From positions 24,279 to 88,278 of IMG/VR virus record IMGVR_UViG_3300028867_000005: 64,000 bases of DNA; one strand, written 5' to 3'. The stretch is from a virus. The translations under genes and the position numbers were made by a program. The notes beneath the pieces were generated by a model. The model had not been told where the DNA came from. It saw only the letters and a program-made list of their open reading frames with translations, and made no database searches. This document shows positions 1 to 64,000 of the stretch, one piece after another (positions within the stretch are counted from its first letter, which is position 1; every line of letters starts with the position of its first letter).

Positions 1-215
1 CGGATTCCGCAGCAAGCACAATTTATTGTGTGCTCGTAAAACACCACAAAAGGTAAAAGCGCATTTCGCAACATGGCAAGCTGGTACTCGTATTCCTTTT
101 TCTGGTAGGCTGCGCCGGATAGATAGTGCCTGGCAATGCCCCGCATGGATTCAGGGCTATATTCCACCTCAACGCTTGCATATTCATTCGCTCTAGCTTG
201 TGCCTTAGTCGTCAT
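1..215 (-). CDS. Hypothetical small phage protein, 3' end outside window
   Basis: An ATG at 215 preceded by a GGAGG-type ribosome site opens a frame that stays open to the window edge (71 codons). The start overlaps the stop of the upstream gene as ATGA, so the two are translationally coupled. The visible product begins MTTKAQARANEYASVEVEYS and has a CACC cysteine pair near the edge. I do not recognise the family. It is the last visible member of a leftward operon of small genes. Confidence 0.6.
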   Translation of the reverse strand, partial: MTTKAQARANEYASVEVEYSPESMRGIARHYLSGAAYQKKEYEYQLAMLRNALLPFVVFYEHTINCACCGI

Positions 216-568
216 CACCCCACCTCCTTCTTCATCGCATCCAGCACCGCGTCAAGCGGCGTGGGGCCGCTGCCTTGCGCGGACATGTCACCCTTAGTCG
301 TCAAGTTAACAACATAGCATTTGTACGGCTCTAAATTAATCCGCTCAAAAATGACCCGCTTGGCTTTCGCATATCCGTTTTCCAGCAGCCACTCCAGCGC
401 CCGCTCTTTTTCTTCGAGGGCGGCGATTTTATTGGCTATTTCAGCTTTGATAATATTCGCCCTTGCCGCCTCTTCGCCACACAGTCCGAAGTTGCAGCCT
501 TCCAGCGCCACCCCGGAGCCTCTGCAGCGCGTACCGTACTGCTCAACCAACTCCGTAATCTTGCTCAC
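215..568 (-). CDS. Hypothetical protein with short coiled coil
   Basis: 117-residue product from a GTG start that forms a GTGA overlap with the stop of the upstream gene. A longer in-frame ORF exists, but its N-terminal part runs antisense-like through the upstream gene and lacks a ribosome site, so the coupled GTG is preferred. The middle (about residues 40-65) is charged and helical, probably a short coiled coil. Several cysteines lie near residues 15-30. Function unknown. Confidence 0.6.
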   Translation of the reverse strand: MSKITELVEQYGTRCRGSGVALEGCNFGLCGEEAARANIIKAEIANKIAALEEKERALEWLLENGYAKAKRVIFERINLEPYKCYVVNLTTKGDMSAQGSGPTPLDAVLDAMKKEVG

Positions 569-885
569 GTCCCTACTCCTGCGCCATCTTCTACCCACGA
601 AAACTCGGCGACCGGGAAATGGGCGCGGCAACCAACGCAAAAAGTGCCACTGTAGAAAAATGGGTCTCTTGCGTATGTTTCGCACAGCGCCAGTCCCATT
701 TTTGTCTCGGTTCCACACTTTGAATGGATGTAGGCCCGACGAAGTGGGCGAATAAACCCCTTGGCGCGTTCTTCCGGTGTCAGCACTACATACGCCTTTT
801 GCATCCCGGTGGCAGGGTCTATCTCTCTGTGGTCTGGTGTCACTGGTCTGCCGTCAGTAAGACATGTTTTAGTCTCGTTTTGCAT
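565..885 (-). CDS. Hypothetical phage protein with two CxxC-like pairs
   Basis: 106 residues from ATG at 885, preceded by GGAGTG. It contains a DPATGMQKAYVVLTPEERAKGF segment, an HSKCGTETKM stretch and a later CVGCRAHFP pair. The paired cysteines suggest a small zinc-stabilised fold. Segments like this are common in uncharacterised phage early proteins. It overlaps the preceding gene by 17 bases and the following gene by four. Function unknown. Confidence 0.6.
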   Translation of the reverse strand: MQNETKTCLTDGRPVTPDHREIDPATGMQKAYVVLTPEERAKGFIRPLRRAYIHSKCGTETKMGLALCETYARDPFFYSGTFCVGCRAHFPVAEFSWVEDGAGVGT

Positions 886-1075
886 TTTCACACTCCGTAT
901 TAGCGGCTTCGATGATGGGCGAAAGATCAGACACCCATTCGTATTCGACTTTGAGCAAAACGTAATCCTTGGTAATGCCGGGATGTTGCGTGTAGACCCG
1001 CTTTGCTCGATCAAGATGCTTTATGAAGATTCCCAGTTTCCACCCATCAATCATAACAGCGGCTTTTTTAGCCAT
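869..1075 (-). CDS. Hypothetical small protein
   Basis: 68-residue product. ATG at 1075 overlaps the stop of the upstream gene as ATGA; a GTG one codon earlier is also possible. The sequence is mixed charged and hydrophobic, with no motif or membrane segment that I can name. Its place in the coupled chain is the main support for it being a gene. Confidence 0.55.
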   Translation of the reverse strand: MAKKAAVMIDGWKLGIFIKHLDRAKRVYTQHPGITKDYVLLKVEYEWVSDLSPIIEAANTECENAKRD

Positions 1076-1854
1076 CACTCACCCCCTGCCGCATCTTGGC
1101 CGGCCATTGCGGCGTCGATTGCTGCTTCGACCATTTCGATGGTTTTGTTAACGCAGCCGTTGCCGAAAAAGTCGATTACCAAACTTACTTCATAGTGCTT
1201 GCGTAGCCACTGATACCGCCGCGCATCCTTCACATCTGCCGCCGTGATGGTGGTGCACAAGCTTTCATCGGTCATGGAGTGTCGAAGTGCCACTTGAAGC
1301 CACGGTGCGTAGTTCTGCGCCAGCAACGTATCCTTTACGGCTTTTGCATCCCATTCCAGCGGACTAGTTACAGTCATGAGCCATTCCTTCCCGTTGAACA
1401 CGTCCCATAGGGCACATACCATCTCGGGATATTCCGGCAGCACCACCACGCACCGGTTCGCCTCAAGATCAGCGATGCGCTTGCTAAGTCTGCCTATTTC
1501 GCCCTGTTTATCGTCGCACTTGTACGCCTCGATATACGCCACGTAACCGTGTGCCCGATGGCAGACAACGTGCATGGTTCCTGCCAGCGTTTTCTCGCCG
1601 CGCAGTAGCTGGGTGTCGGCAGGAAGTTTCAGTTTTTCTCTGATCCACCGGGCTTCGTATTCCAACTCAGCGATACGCGCCTGCAAGGCGTCGATCTCGG
1701 GCTGGCGCAATTTCCAAGCCTTCCACGCACCGCGCAGCCAGTGGTCGCAGTAGCCTTCCGGCCCTGCGTCGCGCTCGTTGTTGAAGAACGTAGTCGAGAC
1801 GTACCCGACAGCCACAAGTGCCGCCTCAAACTCCGCCCGCATCTTCTCGCTCAT
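1075..1854 (-). CDS. Ea22-like phage accessory protein
   Basis: 259 residues. The N-terminus (about 1-45) has a GYCDHWLRGAWKAWKLRQ segment followed by a short coiled coil. Near residue 215 it has a DARRYQWLRKHY stretch. Both patterns recur in Ea22-like and related accessory proteins of enteric and Pseudomonas phages, whose function is largely unknown. The gene is ATGA-coupled on both sides. The family link is by motif only. Confidence 0.6.
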   Translation of the reverse strand: MSEKMRAEFEAALVAVGYVSTTFFNNERDAGPEGYCDHWLRGAWKAWKLRQPEIDALQARIAELEYEARWIREKLKLPADTQLLRGEKTLAGTMHVVCHRAHGYVAYIEAYKCDDKQGEIGRLSKRIADLEANRCVVVLPEYPEMVCALWDVFNGKEWLMTVTSPLEWDAKAVKDTLLAQNYAPWLQVALRHSMTDESLCTTITAADVKDARRYQWLRKHYEVSLVIDFFGNGCVNKTIEMVEAAIDAAMAGQDAAGGE

Positions 1855-2420
1855 GATTTCACCTGTTTCAGTGCTTCGATTGCTCTTTCGAGCGCGCGCG
1901 ACAGCCAGCGGATACGGTCCTTGGCAGCTGTCAGGTAGACAATCGGCATTTTTGCCTTACCGGCAATCACGTCATCCATCTTCGGATACTCATTGCCATG
2001 CATGAAGACGGCATTGGCAAGCTCGTCATCCGTCATATTGCCCAGCGAAAGCTGCGAGCGCTCACCGTCATAATGGCCTGCGTGCGGGTCTTTCTCTCCG
2101 GTCACTTTCCAGTGAGAGGATGGGGTGCTACCGCTATCAGCTAGCGGCGCAGCTTCGAGCATGGCTCTGTAGATATTTTTGGTGTCGCCGTCGCCGGTCA
2201 GTGTATGTTTCGGCAAGATAAATACCGCGCGCAGCATCGCCTCTGTCGGCTCGACCGGCACAATCCGATGTGTTGCCATGTTTATGGCAGAGTCCCGCAG
2301 CCGCTCCAACTCATCGATCAGAGCAAGCAGTTCTTCCGGGGTAATAATGACGATTTTTGGATTAGAACGAAGCCCACTGTTTGCAATGCGCCGCAGCGAT
2401 TCAATCTTATCGTGGGTCAT
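1851..2420 (-). CDS. Phage accessory protein with 'RIVPVEPTEAML' motif
   Basis: 189 residues. It carries the RIVPVEPTEAMLRAVF motif near residue 52 that is shared by many short phage hypothetical proteins, after an N-terminal helical section with IITPEELLALIDELERL. The C-terminus is basic and helical. It is coupled by ATGA to both neighbours. No enzymatic motif is seen. Confidence 0.6.
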   Translation of the reverse strand: MTHDKIESLRRIANSGLRSNPKIVIITPEELLALIDELERLRDSAINMATHRIVPVEPTEAMLRAVFILPKHTLTGDGDTKNIYRAMLEAAPLADSGSTPSSHWKVTGEKDPHAGHYDGERSQLSLGNMTDDELANAVFMHGNEYPKMDDVIAGKAKMPIVYLTAAKDRIRWLSRALERAIEALKQVKS

Positions 2421-3424
2421 GACTTTACTCCTTCCATCTGCCGAACCCCTGCAAAAGCCACCATGCGCTTATAGATATCCTTGATCGTAGTCCAGGGGAT
2501 ATCCTTCTTGTTGGTCACCGTGCCTTCGTTGTCGCAGGTGGTGCAGGCCGTCTGCGAGAGGCCATCGTCAACGAAGCCGGAGCCGCCGCAGTCCTGACAC
2601 TCTTCGTCAACATCGACATGAAACTCGCCGATGCACTCCCGCTTCATTTTGTTGGTCACGTCGGCATCGCCGTTCGCGCGAATCAAAACGGCTTTGGCTT
2701 TCCATCCCTTGGGTATGGCAGCCTGCATCTTAATAAAGGCCTGCAGGAAGCGGGATGCGTAGGCCGTGGTCGATTCGACGGTGTTGTAGGCATCATCTTC
2801 ATGGCCAACAGCGATGGTCTTCTCATAACCCAGCAAGGAATTCGCTGTATCTGCAATATCGCCGAGTTCAAAGCCTTCAGGAAGCACCATAAGCGCTTCT
2901 CTTTTTTCCGTTAACTGTTCGGTCAATATTTTCACGCTATCAGTGGCTTGCTTATCGCGCATAATCATCCAGTCACGAACAGCATTTACTGATTCAGCAG
3001 TTCCATAAACGTAAAGGCCGCTTTCGCTTTCACCAACCTCAAGACGATTGACCGTTGTTGTCCATCCATCAGGAACGACGATACCCATAGCCGTCATGGC
3101 CAGCGTGAAAAACCGGTCAAAAAACTTCGGAACCATGGTTTCATATTCAGGCCGGCCGCTGACAGGAAAACCCAATTCCGTATCAAGATGATCAGTCAGG
3201 GCCTGCGTGCCATCGTGTACCGCATGCCATGCCTCGTCGAAGTCAAGACGCACGCTGTCGGTATCTCCGCCATGGATGGCCGCCACCATGAAACGGCAGA
3301 GCTGATCGTGCATATGCGCCTTGAGCGCTCCATCCTCGCGGCCGTCAGCATTGGAAATCAGATACTGCGTACAATCGCGCTCGAGGGCGGCCCAGCAGGC
3401 ATTTTTCAGGTAGGTGAGGCTCAT
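2417..3424 (-). CDS. Unknown protein with C-terminal DnaJ-type zinc ribbon
   Basis: 335 residues from ATG at 3424, which overlaps the upstream stop (ATGA); an in-frame start 17 codons earlier lies inside that upstream gene and is rejected. The body is acidic and helical and matches nothing I recognise. Near residues 285-315 two cysteine pairs, CQDCGGSG and CTTCDNEG, form a DnaJ-central-domain-like zinc ribbon. This suggests binding to protein or nucleic acid. Function unknown. Confidence 0.6.
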   Translation of the reverse strand: MSLTYLKNACWAALERDCTQYLISNADGREDGALKAHMHDQLCRFMVAAIHGGDTDSVRLDFDEAWHAVHDGTQALTDHLDTELGFPVSGRPEYETMVPKFFDRFFTLAMTAMGIVVPDGWTTTVNRLEVGESESGLYVYGTAESVNAVRDWMIMRDKQATDSVKILTEQLTEKREALMVLPEGFELGDIADTANSLLGYEKTIAVGHEDDAYNTVESTTAYASRFLQAFIKMQAAIPKGWKAKAVLIRANGDADVTNKMKRECIGEFHVDVDEECQDCGGSGFVDDGLSQTACTTCDNEGTVTNKKDIPWTTIKDIYKRMVAFAGVRQMEGVKS

Positions 3425-3585
3425 TTTGTGGTTTCCATCTTGTAGGCGCCTATCTTTCCTTCGCCACACGCGCATTTATAAAAACCGCGCTTTGAAAGCT
3501 GAATAGTGCTGAGTGATTCCTGCCGGATGGTCACGTTTTTTACGAACGTCCATTTATGGCGAGTACCATTGGTACATTTTTTCAT
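3421..3585 (-). CDS. 54-residue putative zinc-binding peptide
   Basis: It begins MKKCTNGTRHKWTFVKNV and ends with a CACGEGKIGAYKMETTK section. The spaced C, H, C and C could bind one zinc. ATG at 3585 overlaps the upstream stop by four bases. The longer in-frame ORF start has no coupling signal. Function unknown. Confidence 0.55.
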   Translation of the reverse strand: MKKCTNGTRHKWTFVKNVTIRQESLSTIQLSKRGFYKCACGEGKIGAYKMETTK

Positions 3586-3818
3586 TTCGTCACCTTTCTT
3601 GCCGCCTTGCGCTCCGCCTTCTCGCGCTCGGTATAAACCCGGTGGCACTCCGCGCTGCAAAAGCTTTTGTTATGCTGCGCGTGCACCTTTCCGCATTCGA
3701 GACAGGACTTTTTCCCGTCTCCCTTTTTATTGAACTGGGGCTGGCGCTCGGCTGGCATACCGCCAAACATGGCGCCAGTCATCCCAGCGATAAGCCTTAA
3801 AATGCTGATTCTTGCCAT
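3582..3818 (-). CDS. 78-residue protein with treble-clef-like zinc motif
   Basis: ATG at 3818 follows a GAGGT ribosome site. The first 25 residues are moderately hydrophobic. The C-terminal half has CLECGK, then FCSAECHRVY, and a basic tail. This CxxC...CxxxC arrangement resembles small treble-clef zinc fingers such as the MYM/HNH-associated type. It could bind nucleic acid. It is coupled to the next gene by ATGA. Confidence 0.6.
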   Translation of the reverse strand: MARISILRLIAGMTGAMFGGMPAERQPQFNKKGDGKKSCLECGKVHAQHNKSFCSAECHRVYTEREKAERKAARKVTK

Positions 3819-3825
3819 TGTTACC

Positions 3826-4842
3826 TCAGAAGGGGATATCGCTTTCGCTGAGCACGGCATTGCTGCCGTACTGCTCAATGCGGTCCAACTCGTAGGTGGC
3901 GCGCGGGCCAAACGCCAGCTTCAGCCACAGGCGGCGGAAAACTTCGATGGAGTCGCGGCCACGCTCCAGAATCATCGTGGTGGCCGTGGTCACTTCACAG
4001 AAGCAAACCCCCATGATGTACTTGATGCAGATGGAGTAGTTGTCGGCTTCAACGAGAGTAGGCAGGATGCGCTGGAACATGCCCAGGTTATCCGGGTCAC
4101 CATGGGCCGCATAAAGCTTCTCGAAAACATTACCGACCATCACGCCATCCATCTGGTCGACGGTGCGCCGCGTGGATGGGTCGGATTTGTCTAGCGAGTT
4201 GGCGTGATCGGCGATGATGGGGGCCAGCATCCGCAGCAGTGTGCGCGTCTGCTCGTCCAGCAGGTAGAGCACGTTATTCAGCTTCTTGGCCTCGTCATGG
4301 TCAAGCTCTGCCAGTCGGGCCTTCAGCGCGTTCAGCATGGACGAGTAGTACCAGCCGATTTCAAAGGCGCCAGCGCCGAAAGCCTTCAGCGATTCCTTGC
4401 CTGAAGCCTTGAGTCCGTCAATGGTATCGCTGACGTTGTGCAGCTTGTCGGCCGCGATAACCAGCAGCGCATTGTCCTGCACATACACAGGATTGTGCAT
4501 ACACAGCAAATAGGACTGCTTGCGGTCCATCCAACTGCGCTTTTTTCCAAAGCTATCGAACTTCTTTTCAGAGCACGAAATGACAATGTTTTTTACGGCG
4601 ATGTCGAGTTCACCAACCAATTTCCAGTAGTGCGGCTCACAATCCTCCTTCACATCATGAAGGAGCGCAGCAGCTATCTGGGCTTCTGACCCGCCAGCCA
4701 TTGCCACGATGCTGGCGACCGCGACAGGGTGCCCGATGTAGGGCACGCCGCTGACTTTGCGGACCTGGCCAGCATGGGCGGCCTCGGCCACTTGCATTGC
4801 CGCCACTGTGAGCGGTGTCGTACAGAAGGAAGGGGTTATCAT
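3826..4842 (-). CDS. SpoT/RelA-type HD hydrolase with C-terminal extension
   Basis: 338 residues, first gene of the leftward operon, with a GGAGAG ribosome site. The N-terminal 150 residues carry the metal-dependent HD signature of (p)ppGpp hydrolases: His38 in YIGHPVAVA, His62-Asp63 followed by the Glu-Asp pair of HDVKED (66-67), and Asp132 in AADKLHN. No synthetase, TGS or ACT domain is present, so it resembles a small alarmone hydrolase. The C-terminal 180 residues are unassigned. Expected activity is removal of the 3'-diphosphate from (p)ppGpp or a related nucleotide; the exact substrate is inferred. Confidence 0.8.
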   Translation of the reverse strand: MITPSFCTTPLTVAAMQVAEAAHAGQVRKVSGVPYIGHPVAVASIVAMAGGSEAQIAAALLHDVKEDCEPHYWKLVGELDIAVKNIVISCSEKKFDSFGKKRSWMDRKQSYLLCMHNPVYVQDNALLVIAADKLHNVSDTIDGLKASGKESLKAFGAGAFEIGWYYSSMLNALKARLAELDHDEAKKLNNVLYLLDEQTRTLLRMLAPIIADHANSLDKSDPSTRRTVDQMDGVMVGNVFEKLYAAHGDPDNLGMFQRILPTLVEADNYSICIKYIMGVCFCEVTTATTMILERGRDSIEVFRRLWLKLAFGPRATYELDRIEQYGSNAVLSESDIPF

Positions 4843-4968
4843 GTGATTGCTCTCCGGTTATCCATTGCTCGACTTTATCAAATTTGAGTAAACACAAGCA
4901 AGCGGTAATGTATAAAAAAAGATGAAACGCGCTGCCTTCCGTTCGGTTGGGACGGTATTCTTGATGCC
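4843..4968. promoter_or_regulatory. Divergent control region with CAAATTTGAGT motif
   Basis: This 126-base gap separates the leftward hydrolase operon from the rightward head and tail operon. The rightward strand offers TTGAGT (4884-4889) and an AT-rich TAATGTATAAAA stretch (4906-4917). The leftward strand offers TTGCTT, 16 bases, then GATAAA. The 8-bp palindrome CAAATTTG at 4879-4886, within CAAATTTGAGT (4879-4889), overlaps both. The same 11-mer recurs at 52921. Promoter assignments are weak matches; the shared motif is directly seen. Confidence 0.4.
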
Positions 4969-6162
4969 ATGAAGATAGCCAAGCCACTGCTCATAGATAT
5001 AGGTTCGCTCGCTCCCGGCCGGACAGACCAGGTGCTGGACGTGATGTATAAGGCCATCGGCGACCCGCCCGGCGAGGATGCCGATATCTGGCATGAGCAC
5101 CCGTCTGCCTTCGTGCGCCTGCTGGTGGAACTCTTTACTAAGCGCGGCCTGACGCGGATAGCTGGCATTCACGCGGAGTTGTCCGCATGGCTGGCCGGCG
5201 AGAAGCACAATCCGTCCCTGCGCCGGGAGCCCCGGCCCGGCGAGGTGGCGCGCTGGACCCCGGCTGAGTTGAAGCTGGCGCGGCTGTACCTGGAAAGCCT
5301 GCCCCGCGACCAGTGGACGCTGGACGATTGGAGCCTGTTGATAGATTGCACGGTCGAGCGCTACATGCCGACCGTGGTGGTGCGCGAGGAAGCACAGTGG
5401 CTGGCGGCCAAGGCCTTCATGATGGGCGCCGTGCAGGCTGCCATGGGCACTGTAACGGACCCGCAGGCAGCGGTTGTCGTCAAACATCTCCCGTCCTCTG
5501 TGGATAAAGCAGTGGATGAATTCGGGCTGAGCAAGCTTCAGTCTTCTGTTTTGCGGTATGGAGCCGCCCGGTGCGCGGAGAATGTCCGTAACATGGGCGA
5601 TGCTGTCCGCCACCGGCTCCGTACAGTCATCATGGCGCACCAGGAAGGGGTCATGCTGGGTGACAAGCTGGCGACTGCTCATAGTCTCCAGACTCAGCTT
5701 TTTGACGCTTTTGGTAGCCTGAACCGGGACTGGCGCCGCATTGCGGTAACAGAAGCCGGCGAGAATGCGAACCAGGGCCTGATAGCCAGCCTGGCGCCCG
5801 GCGCGCGCGTGCAGCGAGTGGAGCGGTATGCTGGGGCCTGCCCCTTCTGCCGCAAGATAAACGGTGTCATCATGCGCGTGGCCAGCGCCAGCGATGAGAC
5901 ACTGGACGGTGACACTCAGGTATGGCCCGGCAAGACCAACATCGGCCGGTCAGCGGCGCCGCGCAAGCGCGTGGGTGATGTGCTGATTGAGCGCTCCGCG
6001 GCTGAGCGCTGGTGGGTGGCGGCCGGCGTGCAGCATCCGCATTGCCGGGGAACTTGGCTGTCGCTGCCAGGCATGACGGACGTGATGACGGATGCTGACG
6101 CAGCGCGCCAGTCCAGAATGGATAAGTGGCTGTCTGAACTTAATTTGCAGGATTTGAAATGA
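4969..6162 (+). CDS. MuF-like minor head protein
   Basis: 397 residues, first gene of the rightward late operon. The C-terminal part from about residue 250 has the MuF/SPP1-gp7 pattern: WRRIAVTEAGENANQGL, a CPFC pair near residue 291, a WPGKTNIGRS segment and a final HPHCRGTWLSL (about 357-367). In Mu and SPP1 such proteins sit at the portal and are few per virion; some are ejected with DNA. The N-terminal 240 residues are unassigned. It overlaps the next gene by ATGA. Unusually, no portal or terminase gene lies directly upstream. Confidence 0.75.
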   Translation: MKIAKPLLIDIGSLAPGRTDQVLDVMYKAIGDPPGEDADIWHEHPSAFVRLLVELFTKRGLTRIAGIHAELSAWLAGEKHNPSLRREPRPGEVARWTPAELKLARLYLESLPRDQWTLDDWSLLIDCTVERYMPTVVVREEAQWLAAKAFMMGAVQAAMGTVTDPQAAVVVKHLPSSVDKAVDEFGLSKLQSSVLRYGAARCAENVRNMGDAVRHRLRTVIMAHQEGVMLGDKLATAHSLQTQLFDAFGSLNRDWRRIAVTEAGENANQGLIASLAPGARVQRVERYAGACPFCRKINGVIMRVASASDETLDGDTQVWPGKTNIGRSAAPRKRVGDVLIERSAAERWWVAAGVQHPHCRGTWLSLPGMTDVMTDADAARQSRMDKWLSELNLQDLK

Positions 6163-7454
6163 TAATTTTCCTGAAGGGCCATGTTGATGAACACCAGCGC
6201 CACTTGAAAAACGGAAAGGTTGTGCTTGTCCGCGCGCATGATCGGCTGACTAATCCACAGAGCCATGAAGATATCCGTGAGGCGATTGGTCGCCATGCTG
6301 AGGCTATGGGATTGGAAACGGATCGCCATAGCAGCGGTATTTCATCGTCACAATACCTGACGGTAACGCATCGTCTTAATGAAGACGATTCTGGTAAAGA
6401 CTACAAAATCCGTATATCCGACCATGTTTTGCCACCAACCTATAAAATGATGAATGGTGAGGCAGACTACGAAGTTTCGGTGCCAGGTAAAGAGCATCAG
6501 GATACCCACGGAGAATGGTCAGATGCTATAGACTTTCTCTCTCGCCGTACCGGCAAGCCAGTACCAAAGACAGTACAGGCCCGCATTGATCGTCTCAAGC
6601 AGGAAGAGGCCGACAAACAAGCTATGCTGCGAAGATACCAAGAGGAAGCAGTTGCCAGGCTCAATGCAGGGCAGGCTGAAAAGGCAAATATGCTTGCTGC
6701 TGCCGAAAAGTCATCCAATCCAGAAGTGGTCGATGCTCTGCATGAATTGAATATCATTCTTGAGGAACTTAAAGACAAGAATGTTACGGGGAACCGTAGG
6801 AACAAACTGAATCTGCGCCGTGATAAGAGACTTCTTGTAATAAAAGAATTACTGAGTGCACAACCAATGGCAAAGGCAATTGTATTCATGAAGGCCACAG
6901 CCGCAGAAGCTGCCGCCGTCATCCGCGACATTCCCAAGCAGAAGAAAATCCCCATGGTGCTGGCGCCGGACGCCTTTACCCCCACCACTCTCCCTGCCCA
7001 GCCGGTCTACATGCTGACGTTTCAGGGCATCGACGTGGCTATTGAAAACCGCGAAGGTAGCGTGCGCTCCGGGGTAGATCCAGACGGCAAACCCTGGCAG
7101 ACGCGGATGCTTTACCCCTACGGCTATGTCAGCCGCTCCGAAGGCGCCGATGGTGACGAGGTAGATTGCTATGTAGGGCCCAGCCAGCAGGCCGAGAATG
7201 TCTACGTCATCCACCAGCGCAAAGCCGGGAAGTGGACGGAGTATGACGAAGACAAGTGCATGCTGGGCTTCGATAGCATCGAGGACGCCAAGCTGGCCTA
7301 CATGAAGCACTACAATGACCCGCGCTTTCTCGGTGAGGTAACGACAATCCCTGTCGCTGAGTTCAAGCGCAAGGTGGCGGCTACAAAGAAAGCACCCGGC
7401 ATGATCAAGGCGCTTGTCGTGTTCCCAGCCGCGCAGACTGCTACAAAAAAATAA
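6159..7454 (+). CDS. Polyvalent protein with phage inorganic-pyrophosphatase-like domain
   Basis: 431 residues. Residues 280-400 match the pyrophosphatase-fold domain found in phage polyvalent proteins: VDPDGKPW, YPYGYVSRSEGADGDEVDCY, then a VYVIHQRKAGKW strand. Residues 1-230 form a separate part with KIRISDHVLPPTY and a coiled coil. The N-terminus MIIFLKG resembles the next gene's MIVFLKA, and a related AKAIVFMKA occurs internally near residue 237. The first part is visibly less GC-rich than the second, suggesting a composite gene. Likely packaged with the DarB-like proteins downstream. Confidence 0.7.
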   Translation: MIIFLKGHVDEHQRHLKNGKVVLVRAHDRLTNPQSHEDIREAIGRHAEAMGLETDRHSSGISSSQYLTVTHRLNEDDSGKDYKIRISDHVLPPTYKMMNGEADYEVSVPGKEHQDTHGEWSDAIDFLSRRTGKPVPKTVQARIDRLKQEEADKQAMLRRYQEEAVARLNAGQAEKANMLAAAEKSSNPEVVDALHELNIILEELKDKNVTGNRRNKLNLRRDKRLLVIKELLSAQPMAKAIVFMKATAAEAAAVIRDIPKQKKIPMVLAPDAFTPTTLPAQPVYMLTFQGIDVAIENREGSVRSGVDPDGKPWQTRMLYPYGYVSRSEGADGDEVDCYVGPSQQAENVYVIHQRKAGKWTEYDEDKCMLGFDSIEDAKLAYMKHYNDPRFLGEVTTIPVAEFKRKVAATKKAPGMIKALVVFPAAQTATKK

Positions 7455-7463
7455 GGGTGAGCC

Positions 7464-10400
7464 ATGATTGTCTTTCTCAAGGCTGAACAGTTTGGCCTGT
7501 TTGATGTTCCCACACTGGTCCATGGCTCCGTGAGCAAGACCGGTGTGGTGACCGCTCCGCATGTGCGCATGCAGAAAAAGCGGCTGGACGTGCATGCGCA
7601 CAAGCCTGCGCACGCTGCCATTGCAGAGCCTGACCTGTTTGCTGAGCCGCAGCCTATCGAGCCGGCACCAGCGCAACTGGCGGCAAAGCAGCCTGAGCCG
7701 GCCCCGGCCCCGGCCCCGCTGACGCTGGAGGATATGGTGGCAAAGCTCGGCAAGGACCGTATTGCCCAGGTCATGGAGCGCGGCACCCCGGATGAGAAGG
7801 AGACATTGATTGGCCTGATCGCCAATGCTGTTGGTAAGCCCCACAAGGAAGCGCGCGCGGCGCTGGAGAGCATGTTTCCTATCGCTCTGGTGCCGGTGCC
7901 GAGCGAGTCAACCCTCGTCGAGCACGTCACCGGGCGAGGCAAGACCTTGCGTGGAGTGATCGCCTCCGACTGGTCGAAAGATGAGGCCATGCTGGTTGAC
8001 CCCTATACCTTCAAAAAGGACGGCGGCTGGTTTGTCCGTGAAAAGCATCTTATCGATGGCCAGCTACCACCTCTGCCGTTGCCGTCTCCGGTCAACCCTA
8101 CATCTCCCGCCTCCTTTGCTGCCCCGCGCGAACCTGAGCCTGAGCCGGCGCCGGCCGCGCGCTCCGTCGACCTGGAGCAGCCATTTGATGCTGCCGCAGC
8201 TCCAGCCTGGGGCGTGAGTGCCGGCGTCACCCAGTCCCAGCGCAAAGAGTACAACCGGCAGGCCCAGGCTATTGTCGCCAATGGTGGCCCCCAGGATGCG
8301 GCCGAGCGCCAGCTGCTGACCATGTATTCCGGGAATGGCGGCATTGGTGACAGCCTCAACGAGTATTACACAGACCCCAAGGTCGCCGCGGCCATGTGGC
8401 GCGTGCTGCGCCAACTCGGCCTGAAGGAAAACGCCACGGTGCTCGAGCCGTCCTGCGCCACCGGGGTATTCCTGGAGACGGCGCCGGCTGCAGCTACCGT
8501 CACCGGCGTCGAGTTGGACCCGGTTAGCGCCAAGATTGGTCAGGCCCTGCACGGTGCCAAGCATGAGGTGCTGAATTCGAGCCTGGAGCGCTTCGCCACT
8601 CAGGATGGCCGCCAGTTTGATGCGGTGATTGGGAATGCGCCGTTCGGGCTGCGCGGCTCCATGCTGGCCGACGACAAGCGCCACCTGAAGACCGCTGAGG
8701 CCTATTTCCTGGATACCTCGCTGGACAAGTGCAAGTCTGGCGGTATCGTGGCCATGATCGTGCCCACCGGCGTCATGGACGGCAAGAATAACCGCGGTCT
8801 GCGTGAGCGCCTGCTGCGCAAGGGTGAGTTCCTGGGCGCCCAGCGTATGCCCAATACTGCCTTCGAGCACGGACATACCGAAGTTACTACCGATATCGTC
8901 TACCTGCGCAAGCGCCCGGAGGATGTGGCGGCCGCCCTTGAGCGGGTAGAGCAGGCTGACCTGCAGCGCATTGGTGTATGGGATGCCGATTTTCTGGCCG
9001 GCAAATATTTCACCACCAGGGGTGCGCCCAATATCTTTGGCAAGCAGGAGGCCGGCTGGCGTGCAAAGGCCGGCATCGGCTCAGACATTACTGTCAATGG
9101 CAGCATGGAGGGGGTGCCTGATGCGATTGCCGAGTTTGAGCCGGACAGCCGCGCGCAGGGCCCTGCCGACATGCCCAAGCTGCTAGAGCTGTTCCAGGAA
9201 AGCGACCATCCCCAGCTGATGGCCAACAGTCGGCGCCGCGCGTACACCGCGGCCAAGCCCGGCGACGTGCGCACTATTGATGGTGTGGCGTATGTCCTGC
9301 AGGGCGATCCGCCTCGCTGGCACCGCGTTGAAGACGTAGCCGCCACCAGCGGCATGGCTGATGCCGCCCGGCTCGCCACGCAGATAGGCCAGTTGATTCA
9401 GGCGCACGAAGAGGGCGAGGAAACCGACCATAAGCCCGTCATGCAGGCTCTGGAGGACTGGGTAAAGGCCCATGGTATCCCGTCGAAAAACCCTGAACTG
9501 CTGCTGGCCGCCAAGAGCGACAAGAGCCTGTATCGGCTGATTGGTTCGGTCGACCCCACCGGCAAGTTCTCCGATATCGTTTCCGGCAGAGCCCCGCGCA
9601 AGCTGGCCGGCGACTTTGATACGGTGGCACAGGGTCTGGCGCTGCAAAAGGGATCGTTTACGGCTGGCGACCTGGCTGCCAAGCTCGGCCGCAAGGATGC
9701 TGATACCGTGCTGGATGAGCTGTACGCCTCGGCAGACTATGCCCTGCTGCCGGACTCCAGCTGGACCACCATGAACCAGTTCGCATCCGGTGACCTGTGG
9801 TTGCGCTATGACGCGATGAAAAAGGTTCTGGATAACGACAAGCTTCCGCCCGAGCAGCAGCGCAAGTTCTCCAGCCAGTTGGAAGCCATCGAGCAGGCTA
9901 TCGACCCCAAGTCCCTTGAGGATGTTGAAGTCGAGCTGAACAGCGCATTCCTGCCGCTGTATGTGCTGGAGGCCTTCCAGAACCACAAGCGCGATGAGTA
10001 CCTGGAAAAATCCCCAGGCGCGATATCCTGGCTGACCCCGACGGAAATCACGCTGGACCATGCCATGTACAAGGTGCATGGCGGCCTGAATGTCGATCTT
10101 CTGGAACGCTACCTGAACCGTAACCGCGTGCAGAAAAAAGAGCTCCCCACCATCGAGGAATGGAATCAGGAGTTCAAAGAGTGGCTGTGCACGTCGGAGT
10201 ATCGTGATTCGGTGGAGGCCCTGTATAACCGCAAGTTCCGCGGCTACCGGCCGGAAGTCTTCAGCGATGAGACGATGGATATTCCCGGCATGGTCACAGC
10301 CGGCCTGAAGCAATACCAGTACGGCGGCCTGCGCTGGGCATTGCAGCGCGGCAAGGGCATTGTTGCTGCTGACGTTGGCCTGGGCAAGACCGTGCGCGGG

Positions 10401-13400
10401 CTGATGCTGGCGCGCATGGCGAAGATTACCGGACAGGCTAAGTGCCCAGCCCTGACGGTGCCGAAGTCGGTACTTGCCAACTGGGTATCCGAGGCAAACC
10501 GGTGGTTCCCCGGCTCCCGTATTATGGTGATAGGCGAGACATACAGCACTGACAAGGATGGTGAGCTGAAGGGCGTCACCGATAGTCCCGACGTGCGCAA
10601 TCGCAAGCTGCATGAGCTGACGCAGAACGATTACGACTTTGTGCTGTTTTCTGCCCCTGCGTTTGAAGATATCGATATCAATCCGATCATGAAGGAAGAA
10701 TACGCGCAGCGGGACTTCTTTGACCAGCGGGCAGCCGCACTGAAAAATGCCGGAGACAAAAAGCGCAATAAAATCCGCGAGGCATACAATCAGGCGCTGG
10801 CAAACCGCGATATCGGCAAGCGTACTGACGCCATTTACTTCGATGATCTGCCTATCGACATGCTGATCATCGACGAAGGCCATGCCTACAAGAACCTGTT
10901 TAAAGCCAAAAACCGTTACGGCGAGAGCCCGAAGTTCCTTGGCGGCCAGGGTGAGAGCCAGCGCGCCATGGATATGCACTTCAAATCCATGCATATTCTG
11001 GAAAAGTCTGGCGGCAAAAACATGTACATGCTGACGGCCACCCCGACGAAAAACAGCCCGCTCGAGGTGTACTCGATGCTGAGCTATATTGCCCCTGAGG
11101 CCTTCGAGCGCATTGGTATTCGCAACTCCGAAGAATTCCTTGACCGCTTCTGCGTGTTCGATACCGATACCATCTACACTCTCAGTGGTGGCTTTGAGCC
11201 GGATACGCTGGTGACGACGGGCTTCAAGAACCTCGATGAACTGCGTGAAATCATGAGCCGGTACATTGACCGGAAGACGGCTGAGGATGTTGGCCTGGTG
11301 CTGCCGACCCGCGACGACAAGATGCACTTCCTGGAAATGAGCGACATGCAGCGGTCGGTATACAACGGCCTGCGCGCGGAGCTGGCGGAATCACAGAAGG
11401 ATGGCGATGCCACCGGCGATGCTCATATCTTCAGCATCATGAACCGGATGCGTCTGGCTGCGCTCGATCTGGAGTTGCTGGACCCGCATCTGTACAAAGG
11501 CCAGAAAAGCCCCAAGTACGAAGAGTTGGCGAAAAACGTCAAAGCCATGTGGGAGGGTGAGAAGGGCAGCCAGGTTATCTTTGCTGATGCCGTTGACGCA
11601 CACGAAAAAATCCGTGATTCACTGATTGCGCTGGGCATCCCAAAGCACAAGATTGCCATCGTCAATGCGGAAGTCGCCAAAACATCGATGCAGCGCCAGA
11701 ATATTGCCGAAGGCTTCAACAACGGCAAATATGACTTCGTGATCGGCAATACCGACGTGATGGGCGAGGGCATGAACCTCCAGAAGCGCACCACGGATAT
11801 CCACCACCTGGATATTCCATGGAACGCGGCCATCATGCAGCAGCGCAATGGCCGCGGGCTGCGCCAGGGCAACATCAATGAGTCGATGCGTATCCACACC
11901 TACCTGAGTCGCGGCACGTTCGACGGCTACCGCTGGCAGTCCATGAACGCGAAAAAGGACTGGCAGGATCTACTGTGGCACGGCGGCGACAAGGTGGAGA
12001 ACCTGAACAAGGAAGGCGGCCCGGTCAGCAAAGATGAAATGATGATCATGCTGGCGGAAGACCCGGAAGCCGCGCGCGTGGCGATGAGCGAGAACAAGGC
12101 AGCTGTCACGGAGCGGTATGACGCGCAGCAGCGTGCCAGCCTGGTCCATGAATTCAGCCGCTTTGCCACCCTGCGCTCCAGCTATGCCAAGGTGAAGGAC
12201 AAGAGCTCCCCGTCGGCACTGCGCCTCAAGACCGCGATGGACCGGACCAAGAGCGCCTTGCAGGCCAATAAATACCTGGTCGACAAGGACGTGCTCGAGC
12301 ACGCTGGCGCCGCCATCATCAACCCGAATACCGGCAAGGCCTTGATGGTCGGCCGCGGGGTGGAGCGCATGGACGAGGCTAGCCAGCCTGAAAAGCTGGT
12401 AATTACCGGCGTCGATACATCCACCGGTACCCTGAAGTGCCGCGCTTATGGCGTGCCTGATGCGCCTTCCATTTATGTGTCGCGTGATGAGCACCAGGGC
12501 CTGACTGACTTTGCTTATGACCCGGTGGAAGAGGGCCATATCATCGCGCGCAAGGTAGACGAGCAGATCAAGGATGGCAGCCTGAACGCCAGTAGCCCGT
12601 CTGAGCTGCGCAAGGTTCCGCATCATGTCCTGACGGAGCTTTACCCCACGCTCCAGCAGCACCTGAAAGAGCGCGCCAAGAGCTGGAATTACGCCACCCG
12701 CGCGTCAGGGTTCGCCATGGTGAAGGACGGCAAGCCCTACATCGCAAAGACTGGTGAAGCTCGCAAGGTTCTGGATTCTGCCGATATCATGCTGCCTACC
12801 CCTGAGCATCGTGCGCTGGCTATTCAGGGTTACATCGACCGGCAGAATGACCGCGAGTTAAAACAGGATTACACTGCCTCCAACTCGAGTCGTTCTGGTC
12901 ATGGCTACAACATTCCCAGCCCGGTGAAAATAACAACATCGTATGGCATGAATGGCGGCGGCTATCGTGATGAGCACAAAAACCCATGGATTGATGCTGG
13001 CAAAGAGCTGTTTGGCTCTGAGTTCGAGGAAGAGGCGCACCAGGCATACATGCAGCACGCACTGGCCGCTGCCAACAAGGCAACTGACCTGAAGGGCGTG
13101 ATATCTGCGCTGGCGCCGACCATGAAGGTGGAGTACGGCAAGTACACATGGCCGAAAGAATCGCTGGCCTATATGTACCGCCGCGCGCAAGAGCATGGTG
13201 CCCTGCACCCGGATGCATTGCGGTCTGATCATATCCCGATGCTGACGAAGTATCAGAGCGAGGAAGCTCCGCTGCTGGGTAACTCAAAGTCGTCGCTGAG
13301 CACTCTTCTGCGCCTCGCCTTCATGTCCGGCCATCATGACCTGGCCGCAGCGATGGTAGTGGCGGCAAAGGATATCCCGGCCAAAACCAAAGCCGATGCC

Positions 13401-13652
13401 CTGGACCAGTTGCTTGTCGGTATCGACAGTGGCACCCGTAACCCGCTGGTGGGCGCCGTCAAGGCCGGCCATCGCCAGGCCATGGCCGTGCTCGAGGGCA
13501 TGCGCCACCTACTAAAAAATGACGATGGTAGTCTCGACGTACACGATATACTCGAAACTTCGATCAGCCATCAGTTTCCGAACCTGAAGGGGACACTGGG
13601 AGAGCGCATTGATTCCGCCATCAAAAAGTACAACGCAGGGGGTGAGGCATAA
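7464..13652 (+). CDS. Giant DarB-like N6-methylase and SF2 helicase fusion
   Basis: 2062 residues. It has an N-terminal MIVFLKA leader, an Ala/Pro/Glu-rich linker, a SAM-binding motif EPSCATGVFLE (about 328) and an N6-adenine methylase catalytic motif of NPPF type, read as VIGNAPFG (about 390). A Snf2-like SF2 helicase follows: DVGLGKT (about 970-976), DEGH (about 1137), LTATPTKNSP (about 1190) and QQRNGRGLRQGN (about 1458). About 550 unassigned residues end the protein. P1 DarB, a capsid-packaged antirestriction protein, has the same methylase-helicase plan. Predicted to be ejected and to protect incoming DNA. Ribosome site GGGTGAG; TAATG overlap with the next gene. Confidence 0.85.
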   Translation: MIVFLKAEQFGLFDVPTLVHGSVSKTGVVTAPHVRMQKKRLDVHAHKPAHAAIAEPDLFAEPQPIEPAPAQLAAKQPEPAPAPAPLTLEDMVAKLGKDRIAQVMERGTPDEKETLIGLIANAVGKPHKEARAALESMFPIALVPVPSESTLVEHVTGRGKTLRGVIASDWSKDEAMLVDPYTFKKDGGWFVREKHLIDGQLPPLPLPSPVNPTSPASFAAPREPEPEPAPAARSVDLEQPFDAAAAPAWGVSAGVTQSQRKEYNRQAQAIVANGGPQDAAERQLLTMYSGNGGIGDSLNEYYTDPKVAAAMWRVLRQLGLKENATVLEPSCATGVFLETAPAAATVTGVELDPVSAKIGQALHGAKHEVLNSSLERFATQDGRQFDAVIGNAPFGLRGSMLADDKRHLKTAEAYFLDTSLDKCKSGGIVAMIVPTGVMDGKNNRGLRERLLRKGEFLGAQRMPNTAFEHGHTEVTTDIVYLRKRPEDVAAALERVEQADLQRIGVWDADFLAGKYFTTRGAPNIFGKQEAGWRAKAGIGSDITVNGSMEGVPDAIAEFEPDSRAQGPADMPKLLELFQESDHPQLMANSRRRAYTAAKPGDVRTIDGVAYVLQGDPPRWHRVEDVAATSGMADAARLATQIGQLIQAHEEGEETDHKPVMQALEDWVKAHGIPSKNPELLLAAKSDKSLYRLIGSVDPTGKFSDIVSGRAPRKLAGDFDTVAQGLALQKGSFTAGDLAAKLGRKDADTVLDELYASADYALLPDSSWTTMNQFASGDLWLRYDAMKKVLDNDKLPPEQQRKFSSQLEAIEQAIDPKSLEDVEVELNSAFLPLYVLEAFQNHKRDEYLEKSPGAISWLTPTEITLDHAMYKVHGGLNVDLLERYLNRNRVQKKELPTIEEWNQEFKEWLCTSEYRDSVEALYNRKFRGYRPEVFSDETMDIPGMVTAGLKQYQYGGLRWALQRGKGIVAADVGLGKTVRGLMLARMAKITGQAKCPALTVPKSVLANWVSEANRWFPGSRIMVIGETYSTDKDGELKGVTDSPDVRNRKLHELTQNDYDFVLFSAPAFEDIDINPIMKEEYAQRDFFDQRAAALKNAGDKKRNKIREAYNQALANRDIGKRTDAIYFDDLPIDMLIIDEGHAYKNLFKAKNRYGESPKFLGGQGESQRAMDMHFKSMHILEKSGGKNMYMLTATPTKNSPLEVYSMLSYIAPEAFERIGIRNSEEFLDRFCVFDTDTIYTLSGGFEPDTLVTTGFKNLDELREIMSRYIDRKTAEDVGLVLPTRDDKMHFLEMSDMQRSVYNGLRAELAESQKDGDATGDAHIFSIMNRMRLAALDLELLDPHLYKGQKSPKYEELAKNVKAMWEGEKGSQVIFADAVDAHEKIRDSLIALGIPKHKIAIVNAEVAKTSMQRQNIAEGFNNGKYDFVIGNTDVMGEGMNLQKRTTDIHHLDIPWNAAIMQQRNGRGLRQGNINESMRIHTYLSRGTFDGYRWQSMNAKKDWQDLLWHGGDKVENLNKEGGPVSKDEMMIMLAEDPEAARVAMSENKAAVTERYDAQQRASLVHEFSRFATLRSSYAKVKDKSSPSALRLKTAMDRTKSALQANKYLVDKDVLEHAGAAIINPNTGKALMVGRGVERMDEASQPEKLVITGVDTSTGTLKCRAYGVPDAPSIYVSRDEHQGLTDFAYDPVEEGHIIARKVDEQIKDGSLNASSPSELRKVPHHVLTELYPTLQQHLKERAKSWNYATRASGFAMVKDGKPYIAKTGEARKVLDSADIMLPTPEHRALAIQGYIDRQNDRELKQDYTASNSSRSGHGYNIPSPVKITTSYGMNGGGYRDEHKNPWIDAGKELFGSEFEEEAHQAYMQHALAAANKATDLKGVISALAPTMKVEYGKYTWPKESLAYMYRRAQEHGALHPDALRSDHIPMLTKYQSEEAPLLGNSKSSLSTLLRLAFMSGHHDLAAAMVVAAKDIPAKTKADALDQLLVGIDSGTRNPLVGAVKAGHRQAMAVLEGMRHLLKNDDGSLDVHDILETSISHQFPNLKGTLGERIDSAIKKYNAGGEA

Positions 13653-13993
13653 TGGCTACTGAAGAGGAATTTATCCCGCCATCGAAGTTTGCCTTCTCCA
13701 CGTTGCAGCTGCTGATGGAGCAGCCGGCCCGGTACCGGAATTACGGCGTGTACTGGTTCTTTGTGAAAGCGCTGCTCAAGGAGTTCTACACGAAAGAAAA
13801 TCTGTACCTGCTGGGCGATTACATGAATCCGGCGGTGATCGCCATGATGCCGGAGCACAAAAACCTGCAGGAGGCCCTGCGCGCCACCATGGAAACCTAT
13901 AACAATAACGCCACATGGAACATGAACAGCCCATCAGTGACGGCACCCGATGGCGAGCAAATCACGCTCTATGACGAGGATGTTGGGCTGTAG
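13652..13993 (+). CDS. Small protein between the two giant helicases
   Basis: 113 residues starting in a TAATG overlap with the upstream gene. It has an aromatic-rich helical middle (RNYGVYWFFVKALLKEFYTKE) and an acidic tail. No family is recognised. Its position between two DarB-like genes suggests an accessory or packaging partner for them, which is inference only. Confidence 0.65.
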   Translation: MATEEEFIPPSKFAFSTLQLLMEQPARYRNYGVYWFFVKALLKEFYTKENLYLLGDYMNPAVIAMMPEHKNLQEALRATMETYNNNATWNMNSPSVTAPDGEQITLYDEDVGL

Positions 13994-14020
13994 CTGCGTA
14001 GTGACAGCACAATAAGCTGG

Positions 14021-14073
14021 CCGGCCCCTGGGGCTACCTCTCTCCAGCCCATCATGGATGAAGCAGGGGCCGG
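14021..14073 (+). other. Intergenic RNA hairpin without U-tract
   Basis: CCGGCCCCTG (14021-14030) pairs perfectly with CAGGGGCCGG (14064-14073). Inside it GGGCT (14031-14035) can pair with AGCCC (14046-14050). No T-run follows, so it is not a standard terminator. It sits in the leader of the second giant helicase gene and could affect message processing or translation. Confidence 0.5.
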
Positions 14074-14098
14074 ACTGATTCCATACAGCGGACCGCGC

Positions 14099-17000
14099 AT
14101 GATTATTGCCCTTTTTAAATACGCTATTCTCCCGGAGGCGATGGCTAAGGCCATGTCGCTGCCGGCTGGTGCCCGCTGGATAACCGTTCATCCAAACGGC
14201 AAGGAAGAAAAGGGCGTCCCGGTCATGATCCAGGAAACCGCCAGCGGTTCCGGCGTCTACCATGTGATCGGTGGCGCTGGGGGCAAGCTGAACTATCTGA
14301 AACTGCGCGGCGTTAAGTCCGAAAAGGACTATCAGCAGGACGTAGCACAGAAACAGCGTGATCGTCGTGAGGCTCAGCGCGAGCAGACCAAAAAGGACCG
14401 CGAGCAAGGTATCGCTCCAGCCAAGCAGGCCGCCAAGGAAGCTATCGACTTCCAGCATAAGCAGCAGCAGCAGAAGTTCATCAATACGGTGGCTGAGGCT
14501 GTTGGCTGGAAGCCCGAAGAGTTGACATTCAAAGAGGATGAGCACCCTGGGCTGTCTGACGCAGCGCTGGCGAAGGCCCGCGACATGCACCACCGTGCGC
14601 TGGTGGAAAAAGCCAATTCTATTGTGGATAGCCAGCGCCAGGCCCTGCTGGCAGATGCTGAGACACGCGAGGAAGCTGGCCTTGGTGGTGTGCCGCTCGA
14701 GTCAACCTCTCCTGACAAAATATCGGTTGCCGACCTGGACCCCGTGCGCACTGAGGATAAAGGGTTTGGTTTTGCCACGAACTACGGCGAGCGCGCAGAG
14801 GCGCAAGGCCTGTCCCCAGAACACCTGAAGGCAGAGGCGCAGCAGTTGCGCGAGGATAAGCTCGCCACCATGACTGCGCCCCAGCGCAAGGCCGCCATCC
14901 AGCGGGGCGAAACCGCCAAAATGGTCAAGGAAGAGTTGCAGGGCCTGCGCCCGGATATCCCTGATGTAAAGGAACCCCTGGTGGACGCCAAAAAGGCCGT
15001 GGAGTTGCTGAAGGCACAGAAAGCGCTCCAGCAGGTGGCGCGCAAGGCTCAGCAGGCCAAAAAGGAGCTCAAGACGGCCACTGAGGTAAAGGCCTACGTG
15101 CTGGAGGTTGGCGCTGAGCCGGATGAGGCGGCACTCAATGAAGACCTGATGAATGACTTGCGCACAATCAAGACCAGGGCGTTTTTATCTGAAATAGGCC
15201 GCACCGGCGCAGACCCGGAGGCGGTGCTCGGGAAGCATCTGGGTATTGGTGCCTTCAACTCCGTGAATGCGCTGGCGCTGGCCGCCGGTGGCGATGCACT
15301 GGTCGACCGGAGCGTGGTCGACGTGCTTGGTGTGGCGGGCGCCGCCCAGGTACTGGCGCGTCGGCTGAAAACCGATCTTTCCCCGGATGAATACGAAAAG
15401 GTCACGGATGGTATGCAGGCCTTCCACCTGCACCATTACCTGTCGGCCACGGACGATGCCCTGAAAGAAGCGCGCGATCTCCAGGACGAGGCCAAGGATA
15501 TCGTGCTTGGCGCAGCCGCCACCGGCGACGACTTTGCCGCAGCGCAGGAACTGAACCGGCGCAAGGGGGAGGCACTGCGCACAGCGAATGCCATTCTTGG
15601 CCGTACCTTGGGTGAAATGGAGGCGAATGCTGCGCTGGTCGTTGCGCTCAAGCAGGGCGCCAAGAATCAGGTGCAGGTGCCGCTCGGCACCCTATCCCCG
15701 GAGGCTGCCATCAAGCAGGTGCGGGCTATCGGGCTCCAGCGGGGAGACTACACTCTGACAGCCGTTGGCAATGAGCGCTTCCTGACCGTCAATGGCGAGG
15801 GCATGGACCGGCTGGCAAAGCCAGTTGACCGTGCCAGCTTGCAGCAGGTGCGCAGGAACCTGAGCATCATGAAAGGGGCGCTGGATGAGGATGACTGGTT
15901 ACCCAAAGGCTTTGCCTCTCGGCCTGACCTGGCGATGAGCGTCAAACCAGGTACTGCGCCAACGCTGGCCAAGCCGTTCGATGCCGCCGGGCCCGACCTG
16001 GAGCAGTCCCTGCAGGACTATATTGGTGGCCGGGCAGCTGATGGCGACCTGCCATCGGCCATTCTCGCCGATGTGCAGTCAGCTGACTTCTTCCAGCGGG
16101 TGGGGCCGGAGCGGGCTGAGCAGTACCGTCAGGCGCTGGACGCCATCGCTCCGCTCAAGGATGCCGAGGGAAAACAGCAGACGGCCGAGTCGCTGGCTCC
16201 AGCTTTCGATAAGATGGCAGACGCCTTTGTCGATAAGCATTACGGCAGCGCGCGCTCCCCGCTCAACAAGCAGCGCATCAACGTCGACCAGACATCGGTG
16301 GAAGCCCTGCACCGGGCGCTGGCGGCTGAGCCTGCCGGCGTTCCAGCCTATAAAGAGGTTGGCGAACTCACTCCGCAGGACCAGGGTGCGCTGCGTGACT
16401 TCTTCTATTCCCATGTCGCCAAAGAGGAACCGGGCGCCGCCGCCGCGCGCAAAGAGCTGGAGACACATGCTGCGGATGAGCCCGAAAAGGAAACCGTCGA
16501 CATGTTTGGCGACAGCGCCATAAACCCTGACTGGCAAACCTGGAGCCAGCGCGGCGACGAGCTCAAGGCGCAGGCTGATGCCGGCCTGAACTGGTCGAAG
16601 TATGTGCAGGGTATGCGCAGTCCTGAGCACGCCTATTCCGCCATTCAAGACCTGGTGCGCTCCAAGATTGGCAAGGGCTTTGCTGATGCGCACAACCGCC
16701 TGCGCCCTGAGTCGCCTATAAAACTGGGCAAGACCACGGTGCGGAATAACCGGGCCCACCTTGATACGGTAGATCCGGCCGCGCTTGAGGCGCGTATGCA
16801 GAAAGAGCGGGAGCTCGTTGATACCCTGCGTGAGCGTAACCAGGAACGGTATGCCGCCGGCTCCGTCGCCGACAAGCTGGACGCGGCCCGCGAGGAACAG
16901 GCTGCCTTCGAGCAGAGCCAGATGGGTTTCTTCTCCAGTGAACCGCTGGCCGCGCAGGATGGCGGCTCCCCGGCAGATACCCCGCTGGGTGCCGATGAGC

Positions 17001-18661
17001 GCCACACACTAGGGCATGAGGCTGAGCGCCAGATTGCCGGCATGATGAGTGTGGTGGGCAAGAACTTCAAGCCAGGCCAGCCGGTCAAGCTGTGGCAGCC
17101 CACCATGAGCGGCGAGGGCGCCCCGCGCCAGCGCGCCATCAAGCTGCTGGCCGAGAATAAGCGGCTGGCTCTGGCCTTCGGGGTAGGTAGTGGTAAGACG
17201 GCAATCGGACTGGGGGCTTTCTCGCACCTGCACGAAACAGGGAAAGTGAAGCGAGGTATGTACCTTGTGCCAGCCATCGTGCAGGGGCAGTTCAGTTCTG
17301 AGGCCCTGCGTTTCCTGGAGCCTGGAAAGTTCAACTGGCACGCGCAGCCAGGCGCCAGCCGCTCCGAGCGCATTGCTGCCTACAAAAACCCGGAACACCA
17401 TTTTACGGTGATGACACACCAGTCCTTCCGTGACGACATGCTGCACCTGGGCGCAAAGCATGCTGGCGTCACTGAGGGCGACATGCGCGACAAGCTGGCC
17501 GGCATGAGCAAGGCCGAGCGCAAGGACTGGATGCATGGAGTCATGGCCAAGGAAGGCATCAACTACGACTACCTGATGGTGGACGAAGGGCACGACCTAC
17601 TGAACCGGGCCGGCAAGGAAAACTCCGGCATGGCCAATGTGGTCGATTCACTGTCCGACAACACGCCTTACTACGTGAACGCATCCGGCGACCCGGTAAA
17701 AAATGACCCCAGCGAGGCCTTTGATGTGCTGGCCAAGATGGACCCGGCCAGGTATACCGACCGTGAGGCATTCATGCGCCGGTATGGCGCCGACACACTG
17801 GCGTCAAAGGATGAACTGCGCCGTGAAATGGCCCGGTACGTCTACCCCCAAAAGATTGATTCCGGCGTTCAGTCCCATGCCAGCGAGGTAAAAGTGGCGC
17901 TGACCGATGCCCAGCACCAGGCTCTGGCTGAAATGGATAGCAACATCGGCAAGGCCCGGCTGGCGCGCATGGCCGGCAAAGTGGATGTTGACGCCATGAA
18001 GGCGATATCGCCAAAGGCATTTGGGGGTGTACCGGATGACCAGCACGAAGCGCTGGCCCGCGACCTGCAAGCATCTATCGGTATCGTCAAGGACATGGCC
18101 ATCCGCCGCATCATCAATGACCACCCGCAGGGCGCCAAGCTGGAGGCCGTAAGCCAGTACGCCACCCAGCGCAAGGGCAAGCCCGGTGTCGTGTTCGCGC
18201 ACTCGCGCGCGGCCGTCGAGCAGATCAAGCAGCGCCTGGAGGCCGATGGCCACCGGGTAGTGTCGATCACCGGCAGCGACACGGCGGCCGAGAAAGAGCG
18301 CAAGCGCTTGATGTTCAACCCGGAGAGCGGCGAAGCCCAGGCTGATATCCTGGTTGCCAGCGATGCTGCCGCCACAGGCATGAATGTGCAGCGTGGGCAG
18401 TGGCTGTGGCAGCACGATACTCCGCAGACCGCCAAAACCCACGCGCAGCGCCGCGGCCGTATCGACCGTGTTGGCCAGAAAAACGAGGTGGAGCTCGCTG
18501 ACGCCATTGCCGACCATCCGCTCGAGCAGAAGGACCGCACCCGGCTCTCCACGAAGTACGGCCTGCGCGACATGATGACTTCGCCGCTCGATGGTATCGA
18601 CGATACCGGGCTGGCATATTTCCTTCAGCAGCAGCACCAGCAGCAGGGAGCATTACTATGA
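14099..18661 (+). CDS. Second giant DarB-like SF2 helicase, no methylase motif seen
   Basis: About 1520 residues from ATG at 14099 (an earlier in-frame ATG at 14054 lies inside the hairpin; later ATGs near 14141-14153 are also possible). The N-terminus MIIALFKYA is followed by a WITVHPNGK...GGAGGKLN segment typical of phage polyvalent proteins, then long helical regions. The C-terminal helicase has GVGSGKTAIGLG (about 1028), DEGHDLL (about 1161) and QRRGRIDRVGQKNEVEL (about 1449). I see no SAM-binding or NPPF/NPPY motif. Likely ejected with the first helicase. ATGA overlap with the next gene. Confidence 0.8.
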   Translation: MIIALFKYAILPEAMAKAMSLPAGARWITVHPNGKEEKGVPVMIQETASGSGVYHVIGGAGGKLNYLKLRGVKSEKDYQQDVAQKQRDRREAQREQTKKDREQGIAPAKQAAKEAIDFQHKQQQQKFINTVAEAVGWKPEELTFKEDEHPGLSDAALAKARDMHHRALVEKANSIVDSQRQALLADAETREEAGLGGVPLESTSPDKISVADLDPVRTEDKGFGFATNYGERAEAQGLSPEHLKAEAQQLREDKLATMTAPQRKAAIQRGETAKMVKEELQGLRPDIPDVKEPLVDAKKAVELLKAQKALQQVARKAQQAKKELKTATEVKAYVLEVGAEPDEAALNEDLMNDLRTIKTRAFLSEIGRTGADPEAVLGKHLGIGAFNSVNALALAAGGDALVDRSVVDVLGVAGAAQVLARRLKTDLSPDEYEKVTDGMQAFHLHHYLSATDDALKEARDLQDEAKDIVLGAAATGDDFAAAQELNRRKGEALRTANAILGRTLGEMEANAALVVALKQGAKNQVQVPLGTLSPEAAIKQVRAIGLQRGDYTLTAVGNERFLTVNGEGMDRLAKPVDRASLQQVRRNLSIMKGALDEDDWLPKGFASRPDLAMSVKPGTAPTLAKPFDAAGPDLEQSLQDYIGGRAADGDLPSAILADVQSADFFQRVGPERAEQYRQALDAIAPLKDAEGKQQTAESLAPAFDKMADAFVDKHYGSARSPLNKQRINVDQTSVEALHRALAAEPAGVPAYKEVGELTPQDQGALRDFFYSHVAKEEPGAAAARKELETHAADEPEKETVDMFGDSAINPDWQTWSQRGDELKAQADAGLNWSKYVQGMRSPEHAYSAIQDLVRSKIGKGFADAHNRLRPESPIKLGKTTVRNNRAHLDTVDPAALEARMQKERELVDTLRERNQERYAAGSVADKLDAAREEQAAFEQSQMGFFSSEPLAAQDGGSPADTPLGADERHTLGHEAERQIAGMMSVVGKNFKPGQPVKLWQPTMSGEGAPRQRAIKLLAENKRLALAFGVGSGKTAIGLGAFSHLHETGKVKRGMYLVPAIVQGQFSSEALRFLEPGKFNWHAQPGASRSERIAAYKNPEHHFTVMTHQSFRDDMLHLGAKHAGVTEGDMRDKLAGMSKAERKDWMHGVMAKEGINYDYLMVDEGHDLLNRAGKENSGMANVVDSLSDNTPYYVNASGDPVKNDPSEAFDVLAKMDPARYTDREAFMRRYGADTLASKDELRREMARYVYPQKIDSGVQSHASEVKVALTDAQHQALAEMDSNIGKARLARMAGKVDVDAMKAISPKAFGGVPDDQHEALARDLQASIGIVKDMAIRRIINDHPQGAKLEAVSQYATQRKGKPGVVFAHSRAAVEQIKQRLEADGHRVVSITGSDTAAEKERKRLMFNPESGEAQADILVASDAAATGMNVQRGQWLWQHDTPQTAKTHAQRRGRIDRVGQKNEVELADAIADHPLEQKDRTRLSTKYGLRDMMTSPLDGIDDTGLAYFLQQQHQQQGALL

Positions 18662-18933
18662 ATCACGAAAACATGACCGCAGGCATCCGCGAGCAGATAG
18701 GCGCCGTCACCGGGCAGCAGAGCATGACCCGCAGGACAGGCCAAGCCATCCTGGATGGCGCTACCCAGCGCCTGGCGCAGGTACAAGAGCTGCTGGTGGG
18801 GCTGGCGCCTACATCGATCACAAATGCGGAGCATGGGCTCCAGTACAAGGCGTTGACGCTGGAGAAGGCCCGGCTTCAGTCGGTGATTCAGTCAGCCAAG
18901 GCTGATTTGGGGGTAACCGCGCAGGCTTCGTGA
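18658..18933 (+). CDS. Small helical protein after the giant helicases
   Basis: 91 residues, ATGA-coupled to the second giant helicase. The sequence is alanine- and glutamine-rich and predicted helical throughout, with no cysteines or membrane segment. Family not recognised. It ends the ejected-protein cluster before the fibre genes. Confidence 0.6.
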   Translation: MNHENMTAGIREQIGAVTGQQSMTRRTGQAILDGATQRLAQVQELLVGLAPTSITNAEHGLQYKALTLEKARLQSVIQSAKADLGVTAQAS

Positions 18934-18959
18934 CTGCAAAATGATGGGATTGGGATAAT
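18930..18959 (+). promoter_or_regulatory. Possible promoter before fibre genes
   Basis: GTGACT (18930-18935), an 18-base gap and GATAAT (18954-18959) give a moderate sigma70-like match just upstream of the fibre gene block, overlapping the end of the previous gene. A coincidental match is quite possible. Confidence 0.25.
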
Positions 18960-19009
18960 CATGCCTGCCAGTTTCACGGTAGCCGCCCCGCGACCATCTG
19001 GAGATGCCT

Positions 19010-19336
19010 GTGGATCCGCAAATCATCTGCCATAAACGGGGTAGCGCCTTCGTCTTCCAGGCTACCTATTCAGTCAGTAATGTGCCCGTCAACCTGGATG
19101 GGTATGTCATTACGTCGCAAATCCGTGACTCCGAAGGCAACTTGGTTGCTGATCTGGTAGTCACGATGGCTGATCAGGGGACGGCGCCCGGCCAGTATTC
19201 GATCAACTGCGACGACACCACAGAATGGACTCTGGGGGATCTCCGCTGGGATATCCGCTATTTGTCCGATTCGCGCCCGGTTATCACTGAAACCCTGATA
19301 ATCCGCCTGGTGCGGCAGGTTACTGAAGCGACATGA
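19010..19336 (+). CDS. Small structural protein, possible Ig-like/BppU-like fold
   Basis: About 108 residues. GTG at 19010 is preferred over ATG at 19004 because GGAG (19000-19003) abuts the ATG but is correctly spaced from the GTG. The product is beta-rich, with FVFQATYSVSNVPVNLDGY and a late WTLGDLRWDIRYLSDSRPV. This resembles the N-terminal domains of baseplate upper proteins and head or tail accessory proteins that supply attachment sites. Function inferred from fold-like pattern and neighbours. Confidence 0.55.
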   Translation: MDPQIICHKRGSAFVFQATYSVSNVPVNLDGYVITSQIRDSEGNLVADLVVTMADQGTAPGQYSINCDDTTEWTLGDLRWDIRYLSDSRPVITETLIIRLVRQVTEAT

Positions 19337-19893
19337 CCACCACCCTGAAGTCGATTGTTGGAAAGACGACGCTGGCGCCGGCCGATGGTGGGCCAAAGCT
19401 TGTGCTTCAGTCCGCAGTGTTCGGGCCTCGCGGCCTTCCTGGTGTCAGCATTACCAATGTGGTCGTACGCGATGACGAACACCTGATTGTTTCCCTGAGC
19501 AATGGCAATCAGATTGACGCAGGTGTCACCTACACAAACCCCATGCTGCCCAAGCAGCCGTGGAGCATCGGCCCCGATCTTCCCGGCGGCTACGTCAACG
19601 GCAACCGCTTTATTCCTGATGGCGATTTCGACTGGACGCAGCCCGATGCCACTGTGCAGCACGTTTATGCCGGCGACACCTGCGAGGTGCGCATTGATGG
19701 CGCCAATGTGTGGCTGGACGTAACGTATCCGCCGGCCAGCGTGGATAAGCGCGTAGCCATTGAGGCCGCGCGTGCTGAAGCGGCTGAAGCCGCGCTTGCC
19801 GAACAATTAGCCACTGAGGCCGCGCGTGCTGAAGCGGCTGAAGCCGCGCTTGCCGAACAATCCATTATTAACGCATTGATTTTTGGAGGCTAA
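19333..19893 (+). CDS. Fibre-associated protein with C-terminal tandem coiled-coil repeat
   Basis: 186 residues, ATGA-coupled to the gene before. The N-terminal 140 residues are beta-rich and contain FGPRGLPGVSITNV. The C-terminus has two 18-residue copies of EAARAEAAEAALAEQ plus spacer, a trimeric coiled-coil pattern typical of fibre shafts, then a hydrophobic IINALIFGG end. Probably a short fibre or a connector for the large repeat protein encoded next. Confidence 0.6.
   Translation: MTTTLKSIVGKTTLAPADGGPKLVLQSAVFGPRGLPGVSITNVVVRDDEHLIVSLSNGNQIDAGVTYTNPMLPKQPWSIGPDLPGGYVNGNRFIPDGDFDWTQPDATVQHVYAGDTCEVRIDGANVWLDVTYPPASVDKRVAIEAARAEAAEAALAEQLATEAARAEAAEAALAEQSIINALIFGG
19758..19865 (+). repeat. 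54-bp tandem repeat, two copies, in frame
   Basis: GAGGCCGCGCGTGCTGAAGC begins at 19762 and again at 19816, a 54-base period (18 codons). The copies are almost identical in DNA, indicating recent duplication within the coiled-coil part of the fibre-associated gene. Confidence 0.85.
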
Positions 19894-19898
19894 TCCTG

Positions 19899-22800
19899 AT
19901 GAGCAAGACCATGTTGGGGACGTACCCTTTCAACGCATCTGCCAAGACTGTAGACCTGTCGAGCATCCCGGACTATACCTTTCAACAGTTGCGGCTCATC
20001 TACAACCTGACGGTACGGCTCCCCATTTACGTCAATACCAGCAGCACTTTCACGGGGTCGATGGATGGCGGCTCGCTGGTTTTCGACGCCAGCAATGCTG
20101 GAATGCAAAACACAGACGAACTGGAAATTATCTATGATGACCAGTCGGCACAGCCCGTATCTGTCACGAATCCCCCCGCTGACTATCCCTCGACCGAGAC
20201 TGTTGCCGCAATTGCAGAGACGAACACCGCAATTGCCAATTTGCAGACAGTGCTCAGCGAATTTTCTGCTAATCTTGCTGAGGTCACGAAGAATGTTGCC
20301 GTCACGTTAAACGGGCGTGCAACTACGGGTACTGGCGCCGTGGTATCAACTGACGGGAGTACGGTAACGTGGCCGCTTACCGGCGCATTGCTTAATGCGG
20401 TGCAGATGAGTAACACGCTCATCACTCCTGACCAGGGGCCAGTATTCATTGCTGTGAGTTGGCCGGCTGGCACGGAGCCGGAGTATGGCGAGTTTCAGTC
20501 CGTTCTCGCAGGATTCGTCGCTGCATATTATGATCCTGATCAAGTTGTCTCTAACGGGCTGTCAGGAGGCGCGCTGCCTTTAGCTACCGCGCAGGGTACT
20601 GTTGCTATTAGCCTGCCCCATTCTGTTGAATTCAATAATGGGTCTGGTAGCACCTACGCAGCTGACTATGACTTCGGTCCCGAGTGGGTCGTATTCATCG
20701 GCTACAATCCTGTCAATGGTCAAGTATTTATCCGTTCAGTGAAAGGCAGCCACATCACGAATGCCGGGCCGTTTAATACTGGTCTAACGGGCCTGCCTGT
20801 GCAGGCGTTTATCGGCGTGAGCATGTCCAGTTCGACGCCGGCCAATGCCGGGCTACAACTGCTGTCAAATGCCGGGCTTGCCGCTATTGCCGCATCATGG
20901 GGCGATTATTACTATGCGTGGCCAGGTTATACAAATGTAGCTGACCCTGACTTTCAGTTGCTGACCTATGACTATGAAACGCACGATGCGCTTGAGAGCA
21001 TTGAAACAGCGCTGACAACAGCAGTATCAAAGCTTTCGACCATCGCCACTAATTTGCCCGCCAAAGGGAGCGCTAATTCGGCCGCATCAATGCCCGTCAC
21101 TATCGCCACAGATGATGCGCAATGGGGTACTGACGGCACCGGCATTACGCAGCCAACCGGCGGCAGTGGGGCACGTGGCTGGTGGAGTGGGATCTACTCA
21201 CAGGCTCTGGCCATAGTCGCCAGCCTCGGCGGCGATGGGGCTGGCGAGTCTCCGGCGAACGGTACCGGCGTGCGCGGCTGGTTGCGATCCATTTATGATC
21301 GCTTGACGGCTGGCATCGGCCTCAATGCGGGCACCAATATTATCGGCAAGGTCGGCATTGACCAGACGACTCCGGGCACGACCAATGGCGTTGTCGTCAA
21401 TAATTCCGCCCTGCCTGCCGGCGCAGCTACCGATACTTCCGTGCAGGCCATCACAACCAGCCTCGGCACAAAGGCGGACTCGGCTGCATCGACTGACACT
21501 GGTACATTCAGCCTGATAGCCCTCACAAAGCGGCTGCTGACAAAAATTCCCGTGCTTGGCGCAGCAGCCACAGCCAGCAGTATGCCGACTACAGTCGCTA
21601 CTGACGATGCGCAATGGGGTACTGACGGCACCGGCATTACGCAGCCTGCCGGCGGCAGTGGGGCACGTGGCTGGTGGAGTGGGATCTACTCACAGGCTCT
21701 GGCCATAGTCGCCAGCCTCGGCGGCGATGGGGCTGGCGAGTCTCCGGCGAACGGTACCGGCGTGCGCGGCTGGTTGCGATCCATTTATGATCGCTTGACG
21801 GCTGGCATCGGCCTCAATGCGGGCACCAATATTATCGGCAAGGTCGGCATTGACCAGACGACTCCGGGCACGACCAATGGCGTTGTCGTCAATAATTCCG
21901 CCCTGCCTGCCGGCGCAGCTACCGATACTTCCGTGCAGGCCATCACAACCAGCCTCGGCACAAAGGCGGACTCGGCTGCATCGACTGACACTGGTACATT
22001 CAGCCTGATAGCCCTCACAAAGCGGCTGCTGACAAAAATTCCCGTGCTTGGCGCAGCAGCCACAGCCAGCAGTATGCCGACTACAGTCGCTACTGACGAT
22101 GCGCAATGGGGTACTGACGGCACCGGCATTACGCAGCCTGCCGGCGGCACCGGCATCCGGGGGTGGCTGAGCGGGATTTTTAACCTGCAAAACAGCACTG
22201 TCAGCGGCGGCCGAGTGCAGACACGCGCACTCACAGCGGCTACCGACACCGTGACTATTGTGGCTTCAGACACGACGCCCAGCACCCAGACCATTACAGC
22301 GGCCGATGCTGCAACAACATCCGCCACAGGACAGGGCAGCCAAATCATCTACACCGGCACACCGACAGCAAACAGCGTCGCGCAGTTCACGCTGGCTGGC
22401 CAGCAGACGGTCGGCCTTCAGCTTACAGGGGTCGTCGCAGGTAATCTGTACCAGGTCGAAGTCAGTATTGATGGCACCAACTGGTATCTACGCACGCTAA
22501 CCCTAAGCGCCATAACCTGGGCCAACATTTCCGCGAATTGCCTGGGATCGGTCAATGTCGCCGGTATGAAATATCTGCGCGTCCGGTGCACGACGTATGT
22601 CAGCGGGACGGCAACCGTGGCACTGACAGAAAGCCTGAATGAAAGCAATATTACGGTCAGCGCACCGGCAGACATCGTCTATCCGACAGCATCAATCACC
22701 GCTACCGGGTTTTATTTGTTTCCTGTTCCGCAGGGCTATCAGTCCGCGCAGTTTTCTATCTATGGCACTTTCTCTGCCACGATGACATTCGTCGGGACTG

Positions 22801-23549
22801 TAGATAGTGCTGGCGTCACTGCGTTTTCAGCGGGGGCCATCCTCACCAATGCGGTGTCCTCGACGGGGGGAACGAGCAGCACGACCGGCGCCGGCAACTT
22901 TGAGCTTGCTATTCCAGTTGGGTCGAAGTATGTCGGCGTGCTCGTTACTGCATACGCCTCTGGCACTGTCAGTCTCAGTGTTTCTTTGAGCACGAGAGCC
23001 GCTCGCGTGTATTCCACAGGCAGTTCTGTCAGCGTGACTTCCGCTACTGGCGGCATCCTCGGCCTGACAGGCACCGCCTCGGACGGCATGTCCATCAGCA
23101 CGTCCGCCCTGAATGTTGCGCAGCAGATGAGCTACAACGGGTCGAATTATGACCGCCTGCGCAACAACACCAGCGGCACGATTACCGCGAGTGGTGCGAT
23201 CACGTCGTCGGCCGGCTCAACCGCGCAGACCAATTACAATGCCAAGGGCGTCATTGTCACTCTGAACATCACCGCGTATTCCGGCACGTCGCCCACGATT
23301 ACCCTGCAGTTGCAGACGCAAGACGCGGCCGGCAACTGGGTCAACATCCCTGGCGCGGCTACCGCGACTATCTCAGCAGCCAATGGCAGCTACGTGCTGG
23401 TCCTTTATCCAGGCATCGCCGCCTATTCCACCTCGCCGGGGTGGGCTGTAAGCGGGGCCTTGCCGCGCAACTGGCGTGTGTACAGCACGATTGGAGGCAG
23501 CGGTTCTCCGTCGATAACCTGCTCGCTTGGTTACAACTACATTCTGTGA
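19899..23549 (+). CDS. Large repetitive fibre or head-decoration protein
   Basis: 1216 residues, ribosome site GGAGG. Residues 1-90 are a small beta-rich domain; 95-135 look coiled coil. From about residue 406 there is a 164-residue unit (DDAQWGTDGTGITQP..., GVRGWLRSIYDRL..., ALTKRLLTKIPVLG) present twice in near-identical DNA, plus the start of a third. Residues 740-1216 are Ser/Thr/Gly-rich beta domains of the kind found in virion surface proteins. It is encoded beside the capsid genes and far from the baseplate, so a head fibre is as likely as a tail fibre. Confidence 0.7.
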   Translation: MSKTMLGTYPFNASAKTVDLSSIPDYTFQQLRLIYNLTVRLPIYVNTSSTFTGSMDGGSLVFDASNAGMQNTDELEIIYDDQSAQPVSVTNPPADYPSTETVAAIAETNTAIANLQTVLSEFSANLAEVTKNVAVTLNGRATTGTGAVVSTDGSTVTWPLTGALLNAVQMSNTLITPDQGPVFIAVSWPAGTEPEYGEFQSVLAGFVAAYYDPDQVVSNGLSGGALPLATAQGTVAISLPHSVEFNNGSGSTYAADYDFGPEWVVFIGYNPVNGQVFIRSVKGSHITNAGPFNTGLTGLPVQAFIGVSMSSSTPANAGLQLLSNAGLAAIAASWGDYYYAWPGYTNVADPDFQLLTYDYETHDALESIETALTTAVSKLSTIATNLPAKGSANSAASMPVTIATDDAQWGTDGTGITQPTGGSGARGWWSGIYSQALAIVASLGGDGAGESPANGTGVRGWLRSIYDRLTAGIGLNAGTNIIGKVGIDQTTPGTTNGVVVNNSALPAGAATDTSVQAITTSLGTKADSAASTDTGTFSLIALTKRLLTKIPVLGAAATASSMPTTVATDDAQWGTDGTGITQPAGGSGARGWWSGIYSQALAIVASLGGDGAGESPANGTGVRGWLRSIYDRLTAGIGLNAGTNIIGKVGIDQTTPGTTNGVVVNNSALPAGAATDTSVQAITTSLGTKADSAASTDTGTFSLIALTKRLLTKIPVLGAAATASSMPTTVATDDAQWGTDGTGITQPAGGTGIRGWLSGIFNLQNSTVSGGRVQTRALTAATDTVTIVASDTTPSTQTITAADAATTSATGQGSQIIYTGTPTANSVAQFTLAGQQTVGLQLTGVVAGNLYQVEVSIDGTNWYLRTLTLSAITWANISANCLGSVNVAGMKYLRVRCTTYVSGTATVALTESLNESNITVSAPADIVYPTASITATGFYLFPVPQGYQSAQFSIYGTFSATMTFVGTVDSAGVTAFSAGAILTNAVSSTGGTSSTTGAGNFELAIPVGSKYVGVLVTAYASGTVSLSVSLSTRAARVYSTGSSVSVTSATGGILGLTGTASDGMSISTSALNVAQQMSYNGSNYDRLRNNTSGTITASGAITSSAGSTAQTNYNAKGVIVTLNITAYSGTSPTITLQLQTQDAAGNWVNIPGAATATISAANGSYVLVLYPGIAAYSTSPGWAVSGALPRNWRVYSTIGGSGSPSITCSLGYNYIL
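21114..22140 (+). repeat. 492-bp direct tandem duplication inside fibre gene
   Basis: GATGCGCAATGGGGTACTGA occurs at 21114, 21606 and 22098, a 492-base period. The first and second full units are nearly identical base for base, differing for example at CCAACCGG versus CCTGCCGG. The third copy diverges after about 45 bases. The period is 164 codons, so the frame is kept. Confidence 0.9.
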
Positions 23550-23556
23550 GGCCTAC

Positions 23557-23763
23557 ATGATCCTGACCGCCGTTTGTCAGTTTACGTACACCGACCCTGT
23601 GTCCGGCGACACCCAGCAAATCGCGCAGGGGCAGCAAATTGCGGACGACACAATGACCACGAATATCGTCGCGAATTACGTCAATGTGGCAGACCCGAAT
23701 AATCCCGGATCGACAATCCAGATCGACAACGTGATGCGCACCTACGTCGTTGTCAGCGGTTAA
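23557..23763 (+). CDS. Small structural protein
   Basis: 68 residues from ATG at 23557, with GAGG seven bases upstream; a longer frame overlapping the fibre gene lacks a site. The product is beta-rich (ILTAVCQFTYTDPVSGDTQQ) with a late VMRTYVVVSG strand. Probably a capsid or fibre accessory. Not recognised as a family. Confidence 0.6.
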   Translation: MILTAVCQFTYTDPVSGDTQQIAQGQQIADDTMTTNIVANYVNVADPNNPGSTIQIDNVMRTYVVVSG

Positions 23764-23862
23764 ATTTTTGGCGTAGCGTGGGCAGCCTGAACGAGATGTC
23801 CACCTGATTCCTTTAAACCTTTCGGGACTCCAGAATAGGCCTATCACGGATGTAGGCCTCCT

Positions 23863-24762
23863 ATGCAAGACCACGGTGCAGATAGCGGCTTTCTCAGCGT
23901 AACCGACATGCTCAAATCCACCCCCGTTATGGAGGGTGGTATCCGCTACGTCTACATCGAGGCCAGCAATGAGCACCTGGACTACCAGAACGAGGTCATT
24001 CTCGCTGAGGCCCTGGGCAACAGCGCTGACTACTATCTCAAATTTGGCAATCTGGACATCGACCACTTCACTCAGATTGGAGCCAAGCTCGGCATTCCAA
24101 ACTACTCCTACTATGAAATTGGCCGGCCAGAAGAGGTCAAGGTAAAGGACGGCAAAACCTTCGTGAAGGGCCGTATCTTCACCGGCGAAGGCCCTGCAGC
24201 CGAACAGGCAAATGCCTTTTGGGCGTCCATCACCACTCTGAATCCTCCCCAGCGCTGGTATCCATCCGTTGGCGGCGTCGTCGAGGAACGGGAAGAAGGT
24301 ATAGACCCTTCGACCAAAGCCAAGAGAGTGATCGTGCGCAAGGTGCGCTGGACAAACATAGGCTTCAGCAAGACCCCGGTGAACCTGAATGTCCCGTGCG
24401 TGGCCACAGTCCCGTTCGGTGTGCTGGCCAAATCGCTGATGGCCGGCTCCGCAAAACACTTCGGTATCGACCTGACCAAAGCGCTCGAGGCTGGCTACGG
24501 CACTGATTCAGCATCCCTTTCCGGCGGCGCAGCTCTGCGCAAACAGTCCCTGTATGGCAAGACAATCAACTACTGGGACTTCCGCGAGGGGTTAGCAAAA
24601 AATTTACGGGACAATAAAGTCGGACCTAATCCGGGCGCCGAAGACCTGTGTGGCCATGCGATGGCTACCTATGGTTTGTCCAAGGCAGATGCCGCGGAAT
24701 ATATCGAGCGGTTTATGGGCGACCTGAAAACCGGAATGAAAAGCACACGGAGCAAGAAATGA
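23863..24762 (+). CDS. Prohead maturation protease with MCP-like C-terminal segment
   Basis: 299 residues. NEHLDYQNEVILAEAL resembles the opening strand of phage prohead proteases. The candidate catalytic residues are His68 in DIDHF and Ser135 in YPSVGG, followed by a TPVNLNVPC segment. Residues 206-230, KALEAGYGTDSASLSGGAAL and on, repeat at 20 of 25 positions a segment near the N-terminus of the MCP. It is followed directly (ATGA) by the scaffold and then the MCP, the usual order. Function: cleavage of scaffold and capsid N-termini during head maturation. Confidence 0.75.
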   Translation: MQDHGADSGFLSVTDMLKSTPVMEGGIRYVYIEASNEHLDYQNEVILAEALGNSADYYLKFGNLDIDHFTQIGAKLGIPNYSYYEIGRPEEVKVKDGKTFVKGRIFTGEGPAAEQANAFWASITTLNPPQRWYPSVGGVVEEREEGIDPSTKAKRVIVRKVRWTNIGFSKTPVNLNVPCVATVPFGVLAKSLMAGSAKHFGIDLTKALEAGYGTDSASLSGGAALRKQSLYGKTINYWDFREGLAKNLRDNKVGPNPGAEDLCGHAMATYGLSKADAAEYIERFMGDLKTGMKSTRSKK

Positions 24763-25478
24763 GCGAATTTACCAAGCTGCTGGGCGAGTTGAAGGCTGAA
24801 ACTGAAGCCCTGACCAAGGCGCTCCCCTCCGGCGAAAGCAATGCCGAAGACAAGACCGTCGCCGCTGCTGCTGCCGATGGCGCCGCTACCAGTGCTGCCG
24901 CCGCCAAGCCTGGCGAGAAGCCCGGTGCCGAAGGCGATGAAAACCCTCCCTCTGCCACCGCCGATGGCGATGACGATGACCTCACCATGGGCAAGTCCAT
25001 GCAGGCCATTATCGACGGCAAGACCGTTGATGTGGTCGATGGTACTGAAATGGTCAAGGCTCTCAACTCCAAGGTGCTGGCTGCCCAGGCTGACCTGGTG
25101 GCTGTAATGCCTGTCCTTCAGGCCCAGGCCAATCTGCTCAAGGCGCAGAACGCCACCATCGCTACCCTGACCGGCCGCGTCGGCGATATGCAGAAGGCGC
25201 TGAATGCATACGCCAACGGCGGTGCTGGCCGTCGCACTGCGCTGACTTCCGCCGCTCCTGCTGCTGACGGTGGTGCTGCCGCTGCTGCCTCCAGTGGTGG
25301 CGTCGATATGACCAAGGCCCTGGGCGGCCTGTCGGGCAAGGATTTTCTGGCCAAGTCGCTGGATGCCATGAAGGCCGGCAAGATTTCCGGGGACCAGCTG
25401 CGTATGGCTGAAACCACCCTCAATCATGGCCAGCCCATGAATCCCGAGTTCGTCAAGCTGGTGCTTGGCGCGAAGTAA
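24759..25478 (+). CDS. Capsid scaffold protein
   Basis: 239 residues from ATG at 24759, overlapping the protease stop. Very rich in Ala, Lys, Glu and Asp, with an acidic DGDDDD stretch, a central coiled coil (about 100-145) and no cysteines, as expected for a scaffolding protein that is later degraded. The position between protease and MCP supports this. It has no signature motif, so the call rests on composition and context. Confidence 0.7.
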   Translation: MSEFTKLLGELKAETEALTKALPSGESNAEDKTVAAAAADGAATSAAAAKPGEKPGAEGDENPPSATADGDDDDLTMGKSMQAIIDGKTVDVVDGTEMVKALNSKVLAAQADLVAVMPVLQAQANLLKAQNATIATLTGRVGDMQKALNAYANGGAGRRTALTSAAPAADGGAAAAASSGGVDMTKALGGLSGKDFLAKSLDAMKAGKISGDQLRMAETTLNHGQPMNPEFVKLVLGAK

Positions 25479-25519
25479 GCGGTACTGGCAAACATTGCAA
25501 TAACAGGAGTTTAAATAGC

Positions 25520-27001
25520 ATGAATCTGAATCCGGGCATCCTGCCCAACATTGCAGCCGGTACTTCCACTTCCGGCTCCATGGGCGCTTCCGATTTCGAC
25601 GGTATCGCCTCGCTGTACAAGGCCCTGGAAGCAGGCTATGGCACGGACGTTTCCACCCTGACCGGCGGCGCAGCTCTGCGTATCCAGTCCCTGGAAATGA
25701 CCATGCTGTCGACGATCCAGGAAAACAAGCATTTTGCCCTCTTCAATGAGCTGGCGAAGACCAACGCAACGGCGACCGTGGATGAATGGACTGAGCAGTC
25801 CAGCGTCGGCGGCTTCCTCGGTGGCTCGACCAACACTGAAACCGGCAACATCAACAACGCGCAGGGCGTGTACAACCGTCGTGTTGGCCTGGTCAAGTAC
25901 CTGATGACTCGCCGTGAAGTGTCTTTCGTGACCACCCTGGGTAACAACCTGGTTGGCTCGGAAGCCGTGGAACAGCAGAATGGTGCTCTCCAGCTCCTGA
26001 CCGATGCCGAGTTCCTGTCTTTTGAGGGTGACAGCAACACGGTCCCGACCGAGTATGACGGCATCCGTTCGCAGATTGTGAACGCTGTCAATGCTGGCAC
26101 CATCGACGGTACCCACGTCGTGGATGCGCAGGCCACCAGCCTGAACAGCGTCACACTGATCAGCAAGGCGGCTGCCGAAATCGCCGCTTACGGCAACTTC
26201 GGTACCCCGACCCACCTGTTCATGTCCCAGCTCTGCCAGTCCGATTTTGACACCGGCCTGGACCCGGCTTTCCGCGTCCCGCTGACCGACATGCCCAATG
26301 GCGGTATCTCCATCGGCTCCCCGGTGGTCGGTATCCGCACTTCCTGGGGTAACATCAAGACCGTCCCGGACGTTTTCGTCCGTGACGGTGAGCAGATGCT
26401 GCCGTTTGAGCTGTCCTTCCCGACGATTGCTGCTGCCAACACCTTTGTGCCGGCTGGCGTGACTGTCGATGCCTCGGCCACCGATGCCTCCAGCATGTTT
26501 GCCGGCGTCAGTGTTGGCCTGTACTACTGGTATGTTGTCGGCGTGAACAATGCCGGTCAGTCCACCGGTGTGATGACTGCGCAGACTGCTGTTGCTGCCG
26601 GCAAGAAAGTGACGCTGACCATTTCCAAGTCGGTCGCCGGCACTGAAACCGGTTACGTTATCTACCGCAGCCGTGTCGGTGGCACGAATGCTCTGGCTGA
26701 CCTGCGCCAGATCCCGGTGCGCATCCCTGCCACTGGCGCCACCACGGTCTATACCGATTACAACCGTGATATCCCCGGCACCACCACGGCTTATGTGCTG
26801 AACATGAGCCCCGGTGCCAAGGCGATCACCTGGCGCCAGCTGCTGCCCATGCTGAAGTTCCCCCTGTATCCTACTCAGGCGGCTACCGTGCCATGGGCTC
26901 AGCTGCTGTTCGGGTACCTGCGTATCGGCAAGCTGAAGCATCATGTGGTGATCAAGAACGTGCTGCCGAATGGCGCACCGTGGCGTCCGTTCAACGTCTA
27001 A
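25520..27001 (+). CDS. Major capsid protein, SPO1/A511-like layout
   Basis: 493 residues, strong AGGAG ribosome site. N-terminal arm residues 34-58 (KALEAGYGTDVSTLTGGAAL and on) are followed by an HK97-type fold pattern (EQSSVGGFLGGSTNTETGN, MTRREVSFVTTL, DAEFLSFEGDSN). An Ig-like insertion near residues 315-425 has YYWYVVGVNNAG and GYVIYRSRVGGTNALADL. The end, LLPMLKFPLYP...HHVVIKNVLPNGAPWRPFN, follows the plan of SPO1/A511-type capsid proteins. An intrinsic terminator follows the stop. Confidence 0.9.
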   Translation: MNLNPGILPNIAAGTSTSGSMGASDFDGIASLYKALEAGYGTDVSTLTGGAALRIQSLEMTMLSTIQENKHFALFNELAKTNATATVDEWTEQSSVGGFLGGSTNTETGNINNAQGVYNRRVGLVKYLMTRREVSFVTTLGNNLVGSEAVEQQNGALQLLTDAEFLSFEGDSNTVPTEYDGIRSQIVNAVNAGTIDGTHVVDAQATSLNSVTLISKAAAEIAAYGNFGTPTHLFMSQLCQSDFDTGLDPAFRVPLTDMPNGGISIGSPVVGIRTSWGNIKTVPDVFVRDGEQMLPFELSFPTIAAANTFVPAGVTVDASATDASSMFAGVSVGLYYWYVVGVNNAGQSTGVMTAQTAVAAGKKVTLTISKSVAGTETGYVIYRSRVGGTNALADLRQIPVRIPATGATTVYTDYNRDIPGTTTAYVLNMSPGAKAITWRQLLPMLKFPLYPTQAATVPWAQLLFGYLRIGKLKHHVVIKNVLPNGAPWRPFNV

Positions 27002-27027
27002 ACCAAGGCGTTGTGATGTAGCCCGAC

Positions 27028-27052
27028 AAGAGGCCCTTCGGGGCCTCTTTTC
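27028..27052 (+). terminator. Intrinsic terminator after major capsid gene
   Basis: AAGAGGCCC (27028-27036), a TTCG tetraloop and GGGCCTCTT (27041-27049) form a perfect nine-pair stem followed by TTT. It likely limits read-through from the highly expressed capsid gene. Confidence 0.9.
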
Positions 27053-27078
27053 ATAAATGATGATAATGGAGAGAGAAA

Positions 27079-27429
27079 ATGGCACAGGTCCGCCTGCGTT
27101 GCACCACACCGAATGCATCCCTGCTGATCAGCGGAATTGCGTTCACGGCTGCTACTGACGCCCTCGGTGGCGTCGTTTCCGGTCCCATCGAAGACACGGA
27201 TGCCGCTTACTTCAAGGACATCCCAGGTTTTATCATCGAGCCGCCCAACGGCCCGGTAAAGAAAAAGCTTGTGCCGCCGGCTACCCCGGTCGCTCCGCCG
27301 GCTATTACGCCTCCGGCTGAGGGCGGTGAACAGCAGACCCTGCAGGTCGATGGTGGCGATGGCGCCGCCATTGATCAGGGTAACGCTGCTGATACCGGCG
27401 CCCCGGTCGCTGGAGCCGAAGGCCAGTAA
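27079..27429 (+). CDS. Small head-associated protein with Pro/Ala-rich tail
   Basis: 116 residues, ribosome site GAGAGAG. An N-terminal beta-rich part (VRLRCTTPNASLLISGIAF) is followed by a proline-, alanine- and glutamate-rich tail. It is the first gene after the capsid terminator. Possibly a capsid decoration or neck protein; family not recognised. Confidence 0.6.
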   Translation: MAQVRLRCTTPNASLLISGIAFTAATDALGGVVSGPIEDTDAAYFKDIPGFIIEPPNGPVKKKLVPPATPVAPPAITPPAEGGEQQTLQVDGGDGAAIDQGNAADTGAPVAGAEGQ

Positions 27430-27501
27430 GATTTTGTTGGGTAGCCGTCCCCATCGCGGCTGCTCAACTCTGAATGATGGGTCTACAAGAAGGAAATGAT
27501 C

Positions 27502-27747
27502 ATGCCTCTGATTACTATTGCAAACCCGCCCGGTCGTGACGTGATCCATGAGCTTGATCACAGCATGCCGGCCGCATTCCATGCTCAGCTCGGTCTGTTG
27601 CTCAAGACTATCGTGGCGCAGGTAAACGCCAACACCACAGCCATCAATGCTCTGGTGGCCAGTGTGAATGGCATCTGCGTGGCGCTGGATGCAGTGCCCG
27701 TCGCCGGCAGCTTCGTAGCTACCTATGGCGACCTGACTGGCGTGTAA
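27502..27747 (+). CDS. Small helical structural protein
   Basis: 81 residues from ATG at 27502, with AAGGA seven bases upstream; an ATG at 27496 abuts that site and is less likely. Predicted helical and hydrophobic in the middle, and Asn/Ala-rich. A GC-rich hairpin without a T-run (GCCGGCC and GGCCGGC, 27752-27772) follows its stop. Function unknown. Confidence 0.6.
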   Translation: MPLITIANPPGRDVIHELDHSMPAAFHAQLGLLLKTIVAQVNANTTAINALVASVNGICVALDAVPVAGSFVATYGDLTGV

Positions 27748-27800
27748 AAACAGCCGGCCTGAAAGTGGCCGGCCCCAATTCCATTCTCTTGGCGGCCATT

Positions 27801-28559
27801 ATGACGATTTTTACCAATATGGAAGTCGACGTAGCCAAGGTGAAGTCGCGCATCAATGGTGTGATTCTGGGGTATCTCGGCTGTATGCCGGCCGACGAGA
27901 TTATCGAAGACGCACTTCTGGCTGCCGAAGGTGATGTAAAGCGCAAGCTTCGCGTCTTCCTCGAGCCCACATGGCTTATCCCTCCGTCTGATTTGGATAG
28001 CGTCCCCGCGCTTGATGAGGCCGGCACGGCTTATGAGCTGGAGCCAGGGTATGACTATGACCCGTCTTTCTTTGAAGGGGAGAAGTGGGGACTACTGGTG
28101 ACCCGTCAGAACCGGATCATCCAGGTAACTGAGCTAAAATTTGTCTACCCACTGCCACTGACCACAGTTTGGTCGATCCCCATGGAGTGGCTGCGCATCG
28201 ACAATAAGTATGGGCGCATCAATCTAGTGCCTTCCACGGCAGCGTTCTCCGCGCCACTATCGGTCTACATAATGAATGTGCTGGGGGGTGGGCGCACCAT
28301 TCCCCAGATGCTGCATTGCAAATATCAGGCAGGCCTGAAAGATGTACGCAAGGACTGGCCCGACATTATATCGACCCTGTACCGCATGGCCATTCTGCGT
28401 ATCCTGAATGACAATTTTGTGCCTCAGTCAGCATCTATCAGTGCCGACGGCCTCTCGCAGTCGCGTAGCCTGGACCTGAAGTCCTATGCAGATAGTATTG
28501 ATACGACATTGGAGCGTATCCGACAGGAACTCCACGGCGTGGTCATGGGGTTTGTATGA
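27801..28559 (+). CDS. Neck/head-completion protein
   Basis: 252 residues from ATG at 27801; an upstream in-frame GTG lies within the preceding hairpin. The product has VILGYLGCMPADEIIEDALLAAEGDVKRKL near the N-terminus and a long C-terminal helical region. Its position directly between capsid and tail genes and its size suit a head-tail connector. ATGA-coupled to the next gene. No diagnostic motif seen. Confidence 0.6.
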   Translation: MTIFTNMEVDVAKVKSRINGVILGYLGCMPADEIIEDALLAAEGDVKRKLRVFLEPTWLIPPSDLDSVPALDEAGTAYELEPGYDYDPSFFEGEKWGLLVTRQNRIIQVTELKFVYPLPLTTVWSIPMEWLRIDNKYGRINLVPSTAAFSAPLSVYIMNVLGGGRTIPQMLHCKYQAGLKDVRKDWPDIISTLYRMAILRILNDNFVPQSASISADGLSQSRSLDLKSYADSIDTTLERIRQELHGVVMGFV

Positions 28560-29191
28560 ACCTGAGCCCGCAGGATTTCAATAATTTCCTGGACGGCATT
28601 GGGCAGGATTTTCAATGGCGCAAGTCCTATGCCTGTCCCTGCATCAACCAAGCTACCGGATCGCCTCGCGGTGACTGCCTTCAGTGCGACGGGAAGGGGC
28701 GCCTATGGGTGGCACCGGTGCCAGGTACGGCTGGCGTGGCAGGCCAGTCTGTGCAGCGCAAATGGGCAAACTTTGGGCAGTATGAGTTGGGTGATTGCGT
28801 GGTAGCAGTAGGGAGCAATTCCCCGCTTTACGGCATAGGCCAGTTTGACCGGGCGCTGATGCTGGATAGTAACGAAGAGTTTTCGCTCTCTTTAATCCGC
28901 GGTGCCCGCAATGAGCGCCTGCGCTTCCCGGTTATCTGCATTGACCGAGTATTCTGGCTGAATGATAGCCAGGACATTGTCGAGGGGGGTCTGCCTGAAC
29001 TTGATGCTGACGGCAACCCTACTTGGCCCGAAGGGGGCGCTCCACCGGATAAAACCCAGTATTCTATTTCTGGGCGCCGCCAGGTCGAGTATTACTGCTG
29101 GGGCCAGCTCCCCAGCACGCGCAATGAGCACCACGGCCTACGTCTGCCGATAAAGTGTGTACTCCGGCGTTTTGACCTGTTCGGCCGCTGA
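28556..29191 (+). CDS. Neck/tail-joining protein with N-terminal cysteine cluster
   Basis: 211 residues. CPCINQATGSPRGDCLQCDG near residues 27-46 gives four cysteines in a compact zinc-ribbon-like set. The rest is beta-rich with repeated aromatics. Proteins with this opening sit between head and tail genes in other myophages. Its 3' end overlaps the oppositely oriented next gene by 54 bases. Confidence 0.6.
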   Translation: MNLSPQDFNNFLDGIGQDFQWRKSYACPCINQATGSPRGDCLQCDGKGRLWVAPVPGTAGVAGQSVQRKWANFGQYELGDCVVAVGSNSPLYGIGQFDRALMLDSNEEFSLSLIRGARNERLRFPVICIDRVFWLNDSQDIVEGGLPELDADGNPTWPEGGAPPDKTQYSISGRRQVEYYCWGQLPSTRNEHHGLRLPIKCVLRRFDLFGR

Positions 29192-30022
29192 GGTTATATC
29201 AATCTGCATAGCGGCTGAGAATTCAGCTTCTGCCATCGGCCGTAAACTGTCTGTGAGCTTCTTGGCCAGGTGCAGTCCAGGCCGGGCCTTCACAATCCAT
29301 CCCTTTGAGCCTTCCATCATAATCCTGAACGTCAGGTAACTGCTGCTGGGCACCTTGCCGCCGGCTGTCGTGTCGAAGCGCACCATGCCCGCATATAGCC
29401 GCTTCGTAGCCTTTGACATGCGCTTGTCGGTCAGATGCAGGCGATCCCCCCAGTTGTAGACCTTTGATGCCACCATGAGCGTTTTTTTGGTGCCCGTATC
29501 GCTCATGAAGCGGGGCTGGCGCCGGGCAGGAGTCATGCCTGTGGTCGGTGACAGGTTCACGACCTGGCCGGCCGGGCGAAACGTATCACGTACCACTGTG
29601 GACGCATCCAGTCCCTTGGCAGCCGAATATACCGCAGAGGGCATGCTGTCGACGTTATGCCTCATTGGGATAACCAGGAACCGGCGCCCGTCTTTTGTCC
29701 TGCGGACCTTGGTGCTGGTGTTCAGCATCTTTTTCAAATCGTATGGCGGTCGGCCATTATCAATCTCGTAGGCATGCCTGTAGTCGCTCCAGATTTCGGC
29801 GCTGTAGTCGCCTGTCATCTTCCATTGCAGCGACTGCAGGTAGGCCGCTTTCTCTCCCTGCCATAGTGGGGCCTGCTGGACCAACTTGCTCCAGCCGGCA
29901 TGCCCATATCTGGCTACATCAGCTACCGACTCGGAAAGATTGGCAAAAATAATCTTGCCGCTCGATGCCGGAAGCTCGAGCAGTTTTCCCATGTCAACGG
30001 TGATCTGGAAGTCAGTGGTCAT
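29138..30022 (-). CDS. Tail-completion-like virion protein, inverted within the late operon
   Basis: 294 residues on the strand opposite to every other gene between 4969 and 46103. No competing rightward frame covers 29192-30072. HAGWSKLVQQAPLWQG, YRHAYEIDNGRPPYDLKKML and RRTKDGRRFLVIPMRH resemble HK97-gp10/tail-completion type proteins. The start at 30022 has an AGGGC ribosome site. Its 3' end overlaps the neck gene. A promoter for it must lie within 30023-30100 or further right. Confidence 0.65.
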   Translation of the reverse strand: MTTDFQITVDMGKLLELPASSGKIIFANLSESVADVARYGHAGWSKLVQQAPLWQGEKAAYLQSLQWKMTGDYSAEIWSDYRHAYEIDNGRPPYDLKKMLNTSTKVRRTKDGRRFLVIPMRHNVDSMPSAVYSAAKGLDASTVVRDTFRPAGQVVNLSPTTGMTPARRQPRFMSDTGTKKTLMVASKVYNWGDRLHLTDKRMSKATKRLYAGMVRFDTTAGGKVPSSSYLTFRIMMEGSKGWIVKARPGLHLAKKLTDSLRPMAEAEFSAAMQIDITSAAEQVKTPEYTLYRQT

Positions 30023-30035
30023 GCCCTGATGATAA

Positions 30036-30058
30036 TGTCCCGGCCCCCTTTCGGGACA
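30036..30058. other. Stem-loop at the divergent start of the inverted gene
   Basis: TGTCCCG (30036-30042) pairs with CGGGACA (30052-30058) around a nine-base loop, between the starts of the inverted gene and the next rightward gene. No T-run on either strand. It could be an operator or RNA structure. Confidence 0.4.
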
Positions 30059-30072
30059 CTAAGATTGCCAAC

Positions 30073-30906
30073 ATGATAACGATGATTTTCGCGCTGGCCG
30101 TCGGTAATGCCCTGCGCATCATGATGATGGTTCCTGCTGGCTCGCTCCGCTGGGTGGTTTTGCGTAGCACAACATCTGCATTTAGCGGCTGGAATGACCC
30201 ATCAGCAGTGACCGTGTATGACGGGGATGACTCATCGACGGTCTTGGATGTGACAGGCCTTGTAAATGGGACCGTCTATTACTACGGCATGTTTTATACC
30301 CTGGATGGTACCAGTTGGACGGCAAGCGCAATTGTGGCAGCCACACCAAACGCCATCTATACCGAGGCCTCATCGGATGTCCAGGAAGTCGTCAGGGAGC
30401 GGCTTCTGATCGGGCTTGCCAATGAACTGCTGGCAGGCCGCGTCAAGAAAAAAGACGGTGAAATACAGGTGCTGAATGCGCCGCCGGTCTATGAAAATAC
30501 CACTTTCCCTGTGGTTTCAGTGCACATGGACAGTGAAAGCCCCGTCAATCGCGCGATTGGTGAAGCCATTGGCGGTGAGTATGTGGATGCCGCAGGTAAT
30601 GTTTTCGATGGTGAAGGCTGGTGGGTACGGGTCACACTGACCATTACCGCGTGGCTGTTGAATGGCGATGACCGCATTGATTTCCGTAAAGCCCTGCGGC
30701 GCTTGATCATCGCAAACCTGCCCGTATTCGATGATGCCGGCATGGTGGAAATTGAATTTTCGGCGCAAGACACAGAAGATTTTGAGTCTTTCGATTCGCC
30801 AATTTACATGAACAACTGCACGCTGACCTGCCTGGCTCCAGTCAACATCGTGCATGAAGTGCCCGCCATTACCGCGGTAAACGTAAACGTAATTTTTGAG
30901 GACTGA
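30073..30906 (+). CDS. Tail-terminator-like protein with N-terminal Fn3-like domain
   Basis: 277 residues. Residues 20-95 look like a fibronectin type III domain (LRWVVLRSTTSAFSGW, VTGLVNGTVYYYGMFYT). Residues 100-277 have the layout of tail terminator/completion proteins (VQEVVRERLLIGL, FPVVSVHMDSES, WVRVTLTITAWLLNGDD). The location just before the sheath gene supports this. The domain fusion is inferred from pattern. Confidence 0.6.
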   Translation: MITMIFALAVGNALRIMMMVPAGSLRWVVLRSTTSAFSGWNDPSAVTVYDGDDSSTVLDVTGLVNGTVYYYGMFYTLDGTSWTASAIVAATPNAIYTEASSDVQEVVRERLLIGLANELLAGRVKKKDGEIQVLNAPPVYENTTFPVVSVHMDSESPVNRAIGEAIGGEYVDAAGNVFDGEGWWVRVTLTITAWLLNGDDRIDFRKALRRLIIANLPVFDDAGMVEIEFSAQDTEDFESFDSPIYMNNCTLTCLAPVNIVHEVPAITAVNVNVIFED

Positions 30907-30910
30907 GATC

Positions 30911-31303
30911 ATGCCTGAAGATACGAACAGCACCGGCGCCTCCGGCGCAGCTCCTGCACCGGCTCCTGCTGCCCAGGCTGCCCCGGCCCCTTCGGCGGCA
31001 CCGGTAGCCACTGCTCCGGCAGCAAGCCCGGCTCAGGCGCCAGTGGCGCCAGCGGCACAGGTAGCGGTCGCGCCAGCGGTCAGCGTTGCCCCGCCTGCCA
31101 TCACCTCGCCTACGCCTGTGGTTGATGCGCCTTCCCGCTTCCCGCTGTCGCTGGATCACTTCTGCACCAATCTGTCGAAGCGTGATCGCCGGGTGGAGCT
31201 GATCAGTGCCTTTCACTCGGAAGAAAAGCTGGCCGGCAAGGTCATGGATACCGATGCGGCTTTTCTTGAGCGCTTTGCAGCGTTCACGACCCGCAAGGTG
31301 TAA
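30911..31303 (+). CDS. Pro/Ala-rich tail-associated protein
   Basis: 130 residues from ATG at 30911. The first 75 residues are a low-complexity Ala/Pro tract. The last 50 form a helical domain, FPLSLDHFCTNLSKRDRRVE and on, found as a stand-alone small protein next to sheath genes in other myophages. Exact role unknown; possibly tail assembly. Confidence 0.6.
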   Translation: MPEDTNSTGASGAAPAPAPAAQAAPAPSAAPVATAPAASPAQAPVAPAAQVAVAPAVSVAPPAITSPTPVVDAPSRFPLSLDHFCTNLSKRDRRVELISAFHSEEKLAGKVMDTDAAFLERFAAFTTRKV

Positions 31304-31339
31304 TGCGGCGCCCATATTGATTTTCAGGAGAATGCAGAC

Positions 31340-33049
31340 ATGCCAACCGGCGTATTTTTTAACGGTCGCCAGCTGACCACCCCGACCACGGCGAGTGCGG
31401 TAAATGACTCGGCCATGGCCAACAAGAATTTGACCGTTGGCAATGTGGTCTGCCTCATCGGGCACTGCACCAGTGGTCAGCCGAAGGTCGCACTGAATTT
31501 TGGCGACCCCTCCACGGTAGCAGCCATTCTCGGCACCGGCGAGCTGGCGCAGGCTGTTATCAAGGCTTTCAACCCTTCCGATGAGTTGGAATCTCCGTCC
31601 TCGGTGATCGCTGTCCGTGTCGACCCCGCCACGCAGGCAACGCTCAATCTTGGCCCGATCATTGTCAACTCGATTGATTATGGTCTGCGCGCCAATCAGG
31701 TGAAAATCAAGGTTGAGGCAGGCACGGACCTCGGTTTCCGCGTCACGACCCAGCTTGGCAATTCGTATACCGTTGGCGACGACATCAACTCCAAGGCGTT
31801 CAATATCCAGTTCGTCAATGGTGGCGACAGCGCCACCATGACGGTGAATGGAACCCATGTGATTTTGGCGACCAATGATGGATATACCACCACTACCACC
31901 ACCATCGACCTGACCATTTATTCCACTGTGCAGGAGTTGGCGGATTATATTGGCACCATCACGGGTTGGACTTGCTCTGCCGTGGCAGGCGCTGAAAACA
32001 ATCCAACCCTGGGCAGCCTGGACCCGGTTACTAGCGAAAATGTCCTGGTGGCCTACACGGCGACCGCCAATGTCTGGGCCGTCCTCCAGTGGCTCAACTC
32101 GAGCGCCAGCCCGTTCGTTACCGGCGCCGTTGGCACTTATGGAACCCTCAGCTACAGCCCCTTCACTTACCTGACCGGTGGTACGCTGCCTTCGACTGAT
32201 AACGGCGACTGGAGCGATTGCTTTGCCATGCTCCAGACCAAGGATGTGCAGTGGATTACCCCTCTGTCTTCGTCCCCCAGCATCTGGGCAATGACCGATG
32301 CGCATGTGCAGTACATGTCCTCTGTCGGGAAGCGTGAGCGCCGCGCGATTGTCGGTGACGCCATCGGTACCACGGATGCGGCGGCGGCTGCCGTTCCGGT
32401 CACCATTGGCAGCGACCGTACTTCGTATTGCCACCTGGGCTACTACGATTATGACTCCACCGGCAAGCTGGTCCTGCTGCCGCCCTATATGGCTGCTGCT
32501 GTTTACTCTGCTGCCTTTGCTGCTGCCGCCCCCGGCGTGGCGCTTACCAATGTCAGCATGACCTTCCGTGGCGTTGAGCGCGATCTGGTCGACCCGCTGG
32601 ATACCGACCCGCTGATCAAAGCGGGCGTCTTCTGTATCCTGAACACTGATACCGGTTTCCGTGTGGCGCAGTCGATCAGTACCTGGCTGACCAACAACAA
32701 CTACAACCGCGTGGAGCAGTCCACCGGTGCTGCGGTTGACTTCGTGCAGCGCAACGTGCGCAACGCAGTGGAGCCCTATCGCGGCAAGGGCGGCTCCCCC
32801 GCCATCCTGGGCGCCATTGAAGCGGCTACTGAATCCGTCCTTCGCGCCTGCGCGGTGGCGGCCCCGAACGGCCCCGGCGTACTGGTTGGCGATGCTACCA
32901 ATCCTGCCTACAAGAACATCACTGTCGGTGTTGATGGTGATGTTTTCTCGATTCAGTACCAGGCCAGCCCGGTAATTCCGGGTAATTTCATCCTCTGCAC
33001 GATGAATGCGGTGCCCTATGCTGGCAGCGTATCCCAGGCTGCGGGTTAA
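31340..33049 (+). CDS. Tail sheath protein
   Basis: 569 residues, AGGAG ribosome site. Sheath features include the N-terminal loop region, a variable central insertion (about 120-330) and a conserved C-terminal part with MTFRGVERDLVDPLDTDPLI, GFRVAQSISTWLTNN and IEAATESVLRACAV. It polymerises around the tube and contracts at infection. The tube gene follows immediately, the standard order. Confidence 0.9.
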   Translation: MPTGVFFNGRQLTTPTTASAVNDSAMANKNLTVGNVVCLIGHCTSGQPKVALNFGDPSTVAAILGTGELAQAVIKAFNPSDELESPSSVIAVRVDPATQATLNLGPIIVNSIDYGLRANQVKIKVEAGTDLGFRVTTQLGNSYTVGDDINSKAFNIQFVNGGDSATMTVNGTHVILATNDGYTTTTTTIDLTIYSTVQELADYIGTITGWTCSAVAGAENNPTLGSLDPVTSENVLVAYTATANVWAVLQWLNSSASPFVTGAVGTYGTLSYSPFTYLTGGTLPSTDNGDWSDCFAMLQTKDVQWITPLSSSPSIWAMTDAHVQYMSSVGKRERRAIVGDAIGTTDAAAAAVPVTIGSDRTSYCHLGYYDYDSTGKLVLLPPYMAAAVYSAAFAAAAPGVALTNVSMTFRGVERDLVDPLDTDPLIKAGVFCILNTDTGFRVAQSISTWLTNNNYNRVEQSTGAAVDFVQRNVRNAVEPYRGKGGSPAILGAIEAATESVLRACAVAAPNGPGVLVGDATNPAYKNITVGVDGDVFSIQYQASPVIPGNFILCTMNAVPYAGSVSQAAG

Positions 33050-33065
33050 TCAGGAGTAATAGGAC

Positions 33066-33494
33066 ATGCCAGTAGCAACCAATGTGAAAACTCAGACCGG
33101 TAACCGCATTATCGTGCAGCTGAACGGTATTGCGGTTGGCCTGGCCCGCGGCGTCGATATGAACGATGACTACGGACTGGAGCCGGCAACCGGTATTGGT
33201 GATATCCATGTGCAGGAGCATGTGCCGACGGTCGCGCGGCATAGCGTTGCGGTCAGCACAATGGTTCTGATCACAGGCAATTTGCGCCAGTTGGGTATTG
33301 CTGTTGAAAACGGCGACGGGGCGCTCAAAGGGCTCATTTTTGATATCGTGACGCTCTCGAAAGACACCGGCGCAGTACTGCGCAAATACATCGGCTGTTC
33401 GTATGGCAGCGGCTCCGTGAACGTGCAGGCCAATGCTATCGTGGTCAGCAACAGCAACTTCATGGCTCTGGATGTGCAGGGTACTGGCCTGTAA
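33066..33494 (+). CDS. Tail tube protein
   Basis: 142 residues directly after the sheath gene, with an AGGAG site. Beta-rich, with IIVQLNGIAVGLARGVDMND and an ENGDGALKGLIFDIVTLS stretch, matching the small single-domain tube proteins of contractile tails. An intrinsic terminator follows its stop, fitting high expression. Confidence 0.85.
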   Translation: MPVATNVKTQTGNRIIVQLNGIAVGLARGVDMNDDYGLEPATGIGDIHVQEHVPTVARHSVAVSTMVLITGNLRQLGIAVENGDGALKGLIFDIVTLSKDTGAVLRKYIGCSYGSGSVNVQANAIVVSNSNFMALDVQGTGL

Positions 33495-33497
33495 TAG

Positions 33498-33538
33498 ATG
33501 GCGCAGACGGTTATATTTTGCCGCTGCGCCATTTTTTT
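33498..33538 (+). terminator. Intrinsic terminator after tail tube gene
   Basis: ATGGCGCAG-A-CGG (33498-33510) pairs with CCGCTGCGCCAT (33521-33532), with one bulged A, followed by six further T residues. The stem and T-run are canonical. Confidence 0.9.
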
Positions 33539-33579
33539 AATTATCTGCTGTTGAAAACGATTAAAACTGGTGAAAAACC

Positions 33580-34026
33580 ATGAACATGACTTACAGCAAG
33601 ACAGGTGAGGCGCTGACTGAGGGTTTTGAAGGCTGCCGCCTGACGGCCTACCAGGATGTTGCCGGTGTCTGGACTATTGGCTATGGCACCACCGGCCCCG
33701 ATGTTGTTGAGGGGTTGGTGATTACCCAGGATGAGGCTGTCGTTCGCCTCGAGAAGGGGATCGCCTGGGCGGAAAGCGCCGTCAATCGCCTCGTCACTGT
33801 CGCTCTGACGCAGCCTGAATTTGATGCACTGGTTGATTTTGTCTACAACCTGGGCGTTGGCGCATTCGAGGGATCTACCCTGCTCAGCCTGCTCAACTCC
33901 GGCGATTTCCACGGCGCTGCAGATCAGTTCGAGCGCTGGGACCATGCCGGGGGTGTGGTCGTGGCCGGTCTGCTCCGCCGTCGTGTAGCCGAAGAGACTG
34001 AATTCAATCAGGGCATTACGCCCTAA
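33580..34026 (+). CDS. Endolysin, T4-type lysozyme (GH24)
   Basis: 148 residues. TEGFEGCRLTAYQDVAGVWT holds the catalytic triad with exact T4 lysozyme spacing: Glu17, Asp26, Thr32, followed by IGYGTT. No signal peptide or membrane anchor, so release needs a holin. It cuts the glycan strands of peptidoglycan. It sits among tail genes between tube and chaperones, so a tail-associated role is also possible. ATG at 33586 is an alternative start. Confidence 0.9.
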   Translation: MNMTYSKTGEALTEGFEGCRLTAYQDVAGVWTIGYGTTGPDVVEGLVITQDEAVVRLEKGIAWAESAVNRLVTVALTQPEFDALVDFVYNLGVGAFEGSTLLSLLNSGDFHGAADQFERWDHAGGVVVAGLLRRRVAEETEFNQGITP

Positions 34027-34069
34027 TCCGGTGGCGCACGGACGCGCCGCCCATAACAGGAGAGATAGC

Positions 34070-34432
34070 ATGAAAATTTCACGCAGAGTCGCAGCAACAG
34101 ATTTTGATGTTGCGGTAGATGGCATAGGCACATTCCGTTTTGGTCGCCGGACCTTCCGTGACCGCTTCTCGATTGCAGCCAAGTATTCTGAATTCACCGA
34201 GGGCGTCCAGACGCCGACTCCCTGGCTTGATTTCATGGCGTCGGCAGTCGCTGCAATTACCGTTTTGGCTGTCGCTGTTCCGCCCGATTTCGACATCAAC
34301 ATGGTTGATGCGTATGACGGTGAGTCCGACAAGGATATCCTCCGCATTTATACGGCGCTCGTCGCCAAGGAGGATGATTTTCGCAAAAACCCAGGAAAAG
34401 GAAGCGCGGAAACTGGGGAGAGCGTGGTCTGA
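34070..34432 (+). CDS. Tail assembly chaperone, short form
   Basis: 120 residues from ATG at 34070, ribosome site GGAGAGA. Located just before the tape measure gene, as expected for the G-type tail chaperone. It has ISRRVAATDFDVAVDGIGTF at the start and is helical afterwards. The frame ends at 34432, but a second open frame overlaps its end and continues to 34679, the usual arrangement for programmed frameshifting to a longer chaperone. Confidence 0.75.
   Translation: MKISRRVAATDFDVAVDGIGTFRFGRRTFRDRFSIAAKYSEFTEGVQTPTPWLDFMASAVAAITVLAVAVPPDFDINMVDAYDGESDKDILRIYTALVAKEDDFRKNPGKGSAETGESVV
34367..34390 (+). promoter_or_regulatory. Candidate programmed frameshift site with upstream SD-like element
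   Basis: In the short-chaperone frame, codons CGC-AAA-AAC-CCA begin at 34382. The A-run (34385-34389) allows a +1 slip of AAA, or a -2 slip of AAC onto AAA, both leading into ACC of the long frame. AAGGAGG at 34367-34373 ends 11 bases before the A-run, a spacing known to stimulate ribosomal slipping. Confidence 0.5.
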
Positions 34433-34679
34433 AACCATCGCCTTTTGGTTCCGGCGACAATACAATCTAGCCCCAAACGATGATCGCTTCCTGAACATCA
34501 CCCCGTATGAAATGGAAGCCGATTACTGGGCGCATCAATATGCGGACAAAAAGGTAACCGAAACCTTCGAGGATGATGACTTTGACGAGGCTCAAATCCT
34601 GGAAGACATCAATAATGGTGATTTGGACCTTTCCCAGTTTGACGACGTAATCCCTGATCAGGCTGGAGGTGCGCAATGA
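34374..34679 (+). CDS. Tail assembly chaperone, frameshifted extension
   Basis: About 100 residues in the +1 (equivalently -2) frame relative to the short chaperone. The extension (KLGRAWSETIAFWFRRQYNL, then a very acidic tail) is a typical T-type part. Its only in-frame ATG, at 34374, directly abuts AAGGAGG with no spacer, so independent initiation is unlikely and frameshifting is favoured. The true product is probably the fusion from 34070 to 34679. ATGA overlap with the tape measure gene. Confidence 0.65.
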   Translation: MIFAKTQEKEARKLGRAWSETIAFWFRRQYNLAPNDDRFLNITPYEMEADYWAHQYADKKVTETFEDDDFDEAQILEDINNGDLDLSQFDDVIPDQAGGAQ

Positions 34680-37351
34680 CAGATGTACGGGTAGGCGTGA
34701 CCGCCAACACCTCCGGCGCTGAAGCGGCCCTGACCGGCATGGGGAAGGCTTCCGATAAGGTAGCTGTTTCTGTTGAAAAAATCGGTGTAGCCTCCGACAA
34801 AACGGCGCAGGGCATAAAGAAAGTCACGATGAGCATGAAGGAATTGTTCAATGTGCAGAAAATGCTATCGACTGCCTTTGGCAAGCCCGTCTCCCGTACC
34901 AATGCTCTGCGCTTCGTCAATGGCTTCTCCGATATGCAGTCTGGCAGCGCCGGGCGCGGCATCATTGGGCTGTTCCCCTCTGCGGCGGAATGGGCAAATC
35001 AAAATGATTTGATGCACGGCTCTAAAAGTGCCGCTGACGCCTATTTCCGCCGTACCGTCAACCAGGCTGCCGCCCGCGGCGGAATGGGCATGCGCATTTC
35101 CCCTATCATGCCTGCCGCTCCAGCAGGTGGTCCTGCAGAACCCACCCCTGAGCCTGGCCCGGAACCCGAAGAAAAACAGCCTTACGACTATGGTGGCAAA
35201 GCCAAGAGCATGGCGCTGGACATGTCCAAGGCTATGCTGGCGCTCGCTGGCATCCAGGGCATCATGGCGCTGGCTGGCCAGGCCATCAACCTCGGCACCA
35301 CGGAGGCCATGCAGACGGATACCCTGAAGCGCATGATGGGCGATACCGGCGTCGACTACACCTCGCTCCGTGATAGCTTCCGCAACAACCGTGACGGCCT
35401 CGGCCTCACCTCTGGTGATCTGGGGCGCCTCGGCCTCAACTATGCGCGCACGGCCGGCATAGACGGGTCTTCAGACATTGCCGGCGAGACGCGCACAGCT
35501 GCCGGCTTTGGCCGGTCCTACGGCATTGAGCCTGACGCCACTGTCGGGTTTTTCGGCAACATGCGCAAAGAGGGCATTACCTCAAACGACAGCAGCAACC
35601 GGCGCCTGGCGCTGATGATTGCTGAGGCCATGGACAAGGGCAAGGTCGGGAGCCGCACCGAGGAATTCCTGAGCGTGGTCAGCGGCTTCGTCCAGCGGGC
35701 CGCGCAGAGTTCGTTCCAGCAGGGCAATGTCGAGCAGTTCATGTCCTACCTGAGCACGCTGACGGGCATGGGCATCAAGGGTGTCGATATCGAGGGCGCA
35801 GCGGGCCTGATCAATCAGGCTGATAGCAGCTATCGGCAGGGCGGGGGCAAGGGGGAGGCAAGCCTTAATGCAATCATGGCCTCTCTCCACCAGGCGCATC
35901 CTGGCCTCGATCCATTCCAGTTAAAATTCCTGATGGAGGGCGGCCTCGGTGGCACCATGCAGGGGGCATTTGGTAAGACTACCCTTGGTGCTGACTGGAT
36001 TGGCAAAGGAAAACTGCCTCCTGGGATGGACAGCAATGAAACTAATGCTCAGGCTTTGTCGAATATGCTGCGGTCGAAAGGCATGCCTGAATGGCAAATT
36101 GCTGACTCGCTGGCAGGCATGTTTTTTGGAGGGAATGAGCATAAAGGCATGGCTCTTGATCTGTTAATGAAGGGTGCTGGTAATAAGTTTGGAGGCATGG
36201 CCGACTCACTAACAGCATCTGGCATTGATATCAACAATATGAGCGTCACCGGCTTCCAGACGATGGGCAAAGTCATGGGGGCTGATGCCGGTGGCCTAGA
36301 GCAGTTAAGGCAAGATTTTCTTCACCGCCAGGATATGCAGGGAGAGACTGGAAAACTTAATGACTTGGCAGGGAAAAGTCCTGATGAAATGAGGCGGGTT
36401 CTGTTGTCCTTAGCGGCTGCTCATGGACAAGAATCGGACCCCGGAAAAGACTTGCTCAACGCAACAAAGGACATGGAGCAGTCGCTCACTGATCTTGGCA
36501 GTAAAAGTCTTGTCGTAATGACGGATTTAAAGGAAATCGTATCTCGTATTGCAACAGTGCTTGGCGCTGATAGTACTTACAAAGATTCTGGAGCTTTGCC
36601 GCAATCCAAAATACTGAATGATGCTCTTGGTACAGGAAAGCTGGGTCTTAGTGGTTGGGATACCAACCCAGAAAACCCTGACTATGCTGCTAATATTGCC
36701 GGCCTTGCTGATCTGAATGCGCGCCATGCAAAACTGCGAGGAACAGGCCGTAAGCTTCAGTTTAGCGCCAGTGAAGAAGCCGCTATTTCCGCAGCTGCTG
36801 GTGGCGATCCAGCCATTATAGATATGATGAAAGCAAATCTTGGCGTCGAAGGCTGGGGTCATGGAAATCTAGATTATTCTGACACAAAAAATGGTGCATA
36901 TAGCCCGGCGCAGATCCGGGAGAGTGCTATTCGTCAATATGGCGGAATGTATGGAATTACTGACCCTAAACAACTTTTAGGCAAGGGCGGCTTTAATGCT
37001 GCCATGCAAATTATGGCAGAAATTGAGCGGCACAATCTTAAAGCCTTTGGTGGTGACAAGTTATCTGGAATGCTTGCCTATAATATGGGTGTCACTGGGC
37101 TTAGGGATTATCAAACTGGAGGGTCAGCCGGCACTGACGCCATGAAAGAGCATGGTATTGACTACATGCTTAAATTGGCTGCAACAGAGCGCAATAATGG
37201 TAATGCTGGGACAAAAATAAATATAGTCATCCAGAATACCGACGGCTCCAAGAAAAAGAGCGTATTTTCCTCGCCTCCCAAAGCCGCAGGTGTACCAGGG
37301 TCTGCGCAGATTGGCAGTAAGGATCATGACACTTTCTGGGTGGGAAACTAA
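34676..37351 (+). CDS. Tail tape measure protein
   Basis: 891 residues directly after the chaperones. It has an N-terminal helical start, a proline-rich hinge (about 150-170) and a hydrophobic segment near 177-205 (AMLALAGIQGIMALAGQAIN). Near residues 720-830 a transglycosylase-like stretch ends in MLAYNMGVTGLRDY. Tape measure length sets tail length; at roughly 1.5 angstrom per residue this predicts a tail near 130 nm. From about 36040 the DNA is clearly more AT-rich than the first half. Confidence 0.8.
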   Translation: MTDVRVGVTANTSGAEAALTGMGKASDKVAVSVEKIGVASDKTAQGIKKVTMSMKELFNVQKMLSTAFGKPVSRTNALRFVNGFSDMQSGSAGRGIIGLFPSAAEWANQNDLMHGSKSAADAYFRRTVNQAAARGGMGMRISPIMPAAPAGGPAEPTPEPGPEPEEKQPYDYGGKAKSMALDMSKAMLALAGIQGIMALAGQAINLGTTEAMQTDTLKRMMGDTGVDYTSLRDSFRNNRDGLGLTSGDLGRLGLNYARTAGIDGSSDIAGETRTAAGFGRSYGIEPDATVGFFGNMRKEGITSNDSSNRRLALMIAEAMDKGKVGSRTEEFLSVVSGFVQRAAQSSFQQGNVEQFMSYLSTLTGMGIKGVDIEGAAGLINQADSSYRQGGGKGEASLNAIMASLHQAHPGLDPFQLKFLMEGGLGGTMQGAFGKTTLGADWIGKGKLPPGMDSNETNAQALSNMLRSKGMPEWQIADSLAGMFFGGNEHKGMALDLLMKGAGNKFGGMADSLTASGIDINNMSVTGFQTMGKVMGADAGGLEQLRQDFLHRQDMQGETGKLNDLAGKSPDEMRRVLLSLAAAHGQESDPGKDLLNATKDMEQSLTDLGSKSLVVMTDLKEIVSRIATVLGADSTYKDSGALPQSKILNDALGTGKLGLSGWDTNPENPDYAANIAGLADLNARHAKLRGTGRKLQFSASEEAAISAAAGGDPAIIDMMKANLGVEGWGHGNLDYSDTKNGAYSPAQIRESAIRQYGGMYGITDPKQLLGKGGFNAAMQIMAEIERHNLKAFGGDKLSGMLAYNMGVTGLRDYQTGGSAGTDAMKEHGIDYMLKLAATERNNGNAGTKINIVIQNTDGSKKKSVFSSPPKAAGVPGSAQIGSKDHDTFWVGN

Positions 37352-38982
37352 TGAACGTTGATCGTCCTGCTCTGTCAGTAAGGCTCTACAAAAATGTGGT
37401 GCGCACGACTATAGGCGGCAACCTGGCCGCTTCTGACCGGGCACGCGCTGGTGCCTTCAATGTAGACCTGACTCCCTACATTACCGAAAACGGCCATGTG
37501 AAAACCAATAAAAGCCGGCAGAGCATCAGCGGTACGTTTGATATCATGCTGGCCGATATTATGCGGCCCGACACCATGGATTCGATTTATGCCAGCATCG
37601 AGCCCATGGACCTGATTGAAATAAGGTTTTGTCGTAATCAGTCAGACCCAGCCTATAAATCCATTCCCGGCAATATCCCTGTCGTCATGCGCGGCTTTGT
37701 GAGCAAGATTACCCGCTCGCGCGCCATGTCAGCCGATGGGAAACCGTTTATGGGCGTGAGCATTAGCGGGCATGACTACGGGAAATTGTTTGAAATATTC
37801 CGCATTTTCTATGCCAACAATTACATCATTGGTGACAATATAACCAGTGCGTTCCCTCTTTTTGAGAAGTTCGGGGCCTTCTTTAAAGTTGCTGTGTCAG
37901 CCGCTGAATTTGTCGATACGGTCAGGGATAAAATAATCAACAACCTCATCGACAAGATGCGGCAGGAGTCGCTAGTTATTGCGTCTGCAACCTCCACGTC
38001 TTCATTCATATCAGGGCTGAATACTACTGTGAATGGGCTGACGGCTGGCCAGCAAATCGCACTCCTGGGGGCTTCTCCGATACCGCCCTCCCCGATCATG
38101 CATATTCAGCCGTACACCCCATATTCTCCTGATCTTGTGAGCGCCAGCCAGAATCCTCTTAATCGGCCCAATGTAAGCTGCTTGGGCTTTCAGGGGTTCA
38201 ATAATGGCTCCCTCTTCGACTTCATGTCGATCTATGGTGACGTGGGCGCCTTCAATGAGCTGTTTGTGCAGGACGAGGAAGCAGGCGTATTTCTGATGTA
38301 CCGGCCGCTGCCTTACCGGGATGTGTACGGGAATTTTATCAATGCGCTGCATACCACGCAGGTTCCGCAGCAGGTAAAAATAACGGCTGCCGACATTACC
38401 GATATCACGCTCAGCCGGTCTGACGCCAGTGTCGCTAATTTTTACTGGGTGGATAACCCTGACTGGTACCCTGGCGATGCCAGCCTTCTCAAGATGCAGT
38501 CCGCTGTCGGTGGGCAGAATGACTACACCTTGGACGGCTATAAAAACGCCACAAACCTGCTCTACGGCGTACGCAAGATGGAGGTACAAACGCACCAGCA
38601 GGGCAGTGCCACCAGCCGCGGCGGCCAGATGCAGGATGAAAGCGGGAGGCAGCAAGACCTGAGTTTCTTTTCAGGATGGCTTGGTGATAAGCTGGCCCAG
38701 TTGATCGCTCAGAACAAAGACAACGTGGTCTTTGAAGAGGGCTCGCTGTCCCTGAAGGGCAATGAGAAGATAAAAATCGGCAATGAGCTCCTGGTGACAG
38801 AGGGGGCCATGAACTGGCAGGGTTACGTCGAGTCAGTTTCTCACGAATACATGCCGTTTCGGAGCTTCACTACTCACGTCTCTCTCGAGCGCGCCACCTC
38901 ATTCATTGCCAGGTTGCAGGTGAAGGCCGGCGGCAAATCCCCGTACCTCTCTGAGCTGGGCGGAGCTTCGGCATATGACTAA
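37351..38982 (+). CDS. Baseplate hub protein
   Basis: 543 residues, start in a TAATG overlap with the tape measure gene. SGTFDIMLADIMRPDTMDSI, a VMRGFVSKITRSRAMSADGK segment and the GHDYGKLFEIFRIFY stretch match hub proteins of the gp27/gpD class that form the trimeric ring above the spike. The position directly before the spike gene supports this. Confidence 0.7.
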   Translation: MNVDRPALSVRLYKNVVRTTIGGNLAASDRARAGAFNVDLTPYITENGHVKTNKSRQSISGTFDIMLADIMRPDTMDSIYASIEPMDLIEIRFCRNQSDPAYKSIPGNIPVVMRGFVSKITRSRAMSADGKPFMGVSISGHDYGKLFEIFRIFYANNYIIGDNITSAFPLFEKFGAFFKVAVSAAEFVDTVRDKIINNLIDKMRQESLVIASATSTSSFISGLNTTVNGLTAGQQIALLGASPIPPSPIMHIQPYTPYSPDLVSASQNPLNRPNVSCLGFQGFNNGSLFDFMSIYGDVGAFNELFVQDEEAGVFLMYRPLPYRDVYGNFINALHTTQVPQQVKITAADITDITLSRSDASVANFYWVDNPDWYPGDASLLKMQSAVGGQNDYTLDGYKNATNLLYGVRKMEVQTHQQGSATSRGGQMQDESGRQQDLSFFSGWLGDKLAQLIAQNKDNVVFEEGSLSLKGNEKIKIGNELLVTEGAMNWQGYVESVSHEYMPFRSFTTHVSLERATSFIARLQVKAGGKSPYLSELGGASAYD

Positions 38983-40006
38983 TTTGCGCCTCGCCAAGGT
39001 CACAAACATGCACCCGGAAGGGATATGCGCTGACCTGATCTGCTTGGACAATGGCGACCGCTATCCGGCTGTCATGATCATGGGCGAGCAGAGCCTCAGC
39101 GACTGCACAGGCACCGTTGACCTGACTGAGCCTGGGCTCCCGCCATCTGGATCTGCCGGGCAGTCTACGGACATAAACGACAGCACTACAGGACCAAACC
39201 TGATCGCCGTGTGCGGCACGCTTCGCCATGGTGGACTGATAATCCTGGGCTTCCTGTCTCCCCAGAAAAGCCAGATGTTCGTGGAGGCCGGGCGCCGGGT
39301 CCAGCGCCATGCTTCCGACGTTTACACCACAACGGATATTTTCGGGAATTTTGAGCTTTACCATCCTAGCGGCACCTATTTAAGGATAGGCGAATCGACA
39401 GCTCATGACGATCTGACTGGCCGCGATTTTAAAAAGCTGTGGGCTATCACCAAGAACACCGGGCGCCAGCCTCACATCCATATGAGTGTGGCGGTGGGAG
39501 GGGTATCACAGGCCAGCCTTGATATGGCCCCCACTGGCCAGGTAACAGTTACGTCAGGCGCTGACACAGTTGTAAATGCCACTTCAAACGTCTATGTGAC
39601 AGCCGCAAACGGAAATATCAACGCAACTGCTACAACCGGCAATATCACAGTGTCTGCTCCGCTCGGGAACCTGAACATCCATGCAGCTACCGGGGCCGTG
39701 AACGTGCAGGCGGTAGACGTGAATGTCACCGCTACTGCTACCTCTATAACCGCACCCACCAATACGATCACTGGAAATCTGAACGTGATTGGGCTCATCA
39801 GTGCTGGCGGCTTGGCGTTGACAGCTGTTGGTGGCGGCACAGGTGCTGCGGCTATAGCAGGCAATGTGACAGTCACAGGTAGCATAAACGTGCCGACTGG
39901 CTCAATGGTAGTGACGGCTGGAGACATATCGATTGCAGGTATCAGCATCAAGACCCACTACCACACCGGCGGCACCATCGGCGGCAATACCGGCGCAATG
40001 GTGTGA
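38975..40006 (+). CDS. Baseplate spike protein with HxH tip
   Basis: 343 residues. The N-terminal 150 residues look like an OB-fold-containing head (GTLRHGGLIILGFLSPQKSQ). From about residue 190 a repetitive NVYVTAANGNINATATTGNI pattern indicates a triple-stranded beta-helix. The end, THYHTGGTIGG, has His328 and His330 in the HxH motif that binds a metal ion at the spike tip in P2 gpV and similar proteins. Eight-base overlap with the hub gene. Confidence 0.8.
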   Translation: MTNLRLAKVTNMHPEGICADLICLDNGDRYPAVMIMGEQSLSDCTGTVDLTEPGLPPSGSAGQSTDINDSTTGPNLIAVCGTLRHGGLIILGFLSPQKSQMFVEAGRRVQRHASDVYTTTDIFGNFELYHPSGTYLRIGESTAHDDLTGRDFKKLWAITKNTGRQPHIHMSVAVGGVSQASLDMAPTGQVTVTSGADTVVNATSNVYVTAANGNINATATTGNITVSAPLGNLNIHAATGAVNVQAVDVNVTATATSITAPTNTITGNLNVIGLISAGGLALTAVGGGTGAAAIAGNVTVTGSINVPTGSMVVTAGDISIAGISIKTHYHTGGTIGGNTGAMV

Positions 40007-40024
40007 CTGTAAACTGGCGGGACT

Positions 40025-41860
40025 ATGCAGAATCCACCACTATCTCAAAAACCGGATACATCACCCATCGGCTTCGCGCTGGTGGATGTGACACGGCCGA
40101 ATGGACCCGTGCAGTTGCTGACGCTCAACATCCGGCCTGAAGACGTAAACATTACCACCCCGTCGCGCGTGACCGTCCAGCAGACGCTGGGACAGGCCGG
40201 CACAGCTGGAGCATGGGCTGATGAGTGGGGTGAGGGTCTGGTCAGTATCAATATCTCCGGTCACACTGGCTGGCGCACTGATGCTGCCCAGAAGTCATCT
40301 GTCGAACGGCTGATCGCCCTGCAGGGCATGATTCAGCAGTGGCACAATTTGCGCGCCCTTGCCGCAGAAGAAGGACGCGACCCATCCGGGGTGTTGCTGA
40401 TTTATTCCGATGGTTTGAATTTTGTGCATATGTTCGTGGTGCCGCTCGTTTTTTCATTGAAGCGGAACCGCTCACGGCCGCTGCTGATGATGTATCAGAT
40501 TGCCATGACCGGCATTGCTTACGTCTCGGCGGCTACCGCTGGGACGCTTGATAGCCTGCTGGCGCCCAAGCCTTCAGATCAGTCCGTAGGCGACTCCATA
40601 TCGTCCGCCCTGGCTGTCATGGATAAAGTTACGTCAGCGCTGAATACTGCGACCGGAATACTCCATACCGCGCTTCCGAGTATTCTGGCTGGCCCGATGA
40701 ACAGCTTTAATAGCCTGTCAGCAGCTATTGTAGGGGCGGTCAATGCTACTCGGCAGGCTCCATCAGCCTCCCTGAATCTGCTGGCCGCAGATGCTTGCAT
40801 GGGCGCGGCCAATGTATGGCGGGTCTTGGCGGCAGCCATCACTGACCCGTTCGCCGGTAATCTTTGCATGCAGGCTGCGGCTGCTTATGAGAACGTCACC
40901 TGCCTCCTGCAGAATATCCTGATACCCCCTGCCCAGTTCCCTGATTACTCCGCTGTGTACGGGGCATCCAACTGCTCATCAACTTCAGGCGGGAGCGCTG
41001 TTGCTCAGTTGAGCAATCCGCTCGCTTCGGTTTATCCAAACCAGGCGCCGCTGGCCACCCAGAATGAAGCAGCGCAGTTCTCCACTGGTGCGCTGAAAAA
41101 CTGCGACCCGGTACTGTCGCCGCCTTCCATGGTGGCTATTCATGGGCATGTATCCAATATTGCTCAAGGAACGACACTGAACGCCTCGGCTATTGCTGCT
41201 CAGCAGGCCCTGGCATCCAGTTCCAGCGGCCCATCAACTTCTTCTACCGGCATGACATCCCCGCTGACTGGCGTTCGCTTCGTGCAAACCCAGTGGGGCG
41301 ATACCCTCCAGAAAATCGCACTTCGAGAGGTGGGGGATGCATCAAAGTGGGTGGATATCGTCAATATCAACGGTCTTTCTGCGCCATACCTGACGGGCGA
41401 TGATTCGCAGGTGACTGCCAGCGTCCTGAAGTTTGGTGATTCGATAAAAGTCCCGTCGACATTCGACAGCACAAATGGGGCAGCTTCCGCAAGTGAAATA
41501 TATGGCACAGATATAGATTTGACTTCCGGTGATTTTACTGCAACTGATTCAGGCGATATTGCCGTGCTGGTGGGAAATGACAACCTACGGCAGGCGCTGA
41601 CCATGCGCGTCAACGTGCAGCGCTATGAGCTCGTCTACTACCCTACCTACGGAAGTTTTGTTCGGACGATGCTCGGCAAGGGGAATAACCCCATCAATGC
41701 CAACATCGCCAATGGTTATGCTCAGGCGTCAGTACAGTCTGACCCTCGCGTCCAGCGGGTCCAGAATTCTACGGTCCAGGTAACCGGCGATGCCATGGAG
41801 ATAACCATGGATGTAAACCCGATTGTGGGTAAGCCTCTTTCTGTCACGGTGAGCGTTTAA
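40025..41860 (+). CDS. Baseplate protein with LysM and gp25-like C-terminal domains
   Basis: 611 residues. The N-terminal 180 residues are a beta-rich baseplate domain (DVTRPNGPVQLLTLNIRPED). A helical linker is followed by a LysM domain near residues 418-465 (TQWGDTLQKIALREVGDASK). The last 110 residues end SDPRVQRVQNSTVQVTGDAM and on, like gp25/gp46 wedge proteins. In many phages these are two or three separate genes. It probably joins tube initiation, hub and wedge. Confidence 0.7.
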   Translation: MQNPPLSQKPDTSPIGFALVDVTRPNGPVQLLTLNIRPEDVNITTPSRVTVQQTLGQAGTAGAWADEWGEGLVSINISGHTGWRTDAAQKSSVERLIALQGMIQQWHNLRALAAEEGRDPSGVLLIYSDGLNFVHMFVVPLVFSLKRNRSRPLLMMYQIAMTGIAYVSAATAGTLDSLLAPKPSDQSVGDSISSALAVMDKVTSALNTATGILHTALPSILAGPMNSFNSLSAAIVGAVNATRQAPSASLNLLAADACMGAANVWRVLAAAITDPFAGNLCMQAAAAYENVTCLLQNILIPPAQFPDYSAVYGASNCSSTSGGSAVAQLSNPLASVYPNQAPLATQNEAAQFSTGALKNCDPVLSPPSMVAIHGHVSNIAQGTTLNASAIAAQQALASSSSGPSTSSTGMTSPLTGVRFVQTQWGDTLQKIALREVGDASKWVDIVNINGLSAPYLTGDDSQVTASVLKFGDSIKVPSTFDSTNGAASASEIYGTDIDLTSGDFTATDSGDIAVLVGNDNLRQALTMRVNVQRYELVYYPTYGSFVRTMLGKGNNPINANIANGYAQASVQSDPRVQRVQNSTVQVTGDAMEITMDVNPIVGKPLSVTVSV

Positions 41861-41862
41861 TC

Positions 41863-42987
41863 ATGGCATTTCAGATAAAAAACTTTGTCTCCATTGCCGC
41901 GGCCATGATCAACCGCATGAAAGCGGTGCAGTCGCTGCTGACTGATTTTAATGTCGGCGCTGCTGCCCGTACGGTGGTAGAGGCGGTCGCCATTGAGCTC
42001 GATCAGTACTACCAGCAAATGTTCAATGGCCTGAAGGAGGCCATCCCGGTAGCGATTTACAACAGCTTCGGCTTTCCGCTGCTGCCGGCCCAGGCATCCC
42101 GCGGGCTCCTGACGTTTACTGCCACAGTATCTGCGTTCGATCAGCCCATCCTGGCTGGTGCCGTAGTGACTGTGCCCGGCGGCACTATCCGCTATGTCAC
42201 TCAGGCGAACGCTGTTATCCCTGCCGGTGACACTACAGTATCTGTGGAGGCTGCAGCTGATACGGTCGGGCTCGTCAGTAATGCGGCGCCAGGGACTATT
42301 ACCCAGTTGGTCGGCAGCATTGCCGGGGTGACTGGCGTCACCAATACCCTCGCTTTCGGTGGCGGCCAGGACGCTGAGACGGAAGACCAGCGCAAAACGC
42401 GCTTCCAGTCCTACATCCAGTCCCTTGGCCGGGGCCAAGTCTATGCACTCCAGTACGGGGCGCAGACAGCCTACCTGCTGGACAGCTATGGCAATATTGT
42501 GGAAAGCGTGATCAGCGCCATCGTGCAGGAAATGTATTACATCGATGACTCCAACCCGATTGGACTTATCCATGTTTTTATTTTCAACGGCAGCACGGGG
42601 GCGAGCTCTGATTTGATCGCGAAGTGCCAGCAAATTATAGATGGCTATACCGACACCAACGGCAACAAAATCGCCGGATACAAGGCGGCTGGCACCATTG
42701 TAGTGGTGTATGCCTGCTTCACGTCTACCTGTGATGTGACTGGCGTGGTGACTCTTCTGCCAGCCTACGCAAGCAGCAGCGTTGCTGTGCTGGCGGCCTG
42801 CACAGCGGCGGTGAACGCCTATATCGCCAGCCTGCCTGTGGGCACCAATATCATTCAAGAGCAGATCCGCACAACGATTATGAATGTGCCTGGTGTCTAT
42901 AACGTGGTTTTGTCTGCGCCCGGTGGGGACGTTACGATTGCCTATAACTACAAAGCCCTTCCGGGCACCATTGCTCTGACGACCTGA
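41863..42987 (+). CDS. Baseplate J-like wedge protein
   Basis: 374 residues. Baseplate J family features are the N-terminal FNVGAAARTVVEAVAIELDQ segment, a beta domain (FTATVSAFDQPILAGAVVTV) and GGGQDAETEDQRKTRFQSYI near residue 165. It follows the gp25-like gene and precedes the I-like gene, the standard order. Confidence 0.85.
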   Translation: MAFQIKNFVSIAAAMINRMKAVQSLLTDFNVGAAARTVVEAVAIELDQYYQQMFNGLKEAIPVAIYNSFGFPLLPAQASRGLLTFTATVSAFDQPILAGAVVTVPGGTIRYVTQANAVIPAGDTTVSVEAAADTVGLVSNAAPGTITQLVGSIAGVTGVTNTLAFGGGQDAETEDQRKTRFQSYIQSLGRGQVYALQYGAQTAYLLDSYGNIVESVISAIVQEMYYIDDSNPIGLIHVFIFNGSTGASSDLIAKCQQIIDGYTDTNGNKIAGYKAAGTIVVVYACFTSTCDVTGVVTLLPAYASSSVAVLAACTAAVNAYIASLPVGTNIIQEQIRTTIMNVPGVYNVVLSAPGGDVTIAYNYKALPGTIALTT

Positions 42988-42988
42988 T

Positions 42989-43828
42989 ATGAAACTGACG
43001 CGCAAGCTTTTCACCTGGGTACATCGGGCATTCAGCAAAGACCCGAAGGCTACCCTTGCGCTGCGTCTTGACTATGATGGCACCATGACGTGGACTGTTG
43101 CAGATGGATTTCTGACTACCACTGTGACTGGCGGCTCGGGCGCCGCACTCAACATCGATCTTTCCCTTTACACCCTGGCTGCGCTGGCGACCCACCTTGC
43201 TGCCCAGACGGGGTATACGGTGGCTTTCTCGCCGCCTGATTCTATTGCACAGTTGAGTGCGCTTTCCATTCTGGACGGCTCCAACACTCCAGCCGTGAGC
43301 AATGGCGATCACCTGAGCATATTCACGTCGCTGGCATGGGCGTTTCTTGATAGCAGCGCCTCAGAGCTGAATCAGGCGGTGAACTCCATTCCGCTGATGA
43401 TAGACCAGATGGTAGTGGGAACGGCGGAAGGCACATGGCTTGATTACCACGGCAGTTTTTTTGACTGCGTGCGCCAGAATAGCGAACTCGACCCCCAGTA
43501 CGCTGGCCGTATCGTGACGCAAATGTTCCAGCCGAAAGCCAATAACGTGGCCATCGAACTCGCGCTTCAGTCTCTCAACTCAGGCCAGCTTGCCACAATT
43601 ACCGATGCCCCGCTGGTTAGCGGCAATTACGGGTGGTTCGATGCCGAGATTGACACGGCCGGCGTTACCGATATCGCCTCCCTGATTATTCGGTCAAGGG
43701 CGCTCATTGATCAGTTCCGGGACGCAGGGACCAATCTGCGCAATTTCTATACCTCGATCAGCACTACTGACCGGTTTGTGTCCACGGCAGTATCCCAGCT
43801 GGGCGTAACAATTTCGGTAGGGCCTTGA
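42989..43828 (+). CDS. Baseplate I-like wedge protein
   Basis: 279 residues immediately after the J-like gene. It contains GTAEGTWLDYHGSFFDCVRQ and a late LIIRSRALIDQFRDAGTNLR helix. In P2- and Mu-type baseplates this position encodes the wedge protein that links the J-like protein to the tail fibres. Assignment by order and general pattern. Confidence 0.7.
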   Translation: MKLTRKLFTWVHRAFSKDPKATLALRLDYDGTMTWTVADGFLTTTVTGGSGAALNIDLSLYTLAALATHLAAQTGYTVAFSPPDSIAQLSALSILDGSNTPAVSNGDHLSIFTSLAWAFLDSSASELNQAVNSIPLMIDQMVVGTAEGTWLDYHGSFFDCVRQNSELDPQYAGRIVTQMFQPKANNVAIELALQSLNSGQLATITDAPLVSGNYGWFDAEIDTAGVTDIASLIIRSRALIDQFRDAGTNLRNFYTSISTTDRFVSTAVSQLGVTISVGP

Positions 43829-43829
43829 A

Positions 43830-45077
43830 ATGTCCACGTATAAGACCCTGATCACTGCCCTGGGCGCCACGCTCGAGGCGGCTGCTCATGCCTCTGACAC
43901 TCAGATTGTCTATGCCACTATCAGGGTTGGAGACGGTGGCGGCGTGCCAGTCACTCCAGATCCGACCCGTACAGCGCTGGTGCACCAGGTATTATCTGTG
44001 GCGCTGAACAGCCTGACAGTGGACCCGTCCAATGCTGACCAGTTCATCGCAGAGGCAATAATCCCGGCAGTAGAGGGAGGCTGGACAATCCGCGAGCTCA
44101 GCCTCAATGACAATGCCGGCAATATGATTTTCACGGCGAACTGCGGGGATACCTACAAGCCCACGGCTGCCGACGGCGCCACCTCAGACATGCTTATCCG
44201 CATGACGATTGCCGTGTCGAATCCTGACACGGTGACCATTATCCTGGACCCCTCTATCGTTACTGCTACCCGCGAGTGGGTAGGCGACAACTATCTGGCA
44301 AAGGCCAACAACCTGTCCGATATTGCCAGCGCCGCAACTGCGCGCACCAATCTTGGGGTTTATTCCACGGCCCAGGTCGATACCAATATTGCCGCTGAGC
44401 AGACTCGCGCCACTACGGCGGAAGCTGCACTGAATACGGCAATTGCCGCTGAGCAGACTCGCGCCATAACCGCAGAGGGCGTATTAACCGCTGCTGTAGC
44501 TTCGGAAGTAACTCGCGCAACATCGGCTGAGGCTGTGCTGGCGGCGGGCCTTGTGCCGCCCGGCTCCGTGTCACACTTTTTTGGCCTGACCGCTCCCGCC
44601 GGCTGGCTGATCTGTAATGGCCAGACGATTGGCAACGCTGCCAGCAACGCGAATTTTGCTGATCCCTCATCCAGTACGCTTTTTGGCATTATTTGGGATG
44701 CGACGCTCAACACCACCGATGGGGGCGCGTTCCAGATGCTAACGGCTGACGGCGCTCCGGTGGCACGTGGCTTGACCGCCGTTGCTGACTATGACCTCAA
44801 CTACCGTATCCCGCTCCCTGACGACCGTGGCCTCTTCTGGCGCGGCCTTGACCTTGGTGCTGGGGTTGATGCTGGGCGTGTGCTGGCGACGAGTCAGACG
44901 GACGCATTTGGATCGCACAATCACGACGTGAACAATAGCGAATATAACTACACCGTGCAGCCGGGCTCGAATGTCATCGCTGGATTTCCGGCGGGGGGAA
45001 CGACCGTCACGACGTCCTCCGGCGGTACTGAAACGCGCCCGAAAAACCGCGCTTACCTGCCGATCATCAAACTCTAA
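43830..45077 (+). CDS. Tail fibre with DUF3751 N-terminus and collar C-terminus
   Basis: 415 residues. The N-terminal 130 residues match the tail-collar fibre attachment domain (ITALGATLEAAAHASDTQIV; GGWTIRELSLNDNAGNMIF). Residues 175-240 hold three coiled-coil repeats of the AAEQTRATTAEAAL type. From about 245 comes a phage tail collar domain (PAGWLICNGQTIGN, then IPLPDDRGLFWRGLDLGAG and the FGSHNHDV histidines) ending PKNRAYLPIIKL. Likely receptor-binding fibre. No fibre-assembly chaperone gene follows. Confidence 0.85.
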   Translation: MSTYKTLITALGATLEAAAHASDTQIVYATIRVGDGGGVPVTPDPTRTALVHQVLSVALNSLTVDPSNADQFIAEAIIPAVEGGWTIRELSLNDNAGNMIFTANCGDTYKPTAADGATSDMLIRMTIAVSNPDTVTIILDPSIVTATREWVGDNYLAKANNLSDIASAATARTNLGVYSTAQVDTNIAAEQTRATTAEAALNTAIAAEQTRAITAEGVLTAAVASEVTRATSAEAVLAAGLVPPGSVSHFFGLTAPAGWLICNGQTIGNAASNANFADPSSSTLFGIIWDATLNTTDGGAFQMLTADGAPVARGLTAVADYDLNYRIPLPDDRGLFWRGLDLGAGVDAGRVLATSQTDAFGSHNHDVNNSEYNYTVQPGSNVIAGFPAGGTTVTTSSGGTETRPKNRAYLPIIKL

Positions 45078-45099
45078 CCGGAAAAAAGGAAGTTATGAC

Positions 45100-45450
45100 A
45101 TGGAAAATGAAAGCATTATTCCATTTTGCCGGACTGAAACCGAAGAGGAACGCAGGGAACGCGAGCAGGATGAGCGCCTTGTGCGCCTGATCAATCTTGC
45201 TCTGGACGGCCGGGCAGAGGATGCGCGCATTGACCGCAAAATCCATGCCGATCATCACATCATCGTGGCGAAGTGGATTGAGCGAGAGGAAAAGGCGAAG
45301 GAACGCTGGGATATTTTCCGCAAATCGATGCTGGGGGCAATTGCGGTTGCGATTGTCACCGGGATAGGTAAAGCGCTGGTTGTGCTCGGCACCCTTGTGG
45401 CTGCCGGGTGGGCCAGCCAGCCTCATGGCCCAGGTGGGCCGCACCCGTAG
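45100..45450 (+). CDS. Holin-like membrane protein
   Basis: 116 residues from ATG at 45100 with AAGGAAG upstream. A charged helical N-terminus (many Glu and Arg) precedes a hydrophobic stretch near residues 75-105 (MLGAIAVAIVTGIGKALVVL). One transmembrane segment after a charged helix fits small phage holins or XhlA-like proteins. It follows the tail fibre and precedes another membrane protein, a usual lysis position. Confidence 0.5.
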   Translation: MENESIIPFCRTETEEERREREQDERLVRLINLALDGRAEDARIDRKIHADHHIIVAKWIEREEKAKERWDIFRKSMLGAIAVAIVTGIGKALVVLGTLVAAGWASQPHGPGGPHP

Positions 45451-45461
45451 GAGAGAGCGTC

Positions 45462-46103
45462 ATGCAGAACTGGCAGAAAGGCGGTTTGTTTTTGATCTAC
45501 AGTGCCATCCTGGTATGGATTGGCATGATTGCTGAGGGGCACATCCTCACGAAGCCGGGCCCGACCCCGGTTCCCATGGCGGCCATCGTGCAGCCAGACA
45601 AGTCGGTACTGCCGCCGGTGGCGCCGGGCGCCGACAAGCAGGCCGACAAAATGGCCAAGGCTCCCATGCTGCCCAAGGGTGCCATCCATGAGCATACGGT
45701 GATTGCATCCATCCAGCCGGAAGCACAGCCTGCGCCTCCCCCCGTTGCGCCGTTTAAGCCTTCGAGCGATGGGATGTGCCATGATACCCCTGAGCCGGCG
45801 CCAGTCTGTAAAGCGGTCACCGTGCGCCTGGATGCCATCAAGACGGCTGACGGCTATCACCGGTATATCGTTTCGACACCAGACGGCACCATTTTGAGTA
45901 CGCTGGATGTTCCGCCGGAAAAGGCGCCTCTGGTGTTCAGTGAGCCCAAGTATGGTATTGGTCCACTGGCCGTTGCCGGCCTGAAGCCTGGGATAGTGGG
46001 AACGTACAAGATGGGAACAGCCGTCGAGGTTATTGGCGAAACCTTTAACCTCGGCGGCAAGGGTGGTGCGTACTTTGGTGCAGGTGTGATCTGGCGGTTC
46101 TAA
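45462..46103 (+). CDS. Membrane-anchored Pro-rich protein, lysis-region
   Basis: 213 residues from ATG at 45462, GGAGAGAG site. Residues 7-27 form a signal anchor (GGLFLIYSAILVWIGMIAEG), followed by a Pro/Ala-rich periplasmic linker and a beta-rich C-terminal domain. The layout could suit a spanin-like envelope protein, but no spanin motif or lipobox is seen. Last gene of the late operon; its stop overlaps the convergent small ATPase gene by four bases. Confidence 0.55.
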   Translation: MQNWQKGGLFLIYSAILVWIGMIAEGHILTKPGPTPVPMAAIVQPDKSVLPPVAPGADKQADKMAKAPMLPKGAIHEHTVIASIQPEAQPAPPPVAPFKPSSDGMCHDTPEPAPVCKAVTVRLDAIKTADGYHRYIVSTPDGTILSTLDVPPEKAPLVFSEPKYGIGPLAVAGLKPGIVGTYKMGTAVEVIGETFNLGGKGGAYFGAGVIWRF

Positions 46104-46357
46104 AGTTCTACAGCGGCGTAAATCTCAACACCGGGAAACTTTTTATCAATCTTGTGACAAAGTTTCTCGGTGGCTTCATCGATAACGATTACCCCAACAC
46201 CTGTTTGCTTTAAACGATGAAAAATGAACCGCTTGGTGGCAATGTTTGCATTCACTTCAAAAAATGTAACCCCATCTTTCGTCAGCTTTTCTTTTAAATC
46301 CCGCAGGTAAGTGGTTTTTCCAGTTCCTGCGCTGCCTTTGAAAATAAGCTTTATCAT
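46100..46357 (-). CDS. Miniature P-loop NTPase
   Basis: 85 residues, AGAGGAC ribosome site. Walker A GSAGTGKTT at residues 8-16 and Walker B VGVIVIDEAT near residue 55 are both present, yet the protein ends about 20 residues later. This is far shorter than ordinary AAA or KAP ATPases, so it may act as an oligomer or with a partner. Its DNA is more AT-rich than that of its neighbours. Its frame is intact, so it is not an obvious pseudogene. Confidence 0.7.
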   Translation of the reverse strand: MIKLIFKGSAGTGKTTYLRDLKEKLTKDGVTFFEVNANIATKRFIFHRLKQTGVGVIVIDEATEKLCHKIDKKFPGVEIYAAVEL

Positions 46358-46425
46358 AATCAGTCCTCTCTATCTGGAGCCAGTTCAAGCACGGTTTTAA
46401 GCCGGTCTAACTGGCAATAGGCCTT

Positions 46426-46569
46426 TCATATCGCATCCCCAGCACCAGCCGCAATTTCACTCGCCAGCAGCTGGTGCTGAGAACCCTTCTTTTTCGCAAG
46501 TTCCGACACTTCGCGCGCCAGTTCGCGTAGATCCGCACAATCCTCGATCATGCTCTGATCACGGCTCAT
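46426..46569 (-). CDS. 47-residue helical peptide
   Basis: ATG at 46569 lies 11 bases inside the end of the upstream small gene. The product, MSRDQSMIEDCADLRELARE and on, is helical and charged. A longer in-frame start at 46677 would lie within that upstream gene in another frame and has no clear site. Function unknown. Confidence 0.45.
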   Translation of the reverse strand: MSRDQSMIEDCADLRELAREVSELAKKKGSQHQLLASEIAAGAGDAI

Positions 46570-46735
46570 TTTTTTCAGCCCGGATACATCCTGCTTTAAA
46601 ACCCCAAAACGGATCATCGACAACATCATTACGGACCCATGTTCCGCATTGCAGGCATACCTGGCCGTCTTCGCCACTGTGAAACTCAGGCTGCGTATCG
46701 GCGCCCATGCAGGCTTTCGTGGGGTGCAGGTCCAT
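46559..46735 (-). CDS. 58-residue putative zinc-binding peptide
   Basis: ATG at 46735 overlaps the stop of the DUF5131 gene as TAATG, with GGTGG upstream. The product is MDLHPTKACMGADTQPEFHS and on, with CLQCGTW in the middle and a further Cys, so C...CxxC...C could bind a metal. Its coupling to the DUF5131 gene suggests a shared role. Confidence 0.55.
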   Translation of the reverse strand: MDLHPTKACMGADTQPEFHSGEDGQVCLQCGTWVRNDVVDDPFWGFKAGCIRAEKNEP

Positions 46736-47739
46736 TACCGTGCCACCGGGTAACCGTCGTGCAAAACTCCATCCAGCGTGCGGCCGGCGTGCTTGGTGCC
46801 GACCTTGCGGTAAAGCTGGATTTCGCGATGGTCACCCTTCTCGAAGGGCTTGCCGTCCTCCCATACCCAGTCCTTCAAGGGTGGGCCCGGCGGGCAGTCA
46901 GGGTGGTTGGAAGGCAAATACTCACCCCACTGCTTGAACAGGAACGGCACGCCATGCTGCGCGCAGTCGTCGCGGACCTTGCGTACCCATTCGGCTTTCA
47001 TGATGCGGGCCTTGTCGCCGCTCTCGCCGCCAAGGACAACCCAGTCCAGCTTATTGCCATGGGAGCCCCCATTTTTGGCAGACCGGAAACCATCGAGAGC
47101 ATTGTCTATATGAGTCCGGCCGCCCCATTTCCGCTCGAGCATGGTCAGATTGACCCGGCCAATCATCGGCTCCAGCGATATCCAGCGCACGGCCGCAATC
47201 GTGGTCAGCAACAGCCCAATACGTTTGTTGGCCCATTCCTGATTTTCCACGCTCACGCCAAGCCAGACATTCGGCAGTGGGATAGCCGGCTTGGCCAGCA
47301 CCAGGCCCATGCGCTCGGCGGCCAGTACCAGGCGCTCAGGCTCGCGGGCAATGCCCTGCATGTAGGCCTTCATGACTCCCGGCCGCTTCGTCAGCACCTG
47401 AAAAGTATGCTGGCTGGCCAGCGCCATGACGGCAAAAACCTTATCGATGAAATCCAGCGGCACAGCCTCATAGAACAGGTCAGACATGCTGTTGACAAAA
47501 ATCTTGCTGGGCTTTTTCCATGACAACGGTTCCAGAAGCACGCTATCAATAAGCATGATCTTGCCATTCCACTGACGATGTTCGCCTATAAGGCCAGCAT
47601 AGGGCATTCCTTCGCCATTGAAGCGAAAAGCAATCTTTTCAGCATAGCAGTTCATGCAGCCAGGGCTCACACGGGAGCAGCCGCGCGTGGGTGACCAGGT
47701 GCTATCTGTCCATTCTATTGATGTTTTTCTGACTGCCAT
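46735..47739 (-). CDS. Phage Gp37/Gp68 family protein (DUF5131)
   Basis: 334 residues. The N-terminus KTSIEWTDSTWSPTRGCSRV, with cysteines spaced as CSRVSPGCMNC, is the hallmark of the DUF5131/Gp37-Gp68 family. These are predicted radical-SAM-like enzymes with a three-cysteine cluster for a [4Fe-4S] centre. Later PAIPLPNVWLGVSVENQEWA and VVLGGESGDKARI segments also match. The substrate is not known. An intrinsic terminator separates it from the upstream recombination genes, so it is probably transcribed from its own promoter. Confidence 0.8.
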   Translation of the reverse strand: MAVRKTSIEWTDSTWSPTRGCSRVSPGCMNCYAEKIAFRFNGEGMPYAGLIGEHRQWNGKIMLIDSVLLEPLSWKKPSKIFVNSMSDLFYEAVPLDFIDKVFAVMALASQHTFQVLTKRPGVMKAYMQGIAREPERLVLAAERMGLVLAKPAIPLPNVWLGVSVENQEWANKRIGLLLTTIAAVRWISLEPMIGRVNLTMLERKWGGRTHIDNALDGFRSAKNGGSHGNKLDWVVLGGESGDKARIMKAEWVRKVRDDCAQHGVPFLFKQWGEYLPSNHPDCPPGPPLKDWVWEDGKPFEKGDHREIQLYRKVGTKHAGRTLDGVLHDGYPVAR

Positions 47740-47753
47740 GATCGATGCTCTTT

Positions 47754-47779
47754 AAAAAACACCCCGGCGAACCGGGATG
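47754..47779 (-). terminator. Leftward intrinsic terminator after DUF2303 gene
   Basis: On the minus strand CATCCCGG, a TTCG loop and CCGGGGTG form an eight-pair stem (one G-T wobble), followed by TTTTTT. It closes the recombination operon just upstream of the DUF5131 gene. Confidence 0.75.
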
Positions 47780-47801
47780 CTCGGGTTAACACCTACTTTT
47801 T

Positions 47802-48704
47802 TCAGCCACGCTTGCCGGTGTAAAAGGCAATGTTGTGGCCCGGCAGCTTCGATTCGAGCTGTTCGGATACCTTGCTGGCGATGTTGGCCAGGGCGCGCTC
47901 GAGGATGAGCTCGAAGTCGACCATGACATAGCACATGAACAGCTTCTTCGTGTCCTTGTCCACGCGGTAGCGGTAAAGGCAGTCGATACCGAACGGATTG
48001 GCATAGCGGAAAATGCGAACGCCAATCTGGAAGTTGCTCGGAATATCGATGGTGCCCTTGGCGCCGGCCCCGCTCTCGCTTTCCTCCTGGTAGGTCAGGC
48101 GATTATCGCCATTCTGGAGGTTTTCAGAGGATACGTAGACGATCTTGGACTTCTGGTAAAGCGTCTTGGCCACTTCCAGCATGGTAGCCGCATCCGGCCG
48201 CACAATTTCACCGGCATGACGCTCCAGGAAGTCAGCGAACTGCACCTGCGGAATCATGTTGTCATTGTGCTTGGCCCAGGCGTCAAACTCGGGTGCCCTC
48301 AGCAACTGCAAGTGGACCACATGGCGCCCCCACTGGGCAGGGCCCTGCACATCAATGCCAGTAGTTGCCAGGGTGCTGAATCCCTCCGGCAATTCCTCGG
48401 CATCCGGGCGGATTGCGCCATCGTGGTAGTCGATGACGGCCGTCATGCTCAGCGAGGCCAAGTCAGAGAACACCACGGTACGACCGCGCAAGGCAAACTT
48501 GCCAAGATAGGCCGTGAACGAGTCAACGTCGTTCAGCGTGATGTTCTGCTTGATTTCTACCGGCTGCGACAGATGCTCAGCCAGCGACTTCAACTCATAG
48601 CCTTCCGGCACGACAGCAAAGGGGATGTTGGTGCCAGGCACCGTACTCAACCCAACCAGCTTCGCGCCGAGCGCGAGCAATTCTTTCGTGTTTTCAGTAT
48701 TCAT
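47802..48704 (-). CDS. DUF2303 (YfdQ-like) protein
   Basis: 300 residues. TNIPFAVVPEGYELKSLAEH, then LNDVDSFTAYLGKF and a WGRHVVHLQLLRAPEFDAW segment match the DUF2303 family (YfdQ in the E. coli CPS-53 prophage). Family members commonly sit in phage recombination and replication regions; activity is unknown. It is followed by a terminator and preceded nine bases away by a small gene of the same operon. Confidence 0.8.
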   Translation of the reverse strand: MNTENTKELLALGAKLVGLSTVPGTNIPFAVVPEGYELKSLAEHLSQPVEIKQNITLNDVDSFTAYLGKFALRGRTVVFSDLASLSMTAVIDYHDGAIRPDAEELPEGFSTLATTGIDVQGPAQWGRHVVHLQLLRAPEFDAWAKHNDNMIPQVQFADFLERHAGEIVRPDAATMLEVAKTLYQKSKIVYVSSENLQNGDNRLTYQEESESGAGAKGTIDIPSNFQIGVRIFRYANPFGIDCLYRYRVDKDTKKLFMCYVMVDFELILERALANIASKVSEQLESKLPGHNIAFYTGKRG

Positions 48705-48712
48705 GATGCGGA

Positions 48713-49084
48713 TTAACCCTGCTTGGAGTTGCCAAGTTCTTCCAGGGCCGGCTTGTCGCTGCCGGTGGAATTGATGGCGACGAGTGGAAGTTTCTGCTGC
48801 TTGGGATGCTCACGCAGCAGGTTGTTTTCAGGGGTGACGTACATCAGGGTCTTGCCGCGCGAAATGGTCGGCGACTTGACCTTGAAATCGGCATTGATGC
48901 TCATCTGGCCCTTGCCTTCCGGCTTGTAATCCAGGGTGATGGTGATCTTGCCGCCCTTGTTGGTGAGGCCGATCAGGTCGACGAGTTTGTTCTGCTCGAC
49001 GGTCAGTTCGTCCAGGAAGCTGCCGTGCTCGACTTCGCGCAGCAGGTCAATAAACGGGCGGATGCCCTTCTTCGGTTCGTCCAC
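48713..49084 (-). CDS. Hypothetical protein of the recombination operon
   Basis: 123 residues from GTG at 49084, with AGGAGC well placed upstream. A helical first half (DLLREVEHGSFLDELTVEQN) is followed by a beta-rich part with ITITLDYKPEGKGQMSINAD. Small proteins of this plan often accompany DUF2303 genes. Function unknown. Confidence 0.65.
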   Translation of the reverse strand: MDEPKKGIRPFIDLLREVEHGSFLDELTVEQNKLVDLIGLTNKGGKITITLDYKPEGKGQMSINADFKVKSPTISRGKTLMYVTPENNLLREHPKQQKLPLVAINSTGSDKPALEELGNSKQG

Positions 49085-49121
49085 GGTATGCTCCTGTGGT
49101 TTTGGTGGTACTGCTCGGTAA

Positions 49122-49331
49122 TCAGCTGTTGCGCTGCGCGGAAGGAACGTAAGTATCCTTTTTGAAGCCGCACTTCAGCTCTCTGTAAACCCCTTTGTAG
49201 CAAGTCTCCAGCAGGCGGATGCCGGTGTAAATATGGCGCTCGTTGGCGCCACGGACATACTTCTCATTCGGCATGCCAATGCTAAGCGCGTGCGCATCGC
49301 GGCGGAGTGCCTTTGCTTTTTTCGCGTTCAC
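49122..49331 (-). CDS. Small basic protein
   Basis: 69 residues from GTG at 49331, with AGGGG upstream. Basic N-terminus (NAKKAKALRRDAHALSIGMP) and a C-terminal CGFKKDTYVPSAQRN section. It may bind nucleic acid. Lies within the leftward recombination operon; family not recognised. Confidence 0.55.
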   Translation of the reverse strand: MNAKKAKALRRDAHALSIGMPNEKYVRGANERHIYTGIRLLETCYKGVYRELKCGFKKDTYVPSAQRNS

Positions 49332-49372
49332 GGTAAACCCCTAAAAAGGCGCACGTCCTTGTGCTGGAGTAA

Positions 49373-50587
49373 TTAAAACAGGCTGCCGTCATCCTCCGGC
49401 GTTTCCTGCTGCGTGGGTGCCTGCTTGGGAGCCGGCGCCAGTTTCTGCTCGGTCTGCTGCTTGTTGGTGGCAGCTTCAGCGGCATCCGTCACTACCTGGC
49501 GGGCCAGCGGCTGAGCATTGGCGGCATGTGATTCAGCGGCCTGGCCGGTGGCGGCCTGCTCCGGCTTGGCATCAGTAGCATTGGCGGCAGGCTGCGGCTG
49601 AGCGGACTGCTGAGGCGCAGGCGCTTGCTGCTGGGTGGCATTGGCGGCAGGAGCTGGCGCACCACCCTGACGGCCCTTGCGGGTAGCACCAGCAGCAGGC
49701 GCTGTGGCGCCGGCCTGGGCTCCGGCGGCAGCACCAACGGAGTTGTTGATGGCGGCGCCCTTGGCGGTATCGACGGCCTTGTTATTGTCGTCGAACCATT
49801 CTTCAAGCGTAGTCATGCCATCGCGCAGGCTGTGAAACATGCCCTGGAGATCCGCAAAGTCGTCATCGTTAAACGTCTGCATGGGCTTCTGCGAGCGGAT
49901 CTCCAGCATTGCCCGCGTGATACCGAACTTGGCCAGCACACCCAGCGCACGCTCGATACGCTGGTCGATGGTGACGCCACCGGCCAGTGTCTTGCGGCAG
50001 GTTTCTACGGCCTGCTCCTGCAGCCACTTCGGCAGGATTGCCATGATGCGACCACGCAGGCGGCGGCCGGCCTTGTTGGCGATCAGCTCGTCGATATCGC
50101 GCTCGCTCTTTGCCGGCCGGCTGTTGCCACCGGACAGGTCGATGATGTGCTTCACAGTGAAGCTGGTACTCGAGCGGGTATTGCTCTGGAGGTCTTTGGC
50201 GAAAACTTCCACTTCGGAAAAGTCCGCACCACGACTCAGCTCACGGTGACCGAATTCGATATTCCCCCAGCACAAGGCAATCTGCTCCGCCAGGCGGATG
50301 CTCGGGCCGGAAATGGTTTCACGGCCGCGCGGGAAGCTGTAAAAGGCCTTTTCAGCCATAGACTGCTGCTGGCAGATCACCTTGATATCGTCCATAGCCC
50401 CCTTCACATTGCGCGGGAAGCGCTTGGCGATGGCCAGTGCACCCTGGGCCTCTGCAACAGCGCGCGACGTTTCTATCGCAACAGCGCCCTGATTCAGCCC
50501 GGTTGACGGCAGATGGTCACTATTGAAAGCCTCTTCATAGCTGCCCTGCCGCATCGGGGTGGCCACCCCATCTTCTTTGGTCTGCAT
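49373..50587 (-). CDS. Conserved phage recombination-region protein
   Basis: 404 residues. The core (about 35-220), with AVAEAQGALAIAKRFPRNVK, then SMAEKAFYSFPRG, ISGPSIRLAEQIALCWGNIE and a KAGRRLRGRIMAILP stretch, is widespread next to phage exonuclease genes. Residues 270-404 are an Ala/Gln/Pro-rich disordered tail. It sits where a single-strand annealing protein would be expected, beside a RecE-like exonuclease. Whether it anneals DNA is inference. Confidence 0.6.
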   Translation of the reverse strand: MQTKEDGVATPMRQGSYEEAFNSDHLPSTGLNQGAVAIETSRAVAEAQGALAIAKRFPRNVKGAMDDIKVICQQQSMAEKAFYSFPRGRETISGPSIRLAEQIALCWGNIEFGHRELSRGADFSEVEVFAKDLQSNTRSSTSFTVKHIIDLSGGNSRPAKSERDIDELIANKAGRRLRGRIMAILPKWLQEQAVETCRKTLAGGVTIDQRIERALGVLAKFGITRAMLEIRSQKPMQTFNDDDFADLQGMFHSLRDGMTTLEEWFDDNNKAVDTAKGAAINNSVGAAAGAQAGATAPAAGATRKGRQGGAPAPAANATQQQAPAPQQSAQPQPAANATDAKPEQAATGQAAESHAANAQPLARQVVTDAAEAATNKQQTEQKLAPAPKQAPTQQETPEDDGSLF

Positions 50588-50589
50588 GG

Positions 50590-51936
50590 TTAATCTCCAC
50601 AGTTGGTAATGTTGAGCGGGTTCTCAGAAACATAGGAAACGAAAAGCTGCAAGCCCGACTCCAGCGCTTCTTCCTTGAATACCCCGTAGGTATCCAGGTC
50701 CAGCGATTCGATGCCGTCCACGCACATGATGCCCAGCGTACCAGCGCGCATTTTGGCGATTTCCACGGAAATTTGCACCTTCTGCGCAGTATTAAGCCGG
50801 TCGAAGGCTATGCCGTCGCGGAATATGTCTCCGTTTACGATTTCCAGTCCGGTGATGGGAAGCTTGCTCATCAGCTCCAGCTTGTAGTCATGCAGGTGCT
50901 GGAGCACGCCATCCTGGAATACTGCCTTTTCCTTCAGGGTGGTCAGGTCCACATCGAGAATGCGGATATTTTCAAGCGTAGCCTCCGACCGCGAGCGCTG
51001 GCCTTCCTGCTCCTGCAGCCTGGTAATGCGCGCAGTGAGCTCGTTGTTTTTGACGGCGATGACTTCCAGCCGCTTGTCCTTAATCTCGGCCGCTGCGGTT
51101 TTCTTCACGTCGGCTTCGGCATTGATTACTTCGATCTGACTGTCGTACTGCTCGCGTGCCACGCGCACAGCCTCATCATAAACAGCCTTGGCGTCCGTGC
51201 GTCGCTGGGAAAAGCCAACATTGTAACTATCCAGCTGTTTCTGCACCTTGTCGAGAAAGATATCCCGGCTTTCAAGCAGGGCGCGCTGTTCGTCGAGCAG
51301 GGTGGCCAGGCTCTCACTGACGGCATTTTGAATTTCTTCTGGCAGCGTCTGGCGCAACTGCTTGATCGTCGATTCTTTCTCGGCCACCAGCCTGTTGGTC
51401 ACCGTGCGCTCATCGAAGACGGCTTTATGCGTGGCATGGATGGCGTCAAAAGCATGGCAATTAACCAGCTCCGGCGCCAGCGGAATGCCGCACTTTTCCT
51501 CCATGTCAGCCTGGTCGACTTTCAACGGCATGGCCTGAAGCAACACATTCAGCCGGTCCTTCGGCTTGGCCAGCAGGAATTCAATAGGGTTGATAGAAAG
51601 CATGTCGACCATGCCATCCAGCACACTCTGCGGGCGCTCTACCTTGGTGCCATTCTTCGTGATAGTCAGTGTAGATGCTGTGCCATTGTCCTTGAACACG
51701 CGGCGGATGTTCGTGCCGTCATTCAGCACCAGTACCCCTTCGCCTTTGCTGGCGCCCTTATGCACCAGGGAGGCATCGGAGCCGCCCTTGATGATAGCCT
51801 TGATGCCATCGAGAATACTGGTTTTGCTGGCGCCATTCTTGCCAGATATTTCAACAAAACGGCCGGCATCAAATTCCAACTCTTCGATGCCAAGCACGTT
51901 CAGCAGTTTCACATGTGAAATGTATAAACTTTTCAT
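50590..51936 (-). CDS. RecF/SMC-like ATPase
   Basis: 448 residues from ATG at 51936, overlapping the exonuclease stop (ATGA). Walker A GKNGASKT at residues 32-39, a central coiled coil (about 170-330), then RLNTAQKVQISVEIAKMRAG (signature-like) and LGIMCVDGIESLD (Walker B). There is no zinc hook, and the arms are short. This plan matches phage ATPases paired with nucleases in recombination, like a reduced SbcC/gp46. It likely works with the exonuclease encoded just before it. Confidence 0.75.
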   Translation of the reverse strand: MKSLYISHVKLLNVLGIEELEFDAGRFVEISGKNGASKTSILDGIKAIIKGGSDASLVHKGASKGEGVLVLNDGTNIRRVFKDNGTASTLTITKNGTKVERPQSVLDGMVDMLSINPIEFLLAKPKDRLNVLLQAMPLKVDQADMEEKCGIPLAPELVNCHAFDAIHATHKAVFDERTVTNRLVAEKESTIKQLRQTLPEEIQNAVSESLATLLDEQRALLESRDIFLDKVQKQLDSYNVGFSQRRTDAKAVYDEAVRVAREQYDSQIEVINAEADVKKTAAAEIKDKRLEVIAVKNNELTARITRLQEQEGQRSRSEATLENIRILDVDLTTLKEKAVFQDGVLQHLHDYKLELMSKLPITGLEIVNGDIFRDGIAFDRLNTAQKVQISVEIAKMRAGTLGIMCVDGIESLDLDTYGVFKEEALESGLQLFVSYVSENPLNITNCGD

Positions 51937-52790
51937 CACTTTCTCCAGGTCCAGGGCGGCAGGTCAAGGGGCATGGCTTCAGACTTCGTATAGTCGTACC
52001 AGTACCCCGACGCATCACATTCAGCTATCAGGTCGGCCAGGCGCTGGCACTCTGCGCGAGCCAGTTCAATATCATGTTGCTGTGCATAATAGATTCCGAT
52101 CTGAAAAGGCGGCTCTTTCTCCACAGCAAGAAAAACAAAATTCTCGGCCGTCCAGCCTACTGCCAGCTCCATCGTATCCAAATACCACGGAGGCTGAAGA
52201 TAATAGGTGTAGTTGGTGGCATCCAGAGCAAACCCGCGCGGGCTGGCGTCCTTTGTTGACTTCAAATCAATAATCAGCTCCCCGGATTCGATAATCTTGT
52301 CCGGCCGGCATTTGCGCAGAAGACCATTTTTCGGGTCATATCCGTAAAAGCTGTTTTCGATCATACCGCCATCGGCGCGCGCAAAATGGCGCGCTACCGG
52401 ATGCCGGTGAACAGCATCACGCATTTTCAGCAAGAGGTCATGCTCGCCAACATCGACCACCACTTTATGCTTGTTCTGCGCCATGAAATCGGCAAACTCC
52501 TGCTTGCCCACTTTGGTGCGCTTATTGATGCTGGTGGGTGCAATAACCACGGTACTGGACAGTAGGTCAGGCTCCAGCACAGCTGTGTGAAAAGCTGTAC
52601 CGAAGTTTTTATCGGAGGCCCCGTCTTCTTCTACTACCTCTTTTTTTTCCTCATCAGTTTTCCGGTAATGAAACCGGTAAAAGGCTGGCGATACGGCCAT
52701 CTTGTCCAGATGCGATTTTGATACACCGGGGCCATTGTGATAGTCGTCGTTCGATACGCCTGGGTAGTGACCAGGGATAAAGTCTTGCAT
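51936..52790 (-). CDS. RecE-like PD-(D/E)XK exonuclease
   Basis: 284 residues from ATG at 52790 with GGAGAG upstream. A longer open frame runs to 53264 but overlaps the divergent gene and is rejected. The opening DFIPGHYPGVSNDDYHNGPG, followed by VSKSHLDKMAVSP, is typical of the ExoVIII/RecE nuclease domain. The catalytic section has CRPDKIIESGELIIDLKSTK, with the Asp...Asp-x-Lys core, then YYLQPPWYLD. It resects double-stranded ends to feed strand annealing. First gene of the leftward operon. Confidence 0.85.
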   Translation of the reverse strand: MQDFIPGHYPGVSNDDYHNGPGVSKSHLDKMAVSPAFYRFHYRKTDEEKKEVVEEDGASDKNFGTAFHTAVLEPDLLSSTVVIAPTSINKRTKVGKQEFADFMAQNKHKVVVDVGEHDLLLKMRDAVHRHPVARHFARADGGMIENSFYGYDPKNGLLRKCRPDKIIESGELIIDLKSTKDASPRGFALDATNYTYYLQPPWYLDTMELAVGWTAENFVFLAVEKEPPFQIGIYYAQQHDIELARAECQRLADLIAECDASGYWYDYTKSEAMPLDLPPWTWRK

Positions 52791-52885
52791 GTGTTCTCTC
52801 CAGCGACTCCTGCCGCCTAGAGAATGCTGCCTCAAAAAAGAGGAAGGCGCAAGCCTGATTTGCTCAAAAATGACAAAATGTCGGC

Positions 52886-52916
52886 TTGACGGGATGCCAG
52901 ATGGGACGGCTATACT
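52886..52916 (+). promoter_or_regulatory. Putative rightward early promoter
   Basis: TTGACG (52886-52891), a 19-base spacer and TATACT (52911-52916). Both hexamers match the sigma70 consensus at five of six positions, though the spacer is long. It would drive the replication operon starting at 52944. Confidence 0.5.
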
Positions 52917-52920
52917 TACG

Positions 52921-52931
52921 CAAATTTGAGT
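52921..52931. promoter_or_regulatory. Candidate operator CAAATTTGAGT
   Basis: The 11-mer, with palindromic core CAAATTTG, covers the predicted transcription start just downstream of the -10 box. An identical copy lies in the other divergent control region at 4879-4889. Possible binding site for a phage regulator. Confidence 0.35.
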
Positions 52932-52943
52932 GACGAGGTAGCC

Positions 52944-53246
52944 GTGAGCGAGACAACAGTAATAGAGAAGCCCGAATCCCCGGACTTTGAGGCAGAGTTT
53001 CAGCAAGCCCTTGATGAGATTGAACGTAATCTGAAAGTGGCCGGCCGCTCCCTGTCCGAAGCCTGCGAGGCAGCCGGCGTAGCGCGGGCCACCCCTGATC
53101 GCTGGGCAGCCAAGCCCCCCAAGTCCGTAGAGCTGATCGCCGCTCTCCAGCGGGTGGCGCGTGGCTGGCGTGAAGAGGCAGAAGCGGCAAAGCTGAAAGA
53201 GCAGGCACAGGGCGGCGCCGGTGGCGCGCAAGGCGCTAATGGATGA
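52944..53246 (+). CDS. Small helix-turn-helix protein
   Basis: 100 residues. GTG at 52944 with GAGG seven bases upstream is preferred to TTG at 52926, which falls inside the operator-like site. Residues 35-60 (GRSLSEACEAAGVARATPDR) form a helix-turn-helix, followed by a helical, Gly/Ala-rich tail. First gene of the rightward early operon; a likely transcription regulator. ATGA overlap with the next gene. Confidence 0.65.
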   Translation: MSETTVIEKPESPDFEAEFQQALDEIERNLKVAGRSLSEACEAAGVARATPDRWAAKPPKSVELIAALQRVARGWREEAEAAKLKEQAQGGAGGAQGANG

Positions 53247-53473
53247 ACGCTGGCCGACCCCCACCGGCCGGCTTTCGCGTTGTCCTGAGCTTCATCGCTT
53301 CCTATGCAATCTGCCTTTTCGTGCAATGGGTAATCGATAAGGTTTTCGGGCTACCATTTGATTGGCGAGCCAACTTAATAATGGGCGTCGTGTTCACGAC
53401 AATAAATATTGGGCGCCCTCTCCTATTAACTTTTATTTTGTCCCTATTTGGGTATAGCGACAGGAGTAAGTAA
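53243..53473 (+). CDS. Two-helix membrane protein, DUF7220-like
   Basis: 76 residues with two transmembrane segments, about 12-35 (VVLSFIASYAICLFVQWVID) and 44-66. The FGLPFDWRANLIMGVVFTTI pattern with a following IGRPLLL resembles the small phage membrane family DUF7220. The function of that family is unknown; superinfection control or membrane remodelling are possible. Coupled on both sides. Confidence 0.6.
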   Translation: MNAGRPPPAGFRVVLSFIASYAICLFVQWVIDKVFGLPFDWRANLIMGVVFTTINIGRPLLLTFILSLFGYSDRSK

Positions 53474-53733
53474 TGCACCTTTTTCTTATCATTCTTTTGT
53501 GCATTGTCGGTGTGTATCTGCTGTTTGGATGCTTCGCCGGGCTGCATATGACTTTCAGCAAATCCCCAGCGGCTGCAGCTGCTCGTACCAGGATAGAACG
53601 CGATATTTCAGCCTCGGCCGGTAACAGCAAAATTACCTATTATGTCCTTTGGTTGCTTGCCTACGTCTATACCATTGTTGGTTCTGGCGCCATGGTGCTG
53701 CATATCGCTTTCAGCAAGCCAGCAGCAAAGTAA
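53473..53733 (+). CDS. Two-helix membrane protein
   Basis: 86 residues starting in an overlap with the previous stop (TAATG). Hydrophobic residues 2-25 (HLFLIILLCIVGVYLLFGCF) and about 55-78 are separated by a basic, Ala-rich loop. No family recognised. With its neighbour it makes a pair of inner-membrane peptides made early. Confidence 0.6.
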   Translation: MHLFLIILLCIVGVYLLFGCFAGLHMTFSKSPAAAAARTRIERDISASAGNSKITYYVLWLLAYVYTIVGSGAMVLHIAFSKPAAK

Positions 53734-53735
53734 TC

Positions 53736-55703
53736 ATGATATCGCTACGCCCGCATCAGGAAAAAGGCGTCAAGGAGATCCGCGCGAAGATGCTGGAGGG
53801 CTTTCGCGCCGTTCTTTATCAGTTAAGTACAGGTGCCGGCAAAACGTACCTTTTCAGTTTTATAACCGAAAAGGCGGCGAATAAAGGAAACTCGGTTTTT
53901 ATTATTGTTCATCGCAAGGAACTGCTAAAGCAGGCCAGCCGCAGCCTGGATAACCTGAAAGTATCTCACGGGCTAATCAGCCCTCACTTTACTCCTCGTC
54001 CGCGCGAGTTGGTGCAGGTAGCCAGTGTTGATACCTTATTGGCGCGTATTAAAAACGGCCAGCTGCCTTATAAGCCTGATTTACTGATCGTCGATGAGGC
54101 CCATCATTTTGTGGCGGGCAACAAGTGGGGGAAAGTTTACGATGCTCTTGGCGCTCCTGTTACGCTGGGAGTTACAGCTACCCCGGTACGATCTGACGGC
54201 AAGGGGCTTGGCATTCATGCTGATGGCCTGTTCGATACTATAATTCTAGGCCCCCCCATGCCGGAGCTCATTGAATTGGGCTTCTTAGTCAAGCCGGAAC
54301 TGTACGGGCCTCAGCACAATGTTGACCTGACTGGGGTAACCCTGAATGCCAACGGGGAATACAACTCTATCCAGCTCGCGCAGCGGATGGAGGGACAAAA
54401 GCAAATCGTCGGGGACGCCGTCGAGCGCTATAAAGAGGTGTGCCCTGGCGCAAAGACTATCGTTTTTGCTGCCAGCGTAAAGCACGCCAACGATATCGTT
54501 GATCGTTTTAACGCTGCCGGCTTCCGTTTCAAGCTCCTGGTCGGGGCTCCCGCTATGTCCGATGAGGCGCGTGATTCAGTAAACCGGGAATTGGCGTCTG
54601 GAGCAATACATGGGGCTGTCACCGTCGATCTGGTGTCAGAAGGTTATGACCTTCCTGATCTGGAGTGCGGCATTCTTCTTCGGCCTACACAGTCAGAAGG
54701 GCTTTTTCTCCAGCAGGTGGGCCGCATCATGCGCCCGAGTCCCGGCAAGACTGGCGCCTTTATTCTGGACCACGTTGGCAATATTGGCCTTGTCCGCGAT
54801 GACGTATTTATCAGCAATCACGGACTGCCCTGGGCCTATCGTGAATGGACCCTGGATGGACGCAAAAAGGGGCGTCGAAATAAGGACGCTGAAGATGAGG
54901 TAGAGGCGAACAAGCGGTGCCCCATCTGTTTCCGCATTCACCCTGTAACACAGGTTTTTTGTGGGAATATCCCTGCTGAAACGCCTGTGCCGGGCACAAA
55001 AAAGAAGTGCCCCGCCTGCTGGGCTCTCCGTCCCGTCGAAATGACTCTGTGTGATTGCGGGCATGTTTTCCGCATATCGCCATTTTCCGACGGGTGCGGT
55101 TATGAATGGGTGCCGACCGGGCGCTCCATAATGGAGGTCGAGGGCACTATCCAGAAAATGGATGTGACGGCCATCGAGGCGCAGGAAGAAGTAAACCGTC
55201 TCAGCCGGGCTGAGCGTGGACAAGCCAAGACCAAGGAAGAGTTGGCGGATTGGGCAAAGACCCAGCCCAATATAAAGAGCCCGACAAAATATGCTGAAAA
55301 CGTGCTCAAGGCCCGCGACGAGAAGGCAGAGAGAATTAAGCGCATAAAGCAGGCCCTGTCGGCTTCCAAGCAGCCCATCTGGTCGCCAGCAGGCTGGAAT
55401 GCCTTTGTTAGCGCTTCCGAGCTGGGCGAGCGCGCCATGCGGGTAGCAATGAACAGTGTCATGCGTACGGATGCCGCCGGGACCATGCTGCTTTATGTCC
55501 GGCCGGCCATGGAGAAGGATGCAATTAAGTACGTCACTGACCAGATAATCAAGCGCCTCCAGGATGTGCTGGTGCGCTGCAAGGTAGAGGTTATTTTGAA
55601 GGAATGCCTGGGGCAGACTCCCGCGGAGTACCAGGCGGCAAACAACACCATAAGTGCCCAGCCGTCTTTGCTTCAGGCGGCTGACGAGGCAATCAACTTT
55701 TAG
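53736..55703 (+). CDS. SF2 DEAD/DEAH helicase with zinc-ribbon insert
   Basis: 655 residues from ATG at 53736; the longer frame lies within the previous gene. Motif Q-like SLRPHQEKGV, Walker A TGAGKT (about 32-37), DEAH at 119-122, LGVTATPVR, then motif VI QQVGRIMRPSPGK (about 326). After the helicase core come several cysteine pairs (CPIC, CPAC, CDCG; about 390-440), a zinc-ribbon region. Similar helicases serve phage replication start or recombination. First replication enzyme of the rightward operon. Confidence 0.85.
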   Translation: MISLRPHQEKGVKEIRAKMLEGFRAVLYQLSTGAGKTYLFSFITEKAANKGNSVFIIVHRKELLKQASRSLDNLKVSHGLISPHFTPRPRELVQVASVDTLLARIKNGQLPYKPDLLIVDEAHHFVAGNKWGKVYDALGAPVTLGVTATPVRSDGKGLGIHADGLFDTIILGPPMPELIELGFLVKPELYGPQHNVDLTGVTLNANGEYNSIQLAQRMEGQKQIVGDAVERYKEVCPGAKTIVFAASVKHANDIVDRFNAAGFRFKLLVGAPAMSDEARDSVNRELASGAIHGAVTVDLVSEGYDLPDLECGILLRPTQSEGLFLQQVGRIMRPSPGKTGAFILDHVGNIGLVRDDVFISNHGLPWAYREWTLDGRKKGRRNKDAEDEVEANKRCPICFRIHPVTQVFCGNIPAETPVPGTKKKCPACWALRPVEMTLCDCGHVFRISPFSDGCGYEWVPTGRSIMEVEGTIQKMDVTAIEAQEEVNRLSRAERGQAKTKEELADWAKTQPNIKSPTKYAENVLKARDEKAERIKRIKQALSASKQPIWSPAGWNAFVSASELGERAMRVAMNSVMRTDAAGTMLLYVRPAMEKDAIKYVTDQIIKRLQDVLVRCKVEVILKECLGQTPAEYQAANNTISAQPSLLQAADEAINF

Positions 55704-55712
55704 GGGTAGGAC

Positions 55713-56186
55713 ATGCGCGGCGTAAACAAGGTGATTTTGGTTGGCACGCTCGGGAAAGATCCTGAAGTGAAGTTTCTCCCGAACGGCAATGCCGTGTGCA
55801 ATTTCTCCATGGCGACCAGCGAGGCCTGGCGCGACAAGAACAGCGGTGAAATGCAGGAGGCTACCGAGTGGCATAATATTGTCATGTTCGGCAAGGTGGC
55901 AGAGATTGCCGGCGAATATCTGCGCAAAGGCTCCAAGGTCTACATCGAGGGCAAACTCAAGACCAGGAGCTGGGATGACCAGGCCACCGGCCAGAAGCGC
56001 TACAAGACCGAAGTGCAGGCGGACCAGCTCCAGATGCTGGACAACAAGGCCGCCGATGGCGGTGGTGGCGGCCAGCAGCAGGCCGCTCCTGCCCAGCGCC
56101 AGCAGGCGGCGAACCGCCAGGCTGCGGCGTCCAAGGATGAAATGCCGCCGCGCGAACAGCAGTTCAGTGATGATATTCCTTTTTGA
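55713..56186 (+). CDS. ssb: Single-stranded DNA-binding protein
   Basis: 157 residues. An OB-fold opens [20 protein letters not shown], with the later [20 protein letters not shown] and [17 protein letters not shown] strands. A Gln/Ala/Gly-rich linker leads to the acidic tip DDIPF, which docks partner enzymes. It protects single strands at the fork and in recombination. A 14-bp part of its 3' end is duplicated directly downstream. Confidence 0.95.
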
Positions 56187-56202
56187 TTTGATATTCCTTT
56201 TT
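56171..56202 (+). repeat. 14-bp direct repeat at end of ssb
   Basis: TGATATTCCTTTTT occurs at 56171-56184, covering the last ssb codons and stop, and again at 56189-56202. The second copy begins the AT-rich segment carrying the HNH gene, so it may mark an insertion junction. Confidence 0.8.
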
Positions 56203-56236
56203 ATTATGGTTATCCTTTATTTTTTAGGAGATAGCC

Positions 56237-56665
56237 ATGAAATTTTGTAATACCTGTGGAACTGAAAAAGCAGAATCAGAATTCCATATACGAAAGGCAT
56301 CTGTTGATGGTCTTTGCGCAAAATGCAAATCGTGTATGACTGATTATGATAAAAAAAGAAGTGGAGACAAAAATAGAGTTGCCAAGCGTAAGGAATATTC
56401 GCTGAGTATTGTCGGTATTGCTGCTGGAAAAAAAGCAAAAGAAAAATATATAGAAAAAAACCCAACGAAAAGAAAGGCTCATATTTTGGTTGGTAATGCA
56501 ATACGTGATAAGAAGCTTTTTAAGGAGCCATGCGAGGTTTGCTTTACAGAAGAAAATATTTGTGCTCATCACGATGACTACGCCAAACCATTGAATGTCC
56601 GCTGGTTATGCGCCCTTCATCACTCGCAATGGCATCAAGAGCATGGGGAATCGCTTAATCCCTAA
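56237..56665 (+). CDS. HNH-like zinc endonuclease, probable insertion
   Basis: 142 residues, TAGGAG ribosome site. N-terminal CNTCG...CAKCKSC zinc finger (about 4-33), basic middle, then CEVCFTEENICAHHDDYAKP with WLCALHHSQWH, the pattern of phage HNH-type free-standing endonucleases. The DNA is far more AT-rich than both neighbours, which suggests acquisition from elsewhere. An intrinsic terminator follows. Whether it cuts DNA is inferred from the motif. Confidence 0.75.
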   Translation: MKFCNTCGTEKAESEFHIRKASVDGLCAKCKSCMTDYDKKRSGDKNRVAKRKEYSLSIVGIAAGKKAKEKYIEKNPTKRKAHILVGNAIRDKKLFKEPCEVCFTEENICAHHDDYAKPLNVRWLCALHHSQWHQEHGESLNP

Positions 56666-56722
56666 TATTTTGACAAAAGCCGGTCGGGACAGCACTATCA
56701 GGTTTCTTACCTTGTGGTTGCT

Positions 56723-56760
56723 ATCCCCGCCCGAATTTTCGGAATCAGCGGGGATTTTTT
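56723..56760 (+). terminator. Intrinsic terminator after HNH gene
   Basis: ATCCCCGC (56723-56730) pairs with GCGGGGAT (56748-56755), with an inner CCGA/TCGG extension, followed by a T-run to 56760. Confidence 0.85.
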
Positions 56761-56796
56761 ATGGACGCCATTTCATACCGTAACGAAGAGGGCCTG

Positions 56797-57054
56797 ATGT
56801 ATACCAAGGTGGTGTACGAGAAAGGCCGCTGCGTCTCGTCCTGCAGCCGGTACTTTATGGAGGGCTGCCTTGCCCGCCACCTGCTCGACAACATGACTCG
56901 TGATGAGCGCCGGGCATGGGTGGAAATGTGGGGTGCCCGGCAGAAACACCTGAGTCATGATGAGCGCCAGACTGCCATGCAGCACATCCGGGATACCGTG
57001 ATTGAAGAGTGGAATTTCAGGAAGTCCCAGCAGACACAGGCGGATGCAGCATGA
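56797..57054 (+). CDS. Small hypothetical replication-region protein
   Basis: 85 residues. ATG at 56797 with GAGGG four bases upstream is preferred to ATG at 56761, which abuts the terminator T-run. The pattern YTKVVYEKGRCVSSCSRYFM then LARHLLDNMTRDERRAWVEM recurs in phage hypothetical proteins near replication genes. Helical C-terminus. ATGA overlap with the nuclease gene. Confidence 0.6.
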   Translation: MYTKVVYEKGRCVSSCSRYFMEGCLARHLLDNMTRDERRAWVEMWGARQKHLSHDERQTAMQHIRDTVIEEWNFRKSQQTQADAA

Positions 57055-57467
57055 GAGAGAGCAGCGTCAGCAAAAAACTAATGCTGTTCCTGAGCCGCGC
57101 CGGTGCGGTCCTATTCAGAAACAATGTCGGCAAGAGCTGGATCAGCTCTAACTTTGTTGAGCTGGGTAACGGTGATGTGCTGGTGAAAAATGCTCGCCGC
57201 TTCCATTCCGGGCTTGTGGACGGGTCGCTTGATCTGGTCGGTTGGTACTCCATTATCATCACCCCGGACATGGTGGGCAGCAAGGTTGCGGTTTTCACGG
57301 CCATTGACTCGAAGCACAGTAATGGTGGTGACCGCAAGAAAGAGAATCAGCTCAATTTTATCTACCAGGTCAATGATGCTGGTGGGATAGCAGGTTTTGC
57401 GTCCTCCGAAGAAGAGGCTATGCAGGTGCTGGAGCGCGGTGTTTCGCGGCTCCGTACCAACGGTTGA
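57051..57467 (+). CDS. VRR-NUC type nuclease
   Basis: 138 residues from ATG at 57051, coupled to the gene before. GAVLFRNNVGKSW, then FHSGLVDGSLDLVGWYSIII, a VFTAIDSKHSNGG catalytic strand (Asp-x-Lys in place of the usual Glu-x-Lys), KKENQLNFIYQVNDAGGIAG and a final EEEA follow the VRR-NUC plan. Such small nucleases resolve or nick branched DNA and often adjoin phage helicase and primase genes. Confidence 0.8.
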   Translation: MRESSVSKKLMLFLSRAGAVLFRNNVGKSWISSNFVELGNGDVLVKNARRFHSGLVDGSLDLVGWYSIIITPDMVGSKVAVFTAIDSKHSNGGDRKKENQLNFIYQVNDAGGIAGFASSEEEAMQVLERGVSRLRTNG

Positions 57468-57497
57468 TGTGTCGGCTAGGTCTGGCCGCCGAACGAT

Positions 57498-57557
57498 CCC
57501 CCAAGTGATCCGCCGACGCATCATTCAATACTTGGGATAATAAGAGCCACTTGGGGG
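57498..57557 (+). promoter_or_regulatory. Leader hairpin covering the primase ribosome site; ACTTGGG repeats
   Basis: CCCCCAAGTG (57498-57507) and CACTTGGGGG (57548-57557) are perfect ten-base complements. The second arm contains the GGGGG ribosome site, five bases before the primase ATG. A third ACTTGGG lies at 57530-57536. In RNA the stem would hide the ribosome site; in DNA the three copies could be protein sites. Confidence 0.55.
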
Positions 57558-57561
57558 CCCA

Positions 57562-60426
57562 ATGAGTAATGAACTGCCAAAAACGTCGCAACAGGATATT
57601 GACCGTGCAAACGCCAATATCCTCGAAGTGGTCGGCGAGTTTATTGACCTGAAAAAACAGGGTGCAGAGTGGGTAGCCTGCTGCCCGTTCCACAATGAAA
57701 AGTCGCCATCGTTCAAGGTTAATCAGAACAAAGAAATGTATTACTGCTTTGGCTGTGGCGCCAGCGGTGATGCCGTCTCGTTCGTGATGGAGTTCAAGGG
57801 CTTCAATTTTCCTGACTCGGTGCGCTACATCAATGGCGAGCCCACGAAGGCCAATATCGTCCGTCCGCCGGCCGACCAGCGCCCATCTTTTGCGCAGCAG
57901 CGCCAGCAAGCACGCCAGTTCGAGCTGATTATTCCGGTACCTGATCATGCTGAGCCTCCGCCCTCTGTTCACTCAAGGCATGGCAAGCTTACTTCCATGT
58001 GGCCTATCCGTATGCCGGATGGCGAACATATCTACGGTTATGTCGTGCGTTTCGATATCCTCCGCCGTGACCCGGAAACCGGTGAAATGCGTCCAGGCAA
58101 GGAAGTGCTGCCGCTGACCTACTCGGTTGATACGGAAACCGGTGAAGAGGGCTGGCGCTGGGCGGCGCTGCCGAAGCCGCGGCCTATATATGGCCTTGAG
58201 CAGTTGGCTACCCCTGGCATGGTTGTGATGGTGGAGGGTGAGAAGACCGTCGACGCAGCGCGCCGGCTCCTGCCACAGTTCCAGGTAATCAGCTACCTGG
58301 GTGGAGGCAAGGCCATCGAGCATACCGACTGGCTTCCGCTGAAGGGTCGCAAGGTGCTGATCATCCGCGATGCCGACCAGGAGGGCTATGTCACCACGTA
58401 CGGCCGGCTGGGCGAGGATGGCGAGCTGGAGCGGCGTGGCCTGGTGCATATCCTGCTCGAGCAGGGTTGCATCGTGAAGTGCTCGGAGCCGCCGGCCGAC
58501 TACCCCAGGGGCTGGGATCTCGCCGACGCTGAGACTGACGGCTGGACACCTGACGACGTGCTGGCATGGGTCAAAAAGCATATGACGGACCCGCTTCCGC
58601 CATCACCCCCGAAGAAAAAAGCATCGGTCGATAATGAGCAGGTACCGGAGCCTGACGCGCACGACGAAATGATGGCCGACCGCTTTGCAGATGAAGAGGA
58701 CGGCGAGCAAGAGGTAATGCTTGATCAGTCTGATCTGCCACCCCAGCCGAAAAGCACGGCAGGCATTGACGGCCACAATCAGCCATGGGATTTCCTGGGC
58801 TATGACCGGGACTACTACTTTATCTACCACCACGGTAAAAAGCAGATCCTGACGCTTACCGTCGGCAGTTTTGGAAAGAATGGCCTTATTACCCTGGCGC
58901 CGCTCAACTGGTGGGAAAAAAGCGATTTCATGGCGAACAAGAAAAAGCCTGAAATTGACACAGATGCTGCGCTCGATTGGATTGTGCAGGCCTGCATTGC
59001 CAAGGGCGTATTTGATCCATCATGCGTGCGTGGCCGTGGGGCCTGGGAAGACGAAGAACGGCTGGTGTTCCACCTGGGCGACCGCCTGTGGGTGGATGGC
59101 AAGATAACGAACCTGGAGGAAATTAACTCGAAGTTCGTTTATGAGCGCAAATTCAGGATGCCCACGCTACCTGAAACAGCGCTGACTACAGCCGAGGGCC
59201 AGCACATACTGGAAATCTGCCGCAAGTTCCGCTGGAGTATGCCGGCCAGTGGTGCCTTGCTGGCAGGCTGGATGGCGCTGGCGCCGATTTGCGGGGCATT
59301 GGCGTGGCGTCCGCACATTTGGGTTACCGGTGGCGCCGGCTCAGGCAAGAGCACCATCATGGAGTTCCTGCACTGGCTTATGAATGGCATGGATAAGTAT
59401 GCCCAGGGCAACAGCTCCGAGGCCGGTATCCGCCAGAAGCTGGCGGGTGACGCAATCCCTGTGCTGTTCGATGAGTCGGAGTCGAATACCGAAAAGGACG
59501 CGAACCGGATGCAGAGCGTGCTTTCGCTTATCCGCCAGTCCAGCTCCGACAGCGCGGCAGAGACATTCAAGGGTACGCAGTTTGGCAATGCCGTCAGCTA
59601 TCACGTTCGCTCCATGTTTTGCCTGAGCTCGATCCAGGTGGCGCTTACCCAGCAGGCCGACGTTGAGCGCTTGTCTGTCCTGCGCCTGCGGCCGAAGCGC
59701 GACAAGGCGCCCAAGGCATCGAAGGCTGACGAGTGGATAAAGCTGCGCGACTCCATATATGCACTGCAAACTGACAAGACAGTACCTGGCCGGCTCTTTT
59801 TGCGCTCTCTGAAATTGATCCCGATCATCCGGGTCAACATAGAGCTTTTTTCCCATGTCTGCACGAAGCGCTTTGGTACTCGGCGCGAGGGTGACCAGTA
59901 TGGCGCCCTGCTGGCCGGCTGCTGGTCGCTGGTATCAAATGAGCTGGTGACAGAGCAGCAGGCTGAAGAGTTGGTGAACACGTTCAACTGGGACGAGTTC
60001 ACAGAGAATTCAGAGACGGAGGAAAGTGAGAAGGCATTGAGCGCGCTCATGGAAGCCCACCTGCGCATAGGTAACCTGACCCTGACGGTCTTTGAAGTGA
60101 TTACCATGGCCAGCAACGCGGTGCAGGGCGGCAATCCGCCACTGACCACCGATGAGGCCGGCCGGGTGCTGCGGCGGTATGGCATGGCTATCCGCGGGGC
60201 CGATCTGCTGCTGGCCAACACCAGCATGGCGCTTCAGCACCTGATGGAGAATACCCCGTTCGGTGCGGATCTCCGCGGCCAGCTGAGGCGCCTTCCTGGC
60301 GCCGCCTCCAATGACAATAAAACGGTGAAGTTCAACGGTGTCGGCAGCAAGGTAATGTCCCTGCCGCTCGAGCTGATCATTTCCGACTATCAGCCGCGGC
60401 TTGTGGCTGATGATTCTCCAATCTGA
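57562..60426 (+). CDS. Primase-helicase fusion
   Basis: 954 residues. CHC2-type zinc finger (Cys41, His44, Cys62, Cys65) in CCPFHNEKSPSF...YYCFGC. A TOPRIM-like domain follows with VVMVEGEKTVDAARR (about 220) and LIIRDADQEG (about 266). An acidic linker precedes a helicase domain with Walker A GGAGSGKST (about 590) and Walker B PVLFDESE. It should make primers and unwind DNA at the fork. The 3' end overlaps the convergent regulator gene by 37 bases. Confidence 0.9.
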   Translation: MSNELPKTSQQDIDRANANILEVVGEFIDLKKQGAEWVACCPFHNEKSPSFKVNQNKEMYYCFGCGASGDAVSFVMEFKGFNFPDSVRYINGEPTKANIVRPPADQRPSFAQQRQQARQFELIIPVPDHAEPPPSVHSRHGKLTSMWPIRMPDGEHIYGYVVRFDILRRDPETGEMRPGKEVLPLTYSVDTETGEEGWRWAALPKPRPIYGLEQLATPGMVVMVEGEKTVDAARRLLPQFQVISYLGGGKAIEHTDWLPLKGRKVLIIRDADQEGYVTTYGRLGEDGELERRGLVHILLEQGCIVKCSEPPADYPRGWDLADAETDGWTPDDVLAWVKKHMTDPLPPSPPKKKASVDNEQVPEPDAHDEMMADRFADEEDGEQEVMLDQSDLPPQPKSTAGIDGHNQPWDFLGYDRDYYFIYHHGKKQILTLTVGSFGKNGLITLAPLNWWEKSDFMANKKKPEIDTDAALDWIVQACIAKGVFDPSCVRGRGAWEDEERLVFHLGDRLWVDGKITNLEEINSKFVYERKFRMPTLPETALTTAEGQHILEICRKFRWSMPASGALLAGWMALAPICGALAWRPHIWVTGGAGSGKSTIMEFLHWLMNGMDKYAQGNSSEAGIRQKLAGDAIPVLFDESESNTEKDANRMQSVLSLIRQSSSDSAAETFKGTQFGNAVSYHVRSMFCLSSIQVALTQQADVERLSVLRLRPKRDKAPKASKADEWIKLRDSIYALQTDKTVPGRLFLRSLKLIPIIRVNIELFSHVCTKRFGTRREGDQYGALLAGCWSLVSNELVTEQQAEELVNTFNWDEFTENSETEESEKALSALMEAHLRIGNLTLTVFEVITMASNAVQGGNPPLTTDEAGRVLRRYGMAIRGADLLLANTSMALQHLMENTPFGADLRGQLRRLPGAASNDNKTVKFNGVGSKVMSLPLELIISDYQPRLVADDSPI

Positions 60427-60800
60427 CCATCTACTACGCGCATCTGGAAAAATTCCCATATTGCGCGCGGCATATTGCGGTCACCAGCTTCCCAGCGCTG
60501 CCATGTGCGGATATCGACGTAGACAATAGATGCAGCCTGCGCCTGGGTTAAGTGGTGATTATCGCGTATCAGTTTGATGATGATCGGCCAAGGGGTAATA
60601 AGCCTATCCATCAACATGCAAGACCATTGTTCAAATTGCCGCCAGTTTCTGGTGATAACTTCGCTGGTGTCGCAGCCATAGTGACCATGCTGCAACAGCA
60701 AAATCTGCATGTTTTTTGCTGCCCCATATTTTATGTCGTCAGCTGTAACATTCATAAGTTTGGCCAACTCGGCCAAATTCATATCCTGATGAACTTTCAT
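60390..60800 (-). CDS. Helix-turn-helix regulator (XRE-like)
   Basis: 136 residues. ATG at 60800 has AGGAG six bases upstream; ATG at 60803 is an alternative. C-terminal residues 82-115 (HHLTQAQAASIVYVDIRTWQ, then RWEAGDRNMPRAIWEFF) form an XRE-type helix-turn-helix. The N-terminal part is helical. Its gene ends inside the primase gene in the opposite direction. Probable DNA-binding regulator. Confidence 0.75.
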   Translation of the reverse strand: MKVHQDMNLAELAKLMNVTADDIKYGAAKNMQILLLQHGHYGCDTSEVITRNWRQFEQWSCMLMDRLITPWPIIIKLIRDNHHLTQAQAASIVYVDIRTWQRWEAGDRNMPRAIWEFFQMRVVDGQIGESSATSRG

Positions 60801-60808
60801 CATGACTC

Positions 60809-60991
60809 CTAGAGAAAAGAAACAAACTCGCCAGTTTCATCGTAGGCCGCTACCTTGGAGTATCCGCGGCCATCGGCAGGGTGGTGCGCCTTGTAGGTCC
60901 AGCCGTCGGCGTCATCGGCATTGAGCTCGTCTGCCAGGCAGTTGGCGTTGTCGGCAGACAGCAGGGTTTCAATGGGGTTAAGGCAGGACAT
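60809..60991 (-). CDS. 60-residue acidic peptide
   Basis: ATG at 60991 with GAGGG upstream, overlapping the previous gene by 14 bases. Very acidic, with NADDADGWTYKAHHPADGRG in the middle. A small early phage protein of unknown role; acidic DNA-mimic behaviour is conceivable but not shown. Confidence 0.6.
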   Translation of the reverse strand: MSCLNPIETLLSADNANCLADELNADDADGWTYKAHHPADGRGYSKVAAYDETGEFVSFL

Positions 60992-61229
60992 TTTTTACAT
61001 CCCTCAGTGCAGCGCTCATGGCGCGGTTGTATTCATAGAGCCAGTGGTACTCTGGCTGCGTGATGATATCCATCCAGTAAAGGGTAAAAATGCAGCCTGA
61101 CATTTTGTAGTAGTCATTTTCGCTCTGGCTGCTGAATTTCTTCATGTAGTCTTCGTAATAGTTTTCGACGCAGGAGGGCAGAGCAGTAATTGCTTTCGCG
61201 CGGGTTTTGCTGAGTTTTTTTATTGCCAT
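60978..61229 (-). CDS. Small hypothetical protein
   Basis: 83 residues with a GGAGTG site. Basic N-terminus, then many aromatic residues (ENYYEDYMKKF, YYKMSGCIFTLYWMD, YHWLYEYNRAM). Helical; no family recognised. Confidence 0.6.
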   Translation of the reverse strand: MAIKKLSKTRAKAITALPSCVENYYEDYMKKFSSQSENDYYKMSGCIFTLYWMDIITQPEYHWLYEYNRAMSAALRDVKNVLP

Positions 61230-61232
61230 GGT

Positions 61233-61412
61233 TTAGCACTCCAACTGGCAAAGAAGTTCATTGGCGAAGGGAATGTTCGGGCTCGCACAGCAGATTTCGA
61301 CAATGCGCTCCATTTCGGGAATGTCTTCAGCCTCAAAGGCCGCCATGTACTGGGCAATGAGGTTGCTTGCAACTTCTTCCGTCATTCTGTCGCGCTGGGG
61401 CTGTCTGGCCAT
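61233..61412 (-). CDS. 59-residue helical protein
   Basis: ATG at 61412 preceded by GGGAGAG; an in-frame start at 61460 lacks a site. Helical, with NLIAQYMAAFEAEDIPEMER. First gene of a short leftward operon of four. Function unknown. Confidence 0.6.
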   Translation of the reverse strand: MARQPQRDRMTEEVASNLIAQYMAAFEAEDIPEMERIVEICCASPNIPFANELLCQLEC

Positions 61413-61464
61413 GATTTTCTCTCCCGGTGGGGGATGGGAGCCAATCTCCCCAACCCACATCTTT

Positions 61465-61493
61465 ACTATACGGCCATTGGTCGTAATATTGAA
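61465..61493 (-). promoter_or_regulatory. Putative leftward promoter for small-gene operon
   Basis: On the minus strand TTCAAT, a 17-base spacer and TATAGT (five of six matches to the -10 consensus) lie about 50-80 bases upstream of the 61412 start. The -35 match is weak. Confidence 0.4.
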
Positions 61494-61546
61494 GATGTTT
61501 AATCAAAAAAGAGTAATTAACCGACAGACGGCAGGTGGACATTGAG

Positions 61547-61615
61547 CAGGGACATTGGAAGGGATGCTGGGGATATTAGGAACACCAGACACAATGTCCG
61601 GTTGTCCCTGTTTTT
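61547..61615 (+). terminator. Rightward terminator-like hairpin
   Basis: CAGGGACA (61547-61554) pairs with TGTCCCTG (61603-61610), followed by TTTTTCTTT. GGACATTG is present twice (61537, 61550) and its complement CAATGTCC once (61592), giving alternative stems. The long loop lowers confidence. It would stop transcription running on from the primase gene. Confidence 0.45.
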
Positions 61616-61617
61616 CT

Positions 61618-62682
61618 TTAGGCTTCAGGTCTAGCGGCTAGTGCGTGGAATTGCTCCACCATGGGCGCCAGCATACTCGACCAGGTGAGCCTGTCTTTAA
61701 GCTGGTCGGCCGGCTCGGAATCGGCGATATAGGAGCCACTGTACAAATCGCGCAGGGCCTCCTGAAACTGCGCTGCTGTGTCGGCCAGGATGATGCGCTT
61801 GTCTCCCATGACAAACTCGAAGCCGCGGAAGGCCTGGCGGGTGGCCAGGATCGGCCGGGGCGCCAGCAGGGCTTGGGCCACCTTCAGGCTGCTGCCTCCG
61901 CCTGCTGTGATGGGCAGTAGGTTGACATTCGCGGCGCACAGGTAGGCTTCGAGCTGCCGCGACTCCATTACTCCCAGCATCCACAGGTGCGGTGCAATCA
62001 GGCCGGCGCCGGCCGGCATGAAGCGGTCCTGCAGGAGCACGTCGCGCGCGCCACCGATCACAGCTATCTGCTCCCGCGGCTCCAGCACCATGCCGGCAAG
62101 CATGTCCCAAAAGCCATGGGTATTCGGCACCCAGGAGCTGCTGACGTAAAATGGGGTGCGCGGACGGTGCGAGCCAATAACCCTGGATGCAAGGGAAATA
62201 TCAATCCCGGAGCAGGTGAAGGGCTCGGCGCCATTGCCGGCCACTACCACGCGCCGGGCGCCGCTGGCCTGGAAATACTCGGCATCGCCAACTGAACAGC
62301 ACACAACGAGATCCGCCTCGCGGTAGGCTTTGCGCTCGCACCGGGCGGTGTACTCGGTCCAGGAATCGCTGCAATAGTCCGGCTGGCGCCCCAGGCGCGC
62401 GAGCTGCACGCGGATTTCAACATGGTGCGACGAGTACACTAACTTGGCCGCATTGTTGTGCTGCCTGATCAGCCACTGGGCAGTATGTACCAGCCATGGG
62501 AATTCAAACATGATGGCATCGAAGGGGTAATCGGTAGATTGCAGCACGTCGCCGTTGTTCACCACCACGTCATGCACGTCATGGCCGGCGCGGCGCAGCT
62601 GGTCGCCCAGGTGGTAGCAGCGCTGCTGGCCGCCGTTGGTTCGATTGCCTATGCCAAAGGGGAGTAAGCGCAGGATGTTCAT
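61618..62682 (-). CDS. GT4/GT1-type glycosyltransferase
   Basis: 354 residues with GT-B features: N-terminal GIGNRTNGGQQRCYHLGDQL, a VYSSHHVEIRVQLARLG strand, the NGAEPF hinge, TPFYVSSSWVPNTHGFWDML and a donor-site-like PITAGGGSSLKVAQALLAPR. ATGA overlap with the ribbon-helix-helix gene, in the same operon as a C5 methylase. The acceptor may be phage DNA bases, a virion protein or host lipopolysaccharide; the sequence does not decide. Confidence 0.8.
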   Translation of the reverse strand: MNILRLLPFGIGNRTNGGQQRCYHLGDQLRRAGHDVHDVVVNNGDVLQSTDYPFDAIMFEFPWLVHTAQWLIRQHNNAAKLVYSSHHVEIRVQLARLGRQPDYCSDSWTEYTARCERKAYREADLVVCCSVGDAEYFQASGARRVVVAGNGAEPFTCSGIDISLASRVIGSHRPRTPFYVSSSWVPNTHGFWDMLAGMVLEPREQIAVIGGARDVLLQDRFMPAGAGLIAPHLWMLGVMESRQLEAYLCAANVNLLPITAGGGSSLKVAQALLAPRPILATRQAFRGFEFVMGDKRIILADTAAQFQEALRDLYSGSYIADSEPADQLKDRLTWSSMLAPMVEQFHALAARPEA

Positions 62683-62885
62683 TCGGCCTCGGCAGCTGAT
62701 ATCAGCAGGTTGTTGATCACGTCAGTATTGGTGGCGCCCCAGGCGGAGCCGCGCAGGCGCTCCAAGGCTGCACTTGCCTTCGGGTGGACCCTGACATGCA
62801 GAGTGATGATACCAACCGCACGCTGGCGCTGGCGACGTTCACGGTCACGCTCCGCCCGTGGCTTGTCGGATGCTTTACGTCCCAT
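62679..62885 (-). CDS. Ribbon-helix-helix regulator
   Basis: 68 residues. A very basic N-terminus is followed by VGIITLHVRVHPKASAALER (strand then helix) and ATNTDVINNLLISA, a plausible ribbon-helix-helix of CopG/Arc type. AGGAG nine bases upstream. It lies between the methylase and glycosyltransferase genes and may regulate them. Confidence 0.65.
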   Translation of the reverse strand: MGRKASDKPRAERDRERRQRQRAVGIITLHVRVHPKASAALERLRGSAWGATNTDVINNLLISAAEAE

Positions 62886-64000
62886 TTATAAAGACTCCTT
62901 TTGCAGTTCAACTAACAGCCGCTTACCGATCCAGGCCATTACGGGGACAGCCATCGAATTCCCAATGGCCTTATACCTCGGGTCATCGGCTGCCATCTTT
63001 TTGCCGACTGGCACCAGGGTCCAGTTGTCCGGCATGCCCTGCAAGCGCTCGCACTCGACGGGCATCAAGCGGCGCACTGACATGTGAGCAAGCACATGCC
63101 ATGGCTTGACTGTTTCAAGGGTGCCTATCTGTCCGACTTCAAGGAGAGGGTATGCAATTGCTGGCGGATGAGCTCCTTCCGCAAGCGAATGACAAGGATC
63201 GCCGGCTTTCGGATTGCTCCTGTTCGTTGGGCTGGTAACCTGTGTCGTGTCGAAGCAGAGCACATTTTCCTGCCCGCTGTTCCTGCCCAGCGTGTGCGCC
63301 ATATCGCGCAGGGTGTTGGGGTCTTGAGTACCGTGAATTACTATTAGTGCTCCGGCCTCAAAATCACCGGGATTGTGGCAGCCACGATTTGCGTTCATAG
63401 CTGGCGATATTTGAATCGGTCCAGATGTGTTGTTGCCGCCAAACACTTGAAGGTGGCCCGCTACGGCATCATTCTCGTCATCCCCACCATTGCTGCCCGT
63501 GAGCGTCCCCGCCACATCCCCAACAACAATCGGGGCCTCATGGTTGCACGTCAGGGTGGGACTGCGATCAATTGCTAACTCTGCCCCCCCCTGTCCGTGT
63601 GCAAGGCAGATGATACCTGGGCTTGTTCCCGCTCCGCGACTGCGGCTAATGCTTGCCTCAATTGTTCCGGCAACGTCTTCCCGCGCTTCTCGGCTCGGCG
63701 CAAAATCCCGGCGCACGCCCTCGAACTCAAAAAGTAATTCGGCGGGATTGAACCCCTGACGAGCACTTGCGACAACGAACACACGGCGGCGGCGTTGGGC
63801 CAGTCCGAAATATTGGGCATCGAGCGTGCGCCAGGCAATTGCTCTTTGGGGTCCAAACACACAACCAGCGTTCGTCCATCCATCCCCTGACGGCTCGAGT
63901 GGGCTGCTTTCCCCGCACAGCGCGCCCAGAAAACAGCCGAATGCATTGTCTTTACTACTGAGGACGCCAGGGACGTTCTCCCACCAGATGACGGCTGGTG
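62886..64000 (-). CDS. C5 cytosine DNA methyltransferase, 5' end outside window
   Basis: The frame is open to the window edge, with 371 codons visible. The first visible residues, VIWWENVPGVLSS, are motif IV. The catalytic Pro-Cys motif would lie beyond the edge. QRRRRVFVVAS is motif VIII. A long variable region of about 200 residues follows (target recognition). RRLMPVECERLQGMPDNWT is motif IX and RYKAIGNSMAVPVMAWIGKR is motif X. It should methylate cytosine in phage DNA and block host restriction. First visible gene of the leftward operon. Confidence 0.9.
   Translation of the reverse strand, partial: PAVIWWENVPGVLSSKDNAFGCFLGALCGESSPLEPSGDGWTNAGCVFGPQRAIAWRTLDAQYFGLAQRRRRVFVVASARQGFNPAELLFEFEGVRRDFAPSREAREDVAGTIEASISRSRGAGTSPGIICLAHGQGGAELAIDRSPTLTCNHEAPIVVGDVAGTLTGSNGGDDENDAVAGHLQVFGGNNTSGPIQISPAMNANRGCHNPGDFEAGALIVIHGTQDPNTLRDMAHTLGRNSGQENVLCFDTTQVTSPTNRSNPKAGDPCHSLAEGAHPPAIAYPLLEVGQIGTLETVKPWHVLAHMSVRRLMPVECERLQGMPDNWTLVPVGKKMAADDPRYKAIGNSMAVPVMAWIGKRLLVELQKESL

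Follow-up and report, generated by a model that had tools for sequence, protein, structure and literature searches.

The leader of a phage primase-helicase gene raises the question of how the repeats that surround its ribosome site could act on expression of this gene. In the window, which is the whole stretch of 64,000 nucleotides that was analysed, this leader lies between an open reading frame at 57009-57467 and the primase-helicase gene. As stated in the initial annotation, it holds a perfect 10-base inverted repeat, CCCCCAAGTG at 57498-57507 and CACTTGGGGG at 57548-57557, with 100 % complementarity and 40 nt between the arms. The ribosome site of the primase-helicase gene, GGGGG (57553-57557), is located inside the 3' arm, 4 nt 5' of the ATG at 57562, while the heptamer ACTTGGG occurs at 57530-57536 between the arms and again within the 3' arm. 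The sequence comparisons presented here point to a cis-acting translational switch in the primase-helicase leader, a reading to which we assign a probability of about 0.8. Further upstream, between the gene for a single-strand-binding protein and the primase, a 142-aa open reading frame (56237-56665) shows a CxxC/H pattern and appears HNH-nuclease-like by eye.

On its own a 10-mer repeat is weak evidence, since ten positions with perfect 10-mer inverted repeats at 3-60 nt spacing occur in the window, against 4.35 (sd 2.7) under a first-order Markov model. A second inverted repeat (57465-57476/57512-57523), absent from the initial annotation, interleaves with the first, and pairing of the arms would thus form a pseudoknot. 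The unguided MFE fold of 57466-57522 is a three-way junction (-22.2 kcal/mol; z -2.26), with 5/200 shuffles as good, in which an 11-pair P1, UA, a 3-pair P2, GAAC, P3, a single C and P1' follow in order. The 5' arm, 57498-57507, is the P3 loop plus its closing pair, so that the hairpin initially proposed gives way to a pseudoknot formed by the apical loop of a junction stem. The parts of the element are as follows:

57466-57476, + strand: P1 5' strand (GATGTGTCGGC), beginning within the upstream gene's stop codon.
57477-57478, + strand: J12, the UA of a conserved CUAG, aligned to the int-alpA consensus by cmscan and also by the model R2 (below).
57479-57490, + strand: P2, a short 3-pair hairpin (GGU-CUGGCC-GCC) of the MFE fold, degenerate relative to that of the relatives.
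57491-57494, + strand: J23, GAAC, the counterpart of a conserved CGAAA in the RF02996 and R2 alignments.
57495-57510, + strand: P3 hairpin of the MFE fold (GAUC-[CCCCAAGU]-GAUC), the loop of which (57499-57506) is the putative switch strand.
57512-57522, + strand: P1 3' strand (GCCGACGCATC), from the inverted repeat and the MFE fold.
57530-57536, + strand: near arm, ACTTGGG, the first partner of the P3 loop, in a pseudoknot that would leave the ribosome site free.
57548-57557, + strand: second copy, CACTTGGGGG, over the ribosome site, the competing partner of the same P3 loop.
57562-60426, + strand: primase-helicase gene, 954 aa, with a CHC2 zinc ribbon (PF01807, 7.8e-31) and a weak AAA match (PF13476, E 1.5e-4, under its cut-off).

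Both ACTTGGG copies are able to pair with the P3 loop, one at a time, and the two pseudoknots exclude each other because the 5' arm is the P3 loop of the three-way junction. The third heptamer is thereby a competing partner strand for this loop. In the window, the duplex of loop and near arm amounts to -11.0 kcal/mol and that of the 8-nt loop and the ribosome-site copy to -14.2 kcal/mol, or -18.5 kcal/mol with the closing pair opened. Taken alone, 57480-57600 folds no better than its shuffles (z +1.28). In a pseudoknot-free fold the UUGGG of the near arm can alternatively pair with CCCAA just 5' of the ATG (57530-57562), enclosing the ribosome-site copy. When the 64 gene starts of the window were scored for a strand able to pair with either of two mutually exclusive partners, of which the second lies at the start codon, the primase leader ranked first, with a tandem score of 45.5 (next gene start 40.0; mean 26.0, sd 7.3). 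This score was matched by 1/500 Markov versions of the leader, and its double-match score was reached in 0/200 shuffles of the downstream stretch. The gene start ranking second, at 27541, was rejected as it has no such core by eye.

A protein scan of viral contigs found the window gene only in the same phage, in five other contigs with identical leaders, so that there is no covariation within its own lineage. A nucleotide search of phages and plasmids with the window leader gave no match, and the Dolphis primase as query returned one locus. The same leader layout precedes tblastn homologues of the primase in the Pseudomonas phages Dolphis, Jeremy and Touem01, Bordetella phage PHB04, Aeromonas phage ST4, Morganella phage Mecenats66, Enterobacter phage phiT5282EW and Yersinia phage fHe-Yen8-01, and the switch occurs with a different core in Acinetobacter phage Acjo_20. 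Among the phage-record primase leaders read by eye (14 of the 15 fetched, L020 being left out), the switch is present in nine, L014 with its different core among them, and absent from the other five. The P3 loops of these phages differ, each being matched by both downstream copies before a homologous gene. In Dolphis TTCTGCTGA, the near arm TCAGCAGAA and the ribosome-site copy GGCAGAAG have changed in sequence yet still match, and in fHe-Yen8-01 the loop CGATCCTT occurs with AAGGATCGAA before the ATG. Further leaders with the element were distinguished among 80 viral-contig loci (73 of the 76 new loci were inspected, with L043, L062 and L096 dropped beforehand) and 69 genome loci. The alignment of nine leaders has 94.4 % of its cells paired and 18 double-change cells, against 4.9 when shuffled; the first test alignment was made without the cores of L017, L018, L022 and the window. 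A covariance model of nine primase leaders (R1), built without the window, matches leaders in only 32 of 94 sources, including its own nine members and several duplicate pairs, and many primase homologues are thus devoid of the element. Its match at L044 is not at a leader, and with default filters it did not find the window site.

Some leaders vary this design. By eye, the same arrangement of loop, near arm and ribosome site occurs in the L014 leader (1604), L032 (2751-2840) and L059 (2711-2820), with junctions free of the conserved CUAG/CGAA letters and, in L059, one copy only. In seven siblings (L015 1228, L067 2725, L088 2740, L011 1794, L013 1273, L035 2815 and L041 2824), an open reading frame of 11-15 codons stands just before the primase start and opens at a start codon 3' of the ribosome-site copy (e.g. 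MSNKFGGVIYE, MNNQNGGHLYE and MTKQRGSVAYE, each followed by a stop codon). A leader peptide coupled to the primase is a possible reading of this sequence pattern.

Comparison against Rfam places the element close to a known family. The stretch 57300-57800 matches int-alpA (RF02996) at 57469-57536 with 18.3 bits (E 0.28 over 501 bases), which is below the curated cut-off of 35.8 bits and leaves the window element outside the family by that rule; across the whole window, none of 4227 Rfam families was found above its curated cut-off. At E <= 10, RF02996 matches the whole 88-kb phage only at the window site (18.3 bits, E 0.0117); it matches Dolphis twice, with the higher score (15.2 bits, E 0.075) at the primase leader. 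In three more switch-carrying phages it has no match, and weak matches also occur in 7/14 control genomes at the same loose limit. Among the int-alpA junction letters, CUAG and CGAA are present in the window and CU only partly, J31 being a single C in the MFE fold.

Members of int-alpA were matched in 36/274 genomes of one class (35 above the cut-off) and in 5/190 of a second class (three above the cut-off). Their cores show P1, CUAG, P2, CGAA, P3, CU and P1', with 95.6 % of cells paired and 56 double-change cells against 16.0 shuffled in 18 cores. As in the window, the order of parts is P1, UAG, P2, CGAA, P3, CU, P1', a T-rich spacer and an AGG-type arm, with the near arm in each element and a second copy over the ribosome site in most of them. 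In Caballeronia L173, for example, TGAAGG and then TGAAGGAG lie opposite the loop CTCCTTCA, with CGCATG next. The Rfam model (71 positions) stops at the near arm, and the second copy lies outside it. The window differs in its shorter P2 and in the gene behind it, a primase-helicase. Going by the family name, int-alpA is placed between integrase and alpA genes; the window element lies elsewhere, and elements sharing the core 17-mer described below precede many other genes.

Models built from one group detect elements of the other. R1 finds the int-alpA loci L192 (2.3e-5), L188 (1e-4) and L193 (2.6e-4), and two more (0.0029 and 0.0043), in the right place, while R2, built from 18 int-alpA elements, finds the phage primase leaders L041 (0.0021) and L033 (0.041). 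With default filters R2 did not find the window site; with filters off its best match in the 64-kb window is 57469-57519 on the + strand (17.0 bits, E 0.059), with the second best, 47257-47295 (16.3 bits), close behind. The latter lacks most of P3 and was taken as chance. A mixed model from 27 elements (R3) gives the window site 9.2 bits, its fourth-ranked match in 50 kb, and detects 6/321 genomes only; the elements for R1, R2 and R3 were selected from those found. A joint MAFFT alignment of int-alpA and phage cores misplaced P3 and P1' and was not used. By sequence comparison, the window element is related to int-alpA but divergent, falling outside the family by Rfam's rule, and int-alpA elements appear to be switches of this same kind. 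This orphan family, typed 'Gene; sRNA' in Rfam, appears to be wrongly classed as an sRNA.

Several further observations concern this family. By eye, the ribosome-site copy often lies in a small hairpin loop in the int-alpA elements L173, L188, L190, L195 and L196 (e.g. GCGC-UUGAAGGA-GCGC), where the second pairing would be a loop-loop contact. Int-alpA-like stretches in Enterobacter phage Tyrion (L337, 1501-1590) and Salmonella phage BIS08P22 (L338, 1501-1585) lie near late genes (terminase, lysis), ahead of small uncharacterised open reading frames. The contig L211, which also has an int-alpA element, carries a GP20-b RNA (RF03003) above the cut-off at 4621-4676. In the Hydrogenophaga genomes L113 (607-666) and L130 (606-665), R2 matches (22.1 bits, E 0.043) are found away from the primase gene.

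Both loop pairings were evaluated in elements selected solely by the 17-mer CTAGGGTAGCTCCCGAA, a sequence confined to the J12-P2-J23 core. This set is free of choice by eye, unlike the 32 primase leaders, which were picked by eye, and the int-alpA set, the start codons of which were so chosen. The 17-mer occurs in at least 120 viral stretches, and the 80 loci listed among these were analysed. Six of these have no start codon by the rule used; removal of duplicates left 67 elements, and collapsing of identical P3 stems 55. Twelve of the 20 Rfam-scanned loci among the matches listed are int-alpA above the cut-off. In 50/67 listed elements the double match is reached by at most 5 % of shuffled downstream stretches, while 17/67, one of them without a double match, fall short of this 0.05 level, and 37/67 beat 95 % of swapped P3 stems. 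Loops match their own near stretch with a score of 12.74, against 7.97 permuted, and their own ribosome-site stretch with 14.48, against 10.41 (n=55, among the matches listed), with 0/5000 permutations as good in either case. The same holds for each pairing in 31 primase leaders, that of the window among them, and in the int-alpA genome set (n=25; 31 loci listed, six dropped as cut by contig ends), although these counts are not strict probabilities, the elements being related. The loops need not resemble an anti-Shine-Dalgarno sequence, as seen in L230 (TGAATCA with TGATTCA and GATTCA) and L260 (GTGTCTGA with TCAGACA and TCAGACAC). A second viral pattern scan gave one contig, which was already known. 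Sequence comparison across the relatives establishes the predicted junction and both predicted loop pairings, and translational control of a replication gene, as proposed at the outset, is well supported by it, in a form other than a simple hairpin.

In the proposed switch, the leader RNA would fold into the three-way junction of P1, P2 and P3, and the apical loop of P3 would have two mutually exclusive downstream partners, the near arm or its second copy over the ribosome site. Pairing with the near arm would give a compact pseudoknot with the ribosome site free and translation on, while pairing with the second copy would cover the ribosome site and turn translation off. As the second copy ends about 1-13 nt from the start codon in nearly all elements, the latter pairing should block initiation. 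This on/off assignment is our inference, and so are the trigger and any effect on translation. The stronger partner is the ribosome-site copy in 31/55 viral elements among the matches listed (near arm 18/55; equal 6/55), in 23/32 primase leaders (near arm 6/32) and in 22/25 int-alpA elements (near arm 1/25). Transcription produces the near arm ahead of the second copy, yet the later pairing is in most elements the more stable one. The loop would therefore probably stay with the near arm either through a factor that binds the conserved junction, be it a small molecule, an ion or a protein, or only for a brief period after synthesis of the RNA, and the data fit both.

The window element and its relatives join a conserved core to mutually exclusive expression-platform pairings, a combination also expected of a riboswitch. 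As in translational riboswitches, a conserved junction is coupled to a downstream choice of strands at the ribosome site; riboswitches bind a ligand that alters expression, and the window element shares with them the junction and the strand choice. According to the available text of PMC3014915, no riboswitch has been characterised from T4. Within the text accessible to our literature search, int-alpA is named only in PMC12370729, as a table entry putative in genomes, and 'RF02996' nowhere. Nothing on this class was found in the accessible phage-riboswitch literature, and the original int-alpA survey may hold such observations.

It is unlikely that the arms act by constitutive sequestration, with a long hairpin of 57498-57507 and 57548-57557 lowering primase translation, the third heptamer being incidental, and upstream ribosomes or a later promoter eventually removing the 5' arm, as the available text of PMC3014915 describes for T4 gene e and I-TevI. 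The strength of the 10-bp pairing (the -18.5 kcal/mol above) and these T4 precedents would suit such a role, as would the overlap of the upstream stop codon with P1, by which upstream ribosomes could disturb the junction. However, in other elements the loop fits the near copy independently, as the 0/5000 permutations in three sets indicate, and the junction that lies between the arms shows conservation and covariation. In I-TevI, mobE, segB and gene e the ribosome site lies in a helix and initiation is lowered, and these helices are described in the available text of PMC3014915 without a conserved junction or competing second copy. A nested hairpin of the I-TevI/mobE type, with no competing partner, differs from the window, where P1 and the arms are interleaved and the near copy competes. 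There is nevertheless a parallel with homing endonucleases, in that several genes behind the elements encode HNH/GIY-YIG nucleases.

The genes behind the elements bear on a second alternative, an autogenous operator at which the primase-helicase would bind its own leader, like T4 gp32 and gp43. The element precedes homologous primases in many phages, and the available text of PMC3014915 provides a T4 precedent, including a pseudoknot before gene 32. Like the window element, the latter lies 5' of the start codon of a replication gene and regulates translation, but there it is the gene's own product that binds, spreading across a ribosome site without structure, whereas the window element has one loop with two partner strands, one of them on the ribosome site, and elements of this kind occur before many unrelated genes. 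Among 82 downstream proteins (59 viral, 23 genomic), Pfam distinguished DUF1376 (9), HNH (5), HNH_5 (4), Endonuclease_7 (3), HNH_3 (3), ORF11CD3 (3), Rha (2), NUMOD4 (2), Bro-N (2) and others, with single matches to lambda P, DnaT, integrase and GIY-YIG, and with PHROGs up to 10 primosomal proteins and seven O-like initiators are recognised in addition; these counts overlap on the same proteins, and many of the 82 match nothing. The classes represented include replication initiators, HNH/GIY-YIG nucleases, antirepressors and one integrase. Because the same core precedes unrelated proteins, such as DUF1376 primosomal proteins, HNH/GIY-YIG nucleases, Rha and BRO regulators and an integrase, an operator specific to one protein is quite unlikely, and a shared trigger is more economical.

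A DNA element, the operator array or origin part of the initial annotation, is very improbable: inverted and direct copies do lie within a replication module, and no sigma-70-like promoter was found in 57200-57700, so that transcription is not tied to that stretch, but two of the three alignments have more G-U than A-C where bases are paired (22:2 in A8, which was fitted to structure; 9:0 in A4; 10:9 in A7), and the element is sense-oriented to the gene behind, with its last copy adjoining the start codon of many unrelated genes, an orientation and distance fixed partly by construction as a downstream start was required. Both terminator-like sites found in 57200-57700 are on the minus strand.

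Beyond the translational switch in this leader, int-alpA and its divergent primase-leader relatives may, tentatively and at somewhat less than even odds, represent one large class of phage-borne sensors in which the junction senses an infection signal. This signal, a small molecule, ion or host factor, would set the choice of the loop between the near pseudoknot and the covered ribosome site. If true, such a class would, in phages and prophages alike, set the timing of replication initiators, mobile nucleases, antirepressors and integrases. The int-alpA family, filed as a small RNA without function in the literature found, would gain a testable role as a cis translational switch, and the window would tie it to replicative primase-helicases, where the element does not score as a member. 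The element is common in phages, as reflected in the number of stretches with the exact 17-mer, and lies ahead of genes for the initiation of replication or for DNA mobility, so that many phage programmes could be timed by a single trigger.
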